DNA of 64,000 nucleotides from Paracoccus sp. UBA889 (lineage in GTDB: Bacteria > Pseudomonadota > Alphaproteobacteria > Rhodobacterales > Rhodobacteraceae). Numbering within the stretch: the stretch's first letter is position 1; the number at the start of each line of letters is the position of its first letter. A program made the translations under genes and the position numbers. Positions 1-64,000 of this stretch are shown here, in pieces. Below the pieces are notes generated by a model. That model was not told the origin of the DNA and searched no databases. It worked only from the letters and a program-made list of their open reading frames with translations. The stretch lies in NCBI GenBank assembly GCA_002294185.1, contig DBFD01000046.1:78860-142859 (forward strand). The letters are read 5' to 3'.

Positions 1-104
1 ATGTCGGGCCGCAGCGCGGCGATGACCGCCAGATTGCGCTCGGGCGCGTGGGGTCCGGTCACGCCCCGGCACTTGTGAAGATTGTAGCTTGCCAGTTTCA
101 GCAC
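1..104 (-). CDS. endonuclease/exonuclease/phosphatase family protein, N-terminal fragment
   Basis: Only the first 34 codons lie in the window; the gene runs off the left edge. The minus-strand reading begins with GTG at 104 and gives VLKLASYNLHKCRG, followed by a PHAPERN stretch. ASYNLHxCxG is the typical first strand of the EEP (exonuclease III/sphingomyelinase-like) phosphodiesterase fold, in which the Asn is an active-site residue. A GAGGGGAC ribosome-binding site lies about 7 bases upstream of the GTG. The substrate (DNA, lipid or phosphoinositide) cannot be told from this fragment. Confidence 0.7.
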   Translation of the reverse strand, partial: MLKLASYNLHKCRGVTGPHAPERNLAVIAALRPD

Positions 105-122
105 CCGGCCCGTCCCCTCGCA

Positions 123-186
123 CTCTTTCAAAATACCTTGGGGGGAATCCTCTGCAAGAGGATGGGGGGCAACGCCCCCCCGCCGC
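123..186. repeat. Rhodobacteraceae intergenic element with two hairpins, terminator-like
   Basis: This sits between the end of selO and the start of the EEP gene. It opens with AAATACCTTGGGGGG and continues with a hairpin ATCCTCT-GCA-AGAGGAT and a second GGGGGG-CAACG-CCCCCC hairpin. Read on the minus strand, the hairpins are followed by GGTATTTT, so it could end selO transcripts. The same AAATACC-YY-GGGGG core recurs at 34326 inside the GTA cluster. The familiarity of the motif in this family is from memory. Confidence 0.55.
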
Positions 187-188
187 CA

Positions 189-3826
<3,638 letters not shown>

Positions 3827-3827
<1 letters not shown>

Positions 3828-4126
3828 TGACGGACCCGACCGCCGCCCGACGCGCGCATCTGGAGATCACCTATTGCACCGGCTGCAACTGGCTGCTTCG
3901 GGCGGGCTGGTACGCGCAGGAATGTCTGTCGACCTTCGGCCCTGATTTGCAGGTCACGATCATTCCCGACGACAGTGGTGGTGTCTTCCGCATCACGCTG
4001 GACGGCGGCGACATCTGGGAGCGTAGGCGCGATGGCGGATTTCCCGACATCCGGACCCTGAAACAGGCGATCCGCGACCGGATCGACCCCGGCCGCGCAT
4101 TGGGACACCTGGACCGGCCGACCTGA
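3827..4126 (+). CDS. SelT/SelW/SelH (Rdx) family redox protein
   Basis: A 99-aa thioredoxin-fold protein carrying the Rdx signature ITYCTGCNW, with a Cys17-x-x-Cys20 redox motif. The first Cys is followed by the position occupied by Sec in selenoprotein W, but here both are Cys and no recoding is needed. The later GGVFRITLDGGDIWERRRDGGFPD block is the usual strand-turn-strand of the family. The substrate is unknown. It starts in the proB stop codon (TGATG). Confidence 0.88.
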
Positions 4127-4150
4127 GCCGGGTGCCGGCCGGGGCCGGGC

Positions 4151-5074
4151 TCAGGCGATGCGGCTTTTCGCCCGGCGCGGGCGCACGACCGCCCCGCCGC
4201 CCCGCGCCAGCCGTGCCGCATCCTCGCCCGGCGGCGGCAGCGACAGCGCCGCGTCGCGCAGGATCGCGATGGCCTCGTCGCTGCCCCTGGGCAGCGTGGC
4301 CGGATCGATCGGCGCGCCGACGGTGATGCGATAGCTCTGGCGCGCCTTGTTCAGCACCTCGTTGAACAGGGTCACGTCGCGCAGCGTCGGATGGATCGCG
4401 TCCAGCAGGTAGAACAGGACCGAATTGCGGGCGCGGATGCGAAGCGGGATGACCGGAACGCCGAACTTGCGCGCGATCATCGCGGCGCTGGCCATCCAGG
4501 GGCGTTCGTGCAGGGTCAGGCCCTGCCGCTTGGCCAGTCGGCCCGAAGGGAAGATCAGCCCGATCCGGCCCGCGCCAAGCGCATCGCGCGTGTAATCCAT
4601 CGTGGCCTTGGTCTTGGCGTGGCTGCGCTTTTCCTGGCGCCATTCCACCCCCGCGATCAGATCCTCGACCTGGGGCATGACCCGGATCATGTCGTGATTG
4701 GCATAGATGAAAAGATCGTCTCGCAGCGATTGCAGGACCGCGTGCATGACAATTCCGTCGGCGATGCCGGTGGGATGGTTCGACACGATCAGCGCGGGAC
4801 CGCTGGCCGGCAGATTTTCCATCCCCGAGACACGAACGTCGCGGACGATCAGGTCGGTCATCCGGCGCATGATCTCGGGCGTGGGCAGATCGCGCAGTTC
4901 GGCCGCCAGCCGGATCGTGCGCGGATAGCGCAGAAGCCGCATCATCACCCGCCGGGCGATGCGGTGGTGCGCCTTTCCCGAATAGAGCCACGGTGCCCGC
5001 TCGGCAATCAGCGGATCGAGTCGGGCCTGCATATCGGCCCTGGCATCGGCGGACGATTCATTCATTTGCACCAT
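4151..5074 (-). CDS. 1-acyl-sn-glycerol-3-phosphate (PlsC-type) acyltransferase
   Basis: Predicted inner-membrane-associated lysophospholipid acyltransferase of about 307 aa. Motif I appears as SNHPTGIADG, the HPxGxxDG variant seen in PlsC relatives annotated as hemolysin/OlsA-like. Motif III-like IGLIFPSGRLAK and motif IV-like GVPVIPLRI follow. The natural acyl acceptor (lysophosphatidate or an ornithine lipid precursor) cannot be decided. Start choice: a longer frame begins only with TTG at 5101. ATG 5074 has GGGG four bases upstream; ATG 5065 is the alternative. It lies 33 bp downstream of pepN on the same strand. Confidence 0.8.
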   Translation of the reverse strand: MVQMNESSADARADMQARLDPLIAERAPWLYSGKAHHRIARRVMMRLLRYPRTIRLAAELRDLPTPEIMRRMTDLIVRDVRVSGMENLPASGPALIVSNHPTGIADGIVMHAVLQSLRDDLFIYANHDMIRVMPQVEDLIAGVEWRQEKRSHAKTKATMDYTRDALGAGRIGLIFPSGRLAKRQGLTLHERPWMASAAMIARKFGVPVIPLRIRARNSVLFYLLDAIHPTLRDVTLFNEVLNKARQSYRITVGAPIDPATLPRGSDEAIAILRDAALSLPPPGEDAARLARGGGAVVRPRRAKSRIA

Positions 5075-5107
5075 TCTGCCCCGCCACAAGAGCCGCCACA
5101 AGCGCCC

Positions 5108-7693
5108 TCAGGCTCCGGCGGCGATCATCCGCGAAACCATCTCGCGCAGGTTGCGGCTGATCCCTTCCATCGCGGCGATCCGCTGCAATGCCGCCAGCGC
5201 CCGGGCGCGGCGGGTGGCGTCATACCGGGGCCAGGTCTCGAACGCGGTGGACATCCGGGCGGCGATCTGGGGATTGGCGCGATCCATCCGCATCAGCCAG
5301 TCGGCGGTGAAATCATAGCCCGATCCGTCCGCCGCGTGGAAACCCGCGTGGTTGCCCGCAAGCCCGCCCAGCAGCGCACGAAAGCGGTTGGGGTTCTTCC
5401 AGTCGAAATCCTGGCGTTCGGACAGGCTGCGGGCGGTCGCGACCGCCTCGGCGGGCGGCGCGGCCATGACCTGGACCGAGAACCACTTGTCCATCACCAG
5501 CCGGTTGTCGCCGAATTCGTCCTCCAGCGCCGAAAGCGCGGATGCCGCCCGGCCGCGCCGGATCAGACAGATCAGCGCTGCCATCCGCTCGGTCATGTTG
5601 CCGGCGCTGCCGAACAGCACGCTGGCCCGGTCGCCGCCGTCGATGCGGTTCAGCAGCCCGAGCGCCGCGATCCTGAGCGAGCGGCGCCTGGCCGCCGCCG
5701 CATCGGGCGAGTAGGGGCCATCGACCCGCATCCGGTCATGGATCGCCGCCAGCAGATCGCCATGGGCCTCGGCCACGCGGCGGGCAAGACCCTCGCGTGC
5801 GGCATGGATCGCATCCGGGTCCGGCGTCACGCCCTGGGCTGTCAGGCGGGTGGCGACATCCTCGTCTCCGGGCAGGGTCAGGCACAGGGCGCGAAAGGCC
5901 GGATCGGCGCTGTCGTCGCCCGCCAGCCGGCCGATCGCATCGACGAAATCGGCCCCCGCCTCGCGCCCCTGCGACAGGGCGGTCAGCGCCGACAGGGCCA
6001 GATCGCGACCGGCCTCCCAGCGGGCGAAGGGATCGGTGTCGTGGGCCAGCAGGAAGGCGCGGGTGGCGTCGTCCAGCGGTCGATCCAGCATCACCGGCGC
6101 CGAGAAGCCGCGCAGCGCCGAGACGACCGGCCGCGCGCCCAGCCCGTCGAAATCGAAACTTTGCCGCGCCTCGGTCATCTCCAGCATCCGGGTCGGCAGA
6201 ACCTCGTCGCCATTGCGACCGATCAGCCCGACCGCGATGGGAATGACACGGGCGGGCTTGTCGGCCTGGCCGGGCGTGGGCGGCGTGTCCTGCGTGAAGG
6301 TCAGGGTCAGACGATTGGCATCGGCGTCCCAATCCTCGGCCATGGTCAGGCGCGGCGTGCCGGCATCGGTATACCAATGCTTGAACTGCGCCAGGTCGCG
6401 GCCCGTCGCATCCTCGAAGACCTTCAGCCAGTCCTCGATCGTCGCCGCCTGGCCGTCATGGCGGTCGAAATACAGATCCAGCGCCCTGGCATAGCCGTCG
6501 TCGCCGACCAGACGCTTCAACATGCCGATCACCTCGGCGCCCTTTTCATAGACGGTCGCGGTGTAGAAATTGTTGATTTCCTCATAGTGATCGGGCCGCG
6601 GCGGATGGGCCAGCGGACCCTGATCCTCGCGGAACTGGCGGGCGCGCAGGGCGCGCACGTCCTCGATCCGCTTGACCGGCGCGCTGCGCATGTCGCTGGT
6701 GAACTGCTGGTCGCGAAAGACCGTCAGACCCTCCTTGAGGCAAAGCTGGAACCAGTCGCGGCAAGTGATGCGGTTGCCGGTCCAGTTGTGGAAATATTCA
6801 TGCGCGATCACCGCCTCGATACGTTCGTAATCGGCGTCGGTCGCGGTCTCCGGGCTGGCCAGGACCAGCTTCGAGTTGAAGATGTTCAGGCCCTTGTTTT
6901 CCATCGCGCCCATGTTGAAATCATCGACGGCGACGATGTTGAACACGTCCAGATCGTATTCGCGGCCATAGACCTGTTCGTCCCATCTCATTGATTTGAT
7001 AAGCGATTCCATGGCAAAGCCCGCGCGGTCCTGGTCGCCCGGACGGACCCAGACATTCAGCGCCACCTCGCGGCCCGAACACGTCGTGAAACGGTCGGAG
7101 ACCGCGACCAGTTTGCCCGCGACCAGCGCGAACAGATAGCTGGGCTTGGGCCAGGGATCGTGCCATTCGGCCATTCCGTCACGGTTTTCGACAGGATTGC
7201 CGTTCGACAGAAGCACCGGCATGTCCGAACGGATGCTGACCCGAAATGTCGCCATCACGTCGGGCCGGTCGGGATAGAAGGTGATGTGGCGGAATCCTTC
7301 GGCCTCGCACTGGGTGCAATACATGCCGCCCGACATGTACAATCCCTCGAACGCGGTATTGGCGGCAGGATCGATGCTGACCTCGGTGCTCAGCGTGAAG
7401 GCGGTCCGGGGCAGGGCGGCGGCGGCGATGCGCAGGGTCTCATCGTCGCGGCTGACATGGACGGGGTCGGGTTCGGTCCCGTCGATTCTGAGCGAGCGAA
7501 GCGCAACCTCCTTGCCACCGTCCAGCACCAGATCCTCGACCTTCGAGACATCGCGCGGGGTCAGCGAAAGATCGGCGCGCACCAGCGTCGCGTGCGGGCC
7601 GAGTTCGAAATCCAGCCGGGTTTCGGACAGCAGGAAGGGAAACGGCCGGTAGTCGGCAAGAAATTGCGTCGTCTGCTGAGGCTGCCGTGTCAT
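5108..7693 (-). CDS. pepN: Aminopeptidase N (M1 family zinc metallopeptidase)
   Basis: Cytosolic broad-specificity aminopeptidase that completes peptide breakdown. The 861 aa match the gammaproteobacterial/alphaproteobacterial PepN length. Substrate-anchoring motif GAMENKG is at 262-268 and the zinc site HEYFHNWTGNRIT is at 298-310, with third ligand E321 (LKEGLTVFRDQQF). The N-terminal beta-saddle and the long C-terminal helical domain are both present. There is no signal peptide. ATG 7693 is well placed. The acyltransferase gene follows closely downstream. Confidence 0.97.
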   Translation of the reverse strand: MTRQPQQTTQFLADYRPFPFLLSETRLDFELGPHATLVRADLSLTPRDVSKVEDLVLDGGKEVALRSLRIDGTEPDPVHVSRDDETLRIAAAALPRTAFTLSTEVSIDPAANTAFEGLYMSGGMYCTQCEAEGFRHITFYPDRPDVMATFRVSIRSDMPVLLSNGNPVENRDGMAEWHDPWPKPSYLFALVAGKLVAVSDRFTTCSGREVALNVWVRPGDQDRAGFAMESLIKSMRWDEQVYGREYDLDVFNIVAVDDFNMGAMENKGLNIFNSKLVLASPETATDADYERIEAVIAHEYFHNWTGNRITCRDWFQLCLKEGLTVFRDQQFTSDMRSAPVKRIEDVRALRARQFREDQGPLAHPPRPDHYEEINNFYTATVYEKGAEVIGMLKRLVGDDGYARALDLYFDRHDGQAATIEDWLKVFEDATGRDLAQFKHWYTDAGTPRLTMAEDWDADANRLTLTFTQDTPPTPGQADKPARVIPIAVGLIGRNGDEVLPTRMLEMTEARQSFDFDGLGARPVVSALRGFSAPVMLDRPLDDATRAFLLAHDTDPFARWEAGRDLALSALTALSQGREAGADFVDAIGRLAGDDSADPAFRALCLTLPGDEDVATRLTAQGVTPDPDAIHAAREGLARRVAEAHGDLLAAIHDRMRVDGPYSPDAAAARRRSLRIAALGLLNRIDGGDRASVLFGSAGNMTERMAALICLIRRGRAASALSALEDEFGDNRLVMDKWFSVQVMAAPPAEAVATARSLSERQDFDWKNPNRFRALLGGLAGNHAGFHAADGSGYDFTADWLMRMDRANPQIAARMSTAFETWPRYDATRRARALAALQRIAAMEGISRNLREMVSRMIAAGA

Positions 7694-7878
7694 CGCGTGC
7701 TCCGGTCAAAAAAACCTGTCGGTTCAGGGGGAACCTGATCTTTCCACTGGTGTTATTCGCCTGAGGGCCCGGTCGCAAGCCGGCATCCCGCTGGGGCCCG
7801 ATTGACAGCGTCGCGGGCAGAAGACAGAGAAAGGGGCGCTAAGCGCGCGTCTTGTCAGCACAAATTGGAGGGCAGCAC

Positions 7879-8592
7879 ATGACCTATGACCCGAATGACC
7901 CGAAGCGCACCGATCCCGTCGATCGCGACCCTGCCGCGCCCAAGGAAACCTATGTCGAGCCGGTCGAGCGCCGGTCCTCGGCACTGCCGCTGATCATCGG
8001 TGTTCTTCTGGCGCTGGCCTTGGCCTATTTCGTGCTGCAACGGTTCATGACCGATGACACCGTGGCGGTCGAAGGCGACACCACGACCGTGACCACGACA
8101 ACCGATGTTCCCGCGGCCGATACCACCACGGCGACCGATCCGGTCGCGGCGCCGGCAGACCAGACGGCGGGCACCGAGACGCAATCGGCAGCCGACAACG
8201 CCGCCGCCGATGCCGAGGCGGCTGCGAACGAGGCCGCCACTGCCGCCGAGAACGCTGCCAGCGACGCTGCGACCGCGGCTGAAAATGCAGCAAGCGATGC
8301 GGCCACTGCGGCCGAGAACGCGGCCCAGGCGACCGGCGACAGCGTGGGGCAGGCGGTCCAGTCCGCCGCCGATGCGGCCCAGAACGCAGCCGATTCGGCG
8401 GCCGAGGCGGCGTCGGATGCGGCCAATGCAGTCGATGAGGCGGTCACCGATCAACCGGCCACGACCCAGCCTTCGACCACGACCACTCCCGCCCCCGAGA
8501 CCGGCACCGCCACGGACGGGTCGGCCGGCACCTCGGGCACGCAGGGCAGCGCCGGAGCGGACAGCACGACCCAGACCGCGCCGGCGAACTGA
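7879..8592 (+). CDS. Alanine-rich single-pass membrane protein with hendecad repeats
   Basis: I do not recognise a named family. The 237 aa start with a short charged cytoplasmic segment ([15 protein letters not shown]), then one membrane helix (about 35-57). After that comes a long low-complexity periplasmic part made almost entirely of A, T, E, D, N, S and Q. Residues 119-151 are three copies of an 11-residue repeat ([11 protein letters not shown]), a period typical of long amphipathic helices in LEA or apolipoprotein-like proteins. The C-terminus is Thr/Pro/Gly-rich. The start is ATG 7879 behind GGAGG (7867-7871); the TTG at 7852 is unlikely. A strong terminator follows. Confidence 0.7.
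8233..8331 (+). repeat. Three tandem 33-bp coding repeats ([11 protein letters not shown])
   Basis: Units at 8233-8265, 8266-8298 and 8299-8331 encode nearly identical 11-residue blocks but differ at many third positions (for example GAGAACGCT versus GAAAATGCA). The amino-acid pattern is therefore kept by selection or old duplication; this is not recent slippage. Confidence 0.85.
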
Positions 8593-8624
8593 CCCTCGCG
8601 GGCAGTTCAAGGAAAAGCGATGGA

Positions 8625-8657
8625 ATGCCGCGCGGACGGGTGCCGCGCGGCATTTTT
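8625..8657 (+). terminator. Rho-independent terminator
   Basis: A perfect 11-bp stem, ATGCCGCGCGG with CCGCGCGGCAT, closes a 7-base loop (8636-8642) and runs straight into TTTT. It lies 32 bp after the stop of the alanine-rich protein gene and separates it from pntAB. Confidence 0.9.
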
Positions 8658-8730
8658 CGTGGCGACCGACCCGCAGTTTGTCCGCGTCAGGCGAGAGGTG
8701 CCGCGGAATGGCTGGGCCGCAACCACGGTC

Positions 8731-8759
8731 TTGTGAAAGATTGTTGCGCAATGCTATGG
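8731..8759 (+). promoter_or_regulatory. Candidate sigma-70 promoter of pntAB
   Basis: TTGTGA (8731-8736), a 17-base spacer, then CTATGG (8754-8759), about 45 bases before the pntA start and downstream of a terminator. The -35 box is good and the -10 box is weak. It is an inference from spacing and position only. Confidence 0.4.
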
Positions 8760-8803
8760 GTTCAGCGACAGAATTTGGAATTCAGCGAGGGGGCATCGAG
8801 GCC

Positions 8804-10378
8804 ATGAAGATTGGCGCTTTGAAGGAAGGCTTCGCCGGGGAGGCGCGAGTTGCGATCACGCCGTCTTCGGCGACGCATCTTCGCAAGCTGGGGCACGAGG
8901 CATTTGTCGAAAGCGGTGCAGGTGCGGCAGCCGGGTTTTCCGATGACGATTACCGCGCTGCCGGCGTCGGCGTGGAACCGGACGCCGCGGCGCTGATCGG
9001 CGCGGTCGATATCGTGGCCAAGGTGCGCCCCCCCTCGGAATCCGAGATCGGGCAGATGCGCGAGGGGCAGACGCTGATCTCGTTCCTCTATCCCGCGCAG
9101 AACGCCGATCTGCTGGACAAGGCCAGGCAACAGGGCATCACCGCCATCGCCATGGACATGGTGCCGCGCATCAGCCGCGCGCAGAAGATGGATGCGCTGT
9201 CCTCGATGGCCAATATCGCCGGCTATCGTTCGGTCATCGAGGCGGCGAACAATTTCGGCCGCTTCTTCACGGGCCAGGTGACGGCCGCGGGCAAGGTGCC
9301 GCCGGCGAAGGTCCTGATCGTGGGCGCGGGCGTCGCCGGACTGGCCGCCATCGGGACCGCGACCAGCCTTGGCGCGCGCGTCTATGCCTTCGACGTGCGT
9401 CCCGAAGTGGCCGAGCAGATCGAATCGATGGGCGCGGAATTCGTCTATCTGGATTTCGAGGAGCAGACCAGGGACGGCGCCGAGACCGGCGGCTATGCCG
9501 CGCCCTCCAGCCCCGAATTCCGCGAGGCGCAGCTGAAGAAATTCCGCGAACTGGCCCCCGACATGGACGTGGTCATCACCACGGCGCTGATTCCGGGCCG
9601 GGATGCGCCGGTCCTGTGGACCCGCGACATGGTCGAGGCGATGAAGCCCGGCAGCGTCATCGTGGATCTCGCGGCCGAAAAGGGCGGCAATTGCGAACTG
9701 ACCGTCGCGGACGAACGCATCGTGACCGAGAATGGCGTGGTGATCATCGGCTATACCGATTTCGCCAGCCGAATGGCGACCCAGTCCTCGGAACTTTACG
9801 GAAACAACATCCGTCACTTCATGACCGATCTGACCCCCGGAAAAGACGGCGTTGTCGTCCACAACATGGAAGATGATGTGATCCGCGGCGCGACGGTGGT
9901 CCATGACCACGACATCACCTATCCGCCGCCCAAGCCCAAGGTGGCCGCGATCGCGGTCCAGAAGCCCAAGGAAAAGAAAAAGGAACTGACCCCGGAAGAG
10001 CGTCGCGCAACAGAGGTCGCCGCCTTCAAGGCCGAAACCCGGTCCCAGGTCACGCTGCTTGCGGGCGGCGCGATCCTGCTGCTGCTGATCGGCCTTGTCG
10101 CGCCTGCCAGCTTCATGTCGCACTTCATCGTCTTCGTGCTGGCCTGTTTCGTCGGTTTCCGGGTCATCTGGAACGTGGCCCATTCGCTGCATACGCCGCT
10201 GATGGCGATCACCAACGCGATTTCCTCGATCATCATCCTGGGCGCGCTGCTGCAGATCGGATCGGGCTCGGCCTGGGTGCTGATCCTCGCGACCCTGGCC
10301 GTGCTGATGGCCTCGGTCAATATCGTCGGCGGCTTTCTGGTCACGCGCCGGATGCTGGCCATGTTCCAGAAATCGTAA
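8804..10378 (+). CDS. pntA: NAD(P) transhydrogenase subunit alpha
   Basis: Proton-translocating transhydrogenase subunit carrying the NAD(H)-binding domain I and part of the membrane domain II. It uses the proton gradient to make NADPH from NADH. The 524 aa begin [20 protein letters not shown], the usual AlaDH/PntA start. The Rossmann motif [10 protein letters not shown] follows at about 168-177. The C-terminus has a charged linker ([15 protein letters not shown]) and four hydrophobic helices. It is a full single-chain alpha subunit, not the split PntAA/PntAB found in some relatives. pntB starts 12 bp downstream. Confidence 0.96.
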
Positions 10379-10390
10379 GGGGGCGCAGGC

Positions 10391-11833
10391 ATGGATTACG
10401 GATTCACCACCGCGGCCTACGTCGTCGCCGCCATCCTCTTCATCCTGTCGCTGGGGGGGCTTTCGGGACAGGAAAGCGCCAAGCGCGCGATCTGGTATGG
10501 CATCGTCGGCATGGCCCTTGCGGTCCTGGCGACCCTGTTCGGTCCCGGCGCCGGCAACTGGTTCCTGTCGCTGATCATGATCGCCATCGGCGGCGGCGTC
10601 GGCTGGGTCGTCGCCAAGCGCGTGCAGATGACCGAAATGCCCCAGCTTGTCGCGGCGATGCATTCACTGGTCGGTCTGGCGGCCGTCTTCGTCGGCTTCA
10701 ACGCCCAGATCGAGATGGCGCGCGTTCTGCGCCTCAAGGCCGAGGGCCTTGCCTACGAATTCCAGGGTTTTGCCGCCGTTCTGGCGGACAAGAGCCCGGC
10801 CGAGATCGCGATGCTGAAGATCGAGGTTTTCCTTGGCGTCTTCATCGGCGCGGTGACCTTTACCGGATCGGTCGTCGCCTTCGGCAAGCTGGCCGGTAAG
10901 GTCGACGGCAAGCCCAAGAAGCTGCCGGGCGGCCATATGCTGAACGCCGGCGCCCTGATTCTGGCGCTGATCCTGGGTCTGCTGTATTTCACCGGGGTCG
11001 GACCGGGGATGTTCTGGCTGATCCTGGTCGCGGCTCTGGCCTTCTTCATCGGCTACCACCTGATCATGGGCATCGGCGGCGCGGACATGCCGGTCGTCGT
11101 GTCGATGCTGAACAGCTATTCGGGCTGGGCCGCGGCGATGATCGGCTTCACGCTGTCCAACGATCTGCTGATCGTGACCGGCGCTCTGGTCGGATCGTCG
11201 GGCGCGATCCTCAGCTATATCATGTGCAAGGCGATGAACCGGAACTTCGTCAGCGTGATCCTGGGCGGCTTTGGCGGTCAGACCGGCCCCGCGGCCGAGA
11301 TCGAGGGCGAGCAGATCCCGATCGACGCCGATGGTGTGGCGGCGGCGCTGAACGATGCCGACAGCGTCATCATCGTGCCCGGCTATGGCATGGCGGTGGC
11401 ACAGGCGCAGGGCGCGGTCAGCGAACTGACCCGCAAGCTGCGCGCGGCCGGCAAGGAGGTGCGCTTTGCCATCCACCCCGTTGCGGGCCGTCTGCCGGGC
11501 CACATGAACGTGCTGCTGGCCGAGGCCAGGGTGCCCTATGACATCGTGATGGAGATGGACGAGATCAACGAGGATTTCCCGTCCACGGACGTGGCGATCG
11601 TCATCGGCTCGAACGACATCGTGAACCCGGCCGCCGAAGAGGATCCCAACAGCCCCATCGCCGGGATGCCGGTTCTGGAGGTCTGGAAGGCGAAACAGGT
11701 CTTCGTCAGCAAGCGCGGGCAGGGCACCGGCTATTCCGGCATCGAGAATCCGCTGTTCTACAAGGAAAACACGCGCATGTTCTATGGCGATGCCAAGGAT
11801 TCGGTGAACAAGCTGCTGCCGCTGCTGGAGTGA
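10391..11833 (+). CDS. pntB: NAD(P) transhydrogenase subunit beta
   Basis: Partner of PntA with the rest of the membrane channel and the NADP(H)-binding domain III. The 480 aa have about nine hydrophobic helices in the first 260 residues. A Rossmann-like C-terminal domain follows, with [10 protein letters not shown] and the [17 protein letters not shown] loop that closes over NADP. It begins with ATG 10391 after AGGGGG (10379-10384). The gene pair is a standard NADPH-supply operon. Confidence 0.96.
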
Positions 11834-11849
11834 TCGGTCAGGGCCGTAG

Positions 11850-11877
11850 GGGGCGACCCGAAGGACGGCGTCGCCCC
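11850..11877 (+). terminator. Terminator-like hairpin after pntB, no U-tract
   Basis: GGGGCGAC (11850-11857) pairs perfectly with GTCGCCCC (11870-11877) across a 12-base loop, 16 bp after the pntB stop. There is no run of T after it, so intrinsic termination is uncertain. Confidence 0.35.
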
Positions 11878-12044
11878 AGAGCCTCCCGGCCGCGCTGGAT
11901 GCCTGTTTTTCGGGCAGCCTGCGCCGGGATCCGATCCCGAAATCCGTGACAAGGCGCCCTGAAACCCTTTCCGTGCGACACAGCCACTTGCGCGGCGGAG
12001 CCTCACCGGGCTGTGATGGCGCCCAGAGAAGATGAGGGACAGTG

Positions 12045-13487
12045 ATGACGGATCACCCGGACTATATCCATGTCGGCGGCGGCGATCCGTCGCTTTATAA
12101 CGAGGACCTCGCACCGGTTCCGCATCAGCGGCGCAACTGGGGCGCGTTCGAGATCTTCAACGTCTGGAACAACGACATCCAGAGCCTGTTCGGCTACACG
12201 CTGGCGGCGTCGCTGTTCCTGTCATACGGGCTGAACGGCTGGCTGACCTTCGCGGCCATCGTCGTGGCCGGGCTTCTGGTGATGTGGCTGGTGAACCTGT
12301 CGGGCCGGCCCTCCGTGCGCTACGGCATTCCCTATGCGGTGATGGCGCGTGCCGCGATGGGGGTCAGGGGCGCACGGTTTCCGGCGCTGGTGCGCGGAAT
12401 CGTCGCGATCTTCTGGTATGGGGTGCAGACCTATTTCGCCTCGACGGCGGTGGCTCTGGCGATCAGCGCAGTGTTCGCGGTCGACGGCGTAGGTGGCGGG
12501 TTTCTGGGCCTGAGCGGCATCGACTGGATCGCCTATGTCATCGTCGCCGGATTCCAGATCGGATTGTTCCTGATGGGAATCGAATGGGTTGGCAAGTTTC
12601 TGAACTGGGCCGGGCCGTTCGTCTATCTTGTCATGATCGCGCTGGCGCTGATGATCTGGTGGAAGGCCGGCAACGGAATCTTTTCGGAAATCGGCGTCAT
12701 TTTCCAGGCCGATGCCGAAAGCACGCGCAGTCCGGTCGTGGGTTTCATCGCGGTGGTCGGCACGATGGTTGCCTATTTCGCCGCCGTGGTGATCAATTTC
12801 GGCGATTTCTCGCGCTTCGTGAAGACAGAGGGACAGATGCGCCGCGGCAATTTCTGGGGCCTGCCTGTCTCGATGGCCTTCTTCAGTTTCATCGCGCTTT
12901 TCATCACCGCGGGATCGGTCGTGCTGTTTGGTGAAAGGCTGACCGATCCGACCGCCATCGTCGAGCGGGTGGACAGCCTGGCGCTGACGCTGATCGCGGC
13001 GGTCACCTTCTTCGCGGCGACTGTCGGCATCAACCTTGTAGCGAACTTCATCCCGGCCGCCTATGACATCGCCAACATGGCCCCTGCCAGCATCAGCGCA
13101 AAGACCGGCGGCGTCATCGCGGCGCTGATCGCCTTTGTTATCGGCGCGCTGTGGCTGTCGCTGATCTCGACCATCGGCATCGCGGGCTTTGTCGATACGC
13201 TGGGCGCGATCCTGGCTCCGCTCTACGGAATCCTGATCGCGGATTATTATGTCGTGCAGAAGCGGCATCTGGTCGTGCAGGATCTGTTCACCGAGGATCC
13301 CACCGGCCGCTACTATTATGATCGCGGTTGGAACATGCGCGCGATCATGGCGGTCGGCCTGGCGGCGCTGTTCTCGATCGGGACAGTGTGGCTGCCTGCC
13401 TTGCAATCGCTGTCGGGGTTTGGCTGGCTGATCGGCGCCGGCGTCGGCGGGGTGTTGTATATCCTGTTCTGCGGCAGCCGCAGCTAA
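12045..13487 (+). CDS. NCS1 family nucleobase/hydantoin/thiamine-type permease
   Basis: Sodium- or proton-coupled inner-membrane transporter of the NCS1 family (purines, cytosine, uracil, allantoin, hydantoin, thiamine). The 480 aa have about 12 hydrophobic helices. The N-terminal SLYNEDLAPVPHQRRNWGAFEIFNVWNND block, read in parts, is the family signature. GRPSVRYGIPYAVMARAAMG and WYGVQTYFAS are further conserved loops. Substrate cannot be inferred: no catabolic genes are adjacent and no thiamine-type riboswitch is seen upstream. Start is ATG 12045 behind GAGGG (12034-12038); GTG 12042 is an alternative. It is followed 11 bp later by the DUF3422 gene. Confidence 0.88.
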   Translation: MTDHPDYIHVGGGDPSLYNEDLAPVPHQRRNWGAFEIFNVWNNDIQSLFGYTLAASLFLSYGLNGWLTFAAIVVAGLLVMWLVNLSGRPSVRYGIPYAVMARAAMGVRGARFPALVRGIVAIFWYGVQTYFASTAVALAISAVFAVDGVGGGFLGLSGIDWIAYVIVAGFQIGLFLMGIEWVGKFLNWAGPFVYLVMIALALMIWWKAGNGIFSEIGVIFQADAESTRSPVVGFIAVVGTMVAYFAAVVINFGDFSRFVKTEGQMRRGNFWGLPVSMAFFSFIALFITAGSVVLFGERLTDPTAIVERVDSLALTLIAAVTFFAATVGINLVANFIPAAYDIANMAPASISAKTGGVIAALIAFVIGALWLSLISTIGIAGFVDTLGAILAPLYGILIADYYVVQKRHLVVQDLFTEDPTGRYYYDRGWNMRAIMAVGLAALFSIGTVWLPALQSLSGFGWLIGAGVGGVLYILFCGSRS

Positions 13488-13498
13488 AGGAGAACGGC

Positions 13499-14806
13499 GT
13501 GGGCCCGGCAACCGAACATCCGTTGCGCTATGCGCTGGTGAACGAACTTCATGCCCGTCCCTCGCCTCGTCTGAAGGCGCCGTCCACCTGTGTCTTCGTG
13601 GCCTTCAAGGAGCCGCGCGACGCCGCCAATCGCGATCTCGCGCGCGACATGGCGCATCTGTCGGAACTGGTGGATCGCCATGGCGGTCCGCGACCCGATC
13701 CCGACGAGAGTCACTATCAGGGCCGGTTGGGCCGGCATGACCTGAAATGGGAAAGCCACACCGAATTCGTGACCTACATGGCCACGACGCCGGGCCTGCC
13801 GATCCGTCCCTTCGATCCGTCGGCCGCCGCCATCTTTTCCGAGGAATGGCAGAAGGGCGCGCCGGGCAGGCGGGTCGCGGCGGTGATGGTTCAGATCGAC
13901 ACGCTGCCCGCGCATCCGCAAGAGGCGCTGGACAGGATTTCGGACTGGTTCGCGCGTGACAGCCTGACCGCCGTCTGGGTGCTCGAGGAAGCCGCGATGA
14001 TCGCGGGCGATTTCCGTATCGACGCGGATGGCTGGATGCGCTTTGCCATTTTCGTGCGTCCTGACGTGGGCGAGGGCAGGATCGGGCGCATCGTGCACCG
14101 CCTGGTCGAGCTGGAAACCTATCGCGCCATGTCCATGCTGGGCCTGGGGCGCGCCCGCGGCCTGTCGCGCCGCCTGAACGAGTTGGAACCGCGCCTGTCG
14201 GCCATTGTCGAGGGGATGACCGATGACGACCGCGCAGCCGACGCGGTGCTGCACGATCTTCTGGCCGTCTCGGCCGAGCTCGAGGCTCAGGCGGTGCAGC
14301 ATTCCTTTCGCTTCGGCGCAACAAAGGCCTATGAGGCGATCGTGATGGACCGCGTCAGCGCCCTGCGCGAGACGCGCTTCATGAGCCGGCAGATGCTGAC
14401 CGAATTCATGCGCCGCCGCTATCAGCCCGCGATGCGCACCGTGGTGTCGAATGAAGAACGGTTGAAGACCATGGTGGAACGCGCCAGACGGGCCGGGGAT
14501 CTGCTGCGGACGCGGGTCGATGTGGAACGTTCGGCCCAGAACCAGGCGCTGATGAAACGGATGGATCGCCGCGCCGATCTGCAATTGCGCCTGCAACATA
14601 CCGTCGAGGGCCTGTCCGTCGTCGCCATCAGCTATTACGCGGTCGGACTTCTGTCCTATGCATTGTATCCACTGGCCAACGCGACAGGCATCGACAAGGC
14701 CTATCTGATCGCCGGACTGACGCCGCTTGCGGTGCTGTTCGTCTGGTGGGCGATGCGGCGGGTCCGCCGCAGCTTGCACCAGCACCCGCCGGAAGAGGAT
14801 TTGTGA
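13499..14806 (+). CDS. DUF3422 family membrane-anchored protein
   Basis: The 435 aa start with the typical DUF3422 opening HPLRYALVNELHARPSPRL. A long soluble region includes helical, probably coiled-coil segments (ELEPRLSAIVEG, SRQMLTEFMRRRYQPAMRTV). Two C-terminal hydrophobic helices follow (about 370-425). The family has no assigned function. Start is GTG 13499 with AGGAG seven bases upstream (TAAAGGAGAACGGC), just 11 bp after the NCS1 gene, so the two probably form an operon. An upstream in-frame extension exists but runs inside the transporter gene. Confidence 0.85.
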   Translation: MGPATEHPLRYALVNELHARPSPRLKAPSTCVFVAFKEPRDAANRDLARDMAHLSELVDRHGGPRPDPDESHYQGRLGRHDLKWESHTEFVTYMATTPGLPIRPFDPSAAAIFSEEWQKGAPGRRVAAVMVQIDTLPAHPQEALDRISDWFARDSLTAVWVLEEAAMIAGDFRIDADGWMRFAIFVRPDVGEGRIGRIVHRLVELETYRAMSMLGLGRARGLSRRLNELEPRLSAIVEGMTDDDRAADAVLHDLLAVSAELEAQAVQHSFRFGATKAYEAIVMDRVSALRETRFMSRQMLTEFMRRRYQPAMRTVVSNEERLKTMVERARRAGDLLRTRVDVERSAQNQALMKRMDRRADLQLRLQHTVEGLSVVAISYYAVGLLSYALYPLANATGIDKAYLIAGLTPLAVLFVWWAMRRVRRSLHQHPPEEDL

Positions 14807-14862
14807 CTTGCCGACAGGGCAGGGCGTGACGATAATCGGACCGTCGTTTTCCGAAGGTTTTC

Positions 14863-14922
14863 ATGCGTCTTGCCGCCGTGATCACGATGCTTTCGGCCTG
14901 CGACTATCCGTTCGTTCCCTGA
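14863..14922 (+). CDS. Possible 19-residue lipoprotein
   Basis: A very short frame, MRLAAVITMLSACDYPFVP, ends at a TGA. It has a charged start, a hydrophobic stretch and an LSAC lipobox, so after processing only CDYPFVP would remain. AAGG lies six bases before the ATG, and the Spx/ArsC-like gene starts 15 bp after the stop. It may be a real mini-lipoprotein or a decayed one. Confidence 0.35.
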   Translation: MRLAAVITMLSACDYPFVP

Positions 14923-14937
14923 GCCGAGGTTTCCGCC

Positions 14938-15282
14938 ATGTCGAAAACACTGCAAATGTATGGGCTGGGCCATTGTTCGACCTGCCAGAAAGCAATTGCC
15001 GCACTGGAAGATCATGGCTGGCGAGTAAACTTCCGCGACGTGCAGAAAGAACCTTTATCCGAAGCTGAAAGGGCCGGTCTGGTCAAGGATTTCGGCGATC
15101 GGATCGTGAATCGCGCCAGCCTGACATGGCGCGGCATGTCCGAGGAAGAACGCGCCGCCGATCCGGTTGCGATGATGGAAGCCAGACCCGCCGTGATGAA
15201 GCGTCCGGCCATCCTTGCGGGCGACAAGCGGCTACTGGGCTGGACGGCGAACGTCAAGCGCGCGCTGGACGTGCCCGCCTGA
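14938..15282 (+). CDS. Spx/ArsC (YffB-like) family reductase
   Basis: A 114-aa thioredoxin-fold protein of the arsenate reductase/Spx superfamily. It has GLGHCSTCQKAIAAL with Cys13-x-x-Cys16, then FRDVQKEPLS and the MKRPAI block (cis-Pro region) that contacts glutathione or substrate. Its length and the MKRP motif fit YffB-type Spx/MgsR-like proteins better than true ArsC. No arsenic resistance genes are near. It converges with the next gene, with 14 bp between stops. Confidence 0.82.
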   Translation: MSKTLQMYGLGHCSTCQKAIAALEDHGWRVNFRDVQKEPLSEAERAGLVKDFGDRIVNRASLTWRGMSEEERAADPVAMMEARPAVMKRPAILAGDKRLLGWTANVKRALDVPA

Positions 15283-15296
15283 GCCAGGATCGCGGA

Positions 15297-15725
15297 TCAG
15301 CCGCGCCTGCTTGCCAGCGAATCGATCAGCGGAAGAACCGGCGTCAGGTCATAGCCCGCGTCGCGGGCCACATCGATGATTTCAGCCCGAGGGCGCTTTC
15401 CGGCCTGGCTCAGCGCCCATAGCACGGTGCATCTGTGGCCGGACCGGCAATAGGCGATGATCGGGCCGCGGCCTGCGGTTGCCTGCGCGAAATCGGTGAT
15501 CAGTTCCGGTGTGATCTGGCCGGGTGAGAAGGGAAGGTAGTGGTATTCCATTCCCTCCTTCTCTGCTGCCGCTGCCATGACCTCGTGGTCAAGGGACGAG
15601 TCCACCTCGGCGTCGGGCCGATTGTTGATCAGCACGCGAAATCCGGCCTCGGCCAGTTGCGGCACATCCTCGGGCGTGATCTGCGGCGAGACCGCGATGC
15701 TGTGGCTGAGTTGGCGCAGGTCCAT
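15297..15725 (-). CDS. TIGR01244 family phosphatase-like (Blh N-terminal type) protein
   Basis: A 142-aa protein of the dual-specificity-phosphatase-like family often annotated as sulfur transferase or beta-lactamase hydrolase-like. The P-loop is IAYCRSGHRCT with Cys93 and Arg98. An upstream GFRVLINNRPDAEV segment is also characteristic. In some relatives this domain is fused to a persulfide-dioxygenase-like metallohydrolase; here it stands alone. The substrate is unknown. Confidence 0.82.
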   Translation of the reverse strand: MDLRQLSHSIAVSPQITPEDVPQLAEAGFRVLINNRPDAEVDSSLDHEVMAAAAEKEGMEYHYLPFSPGQITPELITDFAQATAGRGPIIAYCRSGHRCTVLWALSQAGKRPRAEIIDVARDAGYDLTPVLPLIDSLASRRG

Positions 15726-15800
15726 GAACTGCCTCTTGCTGGGAATGCCGAGACATGGCGCGACGGAACGGCTTTTGTCAAGCGCCCGGCTCGTGCCGGC

Positions 15801-16481
15801 TCAGACCATCACGCGCGTCTCGATCAGGGCGGGGAGGGCAGCGAAATCGTCGAAGGCAGCATCGTGGGGCAAATCTGCGACCGGCTTCAGGCGATAACCT
15901 TTGGTGTAGATCAGGAACGGCACCTGTATCGCCGCGGCGCATCTGGCGTCGAATTCGCTGTCACCGACATAGATTGCGCGCGGCTGAGCCGGATCGGCCC
16001 CAAGCGCGGCAAGCGCGGCCCGCAGCGGCGCGGGATCGGGCTTCTTCTGGGGCAGGCAATCGCCGCTGGTGACATGGGCGAAGGACCCCGCAATTCCAAA
16101 ATGATCAAGAATCGCGCGCGTCGGCCCCATCGGCTTGTTGGTGCAGATCCCCAGAGGATGCCCGCGGTCGGCCAGCGTGCCAAGCGCCTCAACCACCCCG
16201 GGAAACAGCCGCGTCAGCGCGGTCGCGTCGTGATAGCGGGTCATGAAGGATGCGATCAGATCTGATCTGTACGCCGGATCGATCCTCAGCGCGGCGATGA
16301 TCCTGGTCCAAAGAAGGTCCACACCACCGCCGATGAAACTGCGCACCCGATCCTGGCCCAGCGGCGCCAACCGATTTTGACGCAGGACCGCATTGACGCA
16401 TGCATGGATGTCCGGAGCGCTGTCGATCAGCGTGCCGTCAAGGTCGAAAACGATCGGGCATGGCGCCATGCAGACGTTCAT
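15801..16481 (-). CDS. gph: Phosphoglycolate phosphatase (HAD superfamily)
   Basis: Dephosphorylates 2-phosphoglycolate formed by DNA 3'-end repair or oxygenase activity. The 227 aa carry motif I VFDLDGTLID (Asp13 nucleophile, Asp15), motif II ICTNKP, motif III KKPDPAPL and motif IV YVGDSEFD. The open frame extends far upstream, but ATG 16481 overlaps the stop of the upstream gene as ATGA, which fixes the start; ATG 16469 is possible. Specificity among HAD phosphatases is inferred from the GGGVDLLW and cap-region pattern. Confidence 0.85.
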   Translation of the reverse strand: MNVCMAPCPIVFDLDGTLIDSAPDIHACVNAVLRQNRLAPLGQDRVRSFIGGGVDLLWTRIIAALRIDPAYRSDLIASFMTRYHDATALTRLFPGVVEALGTLADRGHPLGICTNKPMGPTRAILDHFGIAGSFAHVTSGDCLPQKKPDPAPLRAALAALGADPAQPRAIYVGDSEFDARCAAAIQVPFLIYTKGYRLKPVADLPHDAAFDDFAALPALIETRVMV

Positions 16482-17032
16482 GCGGATTTCCACTTGATCG
16501 AACATCCCATCGAAGGCACCTGATTTACCGGTCCTTTTCCTGTCTTGGCAATCATCATCATCGCGTCCCGCAATTCGCGTTTCGCATCCGCGGGACCAGC
16601 CTGCCGTGTCGAGGAATCCAGCCGGCCCCGATACTGCAACCTGCCATCCGCGTTGTAGCCGAAGAAATCCGGAGTGCATTCCGCACCATAGGCGCGGGCC
16701 GTATCCTGGCTCTTGTCGTAAAGATAGGGAAAGCTGAAACCGTGTTTTTCGGCCTCTGCCTTCATCTGCTTGGGACCGTCGCCGGGATACTCGACCACAT
16801 CATTGGCCGAGATCGCGACAACGCCAATACCGGCCGCCTGCATCTCTTTCGCGTCGCGCACGATGCGATCGAGAACCGCCTGCACATAGGGGCAATGGTT
16901 GCAGATGAACATGACCAGCGTGCCCTTCGAGCCCTCGATATCAGCCAGGGAAACAGCCTTGCCATCGGGATCGGGTAGCGTGAAATCATGCCACGGCGCA
17001 CCGAAATCGCAAACCGGAGGGGAAACCGCCAT
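16478..17032 (-). CDS. Thioredoxin-like/redoxin family protein
   Basis: A 184-aa AhpC/TSA-like cytosolic protein. After FTLPDPDGKAVSLADI comes the active-site-like MFICNHCPYVQ with Cys44-x-x-Cys47, then VVAISANDV. Proteins of this type are usually annotated as thioredoxin family or peroxiredoxin-like; the CNHCPYV motif separates them from true peroxiredoxins. There is no signal peptide. It is translationally coupled to gph (ATGA). Confidence 0.85.
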   Translation of the reverse strand: MAVSPPVCDFGAPWHDFTLPDPDGKAVSLADIEGSKGTLVMFICNHCPYVQAVLDRIVRDAKEMQAAGIGVVAISANDVVEYPGDGPKQMKAEAEKHGFSFPYLYDKSQDTARAYGAECTPDFFGYNADGRLQYRGRLDSSTRQAGPADAKRELRDAMMMIAKTGKGPVNQVPSMGCSIKWKSA

Positions 17033-17263
17033 TGAAGTCTCCTTGCTTTTTTATGGCGAATGTCGCGGATCGGCGACCGGCAAGCAAGCCGGTTCAAACT
17101 GCCAGCGACCATCCGCAGTGTCCGGTATCAATACCAAATTGTTCCATAATACCGATTATCGGGACGAAGTGTGCTCCGGTTGTTGGAGTCACGGAATTTT
17201 CCAACCATCTCGTCCTCGTGCCGAGAATGGCCCTCGTTTGAGGTCGTTTGCGTTTCGCACCGC

Positions 17264-18871
17264 TCATTCCCCCTTGACGGTGATGCGGCCGTCCATGGCG
17301 GGCTTGTATTCCGCACCTTGGGCCGCAAGATAGTCAGCCAGGACCTGTGCCAGATCAGGACCGAAATCATAGGCATCGGTCGCGTTCGCCGCGAAGACCG
17401 AATACCCATCCCCGCCTGCGCGCATGTAGTTGTTCGATACCACGCCATAGGTCGCGGCGGGATCGATTGGGCTCCATCCGCCATCTTTGCGGACCATCAC
17501 TTCGCTGATCCGACTACCCGCCTCGGCCGATGGATCAACAGTATATTTGAGACCGGCGACCTGTGCAAAGCGACCGGCGCCTTCCTCATATTTGCTGGCG
17601 CCGTTTTCCAAGGCAGAGACCACGTCGGCACCCTTCAGACGAAATGTTGCCAGCGTATTCTGGAAAGGCAGTACGGAATAGACGTCGCCCATCGTCACCT
17701 GCCCTTGGGCGATCGAGGCACGCAGGCCGCCGCCATTGGCGATCGCGATGCTCATGCCCTGATTCTTGACCCGATCCAGCATCGCATCAGCCACCAGATC
17801 GCCCATTTCGCATTCCCGCGCCCGACAATTGATGCGGTCTCCGTCGATGGGCGCCGCGGTCTCGGCGACGACCTTCTGGCGCAGTTCCTCGATCGGCGCG
17901 GCCATTTCCTTGACGCGAGCGACGATCGTCTCGTCCTCGGGAACGGAACTATCCAGAAGGATCGGCTTGCCCTCGGCCTTGATCAACTTGCCTTCGTCAT
18001 CGAACGTCAGAATAAGATGGCCAAGATATCTGGAATACGAGGCGGCAGTCGCAACAGGAACCTCGACGCCATCGGGGCCCGAGACCATGGTCGGATAGGG
18101 TCCGGCTGCGTCCTCCCCCTCGCCCAGTAGGGTGTGGGAATGACCGCCGATGATGGCATCGATGCCCGGCACCTCTCTGGCAATTTCCTGATCGCGCAGA
18201 TAACCGACATGGGTCAGCGCGATGATCTTGTTCACACCCTGGTCGGTCAGCGTCTTCACATCGGCTTTCAACGCCTCGATATCGTCAGTGACGATAACAT
18301 CGGGACCGGGCGACGAAATTTCTGGCGTATCGGTCGCCAGCGCCGAGACAATACCGATCTTCTGGCCACCCACATCCAGCGTCACCGTGTCGTCGATCCT
18401 GCTTTTCAACACATTTGACTGCGAAAGGTCCAGGTTGCCGGAGGAAATCGGAAATTCCACGCCATCGGCCAGGACTGCCAGCCCTTCGGGACCGTCATCG
18501 AATTCATGATTGCCGACGGACATCGCGTCATAGCCGATATCGGTCATGAACTCTGCCACGTCCGTGCCCTTGTAGGTCGTGTAAAACAGGCTGCCCTGAT
18601 ACTGATCGCCCGCATCCAGCACGACCACATTGCCACCCTCCGAGGTGATCTTGTCACGCAGTTCCCTGACTTTTGCCGCCACGCGCGCGACCCCGCCGAA
18701 ACACTCGCCCGCATCTTGCGTCTCTTGGTCACAGGTGCTGTCATATTTGTTGATCGGTTCGATCCGATTGTGCAGATCGTTGGTATGCAGCACATGCAGC
18801 ACCATTTCAGCCTGCGCCGATCCCGCCATCAGCGCGGCGATCGATGCGGCGGTAAACAAACGAAGCGCCAT
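17264..18871 (-). CDS. Periplasmic 5'-nucleotidase (UshA/metallophosphatase family)
   Basis: Hydrolyses nucleotides, sugar nucleotides or cyclic nucleotides outside the cytoplasm to scavenge nucleosides and phosphate. The 535 aa have a cleavable signal peptide ending at SAQA (about residue 21). The metallophosphatase domain carries LHTNDLHNR, VLDAGDQYQGS, VGNHEFDDG and GGHSHT metal-ligand motifs. The C-terminal substrate domain (about 340-530) has NGGGLRASI and NNYMRAGGDGY. Start is ATG 18871 behind GGAAGGGGAA; an upstream frame extension lacks a signal peptide. The exact substrate is open. Confidence 0.9.
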   Translation of the reverse strand: MALRLFTAASIAALMAGSAQAEMVLHVLHTNDLHNRIEPINKYDSTCDQETQDAGECFGGVARVAAKVRELRDKITSEGGNVVVLDAGDQYQGSLFYTTYKGTDVAEFMTDIGYDAMSVGNHEFDDGPEGLAVLADGVEFPISSGNLDLSQSNVLKSRIDDTVTLDVGGQKIGIVSALATDTPEISSPGPDVIVTDDIEALKADVKTLTDQGVNKIIALTHVGYLRDQEIAREVPGIDAIIGGHSHTLLGEGEDAAGPYPTMVSGPDGVEVPVATAASYSRYLGHLILTFDDEGKLIKAEGKPILLDSSVPEDETIVARVKEMAAPIEELRQKVVAETAAPIDGDRINCRARECEMGDLVADAMLDRVKNQGMSIAIANGGGLRASIAQGQVTMGDVYSVLPFQNTLATFRLKGADVVSALENGASKYEEGAGRFAQVAGLKYTVDPSAEAGSRISEVMVRKDGGWSPIDPAATYGVVSNNYMRAGGDGYSVFAANATDAYDFGPDLAQVLADYLAAQGAEYKPAMDGRITVKGE

Positions 18872-18901
18872 GTGATTCCCCTTCCGGCCCTGTTGGTCTG
18901 A

Positions 18902-18920
18902 CTGCGCCAGAGTGGCGCAG
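18902..18920. promoter_or_regulatory. Perfect 8-3-8 inverted repeat in a divergent promoter region
   Basis: CTGCGCCA-GAG-TGGCGCAG lies 31 bp upstream of the 5'-nucleotidase start and 114 bp before the DUF952 start. There is no T-run, so it is more likely an operator or mRNA leader hairpin than a terminator. Confidence 0.4.
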
Positions 18921-19033
18921 CGTCCGCGCGGGGTCAAATCTTCCCGACGCTGCCATCGCAGGAAAAGTTGTCAAGCAGGTTGCAGAACGCGGCCGGGCTT
19001 GACCTTGTGCGGAGAGGTGCCGCAAATGCCGCC

Positions 19034-19369
19034 ATGCGGATCTACAAGATACTGAGGCTGGAAGAATGGGCCACGCTTAGAACGTCCGGACGCAGCGCCG
19101 GCGCTTCCGTTGATGTGTTGGATGGCTTCGTGCATTTTTCCGCTTCGGACCAGGTCAAGGCGACGCTGAATAAACATTTCCGCAAAGATAGCGAGCTGAT
19201 GCTTCTGGCATGTGAATCGGATGCGATGGGCGATTGCCTGCGGTGGGAGCCTGCACGCGGCGGCGACATGTTCCCGCATCTCTACCGGGACCTGTTGTTG
19301 TCGGACGTGATCTGGACACGTCTGATCCTGCCGGGCACGGATGGTCATGACGTCGGAATTCTGGAATGA
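19034..19369 (+). CDS. DUF952 domain-containing protein
   Basis: A 111-aa protein with the DUF952 features MRIYKIL...W near the start, [19 protein letters not shown], and [17 protein letters not shown]. It resembles the ADP-ribosyltransferase-like fold of this small family, but no function is established. ATG 19034 is chosen because it begins the conserved block; the ribosome-binding site is weak. The stop overlaps the pyrD start (ATGA), indicating coupling. Confidence 0.82.
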
Positions 19370-20412
19370 GCATGGTCGAGAAGCTGGGTCTTGCCTTCCT
19401 GCACCGGCTGGATCCGGAACGCGCACATGACCTTTCGATCCGGGCGCTGGCGACCGGATTGGCGCCCCTGCCCGGCCGGCCTGTCACGTCGGACAGGTTG
19501 AGGCTTGAAATGGCGGGTCTGGATCTTGCCAATCCGATCGGTCTGGCGGCAGGTTTCGACAAGAATGCCCGCGCAGTGTCAGCGCTGATGAAAGCTGGTT
19601 TCGGCTTCATTGAACTTGGCGCCGCCACGCCGCGCGCGCAACCCGGGAATCGCAGGCCGCGGCTGTTTCGCCTTGCCGAAGATCGCGCGATCATCAACCG
19701 GTTCGGGTTCAACAACGACGGCGCAGCGGCCATCGCCGCGCGACTGGAAGCCAGACCACGGGGCATTCCAGCGGGATTGAATATCGGAGCGAACAAGGAC
19801 AGCACCGATCGCGCTGCGGATTTCGCAGAAGTGGTCCGCATCGCGGGCGGGACCGCCGACTTCCTGACCGTCAATGTCTCATCGCCAAACACGGAACGTC
19901 TTCGCGAATTGCAAGGCCCCAGGGCGCTGGAGGCGTTGCTGGACGGAGTGATGCGGGCCCGCGATGCCCTGACCGTGCGACGGCCCGTCTTCGTCAAGAT
20001 CGCGCCGGATCTGGATCGAACGGCGCTTTCGGACATCGCCCACGTGGCACGGAACCTGCGGGTCGATGCGATCATCGCCACCAACACGACTCTGTCTCGC
20101 GAAGGTTTGCGCAGCCGCCAGGCCGGGGAGGCCGGCGGTTTGTCGGGAAAGCCCCTTCTCGCGCGATCGACCGAAGTCCTGGCACAGCTCTATCGGGAAA
20201 CTCACCGAGAGTTGCCGCTGATCGGCGTCGGCGGCATATTTTCCGCCGACGACGCATGGGCCAAGCTGCGCGCAGGTGCAACGGCGGTGCAACTCTATTC
20301 CGCTTTGATCTTTCAGGGATTTTCTCTGGCAGGACGGATGGCAGAAGAGCTTGACCTGCGCCTGCGGCGCGAGAAGATGACACTGCCGGAACTGACCGGC
20401 AGCGGCATCTAG
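19366..20412 (+). CDS. pyrD: Dihydroorotate dehydrogenase (quinone), class 2
   Basis: Membrane-associated flavoenzyme that oxidises dihydroorotate to orotate with ubiquinone, in pyrimidine synthesis. The 348 aa have the short N-terminal helical arm of class 2 enzymes and the FMN barrel: [37 protein letters not shown] (catalytic Ser region), [16 protein letters not shown] and [19 protein letters not shown]. It is coupled to the upstream DUF952 gene. Its stop codon overlaps the converging cysE stop. Confidence 0.96.
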
Positions 20413-21236
20413 AAATAATCGTCAATTCCCAAAAGCTGGTTCATGCTGTGCGACGGTTCAGAACAACCCGCATCGCCCACCACGCGTGCGGGAACGCCCG
20501 CCACGGTTTTGCACGATGGGACATCGTGCAGCACGACCGATCCCGCCGCGATCCGCGAATGATGCCCGACCTTGATGTTGCCCAGCACCTTCGCACCCGC
20601 TCCGATCATCACGCCATCGCCGATCTTGGGATGCCGGTCACCGTCCTCCTTGCCGGTCCCACCCAAGGTGACTGAATGCAGCATGGAAACGTCGTTTCCG
20701 ACGGTCGCCGTCTCGCCGATGACTATGGAATGGGCATGGTCGATCATCACCCCGGTGCCGATCCTGGCTGCTGGGTGAATATCGACACCAAAATATTCCG
20801 AGCAACGCATCTGCACGAAATAGGCCATGTCGCGCCGATCGCGCCGCCACAGCCAATGCGCCAGACGATAGGCCTGCAAGGCCTGAAAACCCTTGAAGAA
20901 CAGCACCGGCTGCAAAAGGCGGTGCGTCGCAGGATCCCGATCGTAGACAGCCAGCAGATCGGCGCGCGCGGCGTCGCCCAGTTCGGCTCCCGCGTGATAG
21001 GCCTCGTCCGCCAGTTCGCGCAGGATCTGTTCGCTCATTTCACCCGAGGCCAGCTTGAGCGATAGCCGGTAGGCCAGCGCTGCCTCCAGACTGGAATGGT
21101 GCAACAATCCGGCATGGATCAGGGCACCCAAGAGCGGCTCGTTGCGAATGGCCGCCGAGGCTTCGTCGCGAAGCTGCGCCCAGACGGCGTCGCGATCCAT
21201 GACCAGCGTGTTGCTGGATTTGTTTTGCACATTCAT
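20409..21236 (-). CDS. cysE: Serine O-acetyltransferase
   Basis: Makes O-acetylserine from serine and acetyl-CoA, the first step of cysteine synthesis. The 275 aa have an N-terminal helical domain and a C-terminal left-handed beta-helix of hexapeptide repeats: [27 protein letters not shown] (read in parts) with the catalytic DHAH region, then [10 protein letters not shown] and [13 protein letters not shown]. The C-terminal tail ends LLGIDDYF; an Ile near the end is typical of the peptide that binds cysteine synthase. It converges with pyrD and the stop codons overlap. Confidence 0.95.
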
Positions 21237-21316
21237 CGGCTCGGTCCGCGCTTGCTGTTCCTCACCTTCTTAGCCCAGATGGAAACGCGGGAAAAGCGCG
21301 CGGGACCTCCATCACG

Positions 21317-22030
21317 TCAAAACGGCAGCCGCAGTTCCAGCCAGTGAACCGACAGCCTGACCGCACCCCCGCTGAAATTACCGCCCTCGGCCGTCATCAC
21401 CATCGTCTCGGGGCTGTAATATGCCGTGGGCGTGCCCAGCAGACCGCGTGCCCATGACCCGGCCGATGTGCCAAGCCCCTGCCCAAAGCGATTCGTCGCG
21501 CCGCCATGGCCCAGACGCCAGGAAGTCAGGCCACCTGTCAGGGTCTCCGTGACCCGCGCGACCGCTCCGATGACCGATACATTCGCGGGGATCGCAAGGC
21601 CGGTGTCGAAATCCGCGCCCGTACCGACCATCACCTCGGCCTCGGCGAAGCCGGCGACCAGCCCGGACCCGAAAACTCCCAGCGACAGGGCTCCAAGGGC
21701 CCAACCCCGACCATCATGGATCGCCTCGCAGCCCCGATCCGCGACGAAAGCCCGCATCCCTGCCGACGGCGCGACGAACATCCACCCGCCGTTCGAGCCA
21801 AGCGCGATCAATCCATCCTTGCCGGCCCAGGCGCCCTGCGCCGCGAGAGGCACACCCCAGCACTGCCCGTCGATCACGGTAGCCGGAGGCAACAAGGTGC
21901 TGACACTTTGCAAAACCAGGTTCACCAGACCGTCGAGTCGCATCAGTGCCTCGTTGACGGTCACATGCTTCTGCGCCTGGGAGGGTTGCAGCAAGGGCAT
22001 CGCCAGTCGCATCGTTTCACTGGTCACCAT
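21317..22030 (-). CDS. DUF2793 domain-containing protein, last gene of the GTA cluster
   Basis: The 237 aa include the DUF2793 block MPLLQPSQAQKHVTVNEALMRLD and later GGWMFVAPSAGM. The rest is a Gly/Ala-rich beta-type region ending WLELRLPF. DUF2793 proteins occur at the ends of phage and GTA tail clusters and are probably fibre or baseplate accessory proteins; the role here is inferred from position. Start is ATG 22030 behind AGGAGAA, inside the last codons of g15, so it is coupled to the GTA operon. Confidence 0.8.
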   Translation of the reverse strand: MVTSETMRLAMPLLQPSQAQKHVTVNEALMRLDGLVNLVLQSVSTLLPPATVIDGQCWGVPLAAQGAWAGKDGLIALGSNGGWMFVAPSAGMRAFVADRGCEAIHDGRGWALGALSLGVFGSGLVAGFAEAEVMVGTGADFDTGLAIPANVSVIGAVARVTETLTGGLTSWRLGHGGATNRFGQGLGTSAGSWARGLLGTPTAYYSPETMVMTAEGGNFSGGAVRLSVHWLELRLPF

Positions 22031-25000
22031 CGAAAGTTCTCCTGAGATAGGGGCCGGCACCAAAAAGGTCCGACAATTGCGCTACGGCGACCGTGAAACC
22101 GCCGTTCTGCGCGGCTTCGGAAAAGACCGCTTCGGGGATCAGGTATTCGGGCCGGTCGAGATCGATCTGGTGGATCACGATATCGTCCTTCGTGATGCGC
22201 AGACGATACGATTCGAGGCTTTCGCCCAACGGGACATCCGTTCCGTCCCAGCTATCGCCATCGACCCGCGTGCGCCGCACCCATGACAGTTGGCGACCCT
22301 CGGCTCGCATGTGGCAAGGTGCATAGGGCCGCAGTCCGACACCCTTGACCTCCGTGGTCAGAAGCCGGTAGCTGGCATCATCGGGTGCCCGCAATGCTGG
22401 ACCGATACGCCAAAACCTCTCTTGTCCGCGCGCCGAGGGCGGAAGCGCGACCTGACGCGGCGCCCCATCCATGATCACGACAAGACTGCCCTCGGGCCAG
22501 CTTGCCGGCATGATCGCATCTGTTCCGGCTTGGCCGCGCAACCGTTCGCTGATTTCCCAGATCCCATCGCCAACGGGCGCGGCCTTGCGAAATTGCAAGA
22601 CCTCCCACCTGTCGGTCGAGCCATCGCCGATCGCAAGAACGTTGGCTCCCGACAGAAGGGCTTTCTCGGTCACGGAACGCAGCGTGTCCGCCTTCAATCG
22701 CAAGCGTAGCGGCGCGCCCCGGTCGATCACACCGGGCCGGGCTCGTTGCAATGTACCAAGCGTCCGCCCGATGACCGCCTTGCGCGGCAAGGTCAGGTTC
22801 AGGTCGAACCCGCCCTCCTCTTCGACCGACATGTAGGCCGCAACCGTGCCTGGCCAAGGTCGCGCGGACGCGGCCAGATACGGTGCATGGGGCGTCTCGT
22901 CACCACGCAAGAGCGGCAGATCCAAGAAAACCGGAAAGACCGGAATCGGCGGCACATAGCGCCGTATGGCATGGTCATCTTCGCTGGAAAGGGCAGGCCG
23001 ATATACGCTGGGCTCGACCCTCACGGCATCAAAGGTAATCGCCCCTGCCCTCTCGACCCGGTCAATCCGCCAACGCCGCATCTCTGCCACATTCGATCTC
23101 ATCAGGATCACATCACCGGGCCCCAGATCCGCCTTCGACGGCGCCAGCGCGAAGCGCGCCGTATCTCGCCCGATTTCCGCCTCGGCCAGCCATCGCTCGG
23201 CAATGGCGCGACCCTCGCCGCGGGTCATCGCCATGGTGAATTCGCTGTCGGTCACGGTTTCGGCGTCGCCGTCGGGCAGACTCGTCTCGGCAGTCGCCGT
23301 GGCGTAGTCGGTTCCGGCCTCGACATGCGTCAGGCGAAGCCGCCCGGCAACCTGAGGTGCCGCTGCCCGCGTCGTCTCGAAATCCGCGACATCCTCCGCC
23401 ACTGCCAGGTCCTCTGGCCCGAGCGCGGCCCGGGCCAGCCCGTCTCGACGTCGAAAGCCCAGCATACCGTCACGCTCCAGCGCGTCAAAGCCGTGCGCAA
23501 GCATCAGCGGCTGCAATGCGGCCCGGCCGGTTTCGCCGCCCAAGACCGAAAAGCCGCGCACCACACCAAACAGCCCGCTTGTATCGAAGGCTTCCACGCC
23601 AGCCTCGCGGCAAATGTCGCCCACAACGGCTTCCAGCGCCACCGCTCCCGCGCGGCCGTTCAGCCAGTGTCCACGTTCCCAGGCCGGCCCGTCCGACCAA
23701 AGATCGTCCCGGCCCGGAAAGGCTGGATAGGGCCGGGCGTCCCAGCACCAGACATGCGCCCGATCCAGATCCAGCATTATGCCCCCATCCTGCCGTTCAG
23801 GATTGTTGCCAGGCTTTGACCAATAAGACCTTACCGCCGCCAGATAAGCCGCCTGGATCGCATCATCGCGCCGCCCGTCGGAATAATAAGGCAACGTGCT
23901 CTCAGAACTCATCGCATCAAGAAACTTGTTCGGCTGGTTCGTCGCTTTGTCCAATGCAGCGCAGCCGTATTCGGTGAACCAGATCGGCTTCGATCCCGGA
24001 ACCCAGTTCGTCGCCTGCCTTGAACGCACACCGTCCGGCCGATCGAAATGCAAATTCTGCCACCAGCTACGCAGATCCTTGTAGCGCCAGACCCAGGCTT
24101 CGTCATATTGTCCGTCGGTAATCGGCGTGCGGATTTGTGCATCGCGATCGGCCTCACTGGCGTAATACCAGTCATATCCCTCGCCGCCGCAAACATTTGC
24201 TTCCAGATACTCAGGGTTGCCGATGCGGCCCCAATGCGCGTCCAGATGATCCTCGCCGTCGCGCCAATCACTGAGGGGCATGTAGTTGTCGATACCGATA
24301 AAGTCGATATTGTCATCGGCCCACAGCGGATCGAGATGGAAGAACAGCTCGCCGTTGCCGGGATGATGGCCAAAATATTCCGACCAATCCGCAGCATAAC
24401 CGATCTTCACATCGGGCCCCAAGATTTGACGCACATCAGCCGCGAGACGTCGCAATTGCGCGACCGCGGGATAGATGTTCTGCGGTCCCCGGATCTGAGT
24501 CATTCCGATCATTTCGGAACCGATCAGAAAGGCGTCGATCCCGCCGGCAGCCGCACAGAGATGCGCGTAATGCAGTATGAACCGGCGGTAGGACCATTCG
24601 GCCGGACCGTGGTAGGTAATCTTCTGCCCGTCTGCGGTAAAATCGGCCCCGTCGGCTTGACCAAAGAAGGTCGCGACTTCATCGACTGCCGCTTCGGTCG
24701 AATCCGTCGTGTCGGCCCGTCCCGGTGCGATCGATGTGGTGATCCGCCCGCGCCACGGCATGACCGGTTGCTCAACCGCGCCATGGGGGTCGGGCAGTTC
24801 GTTTCCGCCAAGCTGCTCCATCAGGATGAACGGATAGAAGACCGCCTTTCTTCCGGAATTCTCTATGGCCACCAGCGCCTCGGTCACAGATTGATCCGAC
24901 GGAGTGCCGCCATAGATCGGCCGACCGTCGACTTGCGCGACCTCGGCTGCCGATGTCCTGTCGATTCCGCCGGCACGCCAAGGCATCTCGGACCCGTCAA

Positions 25001-25904
25001 TCTCGCGCTGCTCGACCTTAGGCTGAATCTTGCAGCGGTCGATCCGCAGGTCGTTTCCGAACCATGAAACAACAAGCGAGACCGAACCGACCTTCGGCAA
25101 TTCCCGGCCCAGAATATCCATCGAGACACTGAAATCAGTGCCCCCCATGGGCGTGTTCGTATTGACCGAACGAACCTCGCCCAGCCCCAGATCCTGCGTA
25201 ACGTGACTTGTCGCCAAAGAATATTCGCCGGTTCCCGGTATCAGGGCGACAGCCCGGACGTCGCGGCAAAGACCCGAGCCGTCCTGCGCCGCGCAGGTCA
25301 CCTCGAAGCTCAGCTGCGGCATTCTGTTGCCCCAGCGTTCCAGGACCAGATCTTCCAGAACCACATAGGCCACGCCGCGATAGGCCGGCGTGTCCGCGCC
25401 TTCATGTGCCTCGATCGCCGGATCGGGCATCTGCGTTTCGCTGCCGCGATAGACCCGCATGTTCAGATCCGAAGCCGCAATTTCTTCTCCATCGGCCCAG
25501 ACCCGGCCGACGCCCAGGATCCGCCCCTCGCACAGGGCCAGAGCGACAGAAAGCCGATAGCTGATCTGCGTGACCTTTGCCTGCGGCGCGCCTTTGCCCC
25601 CGCCTGCGCTTTCCGTCGTGCTGATCTCATCCAGCGGCGACGCCCATATGACATGACCAGGCACCCGCATCTGGCCCCAGATCCGCGGGATCGGTGCGCC
25701 CTCGCCCGCAGTCTGCAATCGCAGCCGGTCGATCCGACCCGTTTCAACTGCTTTCGAGCCACCGCCCAGCAGGCGCTGGTCCAGGGCGCGGCCAACCGTC
25801 GCTCCGATCGCCCGGCCGACCACGGCGCCCGACATGCCCAGAAACGCGCCGCCGAACCCGCCGCCGATGGATGCACCCACTGCGGACAGCACAATCGTGG
25901 CCAT
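22017..25904 (-). CDS. GTA baseplate multidomain protein 'megatron' (g15, TIM-barrel/tail protein)
   Basis: The 1295 aa match the very large RcGTA gp15. The N-terminus has a hydrophobic glycine-rich segment (IVLSAVGASIGGGFGGAFLG) as in the family. The centre (about 430-720) holds the GTA TIM-barrel domain with GGIDAFLIGSEMIGMTQIRG, NIDFIGIDNYMPLSDW and PIWFTEYGCAAL, resembling glycoside hydrolases. The C-terminal half is the tail-tip/receptor-binding part. In RcGTA this protein trimerises around the hub and forms the cell-facing tip. Start is ATG 25904, 22 bp after g14. Base composition is slightly lower in GC than flanking housekeeping genes. Confidence 0.94.
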   Translation of the reverse strand: MATIVLSAVGASIGGGFGGAFLGMSGAVVGRAIGATVGRALDQRLLGGGSKAVETGRIDRLRLQTAGEGAPIPRIWGQMRVPGHVIWASPLDEISTTESAGGGKGAPQAKVTQISYRLSVALALCEGRILGVGRVWADGEEIAASDLNMRVYRGSETQMPDPAIEAHEGADTPAYRGVAYVVLEDLVLERWGNRMPQLSFEVTCAAQDGSGLCRDVRAVALIPGTGEYSLATSHVTQDLGLGEVRSVNTNTPMGGTDFSVSMDILGRELPKVGSVSLVVSWFGNDLRIDRCKIQPKVEQREIDGSEMPWRAGGIDRTSAAEVAQVDGRPIYGGTPSDQSVTEALVAIENSGRKAVFYPFILMEQLGGNELPDPHGAVEQPVMPWRGRITTSIAPGRADTTDSTEAAVDEVATFFGQADGADFTADGQKITYHGPAEWSYRRFILHYAHLCAAAGGIDAFLIGSEMIGMTQIRGPQNIYPAVAQLRRLAADVRQILGPDVKIGYAADWSEYFGHHPGNGELFFHLDPLWADDNIDFIGIDNYMPLSDWRDGEDHLDAHWGRIGNPEYLEANVCGGEGYDWYYASEADRDAQIRTPITDGQYDEAWVWRYKDLRSWWQNLHFDRPDGVRSRQATNWVPGSKPIWFTEYGCAALDKATNQPNKFLDAMSSESTLPYYSDGRRDDAIQAAYLAAVRSYWSKPGNNPERQDGGIMLDLDRAHVWCWDARPYPAFPGRDDLWSDGPAWERGHWLNGRAGAVALEAVVGDICREAGVEAFDTSGLFGVVRGFSVLGGETGRAALQPLMLAHGFDALERDGMLGFRRRDGLARAALGPEDLAVAEDVADFETTRAAAPQVAGRLRLTHVEAGTDYATATAETSLPDGDAETVTDSEFTMAMTRGEGRAIAERWLAEAEIGRDTARFALAPSKADLGPGDVILMRSNVAEMRRWRIDRVERAGAITFDAVRVEPSVYRPALSSEDDHAIRRYVPPIPVFPVFLDLPLLRGDETPHAPYLAASARPWPGTVAAYMSVEEEGGFDLNLTLPRKAVIGRTLGTLQRARPGVIDRGAPLRLRLKADTLRSVTEKALLSGANVLAIGDGSTDRWEVLQFRKAAPVGDGIWEISERLRGQAGTDAIMPASWPEGSLVVIMDGAPRQVALPPSARGQERFWRIGPALRAPDDASYRLLTTEVKGVGLRPYAPCHMRAEGRQLSWVRRTRVDGDSWDGTDVPLGESLESYRLRITKDDIVIHQIDLDRPEYLIPEAVFSEAAQNGGFTVAVAQLSDLFGAGPYLRRTFDGDQ

Positions 25905-25926
25905 CGCGGCCTCCTTAAGTCAAAGA

Positions 25927-26355
25927 TCAGGGAAAGCGGAACCGGGCTGCGATCCGGTTTCGCCAAGGGGCGGTCAACGGACTGTCGATCACCCCATGAT
26001 GGGTATAGGCATGAATAAATCGCGGCGCGTCGCCGGCAGCCGAGACGATGCCTAGATGTTTGGCGACAGCGCCCGCCCGCATGCGGAACAGCAGCACCTG
26101 ACCTGGCGCCAGCGCCGCTGCCCGTTCAACCGCCAGCATGTGCCTCATGGCACCATCCATCAGCAGTTCATGGCTGCCGAACTCGCCCCAGTCGGGCGTA
26201 TAATCGGGTGCGGCCTCTGGCTCTTCGCCGTAGAGTTCACGCCAGATGCCGCGGATCAGGCCAAGGCAGTCCGACGCGACGCCCTTCTGGCTGGCCTGAT
26301 GGATATAGGGTGTTCCCAGCCAGTCGCGTGCGACGGAAACGGCTCTATCGGTCAT
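25927..26355 (-). CDS. GTA NlpC/P60 peptidase (g14)
   Basis: The 142 aa of an NlpC/P60 peptidoglycan peptidase carried in the tail, expected to open the recipient or donor cell wall. Catalytic Cys30 is in ASDCLGLIRG, and the His is in VAKHLGIVS (about residue 100). A third polar residue in FIHAYTHHG may complete the triad. The start overlaps the stop of g13 (ATGA). Confidence 0.93.
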   Translation of the reverse strand: MTDRAVSVARDWLGTPYIHQASQKGVASDCLGLIRGIWRELYGEEPEAAPDYTPDWGEFGSHELLMDGAMRHMLAVERAAALAPGQVLLFRMRAGAVAKHLGIVSAAGDAPRFIHAYTHHGVIDSPLTAPWRNRIAARFRFP

Positions 26356-27182
26356 GACCGCCCTGCCGTCCCGGGCGCAATCAGCCAGTCCTCGGTCGGC
26401 AGATGCGGAAAACCACGGAAATTGACAAAATTGCGGAACTTCAGTCGGCAGGTCTGGGCGCGTTTGTCACACCCGGCGACCAGCCGAACGCGATCCCCGA
26501 CGGCAGGGGTCATTCCGAATGCCTTCCACAACCCGATCTCGCGACGCGCTCCGGGCAGTGCCAGATCGTTCTTGATCGCAGCCGAAAGCCCTTCCGCCCG
26601 CCCCGTGAGAACCTCGATCCTGCCGCGCTCGAACCATCCCGCGTCAAATGCCGGAAACGCCGCGAAACGAAGGATGTGGTCGTCGTCTAGCGCCTCGATC
26701 GCGCGCTCGGTCCACAAGGTATCGTCAGTCAGGTCGATCTTGCAGAACTTGTCTCCCAGCCGGGCGGAGCAGCGCGGATGAAACACACGGCCCCGCGCCT
26801 GGTTCAGCGGCTCTGCCAAGCCGCGCAACTCGGCGCGGAAGGCCCCGCCCGAACGCGACACCTCGCCCAGACTGCCGGCAAAGACCAGCCGTCGCTTCGA
26901 GACATCGCGCCAATCGACCTCCCACATGCTGAGACCGGCTTCATCCCAGCGTCCGGCCAGAATGTCCCCTTCGGTGATCGCCTCATCCGACAGGGCTCCT
27001 TCTGCTTCGGAATTGTCCACCGACAGTCCCGAAGCCTGAACCAAAGCGCGTGCAGTCATTCCATGGTCGGGACGAAAGCGCAGGCCATCGAATGACAAAT
27101 CGCGGTCGTGATCGGTAAAGCCCACTCGCAGGCCGTCTCGGCGTCGGATCAACCACGCACGCGCGATGGTGGTGCTGGTCAT
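26352..27182 (-). CDS. GTA hub protein, DUF2163 family (g13)
   Basis: The 276 aa of the baseplate hub protein. Domain order follows DUF2163: N-terminal tail-hub fold (LIRRRDGLRVGFTDHDRDL), then a phage BR0599-like C-terminal half. Four cysteines in two pairs (HPRCSARLGDKFC and CDKRAQTC) match the metal or iron-sulfur site known in lambda gpL-type hub proteins; a cluster here is inferred. It starts in the g12 stop (ATGA) and ends in the g14 start. Confidence 0.92.
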   Translation of the reverse strand: MTSTTIARAWLIRRRDGLRVGFTDHDRDLSFDGLRFRPDHGMTARALVQASGLSVDNSEAEGALSDEAITEGDILAGRWDEAGLSMWEVDWRDVSKRRLVFAGSLGEVSRSGGAFRAELRGLAEPLNQARGRVFHPRCSARLGDKFCKIDLTDDTLWTERAIEALDDDHILRFAAFPAFDAGWFERGRIEVLTGRAEGLSAAIKNDLALPGARREIGLWKAFGMTPAVGDRVRLVAGCDKRAQTCRLKFRNFVNFRGFPHLPTEDWLIAPGTAGRS

Positions 27183-27811
27183 ACGCGAACCTCCACGACC
27201 GGAATCTGCGGCATCTCGCCCGCCTGAAAGGAAGAAACCGATACCGCGATCCGATCGGTATCAAACCGGACAGGGACGTCGAATTCATATCCCGCCGAGA
27301 TCGTCGCGCCGGGTTCGGGTGCGGCGCTGAAGGTGATCTGGCCCGTCTGATGATCTACTGTGAAATGCGTGTCCGGAAACAGTTCACTTCCCCCCACACC
27401 GGCGCGGACGCTGTCTTTCACCGGCTTGTTGATGGGACGCTGATAGCGGGCCGGCCCTGATGCATAGGCCTTGGTCAGTTGAAAGGTCACGCTGACGCCG
27501 TCACCCACGGCGATTTCCTGATCGTCGAAGGCCGGATCGCGTGACGGCAGACAGCTTTTGTAGTCCGACCAATCCTTCCAGCGGAAGCCGTGCAATTGCC
27601 CCGCCCTCGCCTCGAAGAACGCGACCAGCGCCGACAGATCGTCCAGCGAACGCAAACCCATTCCGGCATCATAGCGCCTGCGCGCGTCGGCCCAAGGTGT
27701 ATTGCGTTCCTCAAATCCGCTGGACAACGCGACGATTTCCGTCCTGCGCTCTGGTCCACCGATCGAGCCGAAGGACAGGCTTGCAGGAAACCTCACCTCG
27801 TGAAATGCCAT
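27179..27811 (-). CDS. GTA distal tail protein, DUF2460/TIGR02217 family (g12)
   Basis: The 210 aa begin FHEVRFPASLSFGSIGGPER, the signature start of TIGR02217. ALVAFFEARAGQLHGFRWKDWSDYKS (read in parts) is the second conserved block. The C-terminus ends in a beta-rich FDVPVRFDTDR region. It is the Dit-like ring between tail tube and baseplate in RcGTA. Start is ATG 27811 with GAGGCGAGG directly before it; the frame is open further upstream into g11. Confidence 0.92.
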   Translation of the reverse strand: MAFHEVRFPASLSFGSIGGPERRTEIVALSSGFEERNTPWADARRRYDAGMGLRSLDDLSALVAFFEARAGQLHGFRWKDWSDYKSCLPSRDPAFDDQEIAVGDGVSVTFQLTKAYASGPARYQRPINKPVKDSVRAGVGGSELFPDTHFTVDHQTGQITFSAAPEPGATISAGYEFDVPVRFDTDRIAVSVSSFQAGEMPQIPVVEVRV

Positions 27812-27824
27812 CCTCGCCTCCTGC

Positions 27825-28481
27825 TCAGGAATTTCGTTCGCCGCGCGCCAGGGCGCGGCCAAGCTGTGCCGCGATCTGCGATTGGCTGCGCTTGAAGCCG
27901 GCGACATCCGGCGTCGTGACATTGACCGTGACGTTCACTGCCCTGCCGCCGCTTCCGCCTGCGGCGACACCCAGTCTGCCATCGGCACCGCGTCGCAGCG
28001 GCATGATCGCCTCGGGGCCGGCTTCGCCCATCAGTCCCGTCGCGCCACGCATCGGGAACCGGGTCGGTTCCGAGACGACCCCGCCCTTGGCGAAGGGCAT
28101 CACCCTGCCCTGCACGAATGCACCGCCCTGGGCGAATGGCATTGCGCCCGATACCATTCCGGCCATGCCGTTCGCCACCGATCCGGCCAATGCGCTCTCG
28201 ACCGGCTTCATCGCGATCGAGAAGACGGTATCTGCGATCGTCCGCCCGATCCCCTTCAGTGCCTCGGACAACTTGTCGCCGTCAAAGATCAACCCGTCGA
28301 AGGCGCGGCGCAATCCGCTTTCGATCCCGGAACTCAGCGTTCCGACCTCGCGCGACGTGAACGACATCGACTGACGCAGCCGCGCCAATTCCGCCTCGAA
28401 CTCGGCCGTCATCCGGCTCGTCTGTCCCATATTCTCGTCAAGCTGGTCCAGACCGGACCCGAAACCATCCTTGTTCGCCAT
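27825..28481 (-). CDS. GTA tail tape measure protein (g11)
   Basis: About 218 aa, very short for a tape measure, which matches the short tail of RcGTA. N-terminal helical segment (MGQTSRMTAEFEAELARLRQ), then FDGLIFDGDKLSEALKGIGRTIADTVFSIAM and a Gly-rich MPFAQGGAFVQGRVMPFAKGGVVS segment with GLMGEAGPEAIMPLRRG, all typical of phage tape measures. ATG 28481 has GGGGA upstream. ATG 28499, which overlaps the previous stop as ATGA, is an equally possible start. Confidence 0.9.
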   Translation of the reverse strand: MANKDGFGSGLDQLDENMGQTSRMTAEFEAELARLRQSMSFTSREVGTLSSGIESGLRRAFDGLIFDGDKLSEALKGIGRTIADTVFSIAMKPVESALAGSVANGMAGMVSGAMPFAQGGAFVQGRVMPFAKGGVVSEPTRFPMRGATGLMGEAGPEAIMPLRRGADGRLGVAAGGSGGRAVNVTVNVTTPDVAGFKRSQSQIAAQLGRALARGERNS

Positions 28482-28495
28482 CCTCTGATCCCCGA

Positions 28496-28717
28496 TCATG
28501 CATTCCCGTCATCAGGCGCCGCGTCCCGGTCGGGATATCGCGCCGCCAGTTCGGCCAGTCTGCCCCGCGTCATTGCAGGGCGGCCTGCTTCGATGCCCAG
28601 CATCAGCGCCAGCTCCGCCGGGGTCAGCGTCCAGAACTGGTCCGGCCTCAGGCCCAGCCCATGCAGGCCGGCGCGCATCAGTCCCGGCCAATCCAGTCCC
28701 TTGTCGGCCTCGCTCAT
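28496..28717 (-). CDS. GTA rcc01693-type small protein, putative tail assembly chaperone
   Basis: The 73 aa begin MSEADKGLDWPGLMRAGLHGLGL and contain FWTLTPAELALMLG, the signature of the rcc01693 family found between g10 and g11. It lies just upstream of the tape measure, the place of tail assembly chaperones in phages. The start overlaps the g10 stop (ATGA). Confidence 0.88.
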   Translation of the reverse strand: MSEADKGLDWPGLMRAGLHGLGLRPDQFWTLTPAELALMLGIEAGRPAMTRGRLAELAARYPDRDAAPDDGNA

Positions 28718-29028
28718 GCCGCGATCCGAAAAGCCCGCGCCAGCAATTCTGCCGCCGCGCGGCCGGCCCCCACCGGGCCGCCATCGATCTCGACCGACAG
28801 CAGGTCTTCGGCGCGACCCTGCCAACCTCCGCCGCGCAGGCCGGCGACAAGCACGGCCAACACATCGCGGCTGCTGAAGCGCCCGGCCTCGAACCGCCCG
28901 GCAAGATCCATCAACGAGGCCGCGCCCAACTGATGTTCCAGCTCTGCCAAGGCTCCCAGGGTCAGCCGTGCGACATGCGCGCGGCCGTCCAGAACCACCT
29001 CGACCTCGCCCCGCATCGGGTTCACCAT
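28714..29028 (-). CDS. GTA g10 family protein (putative tail assembly chaperone)
   Basis: The 104 aa with VNPMRGEVEVVLDG and LTLGALAELEHQLG, typical of the GTA gp10 family, followed by a helical C-terminus. With the next small gene it occupies the chaperone position between major tail protein and tape measure. ATG 29028 shares one base with the g9 stop (TGATG). Confidence 0.88.
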   Translation of the reverse strand: MVNPMRGEVEVVLDGRAHVARLTLGALAELEHQLGAASLMDLAGRFEAGRFSSRDVLAVLVAGLRGGGWQGRAEDLLSVEIDGGPVGAGRAAAELLARAFRIAA

Positions 29029-29441
29029 CACAGGGCCACGAAGCTCAGCGCGCCCGCCGACGCCATCGTCATCTCGTAGGTCGCCTCCCCGTTGTAGCTA
29101 CCCGCGTATTCCAACGCGGAGATCTGGAAAGGCCCCTCGACCGTGCCGAAATCCGGGATGACGACCTGAAAGCGCGGAACCTCGCCGTCGAAAAAGATCT
29201 GCCGCGCACGACCGTCCGTATCGGCATCGCGAAACACTCCCGACCCCGAGATCGAGGCGCTGCGCATTCCCGCCCCACCCAGCAATTCGCGCCAGCCGCC
29301 TTCGCTTTCGATCGTGGTCACATCCACCGTCTCGGCGTTGAACGACAGGCGCGAGGCCCGCAGTCCGGCCACCGTCTCGAAAGAGCCATCGCCCGTCATG
29401 TCCATCTTGATCAGCAGGTCGCGTCCGTTCTGTACCGCCAT
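29028..29441 (-). CDS. GTA major tail protein, TP901-1 family (g9)
   Basis: The 137 aa of the tail tube protein. It begins MAVQNGRDLLIKMDMTGDGSF and contains TVDVTTIESEGGWRELLGGAG, a hallmark of the TP901-1-like major tail family. Hexameric rings stack to form the tube. Start is ATG 29441, 11 bp after g8. Confidence 0.93.
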   Translation of the reverse strand: MAVQNGRDLLIKMDMTGDGSFETVAGLRASRLSFNAETVDVTTIESEGGWRELLGGAGMRSASISGSGVFRDADTDGRARQIFFDGEVPRFQVVIPDFGTVEGPFQISALEYAGSYNGEATYEMTMASAGALSFVAL

Positions 29442-29452
29442 GGGTTTTCTCC

Positions 29453-29872
29453 TCAGTCCAGATCGATGCGGGCACGGAAGGTCAGATCGACCCGCCGCGC
29501 CGCACCATTTTCCACCCGCCGCGCCTTGGCGCGCAGGAACCACATTCCGGCCAGATCGCCGCGATCCAGCGTCAGTTCGGCACGTTCCAAAGCCTCCGCG
29601 ACAGCAACGGCAGCCGTTTTCACGGCGGCGAATCCCGCGCTTTCATCCGTGCCCGACAGAACCGAGACGATGAAATCGTGCTGGGATCCGGCGCGATCGA
29701 AATCGCCGGCATCGCGCACCTCTTCGGGACCCAGCGAGACGAAGACCCCGCTGGGCGCATCGACCGGCATCGCGTCATAAATCGCGTCTCCGACCAGTTC
29801 GGACAACACTGCGTCGGCCCGCAGTCGCTGATAGACCGCGCCCTGAAGGGCGACGGAAGCCGCATAACTCAT
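29453..29872 (-). CDS. GTA tail terminator, DUF3168 family (g8)
   Basis: The 139 aa with ALQGAVYQRLRADAVL near the start and HDFIVSVLSGTDESAGF plus a C-terminal beta hairpin (ARRVDLTFRARIDL) define DUF3168. In RcGTA this protein caps the tail tube and joins it to the head. ATG 29872 overlaps the g7 stop (ATGA). Confidence 0.9.
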   Translation of the reverse strand: MSYAASVALQGAVYQRLRADAVLSELVGDAIYDAMPVDAPSGVFVSLGPEEVRDAGDFDRAGSQHDFIVSVLSGTDESAGFAAVKTAAVAVAEALERAELTLDRGDLAGMWFLRAKARRVENGAARRVDLTFRARIDLD

Positions 29873-30207
29873 GCCTGATCCTCCTCGCGCGCAAAACATG
29901 TCAGCCACAGGCCGTCACGGTCCCGCTCGGCGACCGCATCGATCCGGAAGAACCGGCGATCCAGCCGCAACCTCTGTCCGGGTGCCGGCCGCCTTGGATC
30001 GCCCGTCGCCGCAGACCGCACCGTGATCTTCCAGGATACGACGCTTTCCGCGCCCACCTCTGCCGACCGCCGCCGCCCCGAACCCGAATCCAGTTCGGCC
30101 CACAGAAATCCCAGTTGCCGCCAGACCACGCGATAACCGCCCAGCCCGTCGCTCTGACGCTCTGGCGCTTCCAGCGCCAGGCGCACGTTCAGCCTCGGCG
30201 CGCCCAT
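29869..30207 (-). CDS. GTA head-tail adaptor/head closure protein (g7)
   Basis: The 112 aa of an SPP1 gp16-like stopper. It begins APRLNVRLALEAPERQSDGLGG and contains FLWAELDSGSGRR and RLDRRFFRIDAVAERD, typical of phage head closure proteins. ATG 30207 shares one base with the g6 stop (TGATG). Confidence 0.88.
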   Translation of the reverse strand: MGAPRLNVRLALEAPERQSDGLGGYRVVWRQLGFLWAELDSGSGRRRSAEVGAESVVSWKITVRSAATGDPRRPAPGQRLRLDRRFFRIDAVAERDRDGLWLTCFAREEDQA

Positions 30208-30821
30208 CAACGCACCTCGCGCTGACCGCGCCCCGCCAGGGTGCGGATCTGGCGCCAGCGTTCGATCAGTGCGCTGACCCCGAAGGGCATCGCATTCGCC
30301 GATCCCTCGAAGCTGCGATCCTCGTAATATCGCGTGGCCAGCATCAGAACCGCCTGCGACAGATCGGCCGGCACCGAAGCCCAGGTATCGCCGAACCCTG
30401 CCGTGAAGGTAATCGTCAGAAAGCCCCGGCGCGGCACGTTGGGCAGAATGACACCCGCCGGCAGAATGGTCGGGCGCTGCATGTCGGGCAGCAGCCGCCA
30501 GCCGTCGGGTTGCAGCGTCGTTACCGTGCCGGCCCCGTCATCGATCTCGATCCTGTCGACCGTGACCACGGGCGCCAGCGGCAGCGTCTGTCCCAGCCGG
30601 TCGCGCCAATCGTCCAGTTGCATCCGAAAACGCCGCGTCAGCAGGACCTTGCCCGTGCGCGCCTCGATCGCGGCGATCGCGGCGCGCAGATAGCCCGTCA
30701 GCGCCGCCGTTTCCGCATTATCCTCGGCAATCTCGAAACCCGAGCCGAGGCGCAAATGCTCGCGCAAGGAGGCGACAGGCAGCGCCTCCGCCGCGGGCGC
30801 CGTTTCCTCAATCAGCATCAT
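30207..30821 (-). CDS. GTA head-tail connector (adaptor) protein (g6)
   Basis: The 204 aa of the phiE125 gp8/HK97 gp6-like connector family. SLREHLRLG near the start, GYLRAAIAAIEARTGKVLLTRRF and the hydrophobic AVLMLATRYYEDR block are conserved. It forms the ring below the portal. Start is ATG 30821 with GGGAGG seven bases upstream; a second ATG follows directly. It is separated from the capsid gene by about 190 bp that include a strong hairpin. Confidence 0.9.
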   Translation of the reverse strand: MMLIEETAPAAEALPVASLREHLRLGSGFEIAEDNAETAALTGYLRAAIAAIEARTGKVLLTRRFRMQLDDWRDRLGQTLPLAPVVTVDRIEIDDGAGTVTTLQPDGWRLLPDMQRPTILPAGVILPNVPRRGFLTITFTAGFGDTWASVPADLSQAVLMLATRYYEDRSFEGSANAMPFGVSALIERWRQIRTLAGRGQREVR

Positions 30822-30865
30822 CTTGCGAACCTCCCGTCCTGCCGTCCGCCATTCGTTCCACCGAG

Positions 30866-30891
30866 GCGGGGCCCGACCATGGGCCCCGCCA
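30866..30891. terminator. Perfect 10-bp hairpin between capsid gene and g6
   Basis: GGCGGGGCCC-GACCAT-GGGCCCCGCC lies about 120 bp after the capsid stop in the direction of transcription. It lacks a U-tract. Position after the capsid gene suggests an attenuator or an RNA-stabilising 3' structure that keeps capsid mRNA in excess over the tail genes. Confidence 0.45.
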
Positions 30892-31014
30892 TTGCTTCAG
30901 GCGGGAAAGGACCGCGCCCGCGCGCCAGCCATCAGCACGCGCGGACAGTTGCAAAGCCAGCATGACCGGCGCGCGACCCGCGCGCGGCCCCTTCCCTCGC
31001 CCGACCCCGAAGGA

Positions 31015-32178
31015 TCAGGCGAACTGCAGGAACTTGACCGCGCGGAAGTCGGTGACGCCGCCGCCGACGCGCTTGGTCGCATAGAACAGAACATGCGGCT
31101 TGGCGCTGAACGGATCGCGCAACACGCGCAGGTCGGGACGCTCGACAATGGTGTAGGCGGCATGGAAATCGCCGAAGGCGATGGCCAGGGCGTCAAAACC
31201 GATATCCGGCATGTCCTCGCTGATCAGAACCGGATAGCCCAGAAGCTGCGGCACCTGACCGGCAGCCAGGGCGTCGCTCCACAGAAAGCGCCCATCGGCA
31301 TCCTTCATCTTGCGAACCTGCGCTGCCGTCTTCGAATTCATCACGAAGCTGGCATTGGCGCGATATTCCGCAGGCAGGGCATAGATCAGGTCGATCAGCG
31401 GATCGGCCGGCGCGGCCGAGTTGAACTCGCCGATCGCGCCCGTGCCGATAACGCCGATCTCGCCCGCGCCGGCGCTGTCGTTCGGCGCCGTCGGATAGGC
31501 CAGAATGCCCTTCGGCTTCGATACACCATCGCCCGAAATGAAGGCTGCTGCTTCCGAACGCGCGAACTTGTCGGCGATCCGCTCGGCCAGCCATGCCTCG
31601 ACGTCGAAGGCGGCATCGTCCAGCAGGCGCTGACTGGCCTTCGGCATCGCCGACAATTCGTGAACCGGGATCGAGATCCGTTCGACACCGCCGGCGCCGG
31701 ACTCGACCGGCTCGGCCTCGTCGGCCCAGCCCGCACCCATGTCACCCTTGTCCACCAGAACCTCGTAGGCCGAGGATTCGACGGTCACGACATTGGCCAG
31801 CTTGCGCAGCGACGCACCGGTGGAGAGCACCGATTGCACGCTGTCGGCGACCTGGGGGGCCGCCAGGAAACCACCGTCGCTGGCCACGCTCAGCCCCTTT
31901 TCCTCGACCGCAAGGCCGCGCAGACCGTCGTCATCGCCGCTGCGCAGATAGGCGTTGAATGCCTTCTGATGCGGAACCTCGGTCTCGGCCACGGTCGAAA
32001 GAGGCGCGCGGCCCCGAATGGCGGTCTTGCGATCAAGCATGTTCATACGCTCTTCCTGTGCATTGAGCTTCTTCTGAATGTCGTCTCGGAACCCTCTGAG
32101 TTCGCTCACGAACCCTGTCATGGCCCCTTTCAGATCGGCGGACGCGTCACCGCCGCCCGCGGCCTTCACCTCGGTCAT
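31015..32178 (-). CDS. GTA major capsid protein, HK97 fold (g5)
   Basis: The 387 aa of a HK97-type capsid protein. The first ~100 residues are a helical scaffold (DDIQKKLNAQEERMNMLDRK), expected to be removed by the g4 protease as in RcGTA. The shell domain starts near residue 75-110 with GGFLAAPQVADSV and contains AFISGDGVSKPKGILAYP (E-loop/P-domain region) and FGDFHAAYTIVERPDLRVLRD (read in parts). ATG 32178 is preceded by GAGGAGAAGATT; upstream frame continuation runs into g4 and is not coding. Confidence 0.95.
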   Translation of the reverse strand: MTEVKAAGGGDASADLKGAMTGFVSELRGFRDDIQKKLNAQEERMNMLDRKTAIRGRAPLSTVAETEVPHQKAFNAYLRSGDDDGLRGLAVEEKGLSVASDGGFLAAPQVADSVQSVLSTGASLRKLANVVTVESSAYEVLVDKGDMGAGWADEAEPVESGAGGVERISIPVHELSAMPKASQRLLDDAAFDVEAWLAERIADKFARSEAAAFISGDGVSKPKGILAYPTAPNDSAGAGEIGVIGTGAIGEFNSAAPADPLIDLIYALPAEYRANASFVMNSKTAAQVRKMKDADGRFLWSDALAAGQVPQLLGYPVLISEDMPDIGFDALAIAFGDFHAAYTIVERPDLRVLRDPFSAKPHVLFYATKRVGGGVTDFRAVKFLQFA

Positions 32179-32306
32179 AATCTTCTCCTCATCGCGATGA
32201 TCGGGGCCGATCCGCCCCTGCTGCCGGGTCAGGAACGACCCGAACCCGAATGATGCGTCCCGGCGCATCTTGCCGCGGCCGCGCCGATGCGGCGCGACCC
32301 CGGATT

Positions 32307-32837
32307 TCAGTCTGCCCGCAGCGCCTCGACGGCCGCCGAAAACAGCGCCGCGATCTCGCGCAGATCGTCCGTTTCCTTGCGGCCGACCTTGGCCTCGGGC
32401 AGCATCGGAAAGGTCACCAGCGACACTTCCCACAATTCGACCTCGGCCAGGGCGCGGCGCCCTTTCTGATCGCGCTCGGCGCGGATCGTGCGATAGCCGA
32501 TGGACAGGCCATCGATCGCACCGGCCTGAATCAGCGCCGCCGCTTCGCGGGCCTGCGCGACCTCGCGCAGCAGGCGACCCTTGACCCACAGCCCTGTCTG
32601 ATCCTCGCGGATCTCGTCCCAGACACCGATGGGCCGTGTCGGATCGTGCTGCCACAGCATCCGAACCTTGTCGCCCTTGCCCGCCAGCTTCTTCAGCGAG
32701 GCTGCGAAGGCGCCCGGAAGAACCGCGTCGCCGCCCTGATCCGTCATCCCGAACAGGCTGGCATAGCCTTCGATTACATGGCCTTCGCTCAGGACCGGAG
32801 CCCCGCCCGCGAATTTCACCTCAAGTCCCGGAACCAT
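32307..32837 (-). CDS. GTA HK97-family prohead protease (g4)
   Basis: The 176 aa of a U35-type serine protease. EGYASLFGMTDQGGDAVLPGAF, LWQHDPTRPIGVWDE (catalytic His in QHD) and AIDGLSIGYR (catalytic Ser) are the family signatures. It processes the capsid precursor encoded 128 bp downstream. The gap between the two genes holds no frame or hairpin that I can support. Confidence 0.93.
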   Translation of the reverse strand: MVPGLEVKFAGGAPVLSEGHVIEGYASLFGMTDQGGDAVLPGAFAASLKKLAGKGDKVRMLWQHDPTRPIGVWDEIREDQTGLWVKGRLLREVAQAREAAALIQAGAIDGLSIGYRTIRAERDQKGRRALAEVELWEVSLVTFPMLPEAKVGRKETDDLREIAALFSAAVEALRAD

Positions 32838-32840
32838 CCC

Positions 32841-33083
32841 TCAGCCTCCTTTGGGCACGTAGTCGATTATTCCCTGAATGGCCTGGGTCAGGATGACGGC
32901 GACGACGCCGTAAACCGTCATCCACAGCCGCCGCTCCAGGCCCTCCATCAGCGCCTCGATGCGCTCCAGCCGCTTCTCGACGGTGCCGAATTGCAGCGCC
33001 ATGATCCGCTCCTGCGCCTCAAATCGCTGGTCGCGCCACAAGCCCGCCTCGATGAAACGCGATCCTTCCATCGGCTCACCCAT
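32841..33083 (-). CDS. GTA head formation protein, g3.5
   Basis: The 80 aa comprise an N-terminal helical, probably coiled-coil part (FGTVEKRLERIEALMEGLERRL) and one hydrophobic helix (MTVYGVVAVILTQAIQGIIDYV). It sits at the place of the small g3.5 gene of RcGTA, overlapping the portal gene by 8 bp. The molecular role is not clear to me; a membrane-linked assembly factor is an inference from the hydrophobic helix. Confidence 0.82.
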   Translation of the reverse strand: MGEPMEGSRFIEAGLWRDQRFEAQERIMALQFGTVEKRLERIEALMEGLERRLWMTVYGVVAVILTQAIQGIIDYVPKGG

Positions 33084-34260
33084 CGGTCAGCGGAGGCAGC
33101 CCCAGCAGCGCCCGCTTTTCGGCATCGCTGAGAAAACTCGCCCCGCCGATCCGGGCCCATTGCTGATCCCGCTCTTCTGCCAGGGCCGGAATTCGGTCGG
33201 GATCGGGACGCAGATCGACCTCGGTGCCCATATGCTCAGAGAGCCACCAGGCCACTGACGCGGACACCCGCGTCGCCAGCGGCAGAACGGTCAGCCGATA
33301 GAAGGCCCGGTGCGCCTCGGCATAGTTTGCATAGGTCGCATCCCCGGGGATCCCCAGCAGCATGGGCGGAACGCCAAAGGCCAGCGCGATCTCGCGCGCC
33401 GCCGACAGCTTGGTTTCATGAAACTCCATGTCGCTGGGGCTGAATCCCATCGGCTTCCAGTCCAGCCCGCCTTCCAGCAGCATCGGTCGCCCGGCATTGC
33501 GTGCGCCCTGATGGTTCATCTCGATCTCGCCGACCAAGCGGTCATATTGTTCGGGGCTCAGAACCCCCTGCCCGTCGACGCCCTTGTAGACGATGGCGCC
33601 ACTTGGCCTCGCGGCGTTGTCCAGCAGCGCCTTGGACCAGGCGCTGGCGCTGTTATGCACATCCAGCGCCACCGCCGCTGCCTGCATCGGCGACAATCCG
33701 TAGTGATCGTCCTGCGGATGAAAGCTCTTGATGTGGCAGATCGGATCGGGGCTGCCGGTCATGTCGAAACGATGCTTGCGCCCGCCAACGGAATATTCGA
33801 ACGCCACCGGCCAGCCATCCGTGCCGGGAACGATGCTCATCCGGTCCGAACGCAGAACATGCAGTTCTTCCGGCAGCCCCGCCCCGGACAATCCGACCGC
33901 CTCGACATAGCCGTTGCCCGACAGCAGCAATTGCCCGAAGAGGGCTTCGAACAATTCCGCCCGTCCCTGGCCCGGGTTGGGACGTCGCAGCAGATCCAGC
34001 ACCGGATGCACGTCATATCGCCGCTCGCGATCCTCGCAGACCAGCGGCACCGCCGCCGCCGCCTCGGCGATCAGCTTGACCGACCGGAACCCGACCGGAT
34101 TGCCCATGAAACCGCCGCGCGTCAGCGACCCGGTATCACGTGCCGACCAGATCGGCCGTCCCGCTCCGGACGCAAAGGCCACCACCCGGCCCGTCGCGCT
34201 GGCCTTCCTCTCCGGTGCGGGAATGGATGTCTCCTCCCGCGAAAACAATCGAAACGCCAT
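33076..34260 (-). CDS. GTA portal protein, HK97 family (g3)
   Basis: The 394 aa of the dodecameric portal through which DNA enters the head. Visible blocks are NPVGFRSVKLIAEAAAAVPL, HPVLDLLRRPNPGQGRAELFEAL (read in parts), LLSGNGYVEAV, DDHYGLSPMQAAA and AFGVPPMLLGIPGDATYANY, all typical of the HK97 gp3 family. Start is ATG 34260 with GGAGG six bases upstream; an upstream ATG at 34272 is less well placed. A terminator and repeat lie between this gene and terminase. Confidence 0.95.
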   Translation of the reverse strand: MAFRLFSREETSIPAPERKASATGRVVAFASGAGRPIWSARDTGSLTRGGFMGNPVGFRSVKLIAEAAAAVPLVCEDRERRYDVHPVLDLLRRPNPGQGRAELFEALFGQLLLSGNGYVEAVGLSGAGLPEELHVLRSDRMSIVPGTDGWPVAFEYSVGGRKHRFDMTGSPDPICHIKSFHPQDDHYGLSPMQAAAVALDVHNSASAWSKALLDNAARPSGAIVYKGVDGQGVLSPEQYDRLVGEIEMNHQGARNAGRPMLLEGGLDWKPMGFSPSDMEFHETKLSAAREIALAFGVPPMLLGIPGDATYANYAEAHRAFYRLTVLPLATRVSASVAWWLSEHMGTEVDLRPDPDRIPALAEERDQQWARIGGASFLSDAEKRALLGLPPLTDG

Positions 34261-34284
34261 GCTCGCCTCCATGCCTCGGCCATG

Positions 34285-34311
34285 AAAAAGGGCCGGCCCG
34301 CAGGCCAGCCC
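34285..34311 (-). terminator. Intrinsic terminator between GTA terminase and portal genes
   Basis: On the minus strand GGGCTGGCC, a 4-base TGCG loop and GGCCGGCCC are followed by TTTTT (forward AAAAA at 34285-34289). The single non-Watson-Crick pair is G-U on the minus-strand RNA but C-A on the plus strand, which points to the minus strand as the functional one. It lies about 64 bp after the terminase stop. Confidence 0.75.
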
Positions 34312-34323
34312 CTTCTTCGTTGT

Positions 34324-34340
34324 CCAAATACCCCGGGGGA
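34324..34340. repeat. Second copy of the AAATACC-YY-GGGGG intergenic element
   Basis: CCAAATACCCCGGGGGA matches the core of the element at 129-145 (AAATACC at 131 and 34326), in the same orientation. It lies within the GTA cluster next to the terminator above. Confidence 0.5.
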
Positions 34341-34374
34341 CGCCGGTTCGTGCGTGTGAAACCCCCGCCTTTTC

Positions 34375-35790
34375 TCACAATCGCCGCATCTGCGGCCGCC
34401 GCCAGCCCGCCGCCGGCTCGATCATCAGCTCGTGAATCGCCCAGACCATCGCATCCAGCCGATCCGGAGAGCCGCGTCCCTCATAGCCGCGAACCGTCAT
34501 CTGGCACATCTGGTCCTCCAGCGCGCCCAGATTGCCGGACCGGACATGCCTGATGCGCCCCTGTTCATACAGCGCGGCGACCGGTTCGGCACGCAGGCCC
34601 TTGCCGCGGCCGGCGCGCAGCGCCTTGAACGGCACCAGGGGATCGACCTGCCGGATCACGCTTTCGACCAGATCACCGCCCTGATTGACTTCGGCCACCA
34701 GCTTTTCGGCCCCGTGCCGGTCCATCGCGGCAATCGCGGCACGCGCCCAGTCCACCGGGCTGCCCCGCAGCGTCGCATCCTCCAGCAGATAGGCCCGCCA
34801 ATCCTTCGGCTCGCCGTCGCAGACGACACCGGCGACGACGATGCCGCATTCGTCGCTGGCCCGGCCGGCCGTCACCGCCGGATCGACGGCAACCACGACG
34901 CGGCTCAGTTTCGGCGCCTGCTCGATACGCGCGCCCTCCAGCATCGCCGTCGTCCAAAGTGCGCCCTCGATATCGTCCAGCAGCACGCCCTCCAGCTCCT
35001 GCCGACCCATCCGGGTCCCGCCATAGCGGGCCTCGACCTCGGCCAGAAAGCTCTCGGCCAGATAGGCCCGGTTGGCATCGGTCGGCGCATGCGTCGTGAC
35101 GGTGCTGGCATTGCCCAGAATGCGCTTCAGCACGGCCACATTGCGCGGCGTCGTGGTCACGACCTGCTGCGGATGGCTGCCCAGGCGCAACGCGAATTGC
35201 AGCATGTCCCAGGTGTCGTCGGCCTTCTTCCACTTGGCCAGTTCATCCACCCAGGCCGCATCGAATTGCGGGCCGCGCAAAGCCTCGGGCTCATGCGCGG
35301 AATAGACCGTCGCCGTCGCTCCATTGGCCCAGACCAGCCGCCGCCGCCCGGTTTCCCAGACCGGCCTGCGGTCGGGGGGCGAACAGGCCAGGATCCCGCT
35401 CTCGCCCATGACCATCACTTCGCGGGCCTGATCGAAGGTCTCGCCGACCAGTGCCACCCGCTGACACTGACCGGGCGCGGTGGCGGTCGGACCCTCGACC
35501 ATGCGGCGGACCCATTCCGAGCCGGCGCGGGTCTTGCCCGCGCCGCGCCCGCCCATGATGACCCAGCTTTTCCAATCGCCCTCGGGCGGCAACTGATGCG
35601 GCAGGGCCCAGAACTCGAACAGCCAGGGCAGCGCCATCAGTGCGTTTTCGCCCAGCCCTTCAAGAAATTCGTCAACCTCCTCCGGCTCGGCGGAGGCAAG
35701 CCAGGCGGCGCCCGATCTCAGTTCTTGCCGCGTCAAGGTCGAGGCAGCCTCCTCCGACCCCGCCGGCGATGTCCTTGCGAAGTTTGTCAA
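34375..35790 (-). CDS. GTA terminase large subunit / DNA packaging ATPase-nuclease (g2)
   Basis: The 471 aa comprise an N-terminal packaging ATPase and a C-terminal RNase H-like nuclease. Walker A is GGRGAGKTRAGSEW, Walker B-like WVDELAKWKKADD. Nuclease Asp residues are in VVVAVDPAVT, LVAEVNQGGD and RLDAMVWAIHEL. In RcGTA it packages random host DNA headfuls. Start choice: TTG 35790 has AAAGGAG five bases upstream (GGAAAGGAGCCGCG); an ATG at 35826 in the same frame lacks this. It overlaps g1 by about 119 bp. Confidence 0.94.
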   Translation of the reverse strand: MTNFARTSPAGSEEAASTLTRQELRSGAAWLASAEPEEVDEFLEGLGENALMALPWLFEFWALPHQLPPEGDWKSWVIMGGRGAGKTRAGSEWVRRMVEGPTATAPGQCQRVALVGETFDQAREVMVMGESGILACSPPDRRPVWETGRRRLVWANGATATVYSAHEPEALRGPQFDAAWVDELAKWKKADDTWDMLQFALRLGSHPQQVVTTTPRNVAVLKRILGNASTVTTHAPTDANRAYLAESFLAEVEARYGGTRMGRQELEGVLLDDIEGALWTTAMLEGARIEQAPKLSRVVVAVDPAVTAGRASDECGIVVAGVVCDGEPKDWRAYLLEDATLRGSPVDWARAAIAAMDRHGAEKLVAEVNQGGDLVESVIRQVDPLVPFKALRAGRGKGLRAEPVAALYEQGRIRHVRSGNLGALEDQMCQMTVRGYEGRGSPDRLDAMVWAIHELMIEPAAGWRRPQMRRL

Positions 35791-36091
35791 CGCGGCTCCT
35801 TTCCGACAACATATGATTGACCGCATCGCGCACCGCCCGTGCGCTGTGGATCGCGGTCTTCAGTTCACCAGGATCGACAGCACCCCGCTCGCGTTCCTCC
35901 AGCGCGTCCGTATGGCGCCGCAGGTCCCTGATGCAGGACGCAAGCTGTCCCTGTGCTTCGGCCAGCAGATCTTCCAGATCCGCGGTCCGCCGGTCTTCTT
36001 CGGCCTGGTCCGCAGCGCGATCGGTGACATGCGCATCGGCCGTGACTGGCCCTTCAGGATCACCGATCCCGCTCCATTCCATATCGTTCAT
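35672..36091 (-). CDS. GTA g1, putative terminase small subunit
   Basis: About 139 aa, first gene of the cluster. A mostly helical, charged protein: ADLEDLLAEAQGQLASCIRDLRRHTDALEERE (read in parts), then NHMLSERSRVDKLRKDIAGGVG. RcGTA g1 occupies the same place and is regarded as the small terminase subunit that recruits DNA without sequence specificity. Start ATG 36091 has GGGAC eight bases upstream; ATG 36082 is an alternative. The C-terminal third is encoded in DNA shared with the start of g2. Confidence 0.8.
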   Translation of the reverse strand: MNDMEWSGIGDPEGPVTADAHVTDRAADQAEEDRRTADLEDLLAEAQGQLASCIRDLRRHTDALEERERGAVDPGELKTAIHSARAVRDAVNHMLSERSRVDKLRKDIAGGVGGGCLDLDAARTEIGRRLACLRRAGGG

Positions 36092-36194
36092 GCAAACTGT
36101 CCCGCCTCGTGTCCTGTCCGCACGAGCCAAGAAACGAAAAAGCGGCCCTGGGGTCGCCCCCCGGCCGCTTGCCCATTTCTCCCAGCATGGAAAA

Positions 36195-36239
36195 CTTCTA
36201 CTTCAGGGCGTCCGGTAAGTCAATCGCTAAACCATAGCG
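36195..36239 (-). promoter_or_regulatory. Candidate GTA cluster promoter with adjacent dyad
   Basis: On the minus strand TTGACT (36223-36218), a 17-base spacer and TAGAAG (36200-36195) form a good sigma-70-like promoter about 100 bp before g1. Immediately upstream of the -35 box is the dyad CGCTA-AACCA-TAGCG (36225-36239, forward strand), placed as an activator site would be. The stretch 36092-36379 has no gene and is visibly richer in A+T than its surroundings. Confidence 0.5.
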
Positions 36240-36379
36240 CGATCACTTTACCAAGTCTTATGCATCGAAAACAATGCCTTAAGACAGGCAACACCCATGC
36301 GTTCGCAGCGCAACACCGCGCGTGACATCACGCAAAGCCAAGGCCGGAAGGCCGCGATCGCACGGGAAAGAGGCTGCCC

Positions 36380-36817
36380 TCAGCCCTTCTTCTTGCCGTC
36401 CTTGGCGCGCGCCTCGGTCGCGGCCGCGATGGCGTTGCTGGCCTCGTCCTGCATCCGTTGCGCAAAGGACACCATCTGCGCGGCATAGGCCTCGGCCCAG
36501 TCAGGGAAATGACCGCCCTTCATCGCCTGTTCGCGCATCTCCTCGCTCTTCTCGCGCATCTTCTGGAACTGCTCTTCCCAGGCTGATTGCATCACCTGCA
36601 GCTGGCCGCGGACATTCTCGCCCGCCTCTTCGAAATAGCTGCGCATCTGCGCGTTCATCTCGTCCTGGCGCTGCAAGGCGGTTTCCTGCCATTTGCGGGT
36701 GCTGGCCATCATCTCGTCATTCTTGACGTTCATCTGGTTTTGCCACTCGGCCGCCCGCTCTTCCATCCGGCGGGCATTGTCGGCCAGCGTCGCGAACATG
36801 TCGGAAAATTTCATCAT
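36380..36817 (-). CDS. Predicted coiled-coil protein of unknown function
   Basis: I do not recognise a family. The 145 aa are almost entirely helical and rich in Met, Gln, Glu and Lys (ADNARRMEERAAEWQNQMNVK, EEQFQKMREKSEEMREQAMKG). There is no signal peptide or membrane helix, and a lysine tail (AKDGKKKG). The pattern resembles phasin-like or apolipoprotein-like amphipathic helices. Start ATG 36817 has AGGAG seven bases upstream. It lies 288 bp upstream of the GTA g1 gene on the same strand; a functional link is unproven. Confidence 0.65.
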   Translation of the reverse strand: MMKFSDMFATLADNARRMEERAAEWQNQMNVKNDEMMASTRKWQETALQRQDEMNAQMRSYFEEAGENVRGQLQVMQSAWEEQFQKMREKSEEMREQAMKGGHFPDWAEAYAAQMVSFAQRMQDEASNAIAAATEARAKDGKKKG

Positions 36818-37023
36818 CAAGGCTCTCCTTTGCACAAGGCGCATGGGGACGGCCGCCCGGCAAGATCTGCGAAGCGCCAGCCCCCTCGCCAACAGCCTGC
36901 GGTGCCGGGCGAATTTTGTCAAAGCCGTTGACCTGCGCGCGTCCCGCCTGCGACGGCCCGTCCGGTTGCACGGGCCCGCGCAAGGGGCTATCTGCGCAGG
37001 GCAGCATTGTTCCGGGATAAGCC

Positions 37024-37188
37024 ATGATCGTGATCGCAGCCATGCTTCTGGGCGCCTTTCTGGGCTGGCGCCGCGCCAGCCAGTTGGGCGGCAAGGGACG
37101 CGACAAGGCGCAATATGCGGCTGCCTTCGCGCTGGCCTTCGCCGCCCTCGGCCTTTTCCTGACGATCTTCATCGACCGCATGATCTGA
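37024..37188 (+). CDS. Small two-helix membrane protein
   Basis: The 54 aa read MIVIAAMLLGAFLGWRRASQ, then GGKGRDKAQY, then a second hydrophobic helix AAAFALAFAALGLFLTIFI. This is a hairpin with a short basic loop. It ends in TGATG, sharing one base with the VWA gene start, so the two are translationally coupled. It is too short for most gene callers but codon use and coupling support it. Confidence 0.7.
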   Translation: MIVIAAMLLGAFLGWRRASQLGGKGRDKAQYAAAFALAFAALGLFLTIFIDRMI

Positions 37189-38369
37189 TGTTCATCCCCT
37201 TCCTCGACGCGCTGCGCAGGCAAGGGGTTCCGGTTTCGCTGCGCGAATGGCTGGACCTGATGGCCGGGATGCAGGCCGGGATCGCCGCGGGCCGGGTCGA
37301 GGATTTCTACCATTTCGCCCGTCTCGCGCTGGTAAAGGATGAACGCCATCTGGACCGATTCGACCGCGCCTTTTCCGAAAGTTTCTCGGGCCTGGATCGG
37401 GTCCCGGTCGAGATGCTGGTCCACGAACAGGCGATTCCGCAGGACTGGCTTCGGAAACTGGCCGAAAAGCTGCTGAGCGACGCCGAAAAGGCCCAGATCG
37501 AAGCCGGTGGCAGTTTCGACACCCTGATGCGCAGGCTGCGCGACAGGCTGGCCGAACAGCAATCGCGTCATCAGGGTGGCAACAAATGGATCGGCACGGC
37601 CGGAACCTCGCCCTTCGGCGCGCATGGCTACAATCCCGAAGGCGTGCGAATCGGTCAGGACGCAAGCCGCCACAGACGGGCGGTCAAGGTCTGGGACCGG
37701 CGCGAATTCCGCGATTTCGACGATTCGGTCGCTCTGGGCACGCGCAATATCAAGGTGGCGCTGAAACGGCTGCGGCAATGGGCCCGGCACGGCGCCGCCG
37801 ATGAACTGGACCTGCCCGCCACGATCCGCGCCACTGCCAATCACGGCTATATCGACGTGCAGACCCGGCCCGAACGGCGCAATGCCGTCAAGGTGCTGCT
37901 GTTTCTGGACGTGGGCGGCAGCATGGACGACCATATCCGCATCGTGGACGAATTGTTCTCGGCCGCACGGTCGGAATTCCGTCAGATGCAGCACTTCTAT
38001 TTCCACAACTGCCTCTACGAGGGCGTCTGGCGCGACAATCGCCGCCGCTGGACGGAACAGATCCCGACCTGGGATCTGCTGCACCGCTACGGCCGCGATT
38101 ACAAATGCATCATCGTGGGCGACGCGTCGATGTCGCCCTACGAGATCGCCGTTCCGGGCGGCGCGAACGAACACTGGAACCCCGAACCCGGCGAGGTCTG
38201 GCTGCGCCGTCTCTGCGAAACCTGGCCCGATCACGTCTGGCTGAACCCGGTTCCAGACAGCCACTGGCGCCATGTGCAATCCATCGCCATGATCGGCAGC
38301 ATCTTCGAAAACCGGATGATGCCGCTGACGCTGGAGGGCCTGACAGGGGCGATGCGCGTTCTGGGATGA
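37188..38369 (+). CDS. VWA domain-containing CoxE-like protein
   Basis: The 393 aa of a CoxE/YehP-type VWA protein. N-terminal helical region (FLDALRRQGVPVSLREWLDL), central segment with FGAHGYNPEGVRIGQ, then the VWA domain with MIDAS DVGGSMDD (Asp241, Gly243, Ser245). Such proteins usually work with a MoxR-type AAA+ ATPase as metal-dependent chaperones for enzyme maturation; no MoxR gene is in this window. Start ATG 37188 overlaps the stop of the small membrane protein. Confidence 0.86.
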   Translation: MFIPFLDALRRQGVPVSLREWLDLMAGMQAGIAAGRVEDFYHFARLALVKDERHLDRFDRAFSESFSGLDRVPVEMLVHEQAIPQDWLRKLAEKLLSDAEKAQIEAGGSFDTLMRRLRDRLAEQQSRHQGGNKWIGTAGTSPFGAHGYNPEGVRIGQDASRHRRAVKVWDRREFRDFDDSVALGTRNIKVALKRLRQWARHGAADELDLPATIRATANHGYIDVQTRPERRNAVKVLLFLDVGGSMDDHIRIVDELFSAARSEFRQMQHFYFHNCLYEGVWRDNRRRWTEQIPTWDLLHRYGRDYKCIIVGDASMSPYEIAVPGGANEHWNPEPGEVWLRRLCETWPDHVWLNPVPDSHWRHVQSIAMIGSIFENRMMPLTLEGLTGAMRVLG

Positions 38370-38517
38370 CAGGCTCTCGCCGAGGCTCGCAACCCGGCGC
38401 TTGATGGCATGGCGGATCAGTCGCCGATATCACAAGACCGAAAGCGCAGCGGCGATCTTGGGGTGCGCGGCGCGATAAGTGCTGGCGCGAAGGGCGATCA
38501 GCCCCCAGATTGGACTC

Positions 38518-39201
38518 ATGCTGAAGCTGACGCCCATCCTGCTGCTTTTCGCCTATATGGCGCTGATGTGGTTCTTTTCCGCATGGCGGCTGAAACAGGA
38601 CCTGAACCAGAAATCCACGCCGCTGCAACATCCCCGCCTGTCGCCGATGCTGAAACGTCTGGGCGAGGCGATGGACCTGCCGCCGGTCAGCGCCCATATC
38701 TACGAGATCGAGCCAGTGAACGGCCTTGCCGCGCCGGACGGTCGCATCTTCCTGACCCGCGGCTTCATCCGCAAGCTGGATGCCTGCGAGGTCACACCCG
38801 AGGAACTGGCCAGTGTCATCGCGCACGAACTGGGCCACGTCTCGCATGGTCATGCGCGGCGGCGGATGATCGATTTTGCCGGCCAGAACGCGATCCGGCT
38901 GGCTCTGACCGGCGTGCTGGGACGGTTCCTGCCGGGGGTTGGCGCATGGATCGCCAACATGGTCGCCAGCGCCGTCGCCGCCCGTCTGTCGCGGCAGGAC
39001 GAATTCGAAGCCGACCGCTTCGCCAGCGCGCTGATGATCCGCGCGGGCCTTGGGACGGACCCACAGAAATCGCTGTTTCGCAAGCTGGACGGCCTCACCG
39101 GCGGCACGGCTGCGCCGGCGCCCGCATGGTTCCTGTCCCATCCGCCGACGGCGCAGCGGATCGCGGCAATCGAGGCGCACGAGGCGCGCTGGCGATCCTG
39201 A
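38518..39201 (+). CDS. M48 family zinc metalloprotease
   Basis: The 227 aa have an N-terminal membrane helix (LTPILLLFAYMALMWFFSAW), a catalytic zinc motif HELGH (103-107) and third ligand Glu in QDEFEADRFA. A second hydrophobic segment lies after the active site (about 120-150). VNGLAAPDGRIFLTRG is the usual M48 pre-motif strand. It resembles membrane-bound quality-control proteases. ATG 38518 is chosen because the helix starts there; a GTG at 38479 extends the frame without signal features. Confidence 0.85.
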   Translation: MLKLTPILLLFAYMALMWFFSAWRLKQDLNQKSTPLQHPRLSPMLKRLGEAMDLPPVSAHIYEIEPVNGLAAPDGRIFLTRGFIRKLDACEVTPEELASVIAHELGHVSHGHARRRMIDFAGQNAIRLALTGVLGRFLPGVGAWIANMVASAVAARLSRQDEFEADRFASALMIRAGLGTDPQKSLFRKLDGLTGGTAAPAPAWFLSHPPTAQRIAAIEAHEARWRS

Positions 39202-39256
39202 CGCTTGCCGCCCCGGCCCGTTCGCCTATTCTGCCCGGGCACAACAAGGCCGCAGC

Positions 39257-40426
39257 ATGACTCGCCCGTTTCGCCGCATCACCCTGTATCTGCCGGGCTT
39301 CGACCCCTTCCCCGCCCGCCGCTACCGCGAGATCTATCGCCGCGAAAGCGCCGCCCAGGCCGCAATCTCGGGCTATCGGATCCGGTTGCGCCCTGGCGCC
39401 GGGATCGCGGGCTATGGCTGGCATGTCCAGGCTTCCTTTCCCGGCGCCCGGATCCGTTCGCAGGTCGAGGTGTTGCCCTGGGCGGATCTGGTCCGCTCCT
39501 CGATGCGGGGCGGCGTCATCGCGCCCTATCTGCAACTGGCGCGGACGGCGTGGATCTATGCGGCATCGGGCACGTTGTCGCGGCTGGTGCGGCTGCGAAA
39601 GGGCCCGGTCCTGGCCATTCTCTACCCGGTCGGGGTGCTGGTGCTGCAAATGCTGTCGGCGCTGCTGCTGGCATGGCTTGCCGCATGGCTGGTGGGCGGG
39701 ATCGCGGGCTTCGTGGCTGGGCTGGTTCTGGCATGGTTGACGCTGCTGGTGTTTCGCCGCCTCGATCACCTGCTCTATGCCCGATACCTGATGCATGATT
39801 TCGCCTTTGCCGCGCAGCATCGCGGCGCCTATGCGCCGGCGCTGGAAACCCGTCTGGACCACTTTACCGACCGCCTCCGCGCCGCGCTGACCCAGGACGT
39901 GGACGAAGTGCTGGTCGTCGGCCATTCCTCGGGGGCCTATCTCGCCGTGACGGTGGTGGCCGACCTGCTGCGACGCAGCCCCGGCCATCGTCCTGCCCTG
40001 TCGCTGCTGACACTGGGCCATGTCGTGCCGATGGTCTCGCTTCTGCCGCGTGCGGACCGCCTGCGCGCCGATCTGGCGCTGCTGTCGGAAAGCCCCGCGA
40101 TCTTCTGGCTGGATGTCAGCGCACCGGGCGATGCGTGCTGTTTCGGCCTCTGCGATCCGGTCGCCGTCAGCGGCGTCGCGGGTCCGGACCAGCGATGGCC
40201 GCTGGTCATCTCGGCCGCGTTCAGTCGAACCCTGCTGCCCGGAACGCGCCGGCGGCTGCGCGGACGCTGGTTCCGGCTGCATTTCCAGTATCTCCATGCC
40301 TTCGACCGACCCGACGGATACGATTATTTCGCCATCACCGCCGGTCCGCTGACGCTGGCGCAGCGATATGGCGGGCGCGGCCATTCGCCGGGCCGGATCG
40401 CGAAACCTGTGGGCAGGCGCGCGTGA
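39257..40426 (+). CDS. Membrane protein with alpha/beta-hydrolase-like domain
   Basis: The 389 aa start TRPFRRITLYLPGFDPFPARRYREIY, a hydrolase-like first strand (YLPGFD). Two adjacent hydrophobic helices follow (about 118-165). Then comes VDEVLVVGHSSGAYLAVTVVADLL, a GHSSG nucleophile elbow. Alpha/beta hydrolases with a central membrane hairpin are uncommon and the substrate is unknown. Its stop overlaps the GTG start of the cytochrome P450 gene (GTGA), so the two are translated together. Confidence 0.7.
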   Translation: MTRPFRRITLYLPGFDPFPARRYREIYRRESAAQAAISGYRIRLRPGAGIAGYGWHVQASFPGARIRSQVEVLPWADLVRSSMRGGVIAPYLQLARTAWIYAASGTLSRLVRLRKGPVLAILYPVGVLVLQMLSALLLAWLAAWLVGGIAGFVAGLVLAWLTLLVFRRLDHLLYARYLMHDFAFAAQHRGAYAPALETRLDHFTDRLRAALTQDVDEVLVVGHSSGAYLAVTVVADLLRRSPGHRPALSLLTLGHVVPMVSLLPRADRLRADLALLSESPAIFWLDVSAPGDACCFGLCDPVAVSGVAGPDQRWPLVISAAFSRTLLPGTRRRLRGRWFRLHFQYLHAFDRPDGYDYFAITAGPLTLAQRYGGRGHSPGRIAKPVGRRA

Positions 40427-41766
40427 TTCCGCCGCGCCCGCAATCCGGCGACGCGAAGGGCACGTTGCCCCGCCTGATCCGCGCCTTTCGCCGCGATCTG
40501 CTGTCGGGCCTGCCGCAGCGGCTCTATCGCGGCTGGATGGCGGAATACCGCAACCCGCTGATCCACAGCTTCTTCTGCAACGATCCGGCGCTGATCCGCC
40601 TGATCCTTCAGGACCGGCCCGGCGATTTCCCGAAATCCGACCGCCTGGCCGAAGGGCTGCGCCCGCTTCTGGGCGATGGCGTCTTCATCACCAACGGGAC
40701 CCAATGGGCCCGCCAGCGCCGCATCATCGACCCGGCCTTCGAGGGCGGCCGCCTGCGCCAGACCTTCCCGGCCATCTGGGCTGCGGCGGGCGCGATGGTG
40801 GACCGGCTTGAACCCGGCGAAACCGATATCGAGCCGCTATGCAGCCACGGCGCGGCGGACGTGATCTTCCGCGCGCTGTTTTCCCTGCCAATCGAACATC
40901 ATGTTGCGGCCCAGGTCTTTGCCGCCTTCCGCGCCCATCAGGCCGGACAGCCGCTCATCAATCTGGCGGCGCTGCTGCCGCTGCCGCGCTGGATGCCACG
41001 CCCGCATTCGCGCCGCACACGCCGGACCGCCGATCGCATCCGGACCCTGATCCGCGATCTGGTCCAGGCACGGCTGGCCGCGATTGCCGCGGGTGATCCG
41101 CCCGACGATCTGGCCACCAAGATCATGACCACGCCCGATCCGCAGACAGGCCGCAGCTTCGATGCCGCCGAGATGACAGACCAGGTGGCGGTGTTCTTTC
41201 TGGCCGGCCACGAAACCGGCGCGGCCGCCCTGGCCTGGGCGCTGTGGCTGCTGGCCGCGCATCCCGACTGGCAGGACCGCGTGGCGGCCGAAGGCGCCGT
41301 GCTTGGTTGCGATTTCAGCGCCGCCAGCCGGCTGCCCGTGACCCGGGCTGTCTTTCGCGAGGCGCTGCGCCTCTATCCGCCCGTGCCGATGATGGTGCGC
41401 GCGGCCAGCCGCCCCGAAACCTTCCGCGACCGCCCCGTGCCGCCCGGCGCACAGCTGGTCGTCTCGCCCTGGCACCTGCACCGCCACGAACGCCTGTGGG
41501 ACCGGCCCGACGCGTTCGATCCCGGCCGCTGGCAGACCGATGCCGGCAAGGCCAGTGCGCGCGATGCGTATCTGCCCTTCTCGGCCGGCCCCCGCGCCTG
41601 CCCAGGCGCGGGCATGGCGATGCTGGAGGGCGTGGTCATGCTGGCCCGAATCACCGCCGCCTTTCGGCTGTCGCCCGGCAGCCGGCCGCCCGTTCCCATC
41701 GCCCGATTGACCGTGCGTGGACGCGACGGCATCCTGATCCGGCTGGAACGTCGCAACGGCGCATAG
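40423..41766 (+). CDS. Cytochrome P450
   Basis: The 447 aa of a soluble bacterial P450. I-helix oxygen-activation motif AGHETG (261-266), ExxR as EALR (313-316), heme-binding loop FSAGPRACPG with Cys393, and WxxxR as WARQR. The pattern (AGHETG, PFSAGPRxCxG) is closer to CYP4/CYP102-like fatty-acid hydroxylases than to CYP101. No ferredoxin or reductase gene is adjacent. The start is GTG 40423, coupled to the upstream hydrolase-like gene; the substrate is unknown. Confidence 0.9.
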   Translation: MIPPRPQSGDAKGTLPRLIRAFRRDLLSGLPQRLYRGWMAEYRNPLIHSFFCNDPALIRLILQDRPGDFPKSDRLAEGLRPLLGDGVFITNGTQWARQRRIIDPAFEGGRLRQTFPAIWAAAGAMVDRLEPGETDIEPLCSHGAADVIFRALFSLPIEHHVAAQVFAAFRAHQAGQPLINLAALLPLPRWMPRPHSRRTRRTADRIRTLIRDLVQARLAAIAAGDPPDDLATKIMTTPDPQTGRSFDAAEMTDQVAVFFLAGHETGAAALAWALWLLAAHPDWQDRVAAEGAVLGCDFSAASRLPVTRAVFREALRLYPPVPMMVRAASRPETFRDRPVPPGAQLVVSPWHLHRHERLWDRPDAFDPGRWQTDAGKASARDAYLPFSAGPRACPGAGMAMLEGVVMLARITAAFRLSPGSRPPVPIARLTVRGRDGILIRLERRNGA

Positions 41767-41824
41767 GTCGATCTTCGGCAAGGGGGACGGTTCGAAGGCT
41801 GCGATGGCCTGGGGAAAGGCGCGA

Positions 41825-42595
41825 TCAACGCCACCAGCGCCCGGTCAGCGCCAGCCGCGCCAGCGAGGCGCGGCGCTGGAACGGCGTGATCTCGGGCACC
41901 GCCCCGAACGGGTCCACCCGTCCGGCGGCGATTTCGGACAGAAGCCGCGGCACCCGGACGCCGGGATACAGCGCCGCGGTCGCGCGCTTCGGCACCGCCC
42001 GATGCATGCGCGAGGCCCTGCGCAACGCCTCTTGCGCCAGCACCGCCAGGCGCTGTGCTTCCTCGGGCCGCGCACCCGCCAACCCCAGCCGCAGCGGCTG
42101 CAATTGCGGCAGCGCGCGCAACCAGGCCGCCAGCCCCGCGCCAAGCGCGTGATCGGCCACGACCCGGCGCGCATTGTCGGGCGTGGCCAGCCGTTTCGCG
42201 GCCAGCCACATCAGCCGCCCCGCCGTGTCATCGACATAGGCCACGACAGCCTCGGGCGCGGAAAGCGGCTCGCGCGCGCAATCGCGGATTCGCGCCTCGG
42301 CCAGCCCGGCCAGCGGCCCGGCATCGCGACCCCACGCCTCCCAAAGCGGGCTCAGCACGTCATGCAGGGGCGGCGGCGTGCCCTTGCCCATCTCGGCCAG
42401 CCTGTCGCTCCACCATTGCAGCCGCATCTCGGCCAGCATCGGTTCGGCCGATTGCAGCGGCGCCCGGGCGATCTCGAGGTTCAGCGCGTAAAGCGTGATC
42501 AGCGCGGGCCGGTCGCCGGGTGCCGCCACAAGCGTTGCACCGAAGCGGTCGGGGTCCTGTGCGCGAATCGTTTCGGTGCAGGTTTCAAGGGTCAT
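41825..42595 (-). CDS. Squalene/phytoene synthase family protein
   Basis: The 256 aa with LYALNLEIARAP, MRLQWWSDRLAEMGKG and AYVDDTAGRLMWLAAKRL, typical of the NDUFAF6-like branch of the squalene/phytoene synthase fold. The canonical paired DxxxD motifs are incomplete (WWSDRLAEM in place of the first). A carotenoid role is therefore doubtful, and a complex I assembly-type or lipid-binding role is more likely. No other carotenoid genes are near. It lies downstream of cysS on the same strand. Confidence 0.75.
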   Translation of the reverse strand: MTLETCTETIRAQDPDRFGATLVAAPGDRPALITLYALNLEIARAPLQSAEPMLAEMRLQWWSDRLAEMGKGTPPPLHDVLSPLWEAWGRDAGPLAGLAEARIRDCAREPLSAPEAVVAYVDDTAGRLMWLAAKRLATPDNARRVVADHALGAGLAAWLRALPQLQPLRLGLAGARPEEAQRLAVLAQEALRRASRMHRAVPKRATAALYPGVRVPRLLSEIAAGRVDPFGAVPEITPFQRRASLARLALTGRWWR

Positions 42596-42643
42596 TTTGT
42601 TGTCTGTCGATTGTCGGAGGCGCAGCCGGATTGAAGGAGTCCA

Positions 42644-44062
42644 TCACTCAGCCTGTTGAATGAGTTCCTTCAATCGACCCACATCAAATCCTTTGGGCAC
42701 GGTCGCGGATGGTCCCGTGGCGCCGATTTTGACACCAAGCCCGGCTTCAACCATCGCTTCTCTTAGCTTGTCAGCGGTCGCATAGTCTTTGGCGAGCCGG
42801 GCTTCTTGCATTTCCTCTAATAGCTTCCCGATCACTTCTAGATGAAGGGGCGTATTTCCGGTCGATCCCACGACAGGCAGCGTGACGATCTCCTTTCGCC
42901 ACCAGTCAATGTCCTCCGCATCAGGAAAACCGAGCACTCTCAGGCTCGCCTTGAGCGCCGGCGCTTGTCCGTGTTTTGACAGCACGCTGAGCCGCGTCAG
43001 CGCAGCAGCGGTGTTCAGGTCGTCGGCCAGCGCCTCCATGAACAAAGGATCAGCCGCGGAAGTCGCTTCCACACCATCTGTCATATTAAACCAACCCTCG
43101 AGAATGTGCCCGGCTTCCTCCGCCTTCGCCTCGGTCCAGTCCATCGGCTTGCGGTAATGCGTGGACAGCATCACGAAGCGGATCACCTCGCCCGGCACGC
43201 CCCGGTCCAGCAGATCGCGGACGGTGAAGAAGTTGCCGAGGGATTTCGACATCTTCCGGCCCTCGACCTGCAACATCTCGTTATGCAGCCAGACCTGGGC
43301 GAAATCCGCATCCGGATGGGCGCAGCAGCTTTGTGCAAGCTCGTTCTCGTGATGGGGGAATTGCAGGTCGATCCCGCCGCCATGAATGTCGAAGGACGGT
43401 CCCAGCAGCGCCGCCGACATGGCCGAACATTCGATATGCCAGCCCGGCCGCCCCCGGCCCCAGGGGCTGTCCCAGCCGGGCTGGTCCGCATCCGAGGGTT
43501 TCCACAGCACGAAATCCATCGGATCGCGCTTGAATGGCGCGACCTCGACGCGGGCGCCCGCGATCATGTCATCGACCGACCGTCCGGACAGCCGCCCGTA
43601 TCCGGGATAGGACCGCACGTCGAACAGCACGTGTCCCTCGGCCACGTAGGCGTGGCGGCTGCCGATCAGCGCCTCGATCATGGCGATCATCTGGGCGATG
43701 TAATCGGTCGCGCGGGGTTCGTGATCGGGGCGCTCGGCGCCAAGCGCGTCCATGTCGGCGCGATACCAGCCCAGCGTCTCCTCGGTGATCTCGCGGATCG
43801 AACGGCCGGTCGCGGCGGCGCGCGCGTTGATCTTGTCATCCACGTCGGTGACGTTGCGCACATAGGTCACATGGTCCGCGCCATATTCATGCCGCAGCAG
43901 ACGCACCAGCAGATCGAAGACCAGGACCGGACGGGCATTGCCCAGATGGGCGCGGTCATAGACGGTCGGCCCGCACAGATACAGCCGCACATTGCCCGGA
44001 TCCAGAGGCGTGAAAACCTCTTTCCTGCGGGTGCGGGTATTGGTCAGCCGGATCTCGACCAT
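42644..44062 (-). CDS. cysS: Cysteinyl-tRNA synthetase
   Basis: Charges tRNA-Cys. The 472 aa have zinc ligand Cys30 in [19 protein letters not shown] with the HLGNAR class I signature (39-44). GWHIECSAM and [11 protein letters not shown] carry further zinc ligands, and KMSKS follows. The C-terminal anticodon-binding domain is encoded at about 42644-43100. That segment uses codons such as TTA, CTA and AGA that are rare in the rest of the window and is clearly poorer in GC than the first two-thirds. The protein is intact, so a recombination mosaic is more likely than decay. Confidence 0.96.
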
Positions 44063-44092
44063 GTTGCGCCTCTTGCCTGACTGGCGCGGGAT

Positions 44093-45316
44093 CTAGCCCA
44101 TCGCCCCCTGTCTTTCCACCCATTCGATCTGACGCGGCAGGCTGATGCGCTGAAGATCGTAGCCATCAAGGATCGTCTGCCGCGCCGCCTGCCGCAGCCG
44201 TGCCGCATCGCGATCGCCCTCCAACCCCCGGATCAGCGCGGCCGACAGCGCCTGCACGTCGAAAAAGGGCACCAGACGGGCGTTTTCTCCGTCACGGACC
44301 AGTTCGCGGACCGGCGCGGTATCCGAGGCCACGACATAGCCGCCCGCAGCCATGGCCTCGGTCAGCGACCAGGACAGCACGAAAGGATAGGTCAGATAGC
44401 AATGCACCCGCGCGATCTGGATCAGCGACAGGTAATCGGGATAGGCCAGCCGCCCGACCATGTGGACGCGGGACAGATCCAGCCTGTCGCCCAGTTCGGC
44501 CAGCATCTTCTCCTTCCAGCTTCGCGCGTCCGGCGGCGCCCCCCCGTAGCTGACCCCATCGCCGCCGACGATGACGACCCGCGCCCGCGGCCGCGCCGCC
44601 AGCAGGTCGGGCAGCGCGCGCATGAAGATGTGAAACCCGCGATAGGGCTCCAGCGATCGCGAGACGAAGCTGACGATCTCGTCCCCGGCCGCCATCCGGG
44701 GCAGGCCCGGCAATTGCAGCCATGCCTCGGGATCGGGCTTCACGCGCGCGGTGTCGATGCCGTCATGGATCACGGTGATCTTGCCGCGCAGGTCCGGCGG
44801 AAAGCTGTCGGCCTGATACCGCGTCGGCGCGATGGCCGCATCGGCCTGCGCGATGCCCTGGATCAGATGCGCCGAACGGGCGACGGTCATGAAGCGGCTC
44901 TCGTCGCTGCCCGATTGGAATTCGGGATCGAATCCGACATCGTGGCCCTGGGTGCGATACATCAGCTCGGCATAGACCAGCAGCCGGGCCTGCGGCCAGA
45001 TTTCCTTCAGAAACAGCGTCTCTCCCCAGCCCGAATGGCCGATGATCAGGTCGGGCGAAAAGCCGTGCCGATCGCGCAGCGCCCGCGCGCCGCGTGCCGC
45101 CAGAAGCCCGCGTTCGGCCATCGTCGAATAGGTGCGGCCAAGAACGCTGCCGCCCTCGACCGGCCGAGGCGCCTTGTAGCGCACGGTTCGCACCGGGCTG
45201 GGGCGTTCGTTGTTTTCATCCGTCAGCGCCAGAACCTGATGGCCGCGCCGGGCCAGCGCGCCCGACAGATGCGGAAACTGGCCGGGGAAATTCTGATGGA
45301 CGAACAGGATCTTCAT
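44093..45316 (-). CDS. Glycosyltransferase family 4 (GT-B fold)
   Basis: The 407 aa begin [21 protein letters not shown], a typical N-terminal GT-B Rossmann strand. C-terminal blocks are FVSRSLEPYRGFHIFMRALPDLL, VVIVGGDGVSYGG and FVLSWSLTEAMAAGGYVVASDTAPVRELV (read in parts), with the E...E region contacting the sugar nucleotide. Its ATG overlaps the stop of yejF (ATGA), so it is the last gene of the peptide ABC operon. Donor and acceptor are unknown. Confidence 0.88.
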   Translation of the reverse strand: MKILFVHQNFPGQFPHLSGALARRGHQVLALTDENNERPSPVRTVRYKAPRPVEGGSVLGRTYSTMAERGLLAARGARALRDRHGFSPDLIIGHSGWGETLFLKEIWPQARLLVYAELMYRTQGHDVGFDPEFQSGSDESRFMTVARSAHLIQGIAQADAAIAPTRYQADSFPPDLRGKITVIHDGIDTARVKPDPEAWLQLPGLPRMAAGDEIVSFVSRSLEPYRGFHIFMRALPDLLAARPRARVVIVGGDGVSYGGAPPDARSWKEKMLAELGDRLDLSRVHMVGRLAYPDYLSLIQIARVHCYLTYPFVLSWSLTEAMAAGGYVVASDTAPVRELVRDGENARLVPFFDVQALSAALIRGLEGDRDAARLRQAARQTILDGYDLQRISLPRQIEWVERQGAMG

Positions 45317-47040
45317 GAGCGGTCGGGAAAGGCCGCCTTCAGCAGCGCGCGGGTATAATCGGATTGCGGATCGTCGAAGATGCGGGCGGCCTCGCCCTGT
45401 TCCACGACCTCGCCCGCACGCATCACCATGATCTGATGCGACATGGCGCGAACCACCCGAAGATCATGGCTGATGAACAGGAAGGTCAGCCCGTATTTCG
45501 CCTGCAGATCGCGCAGAAGCGCCACGATCTGGACCTGCACCGTCATGTCCAGCGCGCTGGTCGGCTCGTCCAGAACGACGACCTTGGGCCGCAGGATCAT
45601 GGCGCGGGCAATGGCGATGCGCTGACGCTGGCCGCCGGAAAATTCGTGCGGATAGCGGTGCATCATTTCGGGACGCAGACCGACCTCGACCATGATCTCG
45701 GCCACCATCTCGCGGCGGTTGCGGCCCTTTTCGACCCCGTGCACGCTGAGACCCTCGGCGATGATCTGTTCGACCGTCATCCGGGGCGAGAGGCTGCCGA
45801 AGGGATCCTGGAACACGATCTGCATGTCGCGGCGCAGGCGGCGCAGATGCTTTGCCGACCAGCCGGCGATGTCCTGGCCCAGAAACAGGATCGGCCCCTC
45901 GCTGTCGATCAGCCGCATGATCGCCAGCGCCAGCGTCGTCTTGCCACTGCCGGATTCGCCCACCACGCCAAGGGTTTCGCCCTTGCGGACCTGCAGGGTG
46001 GCGCCGTTCACGGCCTTTACATGACCGACTGTCCGGCGCAGCAGCCCGCGCTGGATCGGGAACCAGACCTTCAGATCGCGGGTCTCGACCATCACCTCGG
46101 CGCCACGCGCGACCGGATCGGCCAGTCCGGTCGGTTCGGCCGCCAGCAGCTTGCGGGTGTATTCGTGCCGCGGATCGGCAAAGATCGCCTCGACCGGGCC
46201 CTGTTCGACGATCTCGCCATCCTTCATCACGCAGACCCGGTCGGCGATGCGCCGCACGATGCCCAGATCATGGCTGATGAACAGAAGCGACAGGCCCTCG
46301 GCCTCTTTCAGTTCGGCCAGCAGATCCAGGATCTGGGCCTGGATGGTCACGTCCAGCGCCGTCGTCGGTTCGTCCGCGATCAGCAGGTCGGGGCCGTTGG
46401 CCAGCGCCATCGCGATCATCACGCGCTGGCGCTGCCCGCCCGACAACTGGTGCGGATAATCGGCCAGCCGGCTTTCGGGATCGCGGATGCCGACGCGGTT
46501 CAGCAGTTCCACGATCCGCGCCCGCGCCTTCTGGCCCCTCAGTCCCTGATGCAGCGCCAGGCTTTCCGACAATTGCTTTTCCAGCGTGTGCAGCGGGTTC
46601 AGCGAGGTCATCGGCTCCTGGAAGATGAAGCTGATGTCGTTGCCGCGAATGTCGCGCAGGACCCGGTCGGGTGCGCCGATCATCTCGCGGCCCTCATATT
46701 GCACCGACCCCTCGACCAGCGCGGAATCACCCAGAAGCCGCACGGTGGACAGTGCCGTCACCGATTTGCCGGACCCGGATTCGCCCACCAGCGCCACCGT
46801 CTCGCCGCGGCCCACGTGAAAGCTGACGCCCCTGACGGCCGGGAGGATCTGGCCCTCTTGCGCGAAGCTGATGCGCAGGTCGCGCACCGCCAGAACCGCA
46901 TCCGAGGGCGGCGCCGGCACCCGCCGCGCGCGTTCCCCGCCGGGCATCCCGCGCGCGGGGTCGTGGTTCTCGGCCACGGCGGCGGCGCTGGCGATGCCGG
47001 GGCGGGTCGGGCGCAGTTCGGCCTCGTCTTCGTCGCTCAT
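45313..47040 (-). CDS. yejF: Peptide ABC transporter, fused dual ATP-binding protein (YejF type)
   Basis: The 575 aa hold two complete oligopeptide-type ATPase domains. First Walker A is GESGSGKS (86-93) with signature LSGGQRQR and Walker [13 protein letters not shown]. Second Walker A is GESGSGKTT with FSGGQRQR and [11 protein letters not shown]. An N-terminal extension of about 45 residues ([15 protein letters not shown]...) is not part of the ATPase. It energises YejB/YejE. Start ATG 47040 overlaps the yejE stop (ATGA). Confidence 0.94.
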
Positions 47041-48140
47041 GAAAAGGTCTTCCGCGGGTCGAAGGCATCGCGCACGCCTTCGAAGATGAAGACCAGAAGC
47101 GACAGCATGATGGCGAAGGTGAAGAAGGCGGTAAAGGCCAGCCAGGGCGCCTGCAGGTTCTGCTTGGCCTGCAAGGCCAGCTCGCCCAGCGAGGGCGCCG
47201 ATGCCGGCAGCCCGTAGCCCAGATAATCCAGCGCCGCCAGACCGCTGATCGTGCCGGTGACGACGAAGGGCAGCATGGTCAGCGTGGCCACCATCGCATT
47301 GGGCAGGATGTGGCGGAACATGATCGTGCGGTCGCCCACGCCAAGCGCGCGGGCCGCCCGGACATATTCGAAGTTCCGCGCCCGCAGGAATTCGGCCCGG
47401 ACCACGCCGACCAGCGCGGGCCAGCCGAACAGGATCGTGACGAAGACCAGCAGCCAGAAGCTGCGGCCAAGGATCGCGAACAGGATGATGATGACGTAAA
47501 GACCGGGGGTCGAGGCCCAGATTTCCAGCAGGCGCTGGAAGATCAGGTCGGTCCTGCCGCCGAAATAGCCCTGGATCGCCCCCGCCGCGATGCCGATGGT
47601 CGAGGCGATCACCGTCACGATCAGCGTGAACAGGATCGAGATGCGAAACCCATAGATCACCCGCGCCAGCACGTCGCGCGCGGTGTCGTCGGTGCCCAGC
47701 CAGTGATCCGCATCCGGCGGGCTTGGCGCCGTGCCGACATTGTTGATCGTCTTGAAATGATAGGGAATGGGCGGCCAGATCATCCAGCCCTGTTCATCCT
47801 TGGGCACGTCGCTGGTGCCGTTTCCGACCGCGGCGATCATCGCCTCGGGTTCATCCCAGCACGCTTCGCGCCCGCCGGTCACGATCAGGCATTGCACGGC
47901 CGGATCGCGATAGATCGCCTCGGTCCCGAAATCGCCGCCGAAGGCGGTTTCGGGATAGAAGCGGTAGGCCGGAAAATACAGCTCGCCCCGGTAGCTGGCG
48001 ACGATGGGCTTGTCGTTTGCGACCACTTCCGCGAACATCGCCAGCACGAACAGCACCGAAAAGATCACCAGCGACCAGAAGGCGCGGCCGTTGCGGCGGA
48101 AATTGCGCCAGCGGCGGCGGTTCAGTTCCGACAGCGCCAT
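47037..48140 (-). CDS. yejE: Peptide ABC transporter permease (YejE type)
   Basis: The 367 aa have an N-terminal helix after RRRWRNFRRNGRAFWSL, then a long periplasmic loop (YPETAFGGDFGTEAIYRDP, GWMIWPPIPYHFKTINNVG) that is characteristic of YejE. Next come HWLGTDDTARDVLARVIYGFRIS and five further helices, with the permease EAA-like loop VRAARALGVGDRTIMFRHILPNA (read in parts). It pairs with YejB to form the channel. It begins in the yejB stop with a one-base overlap. Confidence 0.94.
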   Translation of the reverse strand: MALSELNRRRWRNFRRNGRAFWSLVIFSVLFVLAMFAEVVANDKPIVASYRGELYFPAYRFYPETAFGGDFGTEAIYRDPAVQCLIVTGGREACWDEPEAMIAAVGNGTSDVPKDEQGWMIWPPIPYHFKTINNVGTAPSPPDADHWLGTDDTARDVLARVIYGFRISILFTLIVTVIASTIGIAAGAIQGYFGGRTDLIFQRLLEIWASTPGLYVIIILFAILGRSFWLLVFVTILFGWPALVGVVRAEFLRARNFEYVRAARALGVGDRTIMFRHILPNAMVATLTMLPFVVTGTISGLAALDYLGYGLPASAPSLGELALQAKQNLQAPWLAFTAFFTFAIMLSLLVFIFEGVRDAFDPRKTFS

Positions 48141-49219
48141 CAGCCGCCCCTCGATTCGAAGTCGATGCGCGGATCGACGAAGACATACATCAGATCCGAC
48201 AGGATGCCGACGACCAGGCTCATCAGGCCGAAGACGTAGAGCGTGCCGAAGATCACCGGATAATCACGCTGCACGGCGGCCTCGAAGCCCAGCCTGCCCA
48301 GACCGTCCAGCGAAAAAATCGTCTCGATCAGGATGCTTGCACCGAAGAACACGCCCAGGAACATCGACGGAAAGCCCGCGATCACGATCAGCATGGCGTT
48401 GCGGAAGACGTGGCCATAAAGCACGCCGCGTTCGGTCAGCCCCTTGGCGCGGGCGGTCATGACATATTGCTTGTTCACCTCGTCGAGAAAGCTGTTCTTG
48501 GTCAGCAGGGTCAGCGTGGCAAAGCTGGAAATGGTCGAGGCCACGACCGGCAGCGTGATGTGCCAGGCATAGTCCTTGACCTTCCCCCAGGTGGACAGAT
48601 CGGCGAAATTGTCGCTGACGAGGCCGCGCAGGGGAAAGATCTTCCAGTAGGATCCGCCCGCGAACAGCACCATCAGCAGCACCGCGAACAGAAAGGCCGG
48701 GATCGCGTAGCCCATGATGATCACGCCCGAGGTCCAGGTGTCAAAGCGCGACCCGTCGCGCACCGCCTTGCGGATTCCCAGCGGGATCGAGATGATATAG
48801 GCCAGCAACGTGGACCACAGCCCCAGCGTGATCGAGACCGGCATCTTCTCGATCACCAGATCCACCACGCTGATCGAGCGGAACCAGGAGGTTCCGAAAT
48901 CGAACCGCAGATAATTGCCCAGCATGGACAGAAAGCGCTCGACCGGCGGCTTGTCGAAACCGAATTCCCGTTCAAGCTGGGCGATGAATTCGGGCGGCAG
49001 GCCGCGCGCGCCCTGATAGTTTTCCTCGACCCCGCCGCCTCCGGCCTCGGCGCCCCCGCCCGAGATGTTGCGGAACACGTCGCCCTCGCCCTGAATCTGC
49101 GCGGCGATCTGTTCGATCGGGCCGCCGGGGACGAATTGCGTCAGGGTAAAGTTGACCAGCATGATGCCGATCAAGGTCGGGATGATCAGCAGCAAACGCC
49201 GCAGGATATAGGCACCCAT
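48140..49219 (-). CDS. yejB: Peptide ABC transporter permease (YejB type)
   Basis: The 359 aa begin [37 protein letters not shown] (read in parts), the OppB-like start. There is a periplasmic insert rich in Gly/Glu (about 50-75), then five helices with the EAA-like loop [24 protein letters not shown]. It lies 106 bp downstream of the solute-binding protein gene; that gap has no clear terminator. Confidence 0.94.
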
Positions 49220-49325
49220 CTGCCTGCCCTTCCGCCCACCCGTCGGGGTCTCGCGGGCCTTGACGGCCCTGTTTCGTTGTCAAGCCTTCTGGGCAATTCC
49301 ACGCCGGAAATCAAGCGTCCCGGGC

Positions 49326-51194
49326 TCAGCGCAATGCGCCGGCCTGACGCAGCTTGTCGGCCTTTTCCTTGTCATACCACCAGAAATCCAGTTCCCCCAG
49401 CGAATAGGGCGGCAGGGTATCGGGACGGCCATACTGGTCGTAATAGGCGACCAGATTATAGCCGTTATACCATTGCGGCACCCAGAATTTCAGGCTGCGA
49501 AGGGCGCGATCCAGCGCCCGCGTCGCGGTTTGCAGCCTCTCGTTGCTGTCGGCGGCCTCGACCCGGCTGATCAGGGCGTCGATGGCCGGATTGGCCAGCC
49601 CCATCGAGTTGAACACATCGCCGACATTGGCGCTGCCGAAATATTGCTGCAAACCGGCGCCGGGAATCGCGTCCTGTCCCAGTTGATCGCTGATGATGTC
49701 GAAATCGTGGCTGCGGGCGCGGTTTTCGTATTCGGCATTGTCCACGCGCACGTTGCGCGCGTCGATGCCCAAAGCGCGCAGGTTCTGCACCCAGGGATTG
49801 ATCACCCGGTCAAAGGTCTGGCTGTCATTCAGAATCTCCAGCGTCAGCGGCCGACCCTCGGAATTGCGCCGCATCCCGTCATCGCCGACGGTCCAGCCCG
49901 CCTCATCCAGCAGCGCCGCCGCCTTGCGAACATTGCGCCGGTCAAGCTGGCGTTCGCCGCTGGTCGGCGCCATCACCGCCTCGCCGGTCAGGACGCCCTT
50001 GGGCAGGTCCTTGGCCACCGGCTCCAGCAGCGCCCTTTCGGCGTCGGATGGCGTGCCGGTCGCGGCCAGGTCGCTGTTGTCCCAGAAACTGTTGACCCGC
50101 TCGTAGAGGCCGTAGAACAGCGATGCGTTGGACCATTCGAAGTTGAACATCAGCCCGATCGCCTCGCGCACGCGGATGTCCTGCAGGGTCGGTCGGCGCA
50201 GGTTCATGACCCAGGCCTGCCCCGATGCGATGCTGCCGTCGGGCAGCTTTTCCTTCTTGACCCATCCCCGGCTCAGCGCCGGAAAGTCATAGCGCGTCGC
50301 CCAGATGATGCTGCTGACCTCGCGCCGAAAGGTGTATTCGCCGGCCTTGAACGCCTCGAAGGCGGCATCGTAGTCCGAGAAATATTCGAACCGGATGCGG
50401 TCGAAATTGTTGCGGCCCTTGTTGATCGGCAGATCCGCGCCCCAGTAATCGGGATTGCGCCTGTAGATGACCTTGCGGTTGATGTCGGCGCTGTCAAAGA
50501 CGTAGGGGCCCGAACCGATGAAGGGCTTGTCCATCGGCTGTTCCAGATCGCGCTGATTGTCGGCGAAATCCTTGCGGCTGAAGATCGGCAGGCCGCCGAC
50601 CGACTGGATCACGTCGCGGCGCGGATAATCGGGGGTGAAGATGAACTTGATCGTGTTGGCGTCGATCACCTCGGCCTTGGCGACCTGCTGGCCGATCACC
50701 AGCCGGAACGATGACAGCCCCTTGTCGCGCATCGTCTCGTAGCTGAACAGCACGTCATAGGCGGTCAGCGGCGTGCCGTCGCTGAAGCGCGCCTCGGGCC
50801 GCAGATTGAAGATCACCCAATCGCGGCTTTCGGGATATTCCAGGCTTTCGCACAGCAGGCAATAGGCCGCGCCGACCTCGTCCGCGGTGCCGACCAGGAT
50901 CGATTCCAGCATGACCGAGGACAGGACCGCAGCCCGGCCGCGAAAGGTGAAGGGATTGAAATTGTCGAAACCGGTCGAATTCGGGATTGCTTCGGAAATC
51001 TCGCCGCCCTTGGGCGCGTCGGGATTGACATAGGCAAGCTGCGTGTAATCGGCGGGCAGCTTCAGCTCGTCGAAGACGCCGATGCCGTAGGACTTGATGA
51101 TCTTGTCGTCATCCTCCGATCCTCTTTCCTGCGACAGGGCGGGACCGGCGGCGGTCCCGGTGGCGAGGGCGAGGATCAGGACGAGATGGCGCAT
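49326..51194 (-). CDS. Periplasmic solute-binding protein of the Yej peptide ABC transporter
   Basis: The 622 aa of a family 5 extracellular solute-binding protein, YejA-like. Signal peptide MRHLVLILALATGTAAGPALSQ, then KSYGIGVFDELKLPADY. The PKGGEISEAIPNSTGFDNFNPF block and TPLTAYDVLFSYETM are typical of YejA. Function: capture of peptides (microcin C-type uptake is known for E. coli YejABEF) for import. Start ATG 51194 with GGAGCC seven bases upstream; an ATG/GTG at 51224 would place charged residues before the signal peptide. Confidence 0.9.
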   Translation of the reverse strand: MRHLVLILALATGTAAGPALSQERGSEDDDKIIKSYGIGVFDELKLPADYTQLAYVNPDAPKGGEISEAIPNSTGFDNFNPFTFRGRAAVLSSVMLESILVGTADEVGAAYCLLCESLEYPESRDWVIFNLRPEARFSDGTPLTAYDVLFSYETMRDKGLSSFRLVIGQQVAKAEVIDANTIKFIFTPDYPRRDVIQSVGGLPIFSRKDFADNQRDLEQPMDKPFIGSGPYVFDSADINRKVIYRRNPDYWGADLPINKGRNNFDRIRFEYFSDYDAAFEAFKAGEYTFRREVSSIIWATRYDFPALSRGWVKKEKLPDGSIASGQAWVMNLRRPTLQDIRVREAIGLMFNFEWSNASLFYGLYERVNSFWDNSDLAATGTPSDAERALLEPVAKDLPKGVLTGEAVMAPTSGERQLDRRNVRKAAALLDEAGWTVGDDGMRRNSEGRPLTLEILNDSQTFDRVINPWVQNLRALGIDARNVRVDNAEYENRARSHDFDIISDQLGQDAIPGAGLQQYFGSANVGDVFNSMGLANPAIDALISRVEAADSNERLQTATRALDRALRSLKFWVPQWYNGYNLVAYYDQYGRPDTLPPYSLGELDFWWYDKEKADKLRQAGALR

Positions 51195-51418
51195 GTCGCG
51201 GCTCCGGCTGGACGAGGTTCGCACGACGCTAGGACAGCGCGCGGGGCCGGATCAAGCCGCGATTTCGTGAGCGGTCGGGGCGATCGCGGGGCCGCGGGCC
51301 GCGCCGGGCAGACGCCGCGCCGCGGACAGCCAACTTGCAGGCAGGCGGGGAAGCCCCGCTTTCACGCCCATGCGTCCGCACCGGCGCGGCAGGCCGATGA
51401 TTGGCCCCGATCGCGGCG

Positions 51419-51445
51419 AAAAAGGGCGTGGCCCCGCCACGCCCT
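51419..51445 (-). terminator. Rho-independent terminator of cycM
   Basis: On the minus strand AGGGCGTGG and CCACGCCCT (forward 51423-51431 and 51437-51445) form a 9-bp stem with a 5-base loop, followed by TTTTTC. It lies about 40 bp beyond the cycM stop. Confidence 0.88.
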
Positions 51446-51483
51446 CTGTTCCGCTCCGCCAGTTCGAAAACGCAAGAAAGCGA

Positions 51484-52038
51484 CTATTTCTGGGATTCCA
51501 GATAGGCGATGACATCGGCGCGATCCTCGGGCTTCTTCAGCCCGGCGAACGACATCTTGGTGCCCTTGACCACGCCCTTGGGGTCGGCCAGGAATTCCTG
51601 CAACGCCTCGGGCGTCCATTCGGCGACTTCCGAGGCGTGGGCGGTCATCGCATCGCTGTAGCTGTAATCCGGAACCGAGGCCACGGCCCGCCCGACAACA
51701 CCGTTCAGGTAGGGACCGACGGCGTTCGAGCCGGTCAGCTTGTGGCAGGTCTTGCACTTTCCGAAAACCTTCTCGCCGGCGGCGGGATCGGCCTTTGCCA
51801 TCAGCGCGGCGAAATCGATCTGCGGCTCTTGCGCCGCGCTGCCGGCGCTGTCGCTGGCGGCGCCGGCTTCGGGCACCGGGATCGAATAGGCCTGTGCCTG
51901 TTCCTCGCCCTCGGCCCCGCCTTCCTCGCCGGCGCCGACCTGATACAACCCGCCTGCGAACCAGTTGGCCAGCAGCAGGAACAGAAGCGCGCCGATCAGC
52001 GCGCCGGCAGCCTTGGTCAGGGTCATGGTGTTGAACAT
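51484..52038 (-). CDS. cycM: Membrane-anchored cytochrome c552
   Basis: Electron carrier between the bc1 complex and cytochrome oxidases. The 184 aa begin [20 protein letters not shown] with an uncleaved membrane anchor (about 9-31). An acidic Ala/Gly/Glu-rich linker (about 37-72) follows, then a class I cytochrome c domain. That domain has heme site CKTCH (Cys95, Cys98, His99) and axial Met162 in GTKMSF. Anchor, linker and domain match the Paracoccus CycM design. It is divergent from pheA across about 120 bp. Confidence 0.94.
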
Positions 52039-52156
52039 GCGTGCGGTCCCCGCTGGTAGCCTCTTCAATTCGCACCGTATCTATCCGCTTTCGCTTTCGG
52101 GGTTCAAGGTATAGTTACCCGCGCAGGGTCAAATTTCGGACAGCGGACCAGGACGG

Positions 52157-53023
52157 ATGAACATCAACCGCATCGCCTTTCAGGGCGAACCCGGCGCCTA
52201 CAGCCACGAGGCCTGCGTCAAGGCCCGCCCGCAGATGGAACCCCTGCCCTGCCGCACCTTCGAGGACGTGATCGAGGCGGTCCGCACGGGCGAGGCCGAT
52301 CTGGCCATGCTGCCGGTCGAGAATTCGACCTATGGCCGGGTGGCCGATATCCATCACCTGCTGCCCGAATCCGGTCTGCACATCATCGACGAGGCCTTCG
52401 TCCGGGTCCATATCAGCCTTCTGGCCGTGCCCGGATCGCCGCTGACCGCGATCCGCGAGGCGATGAGCCACACGGTCCTTCTGGGTCAGTGCCGGGGCTT
52501 TCTGCGCCGCCACGGTATCCGCCCGATGACGGGCGCCGATACCGCCGGATCGGCCAGGGAGGTCGCCGCCCGCGGCAATCCGTCGCTGGCCGCGCTGGCC
52601 GCGCCGCTGGCGGGCGAGATCTACGGTCTCGACCGGCTGGCCGACCAGATCGAGGATCACGCCAACAACACCACCCGCTTCCTGATCATGGCGCGCCAAC
52701 CCGACGACAGCCGCCGGGCGGACAGGATGCTGACCAGCTTCGTCTTCCGCGTCCGCAACATTCCCGCCGCGCTCTACAAGGCGATGGGCGGTTTCGCGAC
52801 CAACGGCGTCAACATGACCAAGCTGGAAAGCTACATGGTCGACGGCGTCTTCTCGGCGACCCAGTTCTATGCCGATGTCGAGGGCCATCCCGACGATCCC
52901 GCCCTGCGGCGCGCGCTGGACGAATTGGGCTTTTTCACCTCGATGCTGACCATCCTCGGCACCTATCCGGCCGATCCGCTGCGCGAGGCGCAATCGCGGA
53001 GCGGGCCCGGGGATCAGACCTGA
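52157..53023 (+). CDS. pheA: Prephenate dehydratase
   Basis: Converts prephenate to phenylpyruvate in phenylalanine synthesis. The 288 aa have a periplasmic-binding-like catalytic domain with IAFQGEPGAYSHEAC, LPVENSTYGRVADIHHLL and the catalytic TRF in ANNTTRFLIM. A C-terminal ACT regulatory domain follows (FRVRNIPAALYKAMGGFATNGVNMTKLES). No chorismate mutase domain is fused. The 3' end overlaps the converging SRPBCC gene by 10 bp. Confidence 0.95.
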   Translation: MNINRIAFQGEPGAYSHEACVKARPQMEPLPCRTFEDVIEAVRTGEADLAMLPVENSTYGRVADIHHLLPESGLHIIDEAFVRVHISLLAVPGSPLTAIREAMSHTVLLGQCRGFLRRHGIRPMTGADTAGSAREVAARGNPSLAALAAPLAGEIYGLDRLADQIEDHANNTTRFLIMARQPDDSRRADRMLTSFVFRVRNIPAALYKAMGGFATNGVNMTKLESYMVDGVFSATQFYADVEGHPDDPALRRALDELGFFTSMLTILGTYPADPLREAQSRSGPGDQT

Positions 53024-53463
53024 AGATCGGTCAGAAAGTCATTGATCCGCCGGGCATAGCGCTGATCAAGCTGGCCCTTGCCCAGCTTCGCGGTCTGCAC
53101 CATCAGCCGGGCGCGCATGCTGCGCGGCCGCAGGCCGGTCTCGAAGATAAGACGCGACCGCGCGCGGCCCAGGGCCACCACGGTCGCGTCGATCGCGACA
53201 TCGAAGGAATCGGATTGCCCGACCATGGACATCCGTTCTGGCCGATCATAGCGCGTGACCTCCAGACGAAGCTGACGCGGCTGTCCCCGCCAGTCGAAGC
53301 CGATCATCCAGCCCACGCCCGTTCCGGGCTCTTGCGCCGGATCGATCCGGGTGATGACCGCGCCGCGGCGGGTCAGCATCCGTTCGATGCGATCGAAATT
53401 TCCAACCGTGTCAAACAGATCCGAGGCAGCGGAATCGGTATCGATTCGGGTCGAAAACTTCAT
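53014..53463 (-). CDS. SRPBCC (START-like) family protein
   Basis: The 149 aa begin MKFSTRIDTDSAASDLFDTVGNFDRIE, a typical SRPBCC first strand and helices. MIGFDWRGQPRQLRLEVTRYDRPERMSM continues the beta sheet, and a long C-terminal helix (KGQLDQRYARRINDFLTDLQV) closes the cavity. Members bind lipids, polyketides or other hydrophobic ligands; the ligand here is unknown. No catalytic residues are evident. Confidence 0.75.
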   Translation of the reverse strand: MKFSTRIDTDSAASDLFDTVGNFDRIERMLTRRGAVITRIDPAQEPGTGVGWMIGFDWRGQPRQLRLEVTRYDRPERMSMVGQSDSFDVAIDATVVALGRARSRLIFETGLRPRSMRARLMVQTAKLGKGQLDQRYARRINDFLTDLQV

Positions 53464-53766
53464 GCCTGCAATATTCCGTCGTCAAAGCCGTCACTGGGGC
53501 GCAGCTAAGCCCAACAACGAAGACAGTTCAACCGAAACGGGCAATGAAGACGGAACTCGTTAAAAAAGCACTGGTGAACAAATCGGACTTTACGTCCAGC
53601 CACGCCCTGCTCAAATCTGTCCTTTTGGTCAGGATCCGCCGTTTCTTGACGGGAGCAAAGATTTTTTCTTCAATCTCAAGTTGTTTTTAGCGACTGTTCC
53701 GAATAGCTTGGGCACCGCGCCGCTGAGCGCCCGGACACCAGATCGTCTGGCAGTATGGAGTGATGA
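53464..53766. other. A+T-richer intergenic region between SRPBCC and cpdB-like genes
   Basis: About 300 bp without a confident gene. It has several A and T runs unlike the flanking DNA, one small frame (53544-53690, listed separately) and a palindrome CCAGA-TCG-TCTGG (53738-53750) just before the cpdB-like start. It must contain promoters for the two divergent genes; no clear -35/-10 pair can be named. Confidence 0.5.
53544..53690 (+). CDS. Possible 48-residue small protein
   Basis: ATG 53544 to TAG 53690 encodes a basic peptide starting MKTELVKKALVNKSDF and ending FSSISSCF, with LLKSVLLVRIRRFL in the middle, which could form an amphipathic helix. Codon use is A+T-rich and the ribosome-binding site is poor. 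It may be a remnant of a longer gene or chance. Confidence 0.2.
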   Translation: MKTELVKKALVNKSDFTSSHALLKSVLLVRIRRFLTGAKIFSSISSCF

Positions 53767-55650
53767 ATGCCCGACGGTTCCGGGGAGGCGACAAAGGGGG
53801 CTTCGGCCCCATCCGGCGACATCGTGGCGCTTCGCATCCTGGCAACCACGGACGTGCACATGAATGTGCTGCCCTATGATTACCTTGCCGATCGGCCCAG
53901 CGGACGGGGCGGTCTGGCGCGCACGGCGTCGCTGATCGCGCGGCGGCGGGCCGAGGTGGACAATTGCCTGCTGCTGGACAACGGCGATTTCCTCGAAGGC
54001 ACGCCTCTGGGCGATTTCGCGGCGCGCAGGACCGCCGGTATGGACCGTCCCCATCCCGCCATCGCCGCGATGAACGCGCTGGCCTATGACGCCGCCGCGC
54101 TTGGCAACCACGATTTCAGCTTCGGGCTGGCATTCCTGCGCGGTGCCACCGATCGGGCGCGGTTTCCCGTTCTGGCGGCCAATCTTCATGTCCGGCGCGG
54201 GCGCGGCTTTGCCCCCTATGCGATCGTCGATCGCAGCCTGCGCGACGTGGCCGGGCGGCAGGTGCCGATGCGCATCGGGCTGGTCGGTTTCCTGCCTCCC
54301 CAGACCGCCGAATGGGACCGCGACCTGTCTTCGGACCTGATCTGCGACGACATCGTGGCAACCGCGGGCAGGATCGTGCCGCAGATGCGCCGCGCGGGGG
54401 CGCAGATCGTCATCGCCCTGGCCCATACCGGAATCGGCGATCCGGCCGCGCGACCGGGGATGGAGAACGCCGCCACCGCCCTGGCCGCGACGCCGGGGAT
54501 CGACGCGGTGATTGCGGGCCACACCCATCAGGTCTTTCCGGGTCGCGATTTCCGCGCCATTCCGGGCATCGACCCGCAGCGCGGCACGCTGGCCGGCAAG
54601 CCTGCGGTGATGGCGGGATTCGGCGGATCGCATCTGGGCGTCATCGACCTGCGGCTGCGCCGCGACGGCGCCGGCGGCTGGCAGGTCGCCGCGTTCGACT
54701 GCCGGGCCGAAACCGTGCCCGCCGATTTGCCCGCCGCGCCCGAGATCGCCCGCCCCGTCATGGCCGATCATCGCGACACGCTGCGCCAGCTGCGCCGGCG
54801 TGTCGGCCGGTCGGACGCGGCCCTGACCAGCTACTTCGCGCTGATCGGCGTCGATCCGGGGCTGCGGCTGGTCAACATGGCGCAACGCTGGCACGTCCGG
54901 GCCGGGCTGCGTGGCACCTGCTGGCAGGATCTGCCGGTGCTGTCGGCATCGGCCCCGTTCCGGGCCGGCGGAAGGGGCGGTCCGGGCCATTACACCGACG
55001 TCCCCGGCGGGCGGCTCAGCCTGCGCAGCCTGTCGGATCTCTATTCCTTCCCGAACCGCATCTGCGCGATCCGCCTGGATGGCGCGCAGTTGCGCGACTG
55101 GCTGGAACGTGCGGCCGGGATGTTCAGACGGATCACGCCGGGCGGTCACGATCAGCCGCTGCTGGCCGAGGATTTTCCCTGCTACAATTTCGACGTCGTG
55201 GATGGGGTGACGTGGCAGGTCGATCTGTCGCAGCCCGCACGCTTCGGCCCCGATGGCCGGCTTGCCGACGCGGCCGCCTGCCGGATTCGCGATCTGTGCT
55301 GGCAGGGACGGCCGTTGCAGGACCGCGATGTCTTCGTGCTGGCGACCAATTCCTATCGCCTCGCCTCTTGCGGATTGTTCAGCCCGCTGGTCGCGGGCAA
55401 CGAGGTGGCGCTGAAGGACGGGGCGCTGACCCGCGATGTGCTGCGCCACTACATTCGCCGGCGCCGCCGGATCCGGGTCCGCCACCGCGCGCATTGGCGC
55501 TTCGCCCCCATGCCCGGCACCAGCGTGCTGTTCGAGACCGGCCCCGGCAGCCTGGACCATCTGGCCGAACTGGAACGCCATCTGCCCGGCCGCCTCGACC
55601 ATACCGGCGCCTCCGGCGATGGCTTCGTGCGGTTCAGACTTTTCCTCTGA
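53767..55650 (+). CDS. 2',3'-cyclic-nucleotide 2'-phosphodiesterase/3'-nucleotidase (CpdB-like)
   Basis: The 627 aa of the UshA/CpdB metallophosphatase family. Metal motifs are LATTDVHMN, LLDNGDFLEGTPLGD, ALGNHDFSFG, IVIALAHTGIG and IAGHTHQVFPG. The C-terminal substrate domain has SLSDLYSFPNRICAIRLDG and CYNFDVVDGVTWQVD, as in CpdB. Unlike known CpdB proteins, no signal peptide is visible: the N-terminus is PDGSGEATKGASAPSGD and the first catalytic strand starts near residue 24. The protein may act in the cytoplasm or be exported by another route. The SRP RNA gene follows. Confidence 0.85.
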   Translation: MPDGSGEATKGASAPSGDIVALRILATTDVHMNVLPYDYLADRPSGRGGLARTASLIARRRAEVDNCLLLDNGDFLEGTPLGDFAARRTAGMDRPHPAIAAMNALAYDAAALGNHDFSFGLAFLRGATDRARFPVLAANLHVRRGRGFAPYAIVDRSLRDVAGRQVPMRIGLVGFLPPQTAEWDRDLSSDLICDDIVATAGRIVPQMRRAGAQIVIALAHTGIGDPAARPGMENAATALAATPGIDAVIAGHTHQVFPGRDFRAIPGIDPQRGTLAGKPAVMAGFGGSHLGVIDLRLRRDGAGGWQVAAFDCRAETVPADLPAAPEIARPVMADHRDTLRQLRRRVGRSDAALTSYFALIGVDPGLRLVNMAQRWHVRAGLRGTCWQDLPVLSASAPFRAGGRGGPGHYTDVPGGRLSLRSLSDLYSFPNRICAIRLDGAQLRDWLERAAGMFRRITPGGHDQPLLAEDFPCYNFDVVDGVTWQVDLSQPARFGPDGRLADAAACRIRDLCWQGRPLQDRDVFVLATNSYRLASCGLFSPLVAGNEVALKDGALTRDVLRHYIRRRRRIRVRHRAHWRFAPMPGTSVLFETGPGSLDHLAELERHLPGRLDHTGASGDGFVRFRLFL

Positions 55651-55655
55651 CGGGG

Positions 55656-55684
55656 TTGCATCGGCTCTGCCCGCCGATTATCTG
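55656..55684 (+). promoter_or_regulatory. Candidate promoter of the SRP RNA gene
   Basis: TTGCAT (55656-55661), 17-base spacer, TATCTG (55679-55684). Transcription would begin around 55690, exactly where the terminal helix of the RNA starts, which supports the call. Confidence 0.6.
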
Positions 55685-55689
55685 TCGCG

Positions 55690-55787
55690 CCGAGAGGTTG
55701 GCGCGGGCAGGCATCTCGCCAATCCGGTCAGGTCCGGAAGGAAGCAGCCGTAACGAGCCCCGCCTGGGTCGTTGTCCAGCCTCTCAC
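55690..55787 (+). ncRNA. ffs: Bacterial small signal recognition particle RNA (4.5S)
   Basis: The hallmark apical loop GGTCAGGTCCGGAAGGAAGC is at 55726-55745 (symmetric and asymmetric loops that bind Ffh). The ends pair as GAGAGGTTGG (55692-55701) with CCAGCCTCTC (55776-55785), including one G-U pair. The total of about 95 nt is the usual short alphaproteobacterial form. It targets ribosome-nascent chain complexes to the membrane with Ffh/FtsY. Confidence 0.95.
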
Positions 55788-55918
55788 CCTCAAACCACGG
55801 ATCGGAACCGGCCGCGATGCCATCGCGCAACCGCGATCATGGCCGCAAGGCGCATTGACGATCCGTTCCGTATCCATTCCGTCTTGCGTCGTGGCGGTGT
55901 CGCGCCCATCATTGCGGC

Positions 55919-56401
55919 ATGGAGACGCGCCCCTTCGCCCTGGCCACCCTGTTGCTGCTGCTGCCCCTGCCCGCCCCGGCGCAGGCGCCCTACCAGCCGC
56001 CGCCGGCCGATGCGCCGCGTCGGTCGCAGGATGCCGAGGATCCGACCGATCTGATCGGGCGCGGATTGGGAATGTTGTTTCAGGATCTGTGGAACGATGT
56101 CGGCCCCGATCTGAACCGGCTGGGCGAGGACATGTCGGGCGCGCTGTCGCGGATGGCGCCGGTGCTGAAGGATCTGGCCGTGCTGGTCGATGATCTCGGC
56201 AATTACGAGACGCCCCGGCGGCTGGAGAACGGCGATATCGTGATCCGCCGCAAACCGGGCGCCCCGCCGCCGCCGCCCATCGGCGAGAATCTTCGCGATT
56301 TCCCGGATCCGGATGCGCCGGGCGCCGATCAATCCCCCGATCAGTCTCCGGACGGGCCTTCGGTGCCGCGCGACCCGGACGCCCCCGAGATCGAATTGTG
56401 A
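55919..56401 (+). CDS. Secreted small protein of unknown function
   Basis: The 160 aa have an N-terminal signal peptide (ALATLLLLLPLPAPAQA) and a central helical segment DLIGRGLGMLFQDLWNDVGPDLNRLGEDM (read in parts). A VLVDDLGNYETPRRLENGDIVIRRKP strand follows, then a Pro/Asp-rich tail. Similar small secreted proteins occur in Rhodobacteraceae without known function. Its 3' end overlaps the converging exonuclease-fusion gene by 61 bp. Confidence 0.7.
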   Translation: METRPFALATLLLLLPLPAPAQAPYQPPPADAPRRSQDAEDPTDLIGRGLGMLFQDLWNDVGPDLNRLGEDMSGALSRMAPVLKDLAVLVDDLGNYETPRRLENGDIVIRRKPGAPPPPPIGENLRDFPDPDAPGADQSPDQSPDGPSVPRDPDAPEIEL

Positions 56402-58329
56402 TCGGGATTGGCATTGCCGATCAGGCGGCGATGCCGGCGGGCCTCGGCCAGCGTATCCTCGAAGCGCGCGATGCCCTTGGCTTCCAGCGCGGGAATCAGC
56501 CGCAGAAATGCCTGCGCGGTGGCGATCGCATCGCCCATGGCGCTGTGGCGCTGATCGGGCGGAATCGCGATCCCCAGCCTTTCGGCCAGCGCGTCCAGCG
56601 TGTGCGCGACCGTGCCACCCCAGACCATCGCTGACAGCAAAACGGTGTCCAGCACCCGGTTGTCGAACTGCGCCCCCGATTCGGGTGTGGCGGCGCGCAG
56701 CAGGCCCATGTCGAAGGGCGCGTTGTGGCAGACCAGCACGGCATCCTCGGCGAAATGGTGAAACGCCATCAGCGCGGTCCTCATGTCGGGCGCGCCGGCG
56801 ACCATCTGGTCGGTGATGCCATGAATGGCGCTGGCGCGCGCGGGGATTCGGCGTCCCGGATCGACCAGCGTCTCGAACCGCTCGCCGGTCAGGCGGCCGC
56901 CCGCGATACGGATCCCCGCGATCTGCACGATCCGGTCCCGGGCCGGATCCAGTCCGGTCGTCTCGGTATCGAAGACCACGCAGGTCAGATCCGCCAGCCG
57001 CGACGAGGCCGCCGCGCGCGAGGGCAGCGCGAAATCATAGGTCAGCCCGGCACCGCCAATGCGGTCCGGGGCCCGTCGCAGGGGCAGGACCAGCCGGGCA
57101 CGCGAATCGTCGGCTTCGGGCCAGATGCCGGTGCCATGCGCGGCCAGGATGTCGGCCCCGCTGCGGTCGGGCTGCGCCGGATCCGGCGCCTGTCGCAGCC
57201 AGTCCTCCAGCCGGTCCATCGGCAGTGGCGGGCCGTCCCATTCCAGCAGCAGATGCGCCTCGCCCGGATCATCCGCCGCGACACGCAGCGCGGGCGCCTG
57301 GCCCATCGCCCGCAGCCGATCCTGCAAAAGACGCAGCAGCGCGCCGATCGCATCCGCCTCGGCCAGCAGCGACAGCGGCGGCAGATCGGTCGCGCGATCC
57401 AGTCCCGCGGCCAGTTCGTTCAGCCCGGCGCGGGCGGTGGGCGGCGCGTCGGTCATGACCTCGGACAGGCGGCGGGTGGCGCGGGCCAGGCCCTGCCCCT
57501 CGGCCCGGATCGCGGCCGCCAGCGCAGGCGGGATCGGTCCGTCCAGCGCGTTCAGCATCGGCACCAGTGTCGCGGCGTGTCGGCGCAGCGCCTCCAGCGC
57601 GTCGCGGGGCGCGGGCCGGGGCGGGGCCGTCTCATGCAAAATCAGCAGCGTGCCTTCATCCAGCCGCCGCATCCGGCCGGACAATCGTGTCCCTTGCGCG
57701 GTCAGGCAGACCAGGTCGGTCGCCTCGGCGCCCGCCTGCAACCGCGCGGCGGCGGCCTCCAGCGCGCCGGGCGCGATATGGCGATGCAGCGGGCGGTCCA
57801 GCGCAAGCCCCGGCAGCAGCCGCGCGGCCGAAGCATTGTAGAACACCACCCGCCCGTGCGGATCGGTCATCAGCGCGCCGGCGCCGAAATCGGCGAGGAT
57901 GGATTCCAGCGCCGCCTTTTCCCGCGTCAGATGGGCGGCGTGATCGTGAAGGGCGGCGGTCAGTGCCTGATCCGTCCGCGCCCGCGCCGCCGCCGCGTCG
58001 CGCACGGCCGGGCCCAGATCGGCCAGATAGCGCGCCTCGTCCGGCTCGGGCGCCTGCCCGGTGCGCAGCCCGCCCGCCAGAACCTCGATCGGGCGGGCGA
58101 TGTGGCGGTCGAACAGATACCAGATGGCGGTGACCAGCGCCACGGCGGCAAGGCCCGCGACCATCCCGGCCTGGATCAGAAGGTCCAGCCCGAATTCGAT
58201 CAGCGCGTCAAGCTCGGCAAGGCTGCGGCCGGCCACCGCAAGGCCCAGACCGATCGCCGCCACGATCCCCGCCGCCAGGCCGGCGAAGATCAGGAAGATC
58301 CGCAGGCGCAGGGACAGGCGGGTCAGCAC
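56341..58329 (-). CDS. Membrane sensor / decayed kinase core / DEDDh 3'-5' exonuclease fusion
   Basis: The 662 aa in domain order: two membrane helices (about 9-33 and 49-73) with a short loop; a HAMP-like segment (HIARPIEVLAGGL); and a PAS-like domain (about 140-235, ILADFGAGALMTDPHGRVVFYNASAARLL in parts). Next is a helical region like a HisKA dimer with no obvious phospho-His, and an ATPase-like remnant (EWDGPPLP and GADILAAHGTGIWPEADDSRARLVLPL, about 360-418) without an N-box Asn. The DnaQ-type exonuclease (about 448-625) keeps all five residues: Asp454, Glu456, Asp540, His595 and Asp600. It overlaps the receiver gene by 7 bp. Exonuclease activity looks intact; kinase activity does not. 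Confidence 0.85.
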   Translation of the reverse strand: MLTRLSLRLRIFLIFAGLAAGIVAAIGLGLAVAGRSLAELDALIEFGLDLLIQAGMVAGLAAVALVTAIWYLFDRHIARPIEVLAGGLRTGQAPEPDEARYLADLGPAVRDAAAARARTDQALTAALHDHAAHLTREKAALESILADFGAGALMTDPHGRVVFYNASAARLLPGLALDRPLHRHIAPGALEAAAARLQAGAEATDLVCLTAQGTRLSGRMRRLDEGTLLILHETAPPRPAPRDALEALRRHAATLVPMLNALDGPIPPALAAAIRAEGQGLARATRRLSEVMTDAPPTARAGLNELAAGLDRATDLPPLSLLAEADAIGALLRLLQDRLRAMGQAPALRVAADDPGEAHLLLEWDGPPLPMDRLEDWLRQAPDPAQPDRSGADILAAHGTGIWPEADDSRARLVLPLRRAPDRIGGAGLTYDFALPSRAAASSRLADLTCVVFDTETTGLDPARDRIVQIAGIRIAGGRLTGERFETLVDPGRRIPARASAIHGITDQMVAGAPDMRTALMAFHHFAEDAVLVCHNAPFDMGLLRAATPESGAQFDNRVLDTVLLSAMVWGGTVAHTLDALAERLGIAIPPDQRHSAMGDAIATAQAFLRLIPALEAKGIARFEDTLAEARRHRRLIGNANPDHNSISGASGSRGTEGPSGD

Positions 58330-58694
58330 GGTTCCGCCAGAATGCGGGTCATCTCGGCGCGCAATTCGTCCAGTTCGAAAGGTTTGGCGATAAATCCGTC
58401 GGCGCCAAGCGCCATCCCCTTGCGCCGCTCGACGACAGAGCCGCGGGCCGTCATCATCAGCACGCGGATCCCCGACAGGGCCGGGTCGGCACGCAGATCC
58501 TGCACGATCTGGTAGCCTGAGACATCGGGCAACATCACGTCCAGCAGGACCAGATCGGGACGGGTCTCGCGGATGCGCTGCACCGCACCCTGCCCCGAGG
58601 CCATGCGGACGTGGCTGTGCCCCTCGCGCGTCAGCAGGAAATCCAGCGCGGTGGCGATGTTGTCCTCATCCTCGATCACCAGGATCCGGGCCAT
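58323..58694 (-). CDS. Stand-alone response regulator receiver
   Basis: The 123 aa are a CheY-like receiver only. Acidic pair Glu8/Asp9 in VIEDEDN, phospho-acceptor Asp52 in LVLLDVMLPD, Thr in MMTARG and Lys in AKPFELDEL. There is no output domain, so it must act on a partner protein. Start ATG 58694 follows GGAGGAGGGAAGG. It overlaps both the upstream membrane-protein gene (29 bp) and the exonuclease fusion (7 bp). Confidence 0.92.
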   Translation of the reverse strand: MARILVIEDEDNIATALDFLLTREGHSHVRMASGQGAVQRIRETRPDLVLLDVMLPDVSGYQIVQDLRADPALSGIRVLMMTARGSVVERRKGMALGADGFIAKPFELDELRAEMTRILAEPC

Positions 58695-59193
58695 CCTTCC
58701 CTCCTCCTTGCTGACAGACGACGGCCCAGACCGGATCGTCGGGCGCCGCGCTGACCCAATCGCCGCGCGCGGGTTTGATCCGCCCGGCCGCGCAGTCGAA
58801 ATCCTGGGGCACGACAAGGGTCTGGCCGCGTCGCTCGACCAGCAGGATTTCGGCGCGCCGGATCCCGTCCCGGTCGGTGATCGTCGCCGGATCGAGCGCC
58901 GCGAAACGCAGCGTCAGCGGCGCGAGATAGGTCCAGGGCGCCCAGGCCACGCTGCCGGTGCCCACCATCAGCACCCGCGCGCCATCGGGCAGACGCGCCA
59001 CCGCGCGGTCATACCAAGCGTAGTCGTTCCAGACCGAATAGCCAATCATCGCCAGCCCGATCCCCGCCGGCAGCAGCCAGCGCGGCAGTGCCAGCCCCGC
59101 CTTGCGCAGCGCGTGCAGCATGGCAAACAGGAACGCGGCGGTGCCGACGCCGACCGCGATCACGCCCAGAACCTCGACGCCCACGCCCGTCAT
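58666..59193 (-). CDS. Small membrane protein in the acetate/symporter signalling operon
   Basis: The 175 aa, family not recognised. Two hydrophobic helices (about 6-27 and 38-54) are followed by a soluble part of about 120 residues with ARVLMVGTGSVAWAPWTYLAPLTLRF, VERRGQTLVVPQDFDC and PVWAVVCQ. The start overlaps the upstream CBS/DUF294 gene (ATGA) and the end overlaps the receiver gene, so it is part of one translated unit. Confidence 0.75.
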   Translation of the reverse strand: MTGVGVEVLGVIAVGVGTAAFLFAMLHALRKAGLALPRWLLPAGIGLAMIGYSVWNDYAWYDRAVARLPDGARVLMVGTGSVAWAPWTYLAPLTLRFAALDPATITDRDGIRRAEILLVERRGQTLVVPQDFDCAAGRIKPARGDWVSAAPDDPVWAVVCQQGGGKDGPDPGDRG

Positions 59194-61001
59194 GCCAGCA
59201 TTCCCTTTCCCTGCCCCAGGGCAGATTGCATTCCCCTGACCACGACAAAGGCGTCACGCAGATGGCTGCGCTGAAAATCCGCCAGATCGCCGGGCGACAG
59301 GTAATTGTCGGGCCTTCGGCCCGCGCGGATCAGATCGGCCTGGTTGTCCAGCCGCATGGTCTGGATCAGGTCATAGGCCGCGATCAGATCGCGCGCGCCG
59401 CTGCCCGACAGGACGCCCTTGGCCTCGGCATCCTGAAGGCGTGCCCGCGTGCTGACCGGCGTCAGCCGGCCCTGCAACGCATGGATGCGGGCCATGTCGG
59501 TGACCGGCACGACGCCGTTGTGCTTCATGTCGATATGGTGGCGATGCTCGCCCGTGCGGATCGTGGCGAAACCGCCGATCAGGCCCAGCGGCGGGCGGTG
59601 CTTCAGCGCATTCGCGGTCATGTGCGCCACGAAGATCGAATTCTTCGAGGCCGCCTGCAACGTATCCTGTTGCAGATCGGCCAGCAGGCCCGCCTCGCCG
59701 CCGATGGCGCGCAGGTCGAACATGACGCTGGCCAGCATCTGCGCCTCGGGGCTGGGACGGGCGATCCAGTCGCGGAAATAGGCCCGCCACACGGTGCGGG
59801 GCTGACGCCAGCGCGGATTGGTAGCCATCATGTTGCCGGGGCAATAGACATAGCCGCAGGCATTCAGCCCGTCGCTGACCAAGCGTGCGAGTTCGCCGAA
59901 ATAGGGATCGTCCGGATCGGCGGCATCGTCCAGGATCAGGCAATTGTCCTGATCGCTGACGCCGGTCTGTTCCTGGCGCCCCTGAGATCCGCAGGCCGCC
60001 CACAGGAATGGCGCCGGCGGCGCCCCGAGCTGCGCCCGGGCCATGTCCAGAAGCCGCCGCGTCACGGCATCGGCCACATCGGTGATCATGCGGGTGATGA
60101 CTTCGTGACGCTGATGCGCGCGGCTGAGGTTCAGCAGCAGATCGGGGATGCGCGCGGTCATGCGGGCCATCTCGGCCACGCTGCCGGCCTGCGCCACGTC
60201 GCGGATCAGGCCGGAGGCGCTGATCGCCTGCACGCGGGTCAGGTCGGTCTGGCTGATCATGCCGACGAAGCGGCCGTCCTCGACGACCGGCAGATGGCCG
60301 ATGCGGCGTTCCAGCATGATGTTGAGCACATCATAGCCAAGCGCCGAGGGCGGCAGGGTGATCGGATCGGGGGTCATCACGCCCCGCACCGGACCGCCGG
60401 CGTCGCGCCCTTCGGCCACGACGCGGTTCGACATGTCGCGGATGGTGAGAAGGCCCACCAGCCTTTCGTCTTCGGTGATGCCGATGCTGCCGACGCCGGC
60501 CTCGCGCATCCGGCGGGCGGCCTCGATGATCGGGGTGTCGGGACCGCAGGCGACGGGCGCGCGGCGACCCAGCAGATCGCCAACCTTCAGCGTCGCGATC
60601 CGGGCGCCGCGCCCCTCGGGGCCACGGCCCCGTTCGAAGAACCGCGCCACCGCGCGATGGTCGCGGATCAGCGCCCTCAGATCGGCGGCGGGCAGCATCA
60701 GGATCTCGCAATCCTCGATGGCCGTGGCCGAGGTCACGGCCACGCCGTCGCGCAGCAGACCGCGTTCGCCAAACGAATTGCGCGGCCCAAGTTCCGACAC
60801 CGAATCGCCGTTGCGGTCGGTGACGCGGACGCGGCCGGTCCGGATCAGATAGAGGCCGGGCAGCCTGTCGCCGACCTGATAGATCCCGGTTCCGGCCGGA
60901 TAATGCCGGTGCGTGAAGGTTCCGGCGACGCGCGCCAGATCCTCTGATTTCAATCTGTCATAGGGGTGCACGGTGGCGATGAAATCGACGCTGTCGGACA
61001 T
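59190..61001 (-). CDS. cNMP-binding / CBS pair / DUF294 nucleotidyltransferase protein
   Basis: The 603 aa in order: cyclic-nucleotide-binding-like domain (about 8-125, with GDRLPGLYLIRTGRVRV and FGERGLL); a CBS pair (about 140-265: IIEAARRMREAGVGSIGI and DVLNIMLERRIGHLPVVEDGR in parts); and a DUF294 putative nucleotidyltransferase. That last domain has GSQGRQEQTGVSDQDN (338-353), where Asp350 and Asp352 are the likely metal ligands as in GlnD. A C-terminal DUF294-associated helical domain follows. It probably senses nucleotides and nucleotidylates a partner. It sits downstream of the symporter and upstream of the receiver/exonuclease genes. Confidence 0.92.
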   Translation of the reverse strand: MSDSVDFIATVHPYDRLKSEDLARVAGTFTHRHYPAGTGIYQVGDRLPGLYLIRTGRVRVTDRNGDSVSELGPRNSFGERGLLRDGVAVTSATAIEDCEILMLPAADLRALIRDHRAVARFFERGRGPEGRGARIATLKVGDLLGRRAPVACGPDTPIIEAARRMREAGVGSIGITEDERLVGLLTIRDMSNRVVAEGRDAGGPVRGVMTPDPITLPPSALGYDVLNIMLERRIGHLPVVEDGRFVGMISQTDLTRVQAISASGLIRDVAQAGSVAEMARMTARIPDLLLNLSRAHQRHEVITRMITDVADAVTRRLLDMARAQLGAPPAPFLWAACGSQGRQEQTGVSDQDNCLILDDAADPDDPYFGELARLVSDGLNACGYVYCPGNMMATNPRWRQPRTVWRAYFRDWIARPSPEAQMLASVMFDLRAIGGEAGLLADLQQDTLQAASKNSIFVAHMTANALKHRPPLGLIGGFATIRTGEHRHHIDMKHNGVVPVTDMARIHALQGRLTPVSTRARLQDAEAKGVLSGSGARDLIAAYDLIQTMRLDNQADLIRAGRRPDNYLSPGDLADFQRSHLRDAFVVVRGMQSALGQGKGMLA

Positions 61002-61025
61002 CCCTGGCCTTCCCGTGACATGGCT

Positions 61026-61058
61026 GGCCGCGCCCCCCCCTGATGAGGGGGCGCGGCC
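61026..61058. terminator. Strong hairpin between symporter and DUF294 genes
   Basis: GGCCGCGCCCCC (61026-61037) pairs with GGGGGCGCGGCC (61047-61058), a 12-bp stem with a 9-base loop, no U-tract. It lies directly after the symporter stop and may partly terminate or protect the upstream mRNA. Confidence 0.5.
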
Positions 61059-61067
61059 GGATTCGGT

Positions 61068-62876
61068 TCAATGCGCGACGGCGTCGCCCGCGCCGCGCGG
61101 CACGCGGATCGATTCGACCAGTTCCTGCACCTCGATCGGCGGTTCCTCGGTCGCGTTCGACACCAGATAGGCGACGCCGAAATTGATCAGCGCCCCGATC
61201 GTGCCGAAGGAGGCGGGCGAGATGCCGAACAGCCAGTTCGCGGCCGTATCCTCCAGCATGTTGGTGCCCGAGATGAAGAACCAGCCCTTGTAGGTGAAGA
61301 TGTAGAGCAGCGTGGACAGGATCCCTGCCAGCATCCCCCAGATCGCGCCCTGCTTGTTCACGCGCTTGGAGAAGATGCCCATCATCAGCACCGGGAAGAT
61401 CGAGCTTGCCGCCAGACCGAAAGCCAGGGCCACGGTCTGCGCCGCGAAGCCCGGCGGGTTCAGACCCAGCAGCGTCGCCACCAGGATCGAGACCCCCATC
61501 GAGATGCGGGCCGCGAGAAGCTCGCCCTTCTCGCTGATGGCCGGGTTGATCGCACCCTTGATCAGGTCGTGGCTGACCGCGCCCGAAATTGCCAGCAACA
61601 GCCCCGCCGCCGTGGACAGGGCCGCGGCCAGACCGCCGGCGGCGACAATGGCGATGACCCAGCCCGGCAGGTTCGCGATCTCGGGATTGGCCAGAACCAT
61701 GATGTCGTTGTTCACCGTGGTCAGTTCATTGCCCTGAAGGTTCTGCGAGGCAGCCATCTCGGCCGCCGGGCCGGTCGTGGCGGTGTCGTTGTAATACTGG
61801 ATCAGCCCGTCGCCGTTCTTGTCTTCCCAGTTCAGCAGGCCGGTGACCTGCCAGTTGCGCATCCAGGCCTTGTCGGGATCATTCTGGATCTGGTCCAGCG
61901 ACACGGCCGGCTGACTGAATGTCTCGCCGGTCGCGGCGCCCGGCCACATCGTCGTGGTCAGGTTGAACCGCGACATCGAGCCGACGGCCGGCGCGACGGT
62001 ATAGAGAAGCGCGATGAAGACCAGCGCCCAGCCCGCCGACAACCGTGCATCCGAAACCTTGGGCACGGTGAAGAAACGGATGATCACATGCGGCAGTCCC
62101 GCCGTGCCGATCATCAGCGCCAGCGTGAACAGCACCATGTCCAGCGTGGACTTGTGATGCCCGGTATAGGAATTGAAGCCCAGATCCGTGACCACCTTGT
62201 CCAGCGTCGCCAGGAACTTGCCGCTGCCATTGTTCAGAGAGCCGAACAGACCGGTCTGCGGCAGCACATTGCCGGTCAGTTGCAACGCGATGAAGACCGC
62301 CGGGATCGTGTAGGCGATGATCAGCACGATATACTGCGCGACCTGCGTATAGGTGATGCCCTTCATGCCGCCAAGAACGGCATAGACGAACACGATCGCG
62401 GCGCCGATCCACAACCCGGTCGAATTCGACACCTCCAGATAGCGCGAGAAGGTGACGCCCACCCCGGTCATCTGGCCGATCACATAGGTGATCGAGATGA
62501 TCAGCAGGCAGATCACGCCGATGATCCGCGCGGTGCCCGAATAGAAGCGGTCGCCGATGAATTCCGGTACGGTGAACTTGCCGAACTTGCGCAGATACGG
62601 CGCCAGCAGCATCGCCAGCAGCACATAGCCACCGGTCCAGCCCATCAGATAGGTCGAGTTGTCGTATCCGGTAAAGGCGATCAGCCCCGCCATCGAGATG
62701 AAGCTGGCCGCCGACATCCAGTCGGCCGCCGTGGCCATGCCGTTCATGACCGGGTGGACGCCGCGATTGGCGGCGTAGAATTCGGCCGTCGATCCGGCCC
62801 GCGCATAGATCGCGATGCCGATATACACCGCGAAGCTGAGGCCGATGAAGATCAGGTTGAGGGTAAACTGGCTCAT
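61068..62876 (-). CDS. ActP-like sodium:solute (acetate/monocarboxylate) symporter
   Basis: The 602 aa of an SLC5-family symporter, VC_2705-like. About 13 hydrophobic helices; GMATAADWMSAASFISMAG, YLRKFGKFTVPEFIGDRF and HVIIRFFTVP are family signatures. An extra loop of about 70 residues (about 310-390) contains DKNGDGLIQYYN, a near-perfect EF-hand calcium loop. The C-terminus ends EEPPIEVQELVESIRVP. It is encoded directly after the DUF4212 partner, as usual for this pair. Acetate is the likely substrate given the neighbouring acetyl-CoA synthetase. Confidence 0.9.
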   Translation of the reverse strand: MSQFTLNLIFIGLSFAVYIGIAIYARAGSTAEFYAANRGVHPVMNGMATAADWMSAASFISMAGLIAFTGYDNSTYLMGWTGGYVLLAMLLAPYLRKFGKFTVPEFIGDRFYSGTARIIGVICLLIISITYVIGQMTGVGVTFSRYLEVSNSTGLWIGAAIVFVYAVLGGMKGITYTQVAQYIVLIIAYTIPAVFIALQLTGNVLPQTGLFGSLNNGSGKFLATLDKVVTDLGFNSYTGHHKSTLDMVLFTLALMIGTAGLPHVIIRFFTVPKVSDARLSAGWALVFIALLYTVAPAVGSMSRFNLTTTMWPGAATGETFSQPAVSLDQIQNDPDKAWMRNWQVTGLLNWEDKNGDGLIQYYNDTATTGPAAEMAASQNLQGNELTTVNNDIMVLANPEIANLPGWVIAIVAAGGLAAALSTAAGLLLAISGAVSHDLIKGAINPAISEKGELLAARISMGVSILVATLLGLNPPGFAAQTVALAFGLAASSIFPVLMMGIFSKRVNKQGAIWGMLAGILSTLLYIFTYKGWFFISGTNMLEDTAANWLFGISPASFGTIGALINFGVAYLVSNATEEPPIEVQELVESIRVPRGAGDAVAH

Positions 62877-62889
62877 GTTGGATCCCCGC

Positions 62890-63147
62890 TCACTCGTCCA
62901 CGCCGTGGTCGCGGTCGAGCTTGTTCATCCGCGCCGCGTAAAAGAAGATCAGCACGATGAACACCAGGATCGCGCCTTGCTGCGCGAACCAGAAGCCCAG
63001 ATCCGTGCCGCCGATCCTGATGCCCGAAAGCAGCGGTCGCAGGATGATCGCGAAGCCGTAGGATACCAGTGCCCAGATGGCGAGGCAGATCCAGATGATC
63101 CGCAGATTCGCCTGCCAGTAGGCGTTCGATGATGTTCTGTCACTCAT
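62890..63147 (-). CDS. DUF4212 small membrane subunit
   Basis: The 85 aa with YWQANLRIIWICLAIWALVSYGF, a second helix (GAILVFIVLIFFYAARMN) and a basic/acidic end. DUF4212 proteins are encoded next to ActP-like symporters and are thought to be their accessory subunits. Start ATG 63147 has GGGAGG upstream. Gap to the symporter is 13 bp. Confidence 0.88.
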   Translation of the reverse strand: MSDRTSSNAYWQANLRIIWICLAIWALVSYGFAIILRPLLSGIRIGGTDLGFWFAQQGAILVFIVLIFFYAARMNKLDRDHGVDE

Positions 63148-63280
63148 GTCCTTGCGGTCCTCCCTGTTCAGACATGTCCCTCGTCCCGCCTTGCCGTCCT
63201 GCATCCCGGTCGCGCCCCGTCAGGGCTGCGCGTGACGCGATTCGGGGCCGGCGGGCGGCCCCGTATTCTCCCGGCGCCGC

Positions 63281-64000
63281 TCAGCCGCGGTTCATCCGGT
63301 TCTCGATCAGGTCTTCCACCACCTCGGGTTCGGCCAGGGTCGAGGTGTCGCCCAGGCTGCCATAGTCATTCTCGGCGATCTTGCGCAGGATGCGGCGCAT
63401 GATCTTGCCCGATCGCGTCTTGGGCATCCCGGGCGCCCACTGGATCAGGTCCGGCTTGGCGATCGGGCCGATCTCGCTGCGGACCCACTTTTCCAGCTCG
63501 GCGCGCAATTCCTCGGTCGGCTCGACCCCGCTCATCAGGGTGACATAGGCATAGATCCCCTGTCCCTTGACCGGGTGCGGATAGCCCACGACCGCTGCCT
63601 CGGCGACTTTCTCATGTGCGACCAATGCCGATTCGACCTCGGCCGTGCCCATGCGATGGCCGCTGACATTGATCACGTCATCGACCCGGCCGGTGATCCA
63701 GTAATAGCCGTCCTCGTCCCGGCGGCAGCCGTCGCCGGTAAAGTAATAGCCCGGATATTGCTGGAAATAGGTTTCCTCGAAACGCTTGTGATCGCCCCAG
63801 ACGGTCCGCATCTGGCCCGGCCAGCTATCGGCGATGCACAGCACGCCCTCGGCCGGATTGCCCTCTTGCACCCTGGCCGATTCGGCATCGAGAATGGCCG
63901 GCCTGATGCCGAAGAACGGAACCGTGGCCGAGCCGGGCTTGGTCTCGGTCGCGCCCGGCAGCGGCGTGATCAGGTGGCCGCCGGTTTCGGTCTGCCACCA
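63281..64000 (-). CDS. acsA: Acetyl-CoA synthetase, C-terminal part
   Basis: The gene is cut by the right edge; 239 codons of the C-terminal part are present. The first residues are [19 protein letters not shown], the A5 motif of AMP-forming acyl-CoA synthetases. [26 protein letters not shown] (in parts) is the hinge/A8 motif, and the acetylation-site lysine motif [11 protein letters not shown] is near the end. It activates acetate to acetyl-CoA and lies 133 bp upstream of DUF4212-actP, giving an uptake-and-activation locus. Confidence 0.95.

Follow-up and report, generated by a model that had tools for sequence, protein, structure and literature searches.

In Pseudomonas putida, the genes pp_0354 and pp_0353 encode a CBS-domain protein and an RNase_T exonuclease and follow one another in one operon (PMC9927547), an order that recurs in the operon described here. 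According to the accessible passages of that study, the exonuclease mutant pp_0353 grew poorly on pyruvate, as did an actP-I mutant, the pp_0354 mutant had no phenotype, neither the pp_0353 nor the pp_0354 mutant was affected on acetate, added DNA had no effect on growth, and Henriquez et al. speculate on mRNA decay (PMC9927547). From the same passages, which speak of a CBS domain, we infer that pp_0354 is a DUF294 protein. In P. aeruginosa PA3232-PA3235, homologues of the pair adjoin actP and yjcH and belong to the MxtR/ErdR, that is the CrbS/CrbR, regulon (excerpts of PMC8402216, PMC5715377 and PMC9765439), and excerpts of PMC9927547, PMC8402216, PMC5715377 and PMC9765439 taken together give Pflu5625 cAMP-binding, CBS and nucleotidyltransferase domains. 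The pairing of a DUF294 protein with an exonuclease near symporters is old and already partly described, and the proteobacterial neighbourhood that a preliminary description of this locus had mentioned is real and partly in print (excerpts of PMC9927547, PMC5715377 and PMC8402216). Literature searches yielded no published description of the alphaproteobacterial pseudokinase-exonuclease form, no work joining DUF294 with exonuclease and symporter or with acetate (including Paracoccus), and none combining an exonuclease with histidine kinase, pseudokinase, PAS and response regulator; the accessible part of PMC5436829 holds nothing on an exonuclease, and PMC7918813 contains none of the terms sought.

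The window, which is the whole 64-kb stretch of DNA that was analysed and comes from Paracoccus or a very close relative of that genus, carries six genes running in the same direction as one operon, at the positions given in the preliminary description. All features below are located on the minus strand. Downstream of acs the gene order is DUF4212, VC_2705-type symporter, DUF294 protein, small membrane protein, receiver and exonuclease fusion. The acs gene (acetyl-CoA synthetase; ORF and P. denitrificans homologue), absent from the preliminary description, lies directly upstream of the operon with its stop at 63281, and its 3′ part (63281..64000) is truncated by the window end. The whole operon is present in P. 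denitrificans PD1222 (PDEN_RS22665-RS22695), where the adjoining homologue is annotated as acs, acetate--CoA ligase. The DUF4212 small symporter subunit has 85 aa (62890..63147; PF13937, E 2.3e-34; TIGR03647, E 4e-33) and the VC_2705-family sodium/solute symporter 602 aa (61068..62876; TIGR03648, 811.7 bits at a cut-off of 320.75); TIGR03648 and TIGR03647 both over cut-off in adjacent genes identify a VC_2705-type symporter with small subunit. The overlap of 4-29 bp reported for the last four genes is right, since the coordinates give 4 bp between DUF294 and small protein genes, 29 bp between small protein and receiver genes and 7 bp between receiver and fusion genes. The sole match of an Rfam scan of 55600-64000 was SRP RNA, and the numbers of promoter-like sites (1, shuffle mean 0.7) and terminator-like sites (4, shuffle mean 2.6) were compared with shuffled sequence.

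The full gene set from DUF4212 to the fusion was found in 15 of the 16 full-length Paracoccus loci (L033-L045, L053-L055), the exception being L035 with a different symporter and no DUF4212 or small-protein match. In a survey of the order, 112 of 196 genomes matched and 60 of the 112, usually one or two per genus, were analysed; the set, with the receiver counted or not, is present in 59 of the 60 loci. Because nearly every locus in both samples keeps the set, the grouping is beyond chance, and the conserved link of the exonuclease to the DUF294 nucleotidyltransferase and the symporter that had been proposed is supported. Among the 59 order loci, which were defined by DUF4212, symporter, DUF294 and small protein, the receiver is the only gene 3′ of the symporter that varies in presence. 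Further afield, the DUF294 gene adjoins the exonuclease gene in 18 of 20 loci picked from a phylum-wide match list.

The DUF294 protein of 603 aa (59190..61001) comprises a cNMP-binding-like domain, two CBS domains, a DUF294 nucleotidyltransferase domain and DUF294_C (PF00027, PF00571, PF03445 and PF10335, all over cut-off). Its assignment as a DUF294 nucleotidyltransferase is based on PF03445, PF10335 and the GS...DxD motif being present together; the motif GSxGRxE..SDxD is located at residue 338 and is kept in 80/82, 17/19 and 17/20 proteins of three sets. Pockets for cAMP have a characteristic phosphate-binding Arg pattern. Of 82 operon homologues, 1 carries this pattern, and cAMP is therefore unlikely as the ligand of the DUF294 protein and was rejected. 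The small membrane protein of 175 aa (58666..59193) was modelled by AF2 as two long helices followed by a beta-rich domain (mean pLDDT 75); Cys134 and Cys160 are invariant in four sequences, no Pfam or NCBIfam family scored over cut-off, and no PDB fold matched at E<0.001.

The last gene encodes a fusion of 662 aa (56341..58329; ORF, profile matches, AF2) with a predicted TM-PAS-pseudo-histidine-kinase-DEDDh exonuclease architecture. Its residues 445-640 (56410..56997) are predicted to be a DEDDh (RNase_T/DnaQ) 3′-5′ exonuclease, the RNase_T match at residues 451-608 having an E-value of 9.7e-35 and 121 bits at a cut-off of 24. The five residues named previously, Asp454, Glu456, Asp540, His595 and Asp600, are all present and are invariant in 105 of 105 rows, that is in 104 loci and the window; L114, whose fusion is broken by an insertion sequence, was left out here as well as from the tree test and the count of 81 operons given below. 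The nearest PDB structure is that of PolC (2p1j, E 1e-29), and the solved relatives at E<1e-10 are exclusively PolC/DnaQ proofreading domains (5 sequences). This kinship with replicative enzymes would suit an exonuclease for repair or salvage that just happens to adjoin a transporter, but the DUF294 pairing is conserved within and outside Alphaproteobacteria, and in P. putida there is a carbon-source phenotype and no growth effect of added DNA (accessible passages of PMC9927547), so that such a housekeeping role is highly improbable. The wide conservation of the pair, with its adjacency in the picked loci, its retained nucleotidyltransferase motif and its invariant exonuclease residues, would also fit a scheme in which nucleotides that the DUF294 protein attaches to a protein or an RNA 3′ end are taken off again by the exonuclease, with the receiver only gating their removal. 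Against this scheme, we know of no DEDDh enzyme that removes protein-bound nucleotides, and the mutant phenotypes of pp_0353 and pp_0354 differ in the accessible passages of PMC9927547; we regard it as improbable. The preliminary description stands as to architecture and linkage, while its idea that the nuclease breaks down a nucleotide or RNA signal that the DUF294 protein would make remains a conjecture.

A strong, conserved hairpin that the preliminary description does not mention is located 9 nt past the symporter stop codon (61026..61058); it has a 14-bp stem and no T-run, with a z-score of -2.39 for the folded 81 nt. In related loci the post-symporter hairpin has z<-2 in 73 of 82 cases (median -4.26), compared with 6/82 and 6/82 inside the symporter gene, where the medians are -0.09 and -0.58 (82 loci each); the sites past acs (70 loci) and past the fusion (82 loci) have medians of -0.48 and -0.46. 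These values would agree with a control of mRNA in which the exonuclease shortens operon transcripts or those of central carbon genes and the hairpin shields the acs-symporter part, and Henriquez et al. likewise speculate on mRNA decay in the accessible passages (PMC9927547). The same hairpin is, however, also found in loci whose fusion has no pseudokinase. Hairpins after stop codons are often stabilisers or weak terminators, which weakens the argument, and a membrane-borne DnaQ/PolC-type domain that works on mRNA would, as far as we know, be without precedent; overall, we consider control of mRNA by this route an improbable explanation.

The N-terminal part of the fusion (residues 1-90, 58060..58329) contains two predicted membrane helices (AF2 helices 7-38 and 44-90; sequence). 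Of the PAS-like domain described behind them, residues 131-235 (57625..57939) give a weak match by sequence (PF13426, best E 0.029, below cut-off), but the AF2 block-mean pLDDT over residues 181-230 is 67-80. Residues 236-435 are, as judged by alignment, a complete but dead histidine-kinase core consisting of a DHp-like helical hairpin (residues 236-312, 57394..57624), in which Glu246 takes the phospho-His position, and a degenerate CA-like ATPase domain (residues 313-435, 57025..57393; AF2 block means 58-90 over residues 331-420), in which Trp364 takes the position of the G1 Asp. The AF2 model of the fusion is poor overall (mean pLDDT 48). Homology extends over the whole kinase core (hhalign against real kinase cores 98.2%, E 3.9e-14, 208 columns; with 60 rows 99.5%, E 2.5e-22), compared with 0.2, 0.2, 0.5 and 11.3% for four control pairs. 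In 59 fusion rows, the window included, the phospho-His column holds 34 E, 12 D, 7 other residues, 6 gaps and no His, which amounts to Glu/Asp in 46 and His in 0 of 53 aligned fusions; the reference kinases have His in 14 of 14. No conserved N-box Asn was found in columns 330-339 of the fusion alignment, and Trp replaces the G1 Asp in 52 of 60 rows. The 60th row is L101, whose best match is its real kinase and which was for that reason kept out of the pseudokinase counts. Set A1 lacks L039, L054 and L055, and L095 is represented among the reference kinases by a fragment of 114 aa. The profile-profile alignment thus bears out the reported loss of the phospho-His and the N-box. That the whole kinase fold is kept under purifying selection (dN/dS 0.18-0.52 for the kinase-like region, seven pairs) might speak for an active, unusual histidine kinase, but with phospho-His, N-box Asn and G1 Asp all missing by hhalign and column counts this reading was rejected as hardly tenable. 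An intact kinase, a neighbourhood lacking conservation and loss of exonuclease residues, which had been named as grounds for refutation, were all looked for and none was found.

The single-domain receiver of 123 aa (58323..58694; PF00072, E 1.4e-25; alignment) has intact Glu8/Asp9, Asp52, Thr82 and Lys104, and Asp52 is present in 58 of 59 receiver rows, some of which come from outside this operon type. Its state was compared with that of the pseudokinase in 81 operons. Where the H-box motif is kept (31 operons), the receiver is intact in 30, degenerate in 1 and absent in 0; where the motif is altered, the receiver is intact in 4, degenerate in 2 and absent in 7; and where the pseudokinase is gone, it is absent in all 37, with none intact or degenerate. 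In L151 and L152 a decayed receiver coincides with a changed or lost H-box, whereas L043, L111, L145 and L148 have an altered motif yet an intact receiver. The direction of the co-variation mostly fits, but with so few independent events it does not reach significance: in the paired tree test with 5 starred pairs, about 3 were concordant and 0-1 opposite (median p 0.625, range 0.25-1). L113 and L175, whose DUF294 rows are identical, were both counted in the phylogenetic analysis. There are signs of a functional link between the receiver and the pseudokinase-exonuclease. Alternatively, the receiver might serve an unrelated kinase and another target, such as the symporter or the DUF294 protein, with the pseudokinase being only the remnant of an earlier sensor kinase and serving as a dimerising linker. 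The receivers of L047 and L101, which lack a pseudokinase and adjoin an SLC5 kinase, and the seven loci with a pseudokinase and no receiver point in that direction. Set against them are the 37 pseudokinase-free operons without any receiver, the joint decay in L151 and L152 and the fact that 3′ of the symporter the receiver alone comes and goes; we judge an unrelated target rather unlikely, though it deserves some weight.

No active kinase gene was found within the operon. Among relatives, L048 (228-aa kinase) and L153 encode an intact kinase in line with the receiver and the fusion, and in L049, L091, L092, L094, L095 and L097-L099 these two genes have an SLC5-type kinase as their neighbour. 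In the genome of the window, the best candidate would be the SLC5-type kinase at G000:C29, which has a second lone receiver immediately upstream. Because of this adjacent receiver, and because SLC5 kinases also occur in same-genus genomes that match only general exonucleases (G003, G004, G010), it need not serve the operon.

We lean slightly towards a relay from a kinase through the receiver and a dead-kinase dock to the exonuclease, with an output on nucleic acid that tunes monocarboxylate uptake. The operon would be an acetate/pyruvate-type monocarboxylate uptake operon carrying its own control cassette, in which the fusion would act as a membrane-tethered 3′-5′ exonuclease and its dead kinase core would dimerise and offer the lone receiver a docking site. 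A genuine histidine kinase, found beside the receiver in relatives and presumably elsewhere in this genome, would phosphorylate the receiver, which would then bind the pseudo-DHp and alter how active the exonuclease is or how far it reaches. The targets may be uptake and acs transcripts, or else ends or short oligonucleotides on which the DUF294 nucleotidyltransferase acts, and uptake would thereby be matched to the energy or acyl-CoA status that the CBS domains sense. The computed basis consists of the domains, the dead kinase core, the intact exonuclease and receiver residues, the conserved operon and the receiver-pseudokinase co-variation; the relay from kinase to pseudokinase and the role of the CBS domains are our inference from these, and the receiver probably switches the membrane nuclease. 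Counted for the relay were the close relation (48% identity) between the operon's receiver and the one beside the G000:C29 kinase and the poor pyruvate growth of the P. putida pp_0353 and actP-I mutants; counted against it were the other receiver partner of that kinase, the lack of a phenotype in pp_0354 and the unaffected acetate growth of both mutants (accessible passages of PMC9927547), as well as the few independent events, the seven pseudokinase loci without receiver, L047, L101 and the poor AF2 model. A more specific version, in which the phospho-receiver on the Glu-for-His dead kinase gates removal of nucleotides from DUF294-modified RNA ends or uptake-system proteins, the output then being a membrane-held exonuclease and neither DNA binding nor cyclic-nucleotide turnover, appears unlikely as a whole. 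If the relay is true, two-component signalling would extend to direct control of a nuclease, a dead histidine kinase would have a use as a receiver dock, and the DUF294-exonuclease pair could be put to the test in P. denitrificans, which is easy to handle in the laboratory.

Compared with the fusion, pp_0353 is described in the accessible passages as an RNase_T exonuclease only, and these mention neither a membrane/PAS/pseudokinase part nor a receiver gene (PMC9927547). The pseudokinase of the fusion aligns to the core of SLC5-type kinases, and in other alphaproteobacteria an intact-H-box kinase of this SLC5/STAC group (CrbS, CbrA, RpuS) adjoins the same receiver and pseudokinase-exonuclease. 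The known outputs of SLC5/STAC kinase systems are DNA-binding regulators, whereas the output here is seemingly an exonuclease. The ChpT phosphotransferase, a histidine-kinase-like protein that lacks kinase activity and in which a DHp and a degenerate CA domain dock receivers, was among the Foldseek matches (4fmt/4fpp, E about 0.006-0.009); ChpT keeps its His, while the fusions mostly have Glu/Asp in place of the phospho-His and carry a nuclease in addition. With the PolC/DnaQ proofreading exonucleases the fusion shares the catalytic domain, but it is predicted to be tethered to the membrane and is encoded in a transport operon with no polymerase.

The six genes run in one direction between 63147 and 56341, as the preliminary description had stated, and lie on the minus strand. 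They encode DUF4212 (62890-63147), a symporter of family TIGR03648 (61068-62876), a protein with the domains cNMP/CBS/CBS/DUF294/DUF294_C (59190-61001), a membrane protein of 175 aa (the small protein, 58666-59193), a receiver of 123 aa (58323-58694) and the 662-aa fusion (56341-58329). The last four genes overlap by 4, 29 and 7 bp in gene order, and acs ends upstream of the operon at 63281. Judged by its named relatives, the genome belongs to Paracoccus or lies next to it, and gene order is identical on plasmid 1 of P. denitrificans PD1222, annotated as acs, DUF4212, symporter, DUF294, hypothetical, response regulator and 3'-5' exonuclease. Just past the operon end lies a bacterial small SRP RNA gene (55692-55788, plus strand, 56.5 bits). 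An unnamed convergent gene of 160 aa (55919-56401, plus strand), with homologues at the equivalent place in several Paracoccus, shares 61 bp with the 3' end of the fusion gene. The metallophosphatase with 5'-nucleotidase C-terminal domain at 53767-55650 (plus strand) adjoins the operon, apart from the own genome, only in L034 among the compared same-genus loci.

Right after the symporter stop, a GC-rich hairpin with a 14-pair stem and no T-run (61026-61058, minus strand) is conserved in the order Rhodobacterales. The 90 nt past this stop had a median z of -4.26, with 73 of 82 loci below -2; control medians were -0.09 and -0.58 within the symporter gene, while downstream of acs (70 loci) the median was -0.48 and downstream of the fusion -0.46. 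The hairpin probably separates transporter from regulator expression; a link to the exonuclease is conjecture.

None of the 105 rows compared (104 loci plus the window) departs from the catalytic residues of the DEDDh exonuclease; the fusion carries the complete domain proposed earlier. In profile alignment, the region before it matched SLC5-type histidine kinase cores over 208 columns (98.2%, E 3.9e-14; 99.5% with 60 rows), with four control comparisons at 0.2-11.3%. Loss of the phospho-His, also proposed, was borne out: the acceptor column holds His in 14 of 14 reference kinases, Glu246 in the window and His in none of 59 fusion rows (E 34, D 12, A 2, T 2, S 2, V 1, gap 6). Trp replaces the G1 Asp in 52 of 60 rows. 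Selection preserves the kinase-like region: its dN/dS was 0.18-0.52 in seven pairs (exonuclease, 0.04-0.26). The AF2 model of the fusion was poor overall (pLDDT 48), with block means of 58-90 in the ATPase-like part; its best PDB match was 3a0r, a complex of histidine kinase and response regulator (E 3.5e-7, TM-score only 0.15).

Apart from the own genome, 13 genomes of the genus contain a full-length fusion; 38 of the 41 genomes searched gave some match, many of them DnaQ-type exonuclease domains alone (28-39% identity). The order survey gave a match at E 1e-55 in 112 of 196 genomes, and 60 loci were fetched from these. DUF4212, symporter, DUF294, small protein and fusion occurred together in 59 of the 60, with or without a receiver; the exception, L153, has another symporter (32% identity) and a kinase with intact H-box, and lacks DUF4212 and the small protein. 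The gene acs was seen in 53 of the 60, four of the seven misses lying at contig ends. Two Paracoccus loci, L114 (P. alcaliphilus; symporter annotated ActP, with DUF485) and L035 (no small-protein match), keep the control genes beside a different symporter, and the cassette is therefore not tied to one transporter. The fusion gene of L114 (7001-8633) is broken by an IS5-like element; receiver, DUF294 and symporter are still annotated.

Natural losses of receiver and pseudokinase were compared in 81 operons of the window type, L114 excluded. With the H-box remnant kept, the receiver was intact in 30, degenerate in 1 and absent in none; with the remnant altered, these numbers were 4, 2 and 7; all 37 operons without the pseudokinase were also without the receiver. 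Five of the seven receiver-less pseudokinases belong to one clade, in which the DHp hairpin is shortened. Two decayed receivers coincide with a changed or lost H-box. The L151 receiver has Asn for the phospho-Asp and that of L152 Ser-Ser for the acidic pair; both could, judged by these substitutions, be pseudo-receivers. In a tree test on 5 well-supported pairs, about 3 agreed with this pattern and 0 or 1 ran against it, which is not significant with so few events. Counter-examples are L043, L111, L145 and L148, with altered remnant and intact receiver, and, outside the operon type, L047 and L101, with receiver and kinase and without pseudokinase. We lean slightly towards a relay in which a kinase would phosphorylate the receiver, which would dock on the dead kinase and so act on the exonuclease.

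The window operon has no intact kinase gene. In other alphaproteobacteria an intact SLC5-type kinase adjoins receiver and pseudokinase-exonuclease (L049, L091, L092, L094, L095, L097-L099). In G020 (L048), a genome of the same genus, a soluble kinase of 228 aa, likewise intact, the receiver and the fusion stand directly one after another; kinase and pseudokinase are therefore separate proteins. The own genome holds, as best match, one SLC5 kinase with HisKA and HATPase_c intact, on contig 29, where ScfR-type regulator, lone receiver and kinase stand in this order (L125, 5903-10795). The kinase is only a candidate partner of the operon receiver, because it has its own receiver alongside (just upstream, 48% identity to the operon receiver) and similar kinases occur in the fusion-less same-genus genomes G003, G004 and G010. 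The ScfR-type (short-chain fatty acyl-CoA) regulator, also upstream of the kinase, contains a DHp-like stretch (E 6.8e-6) that retains a His; it resembles a second effector on which a lone receiver would find a DHp-like dock, and the trio is possibly a sister pathway with transcription factor output.

The related neighbours proposed for other proteobacteria were also found. Across the phylum, 123 of 299 genomes matched, and 20 DUF294 loci, 18 of these loci from other classes, were hand-picked from the list. A DEDDh exonuclease frame adjoins DUF294 on the same strand in 18 of the 20 (as an open frame below 300 aa in 15 of these), and a symporter is nearby in 14 of the 20. The nucleotidyltransferase motif was retained in 80/82, 17/19 and 17/20 proteins of three sets. 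The earlier observation is thus correct, and part of this neighbourhood had been described before; the specific variant, in which a membrane exonuclease with a dead kinase is paired with a receiver, did not turn up in the open-licence papers searched. The DUF294-exonuclease kind of pair is already known. The pp_0354 promoter is bound by ErdR (PMC8402216), propionate raises PA3232-PA3235 (PMC9765439), and Pflu5625, a CBS/nucleotidyltransferase protein of the P. fluorescens CrbR regulon, has a negligible mutant effect on acetate growth (PMC5715377). According to PMC9927547, loss of pp_0353 or actP-I, and not of pp_0354, slows growth on pyruvate; loss of pp_0353 or pp_0354 leaves acetate growth unaffected; and the mechanism is unclear to its authors, who speculate on mRNA decay. 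The same paper places the P. putida CBS-domain protein pp_0354 and the RNase_T protein pp_0353 in one operon under MxtR/ErdR.
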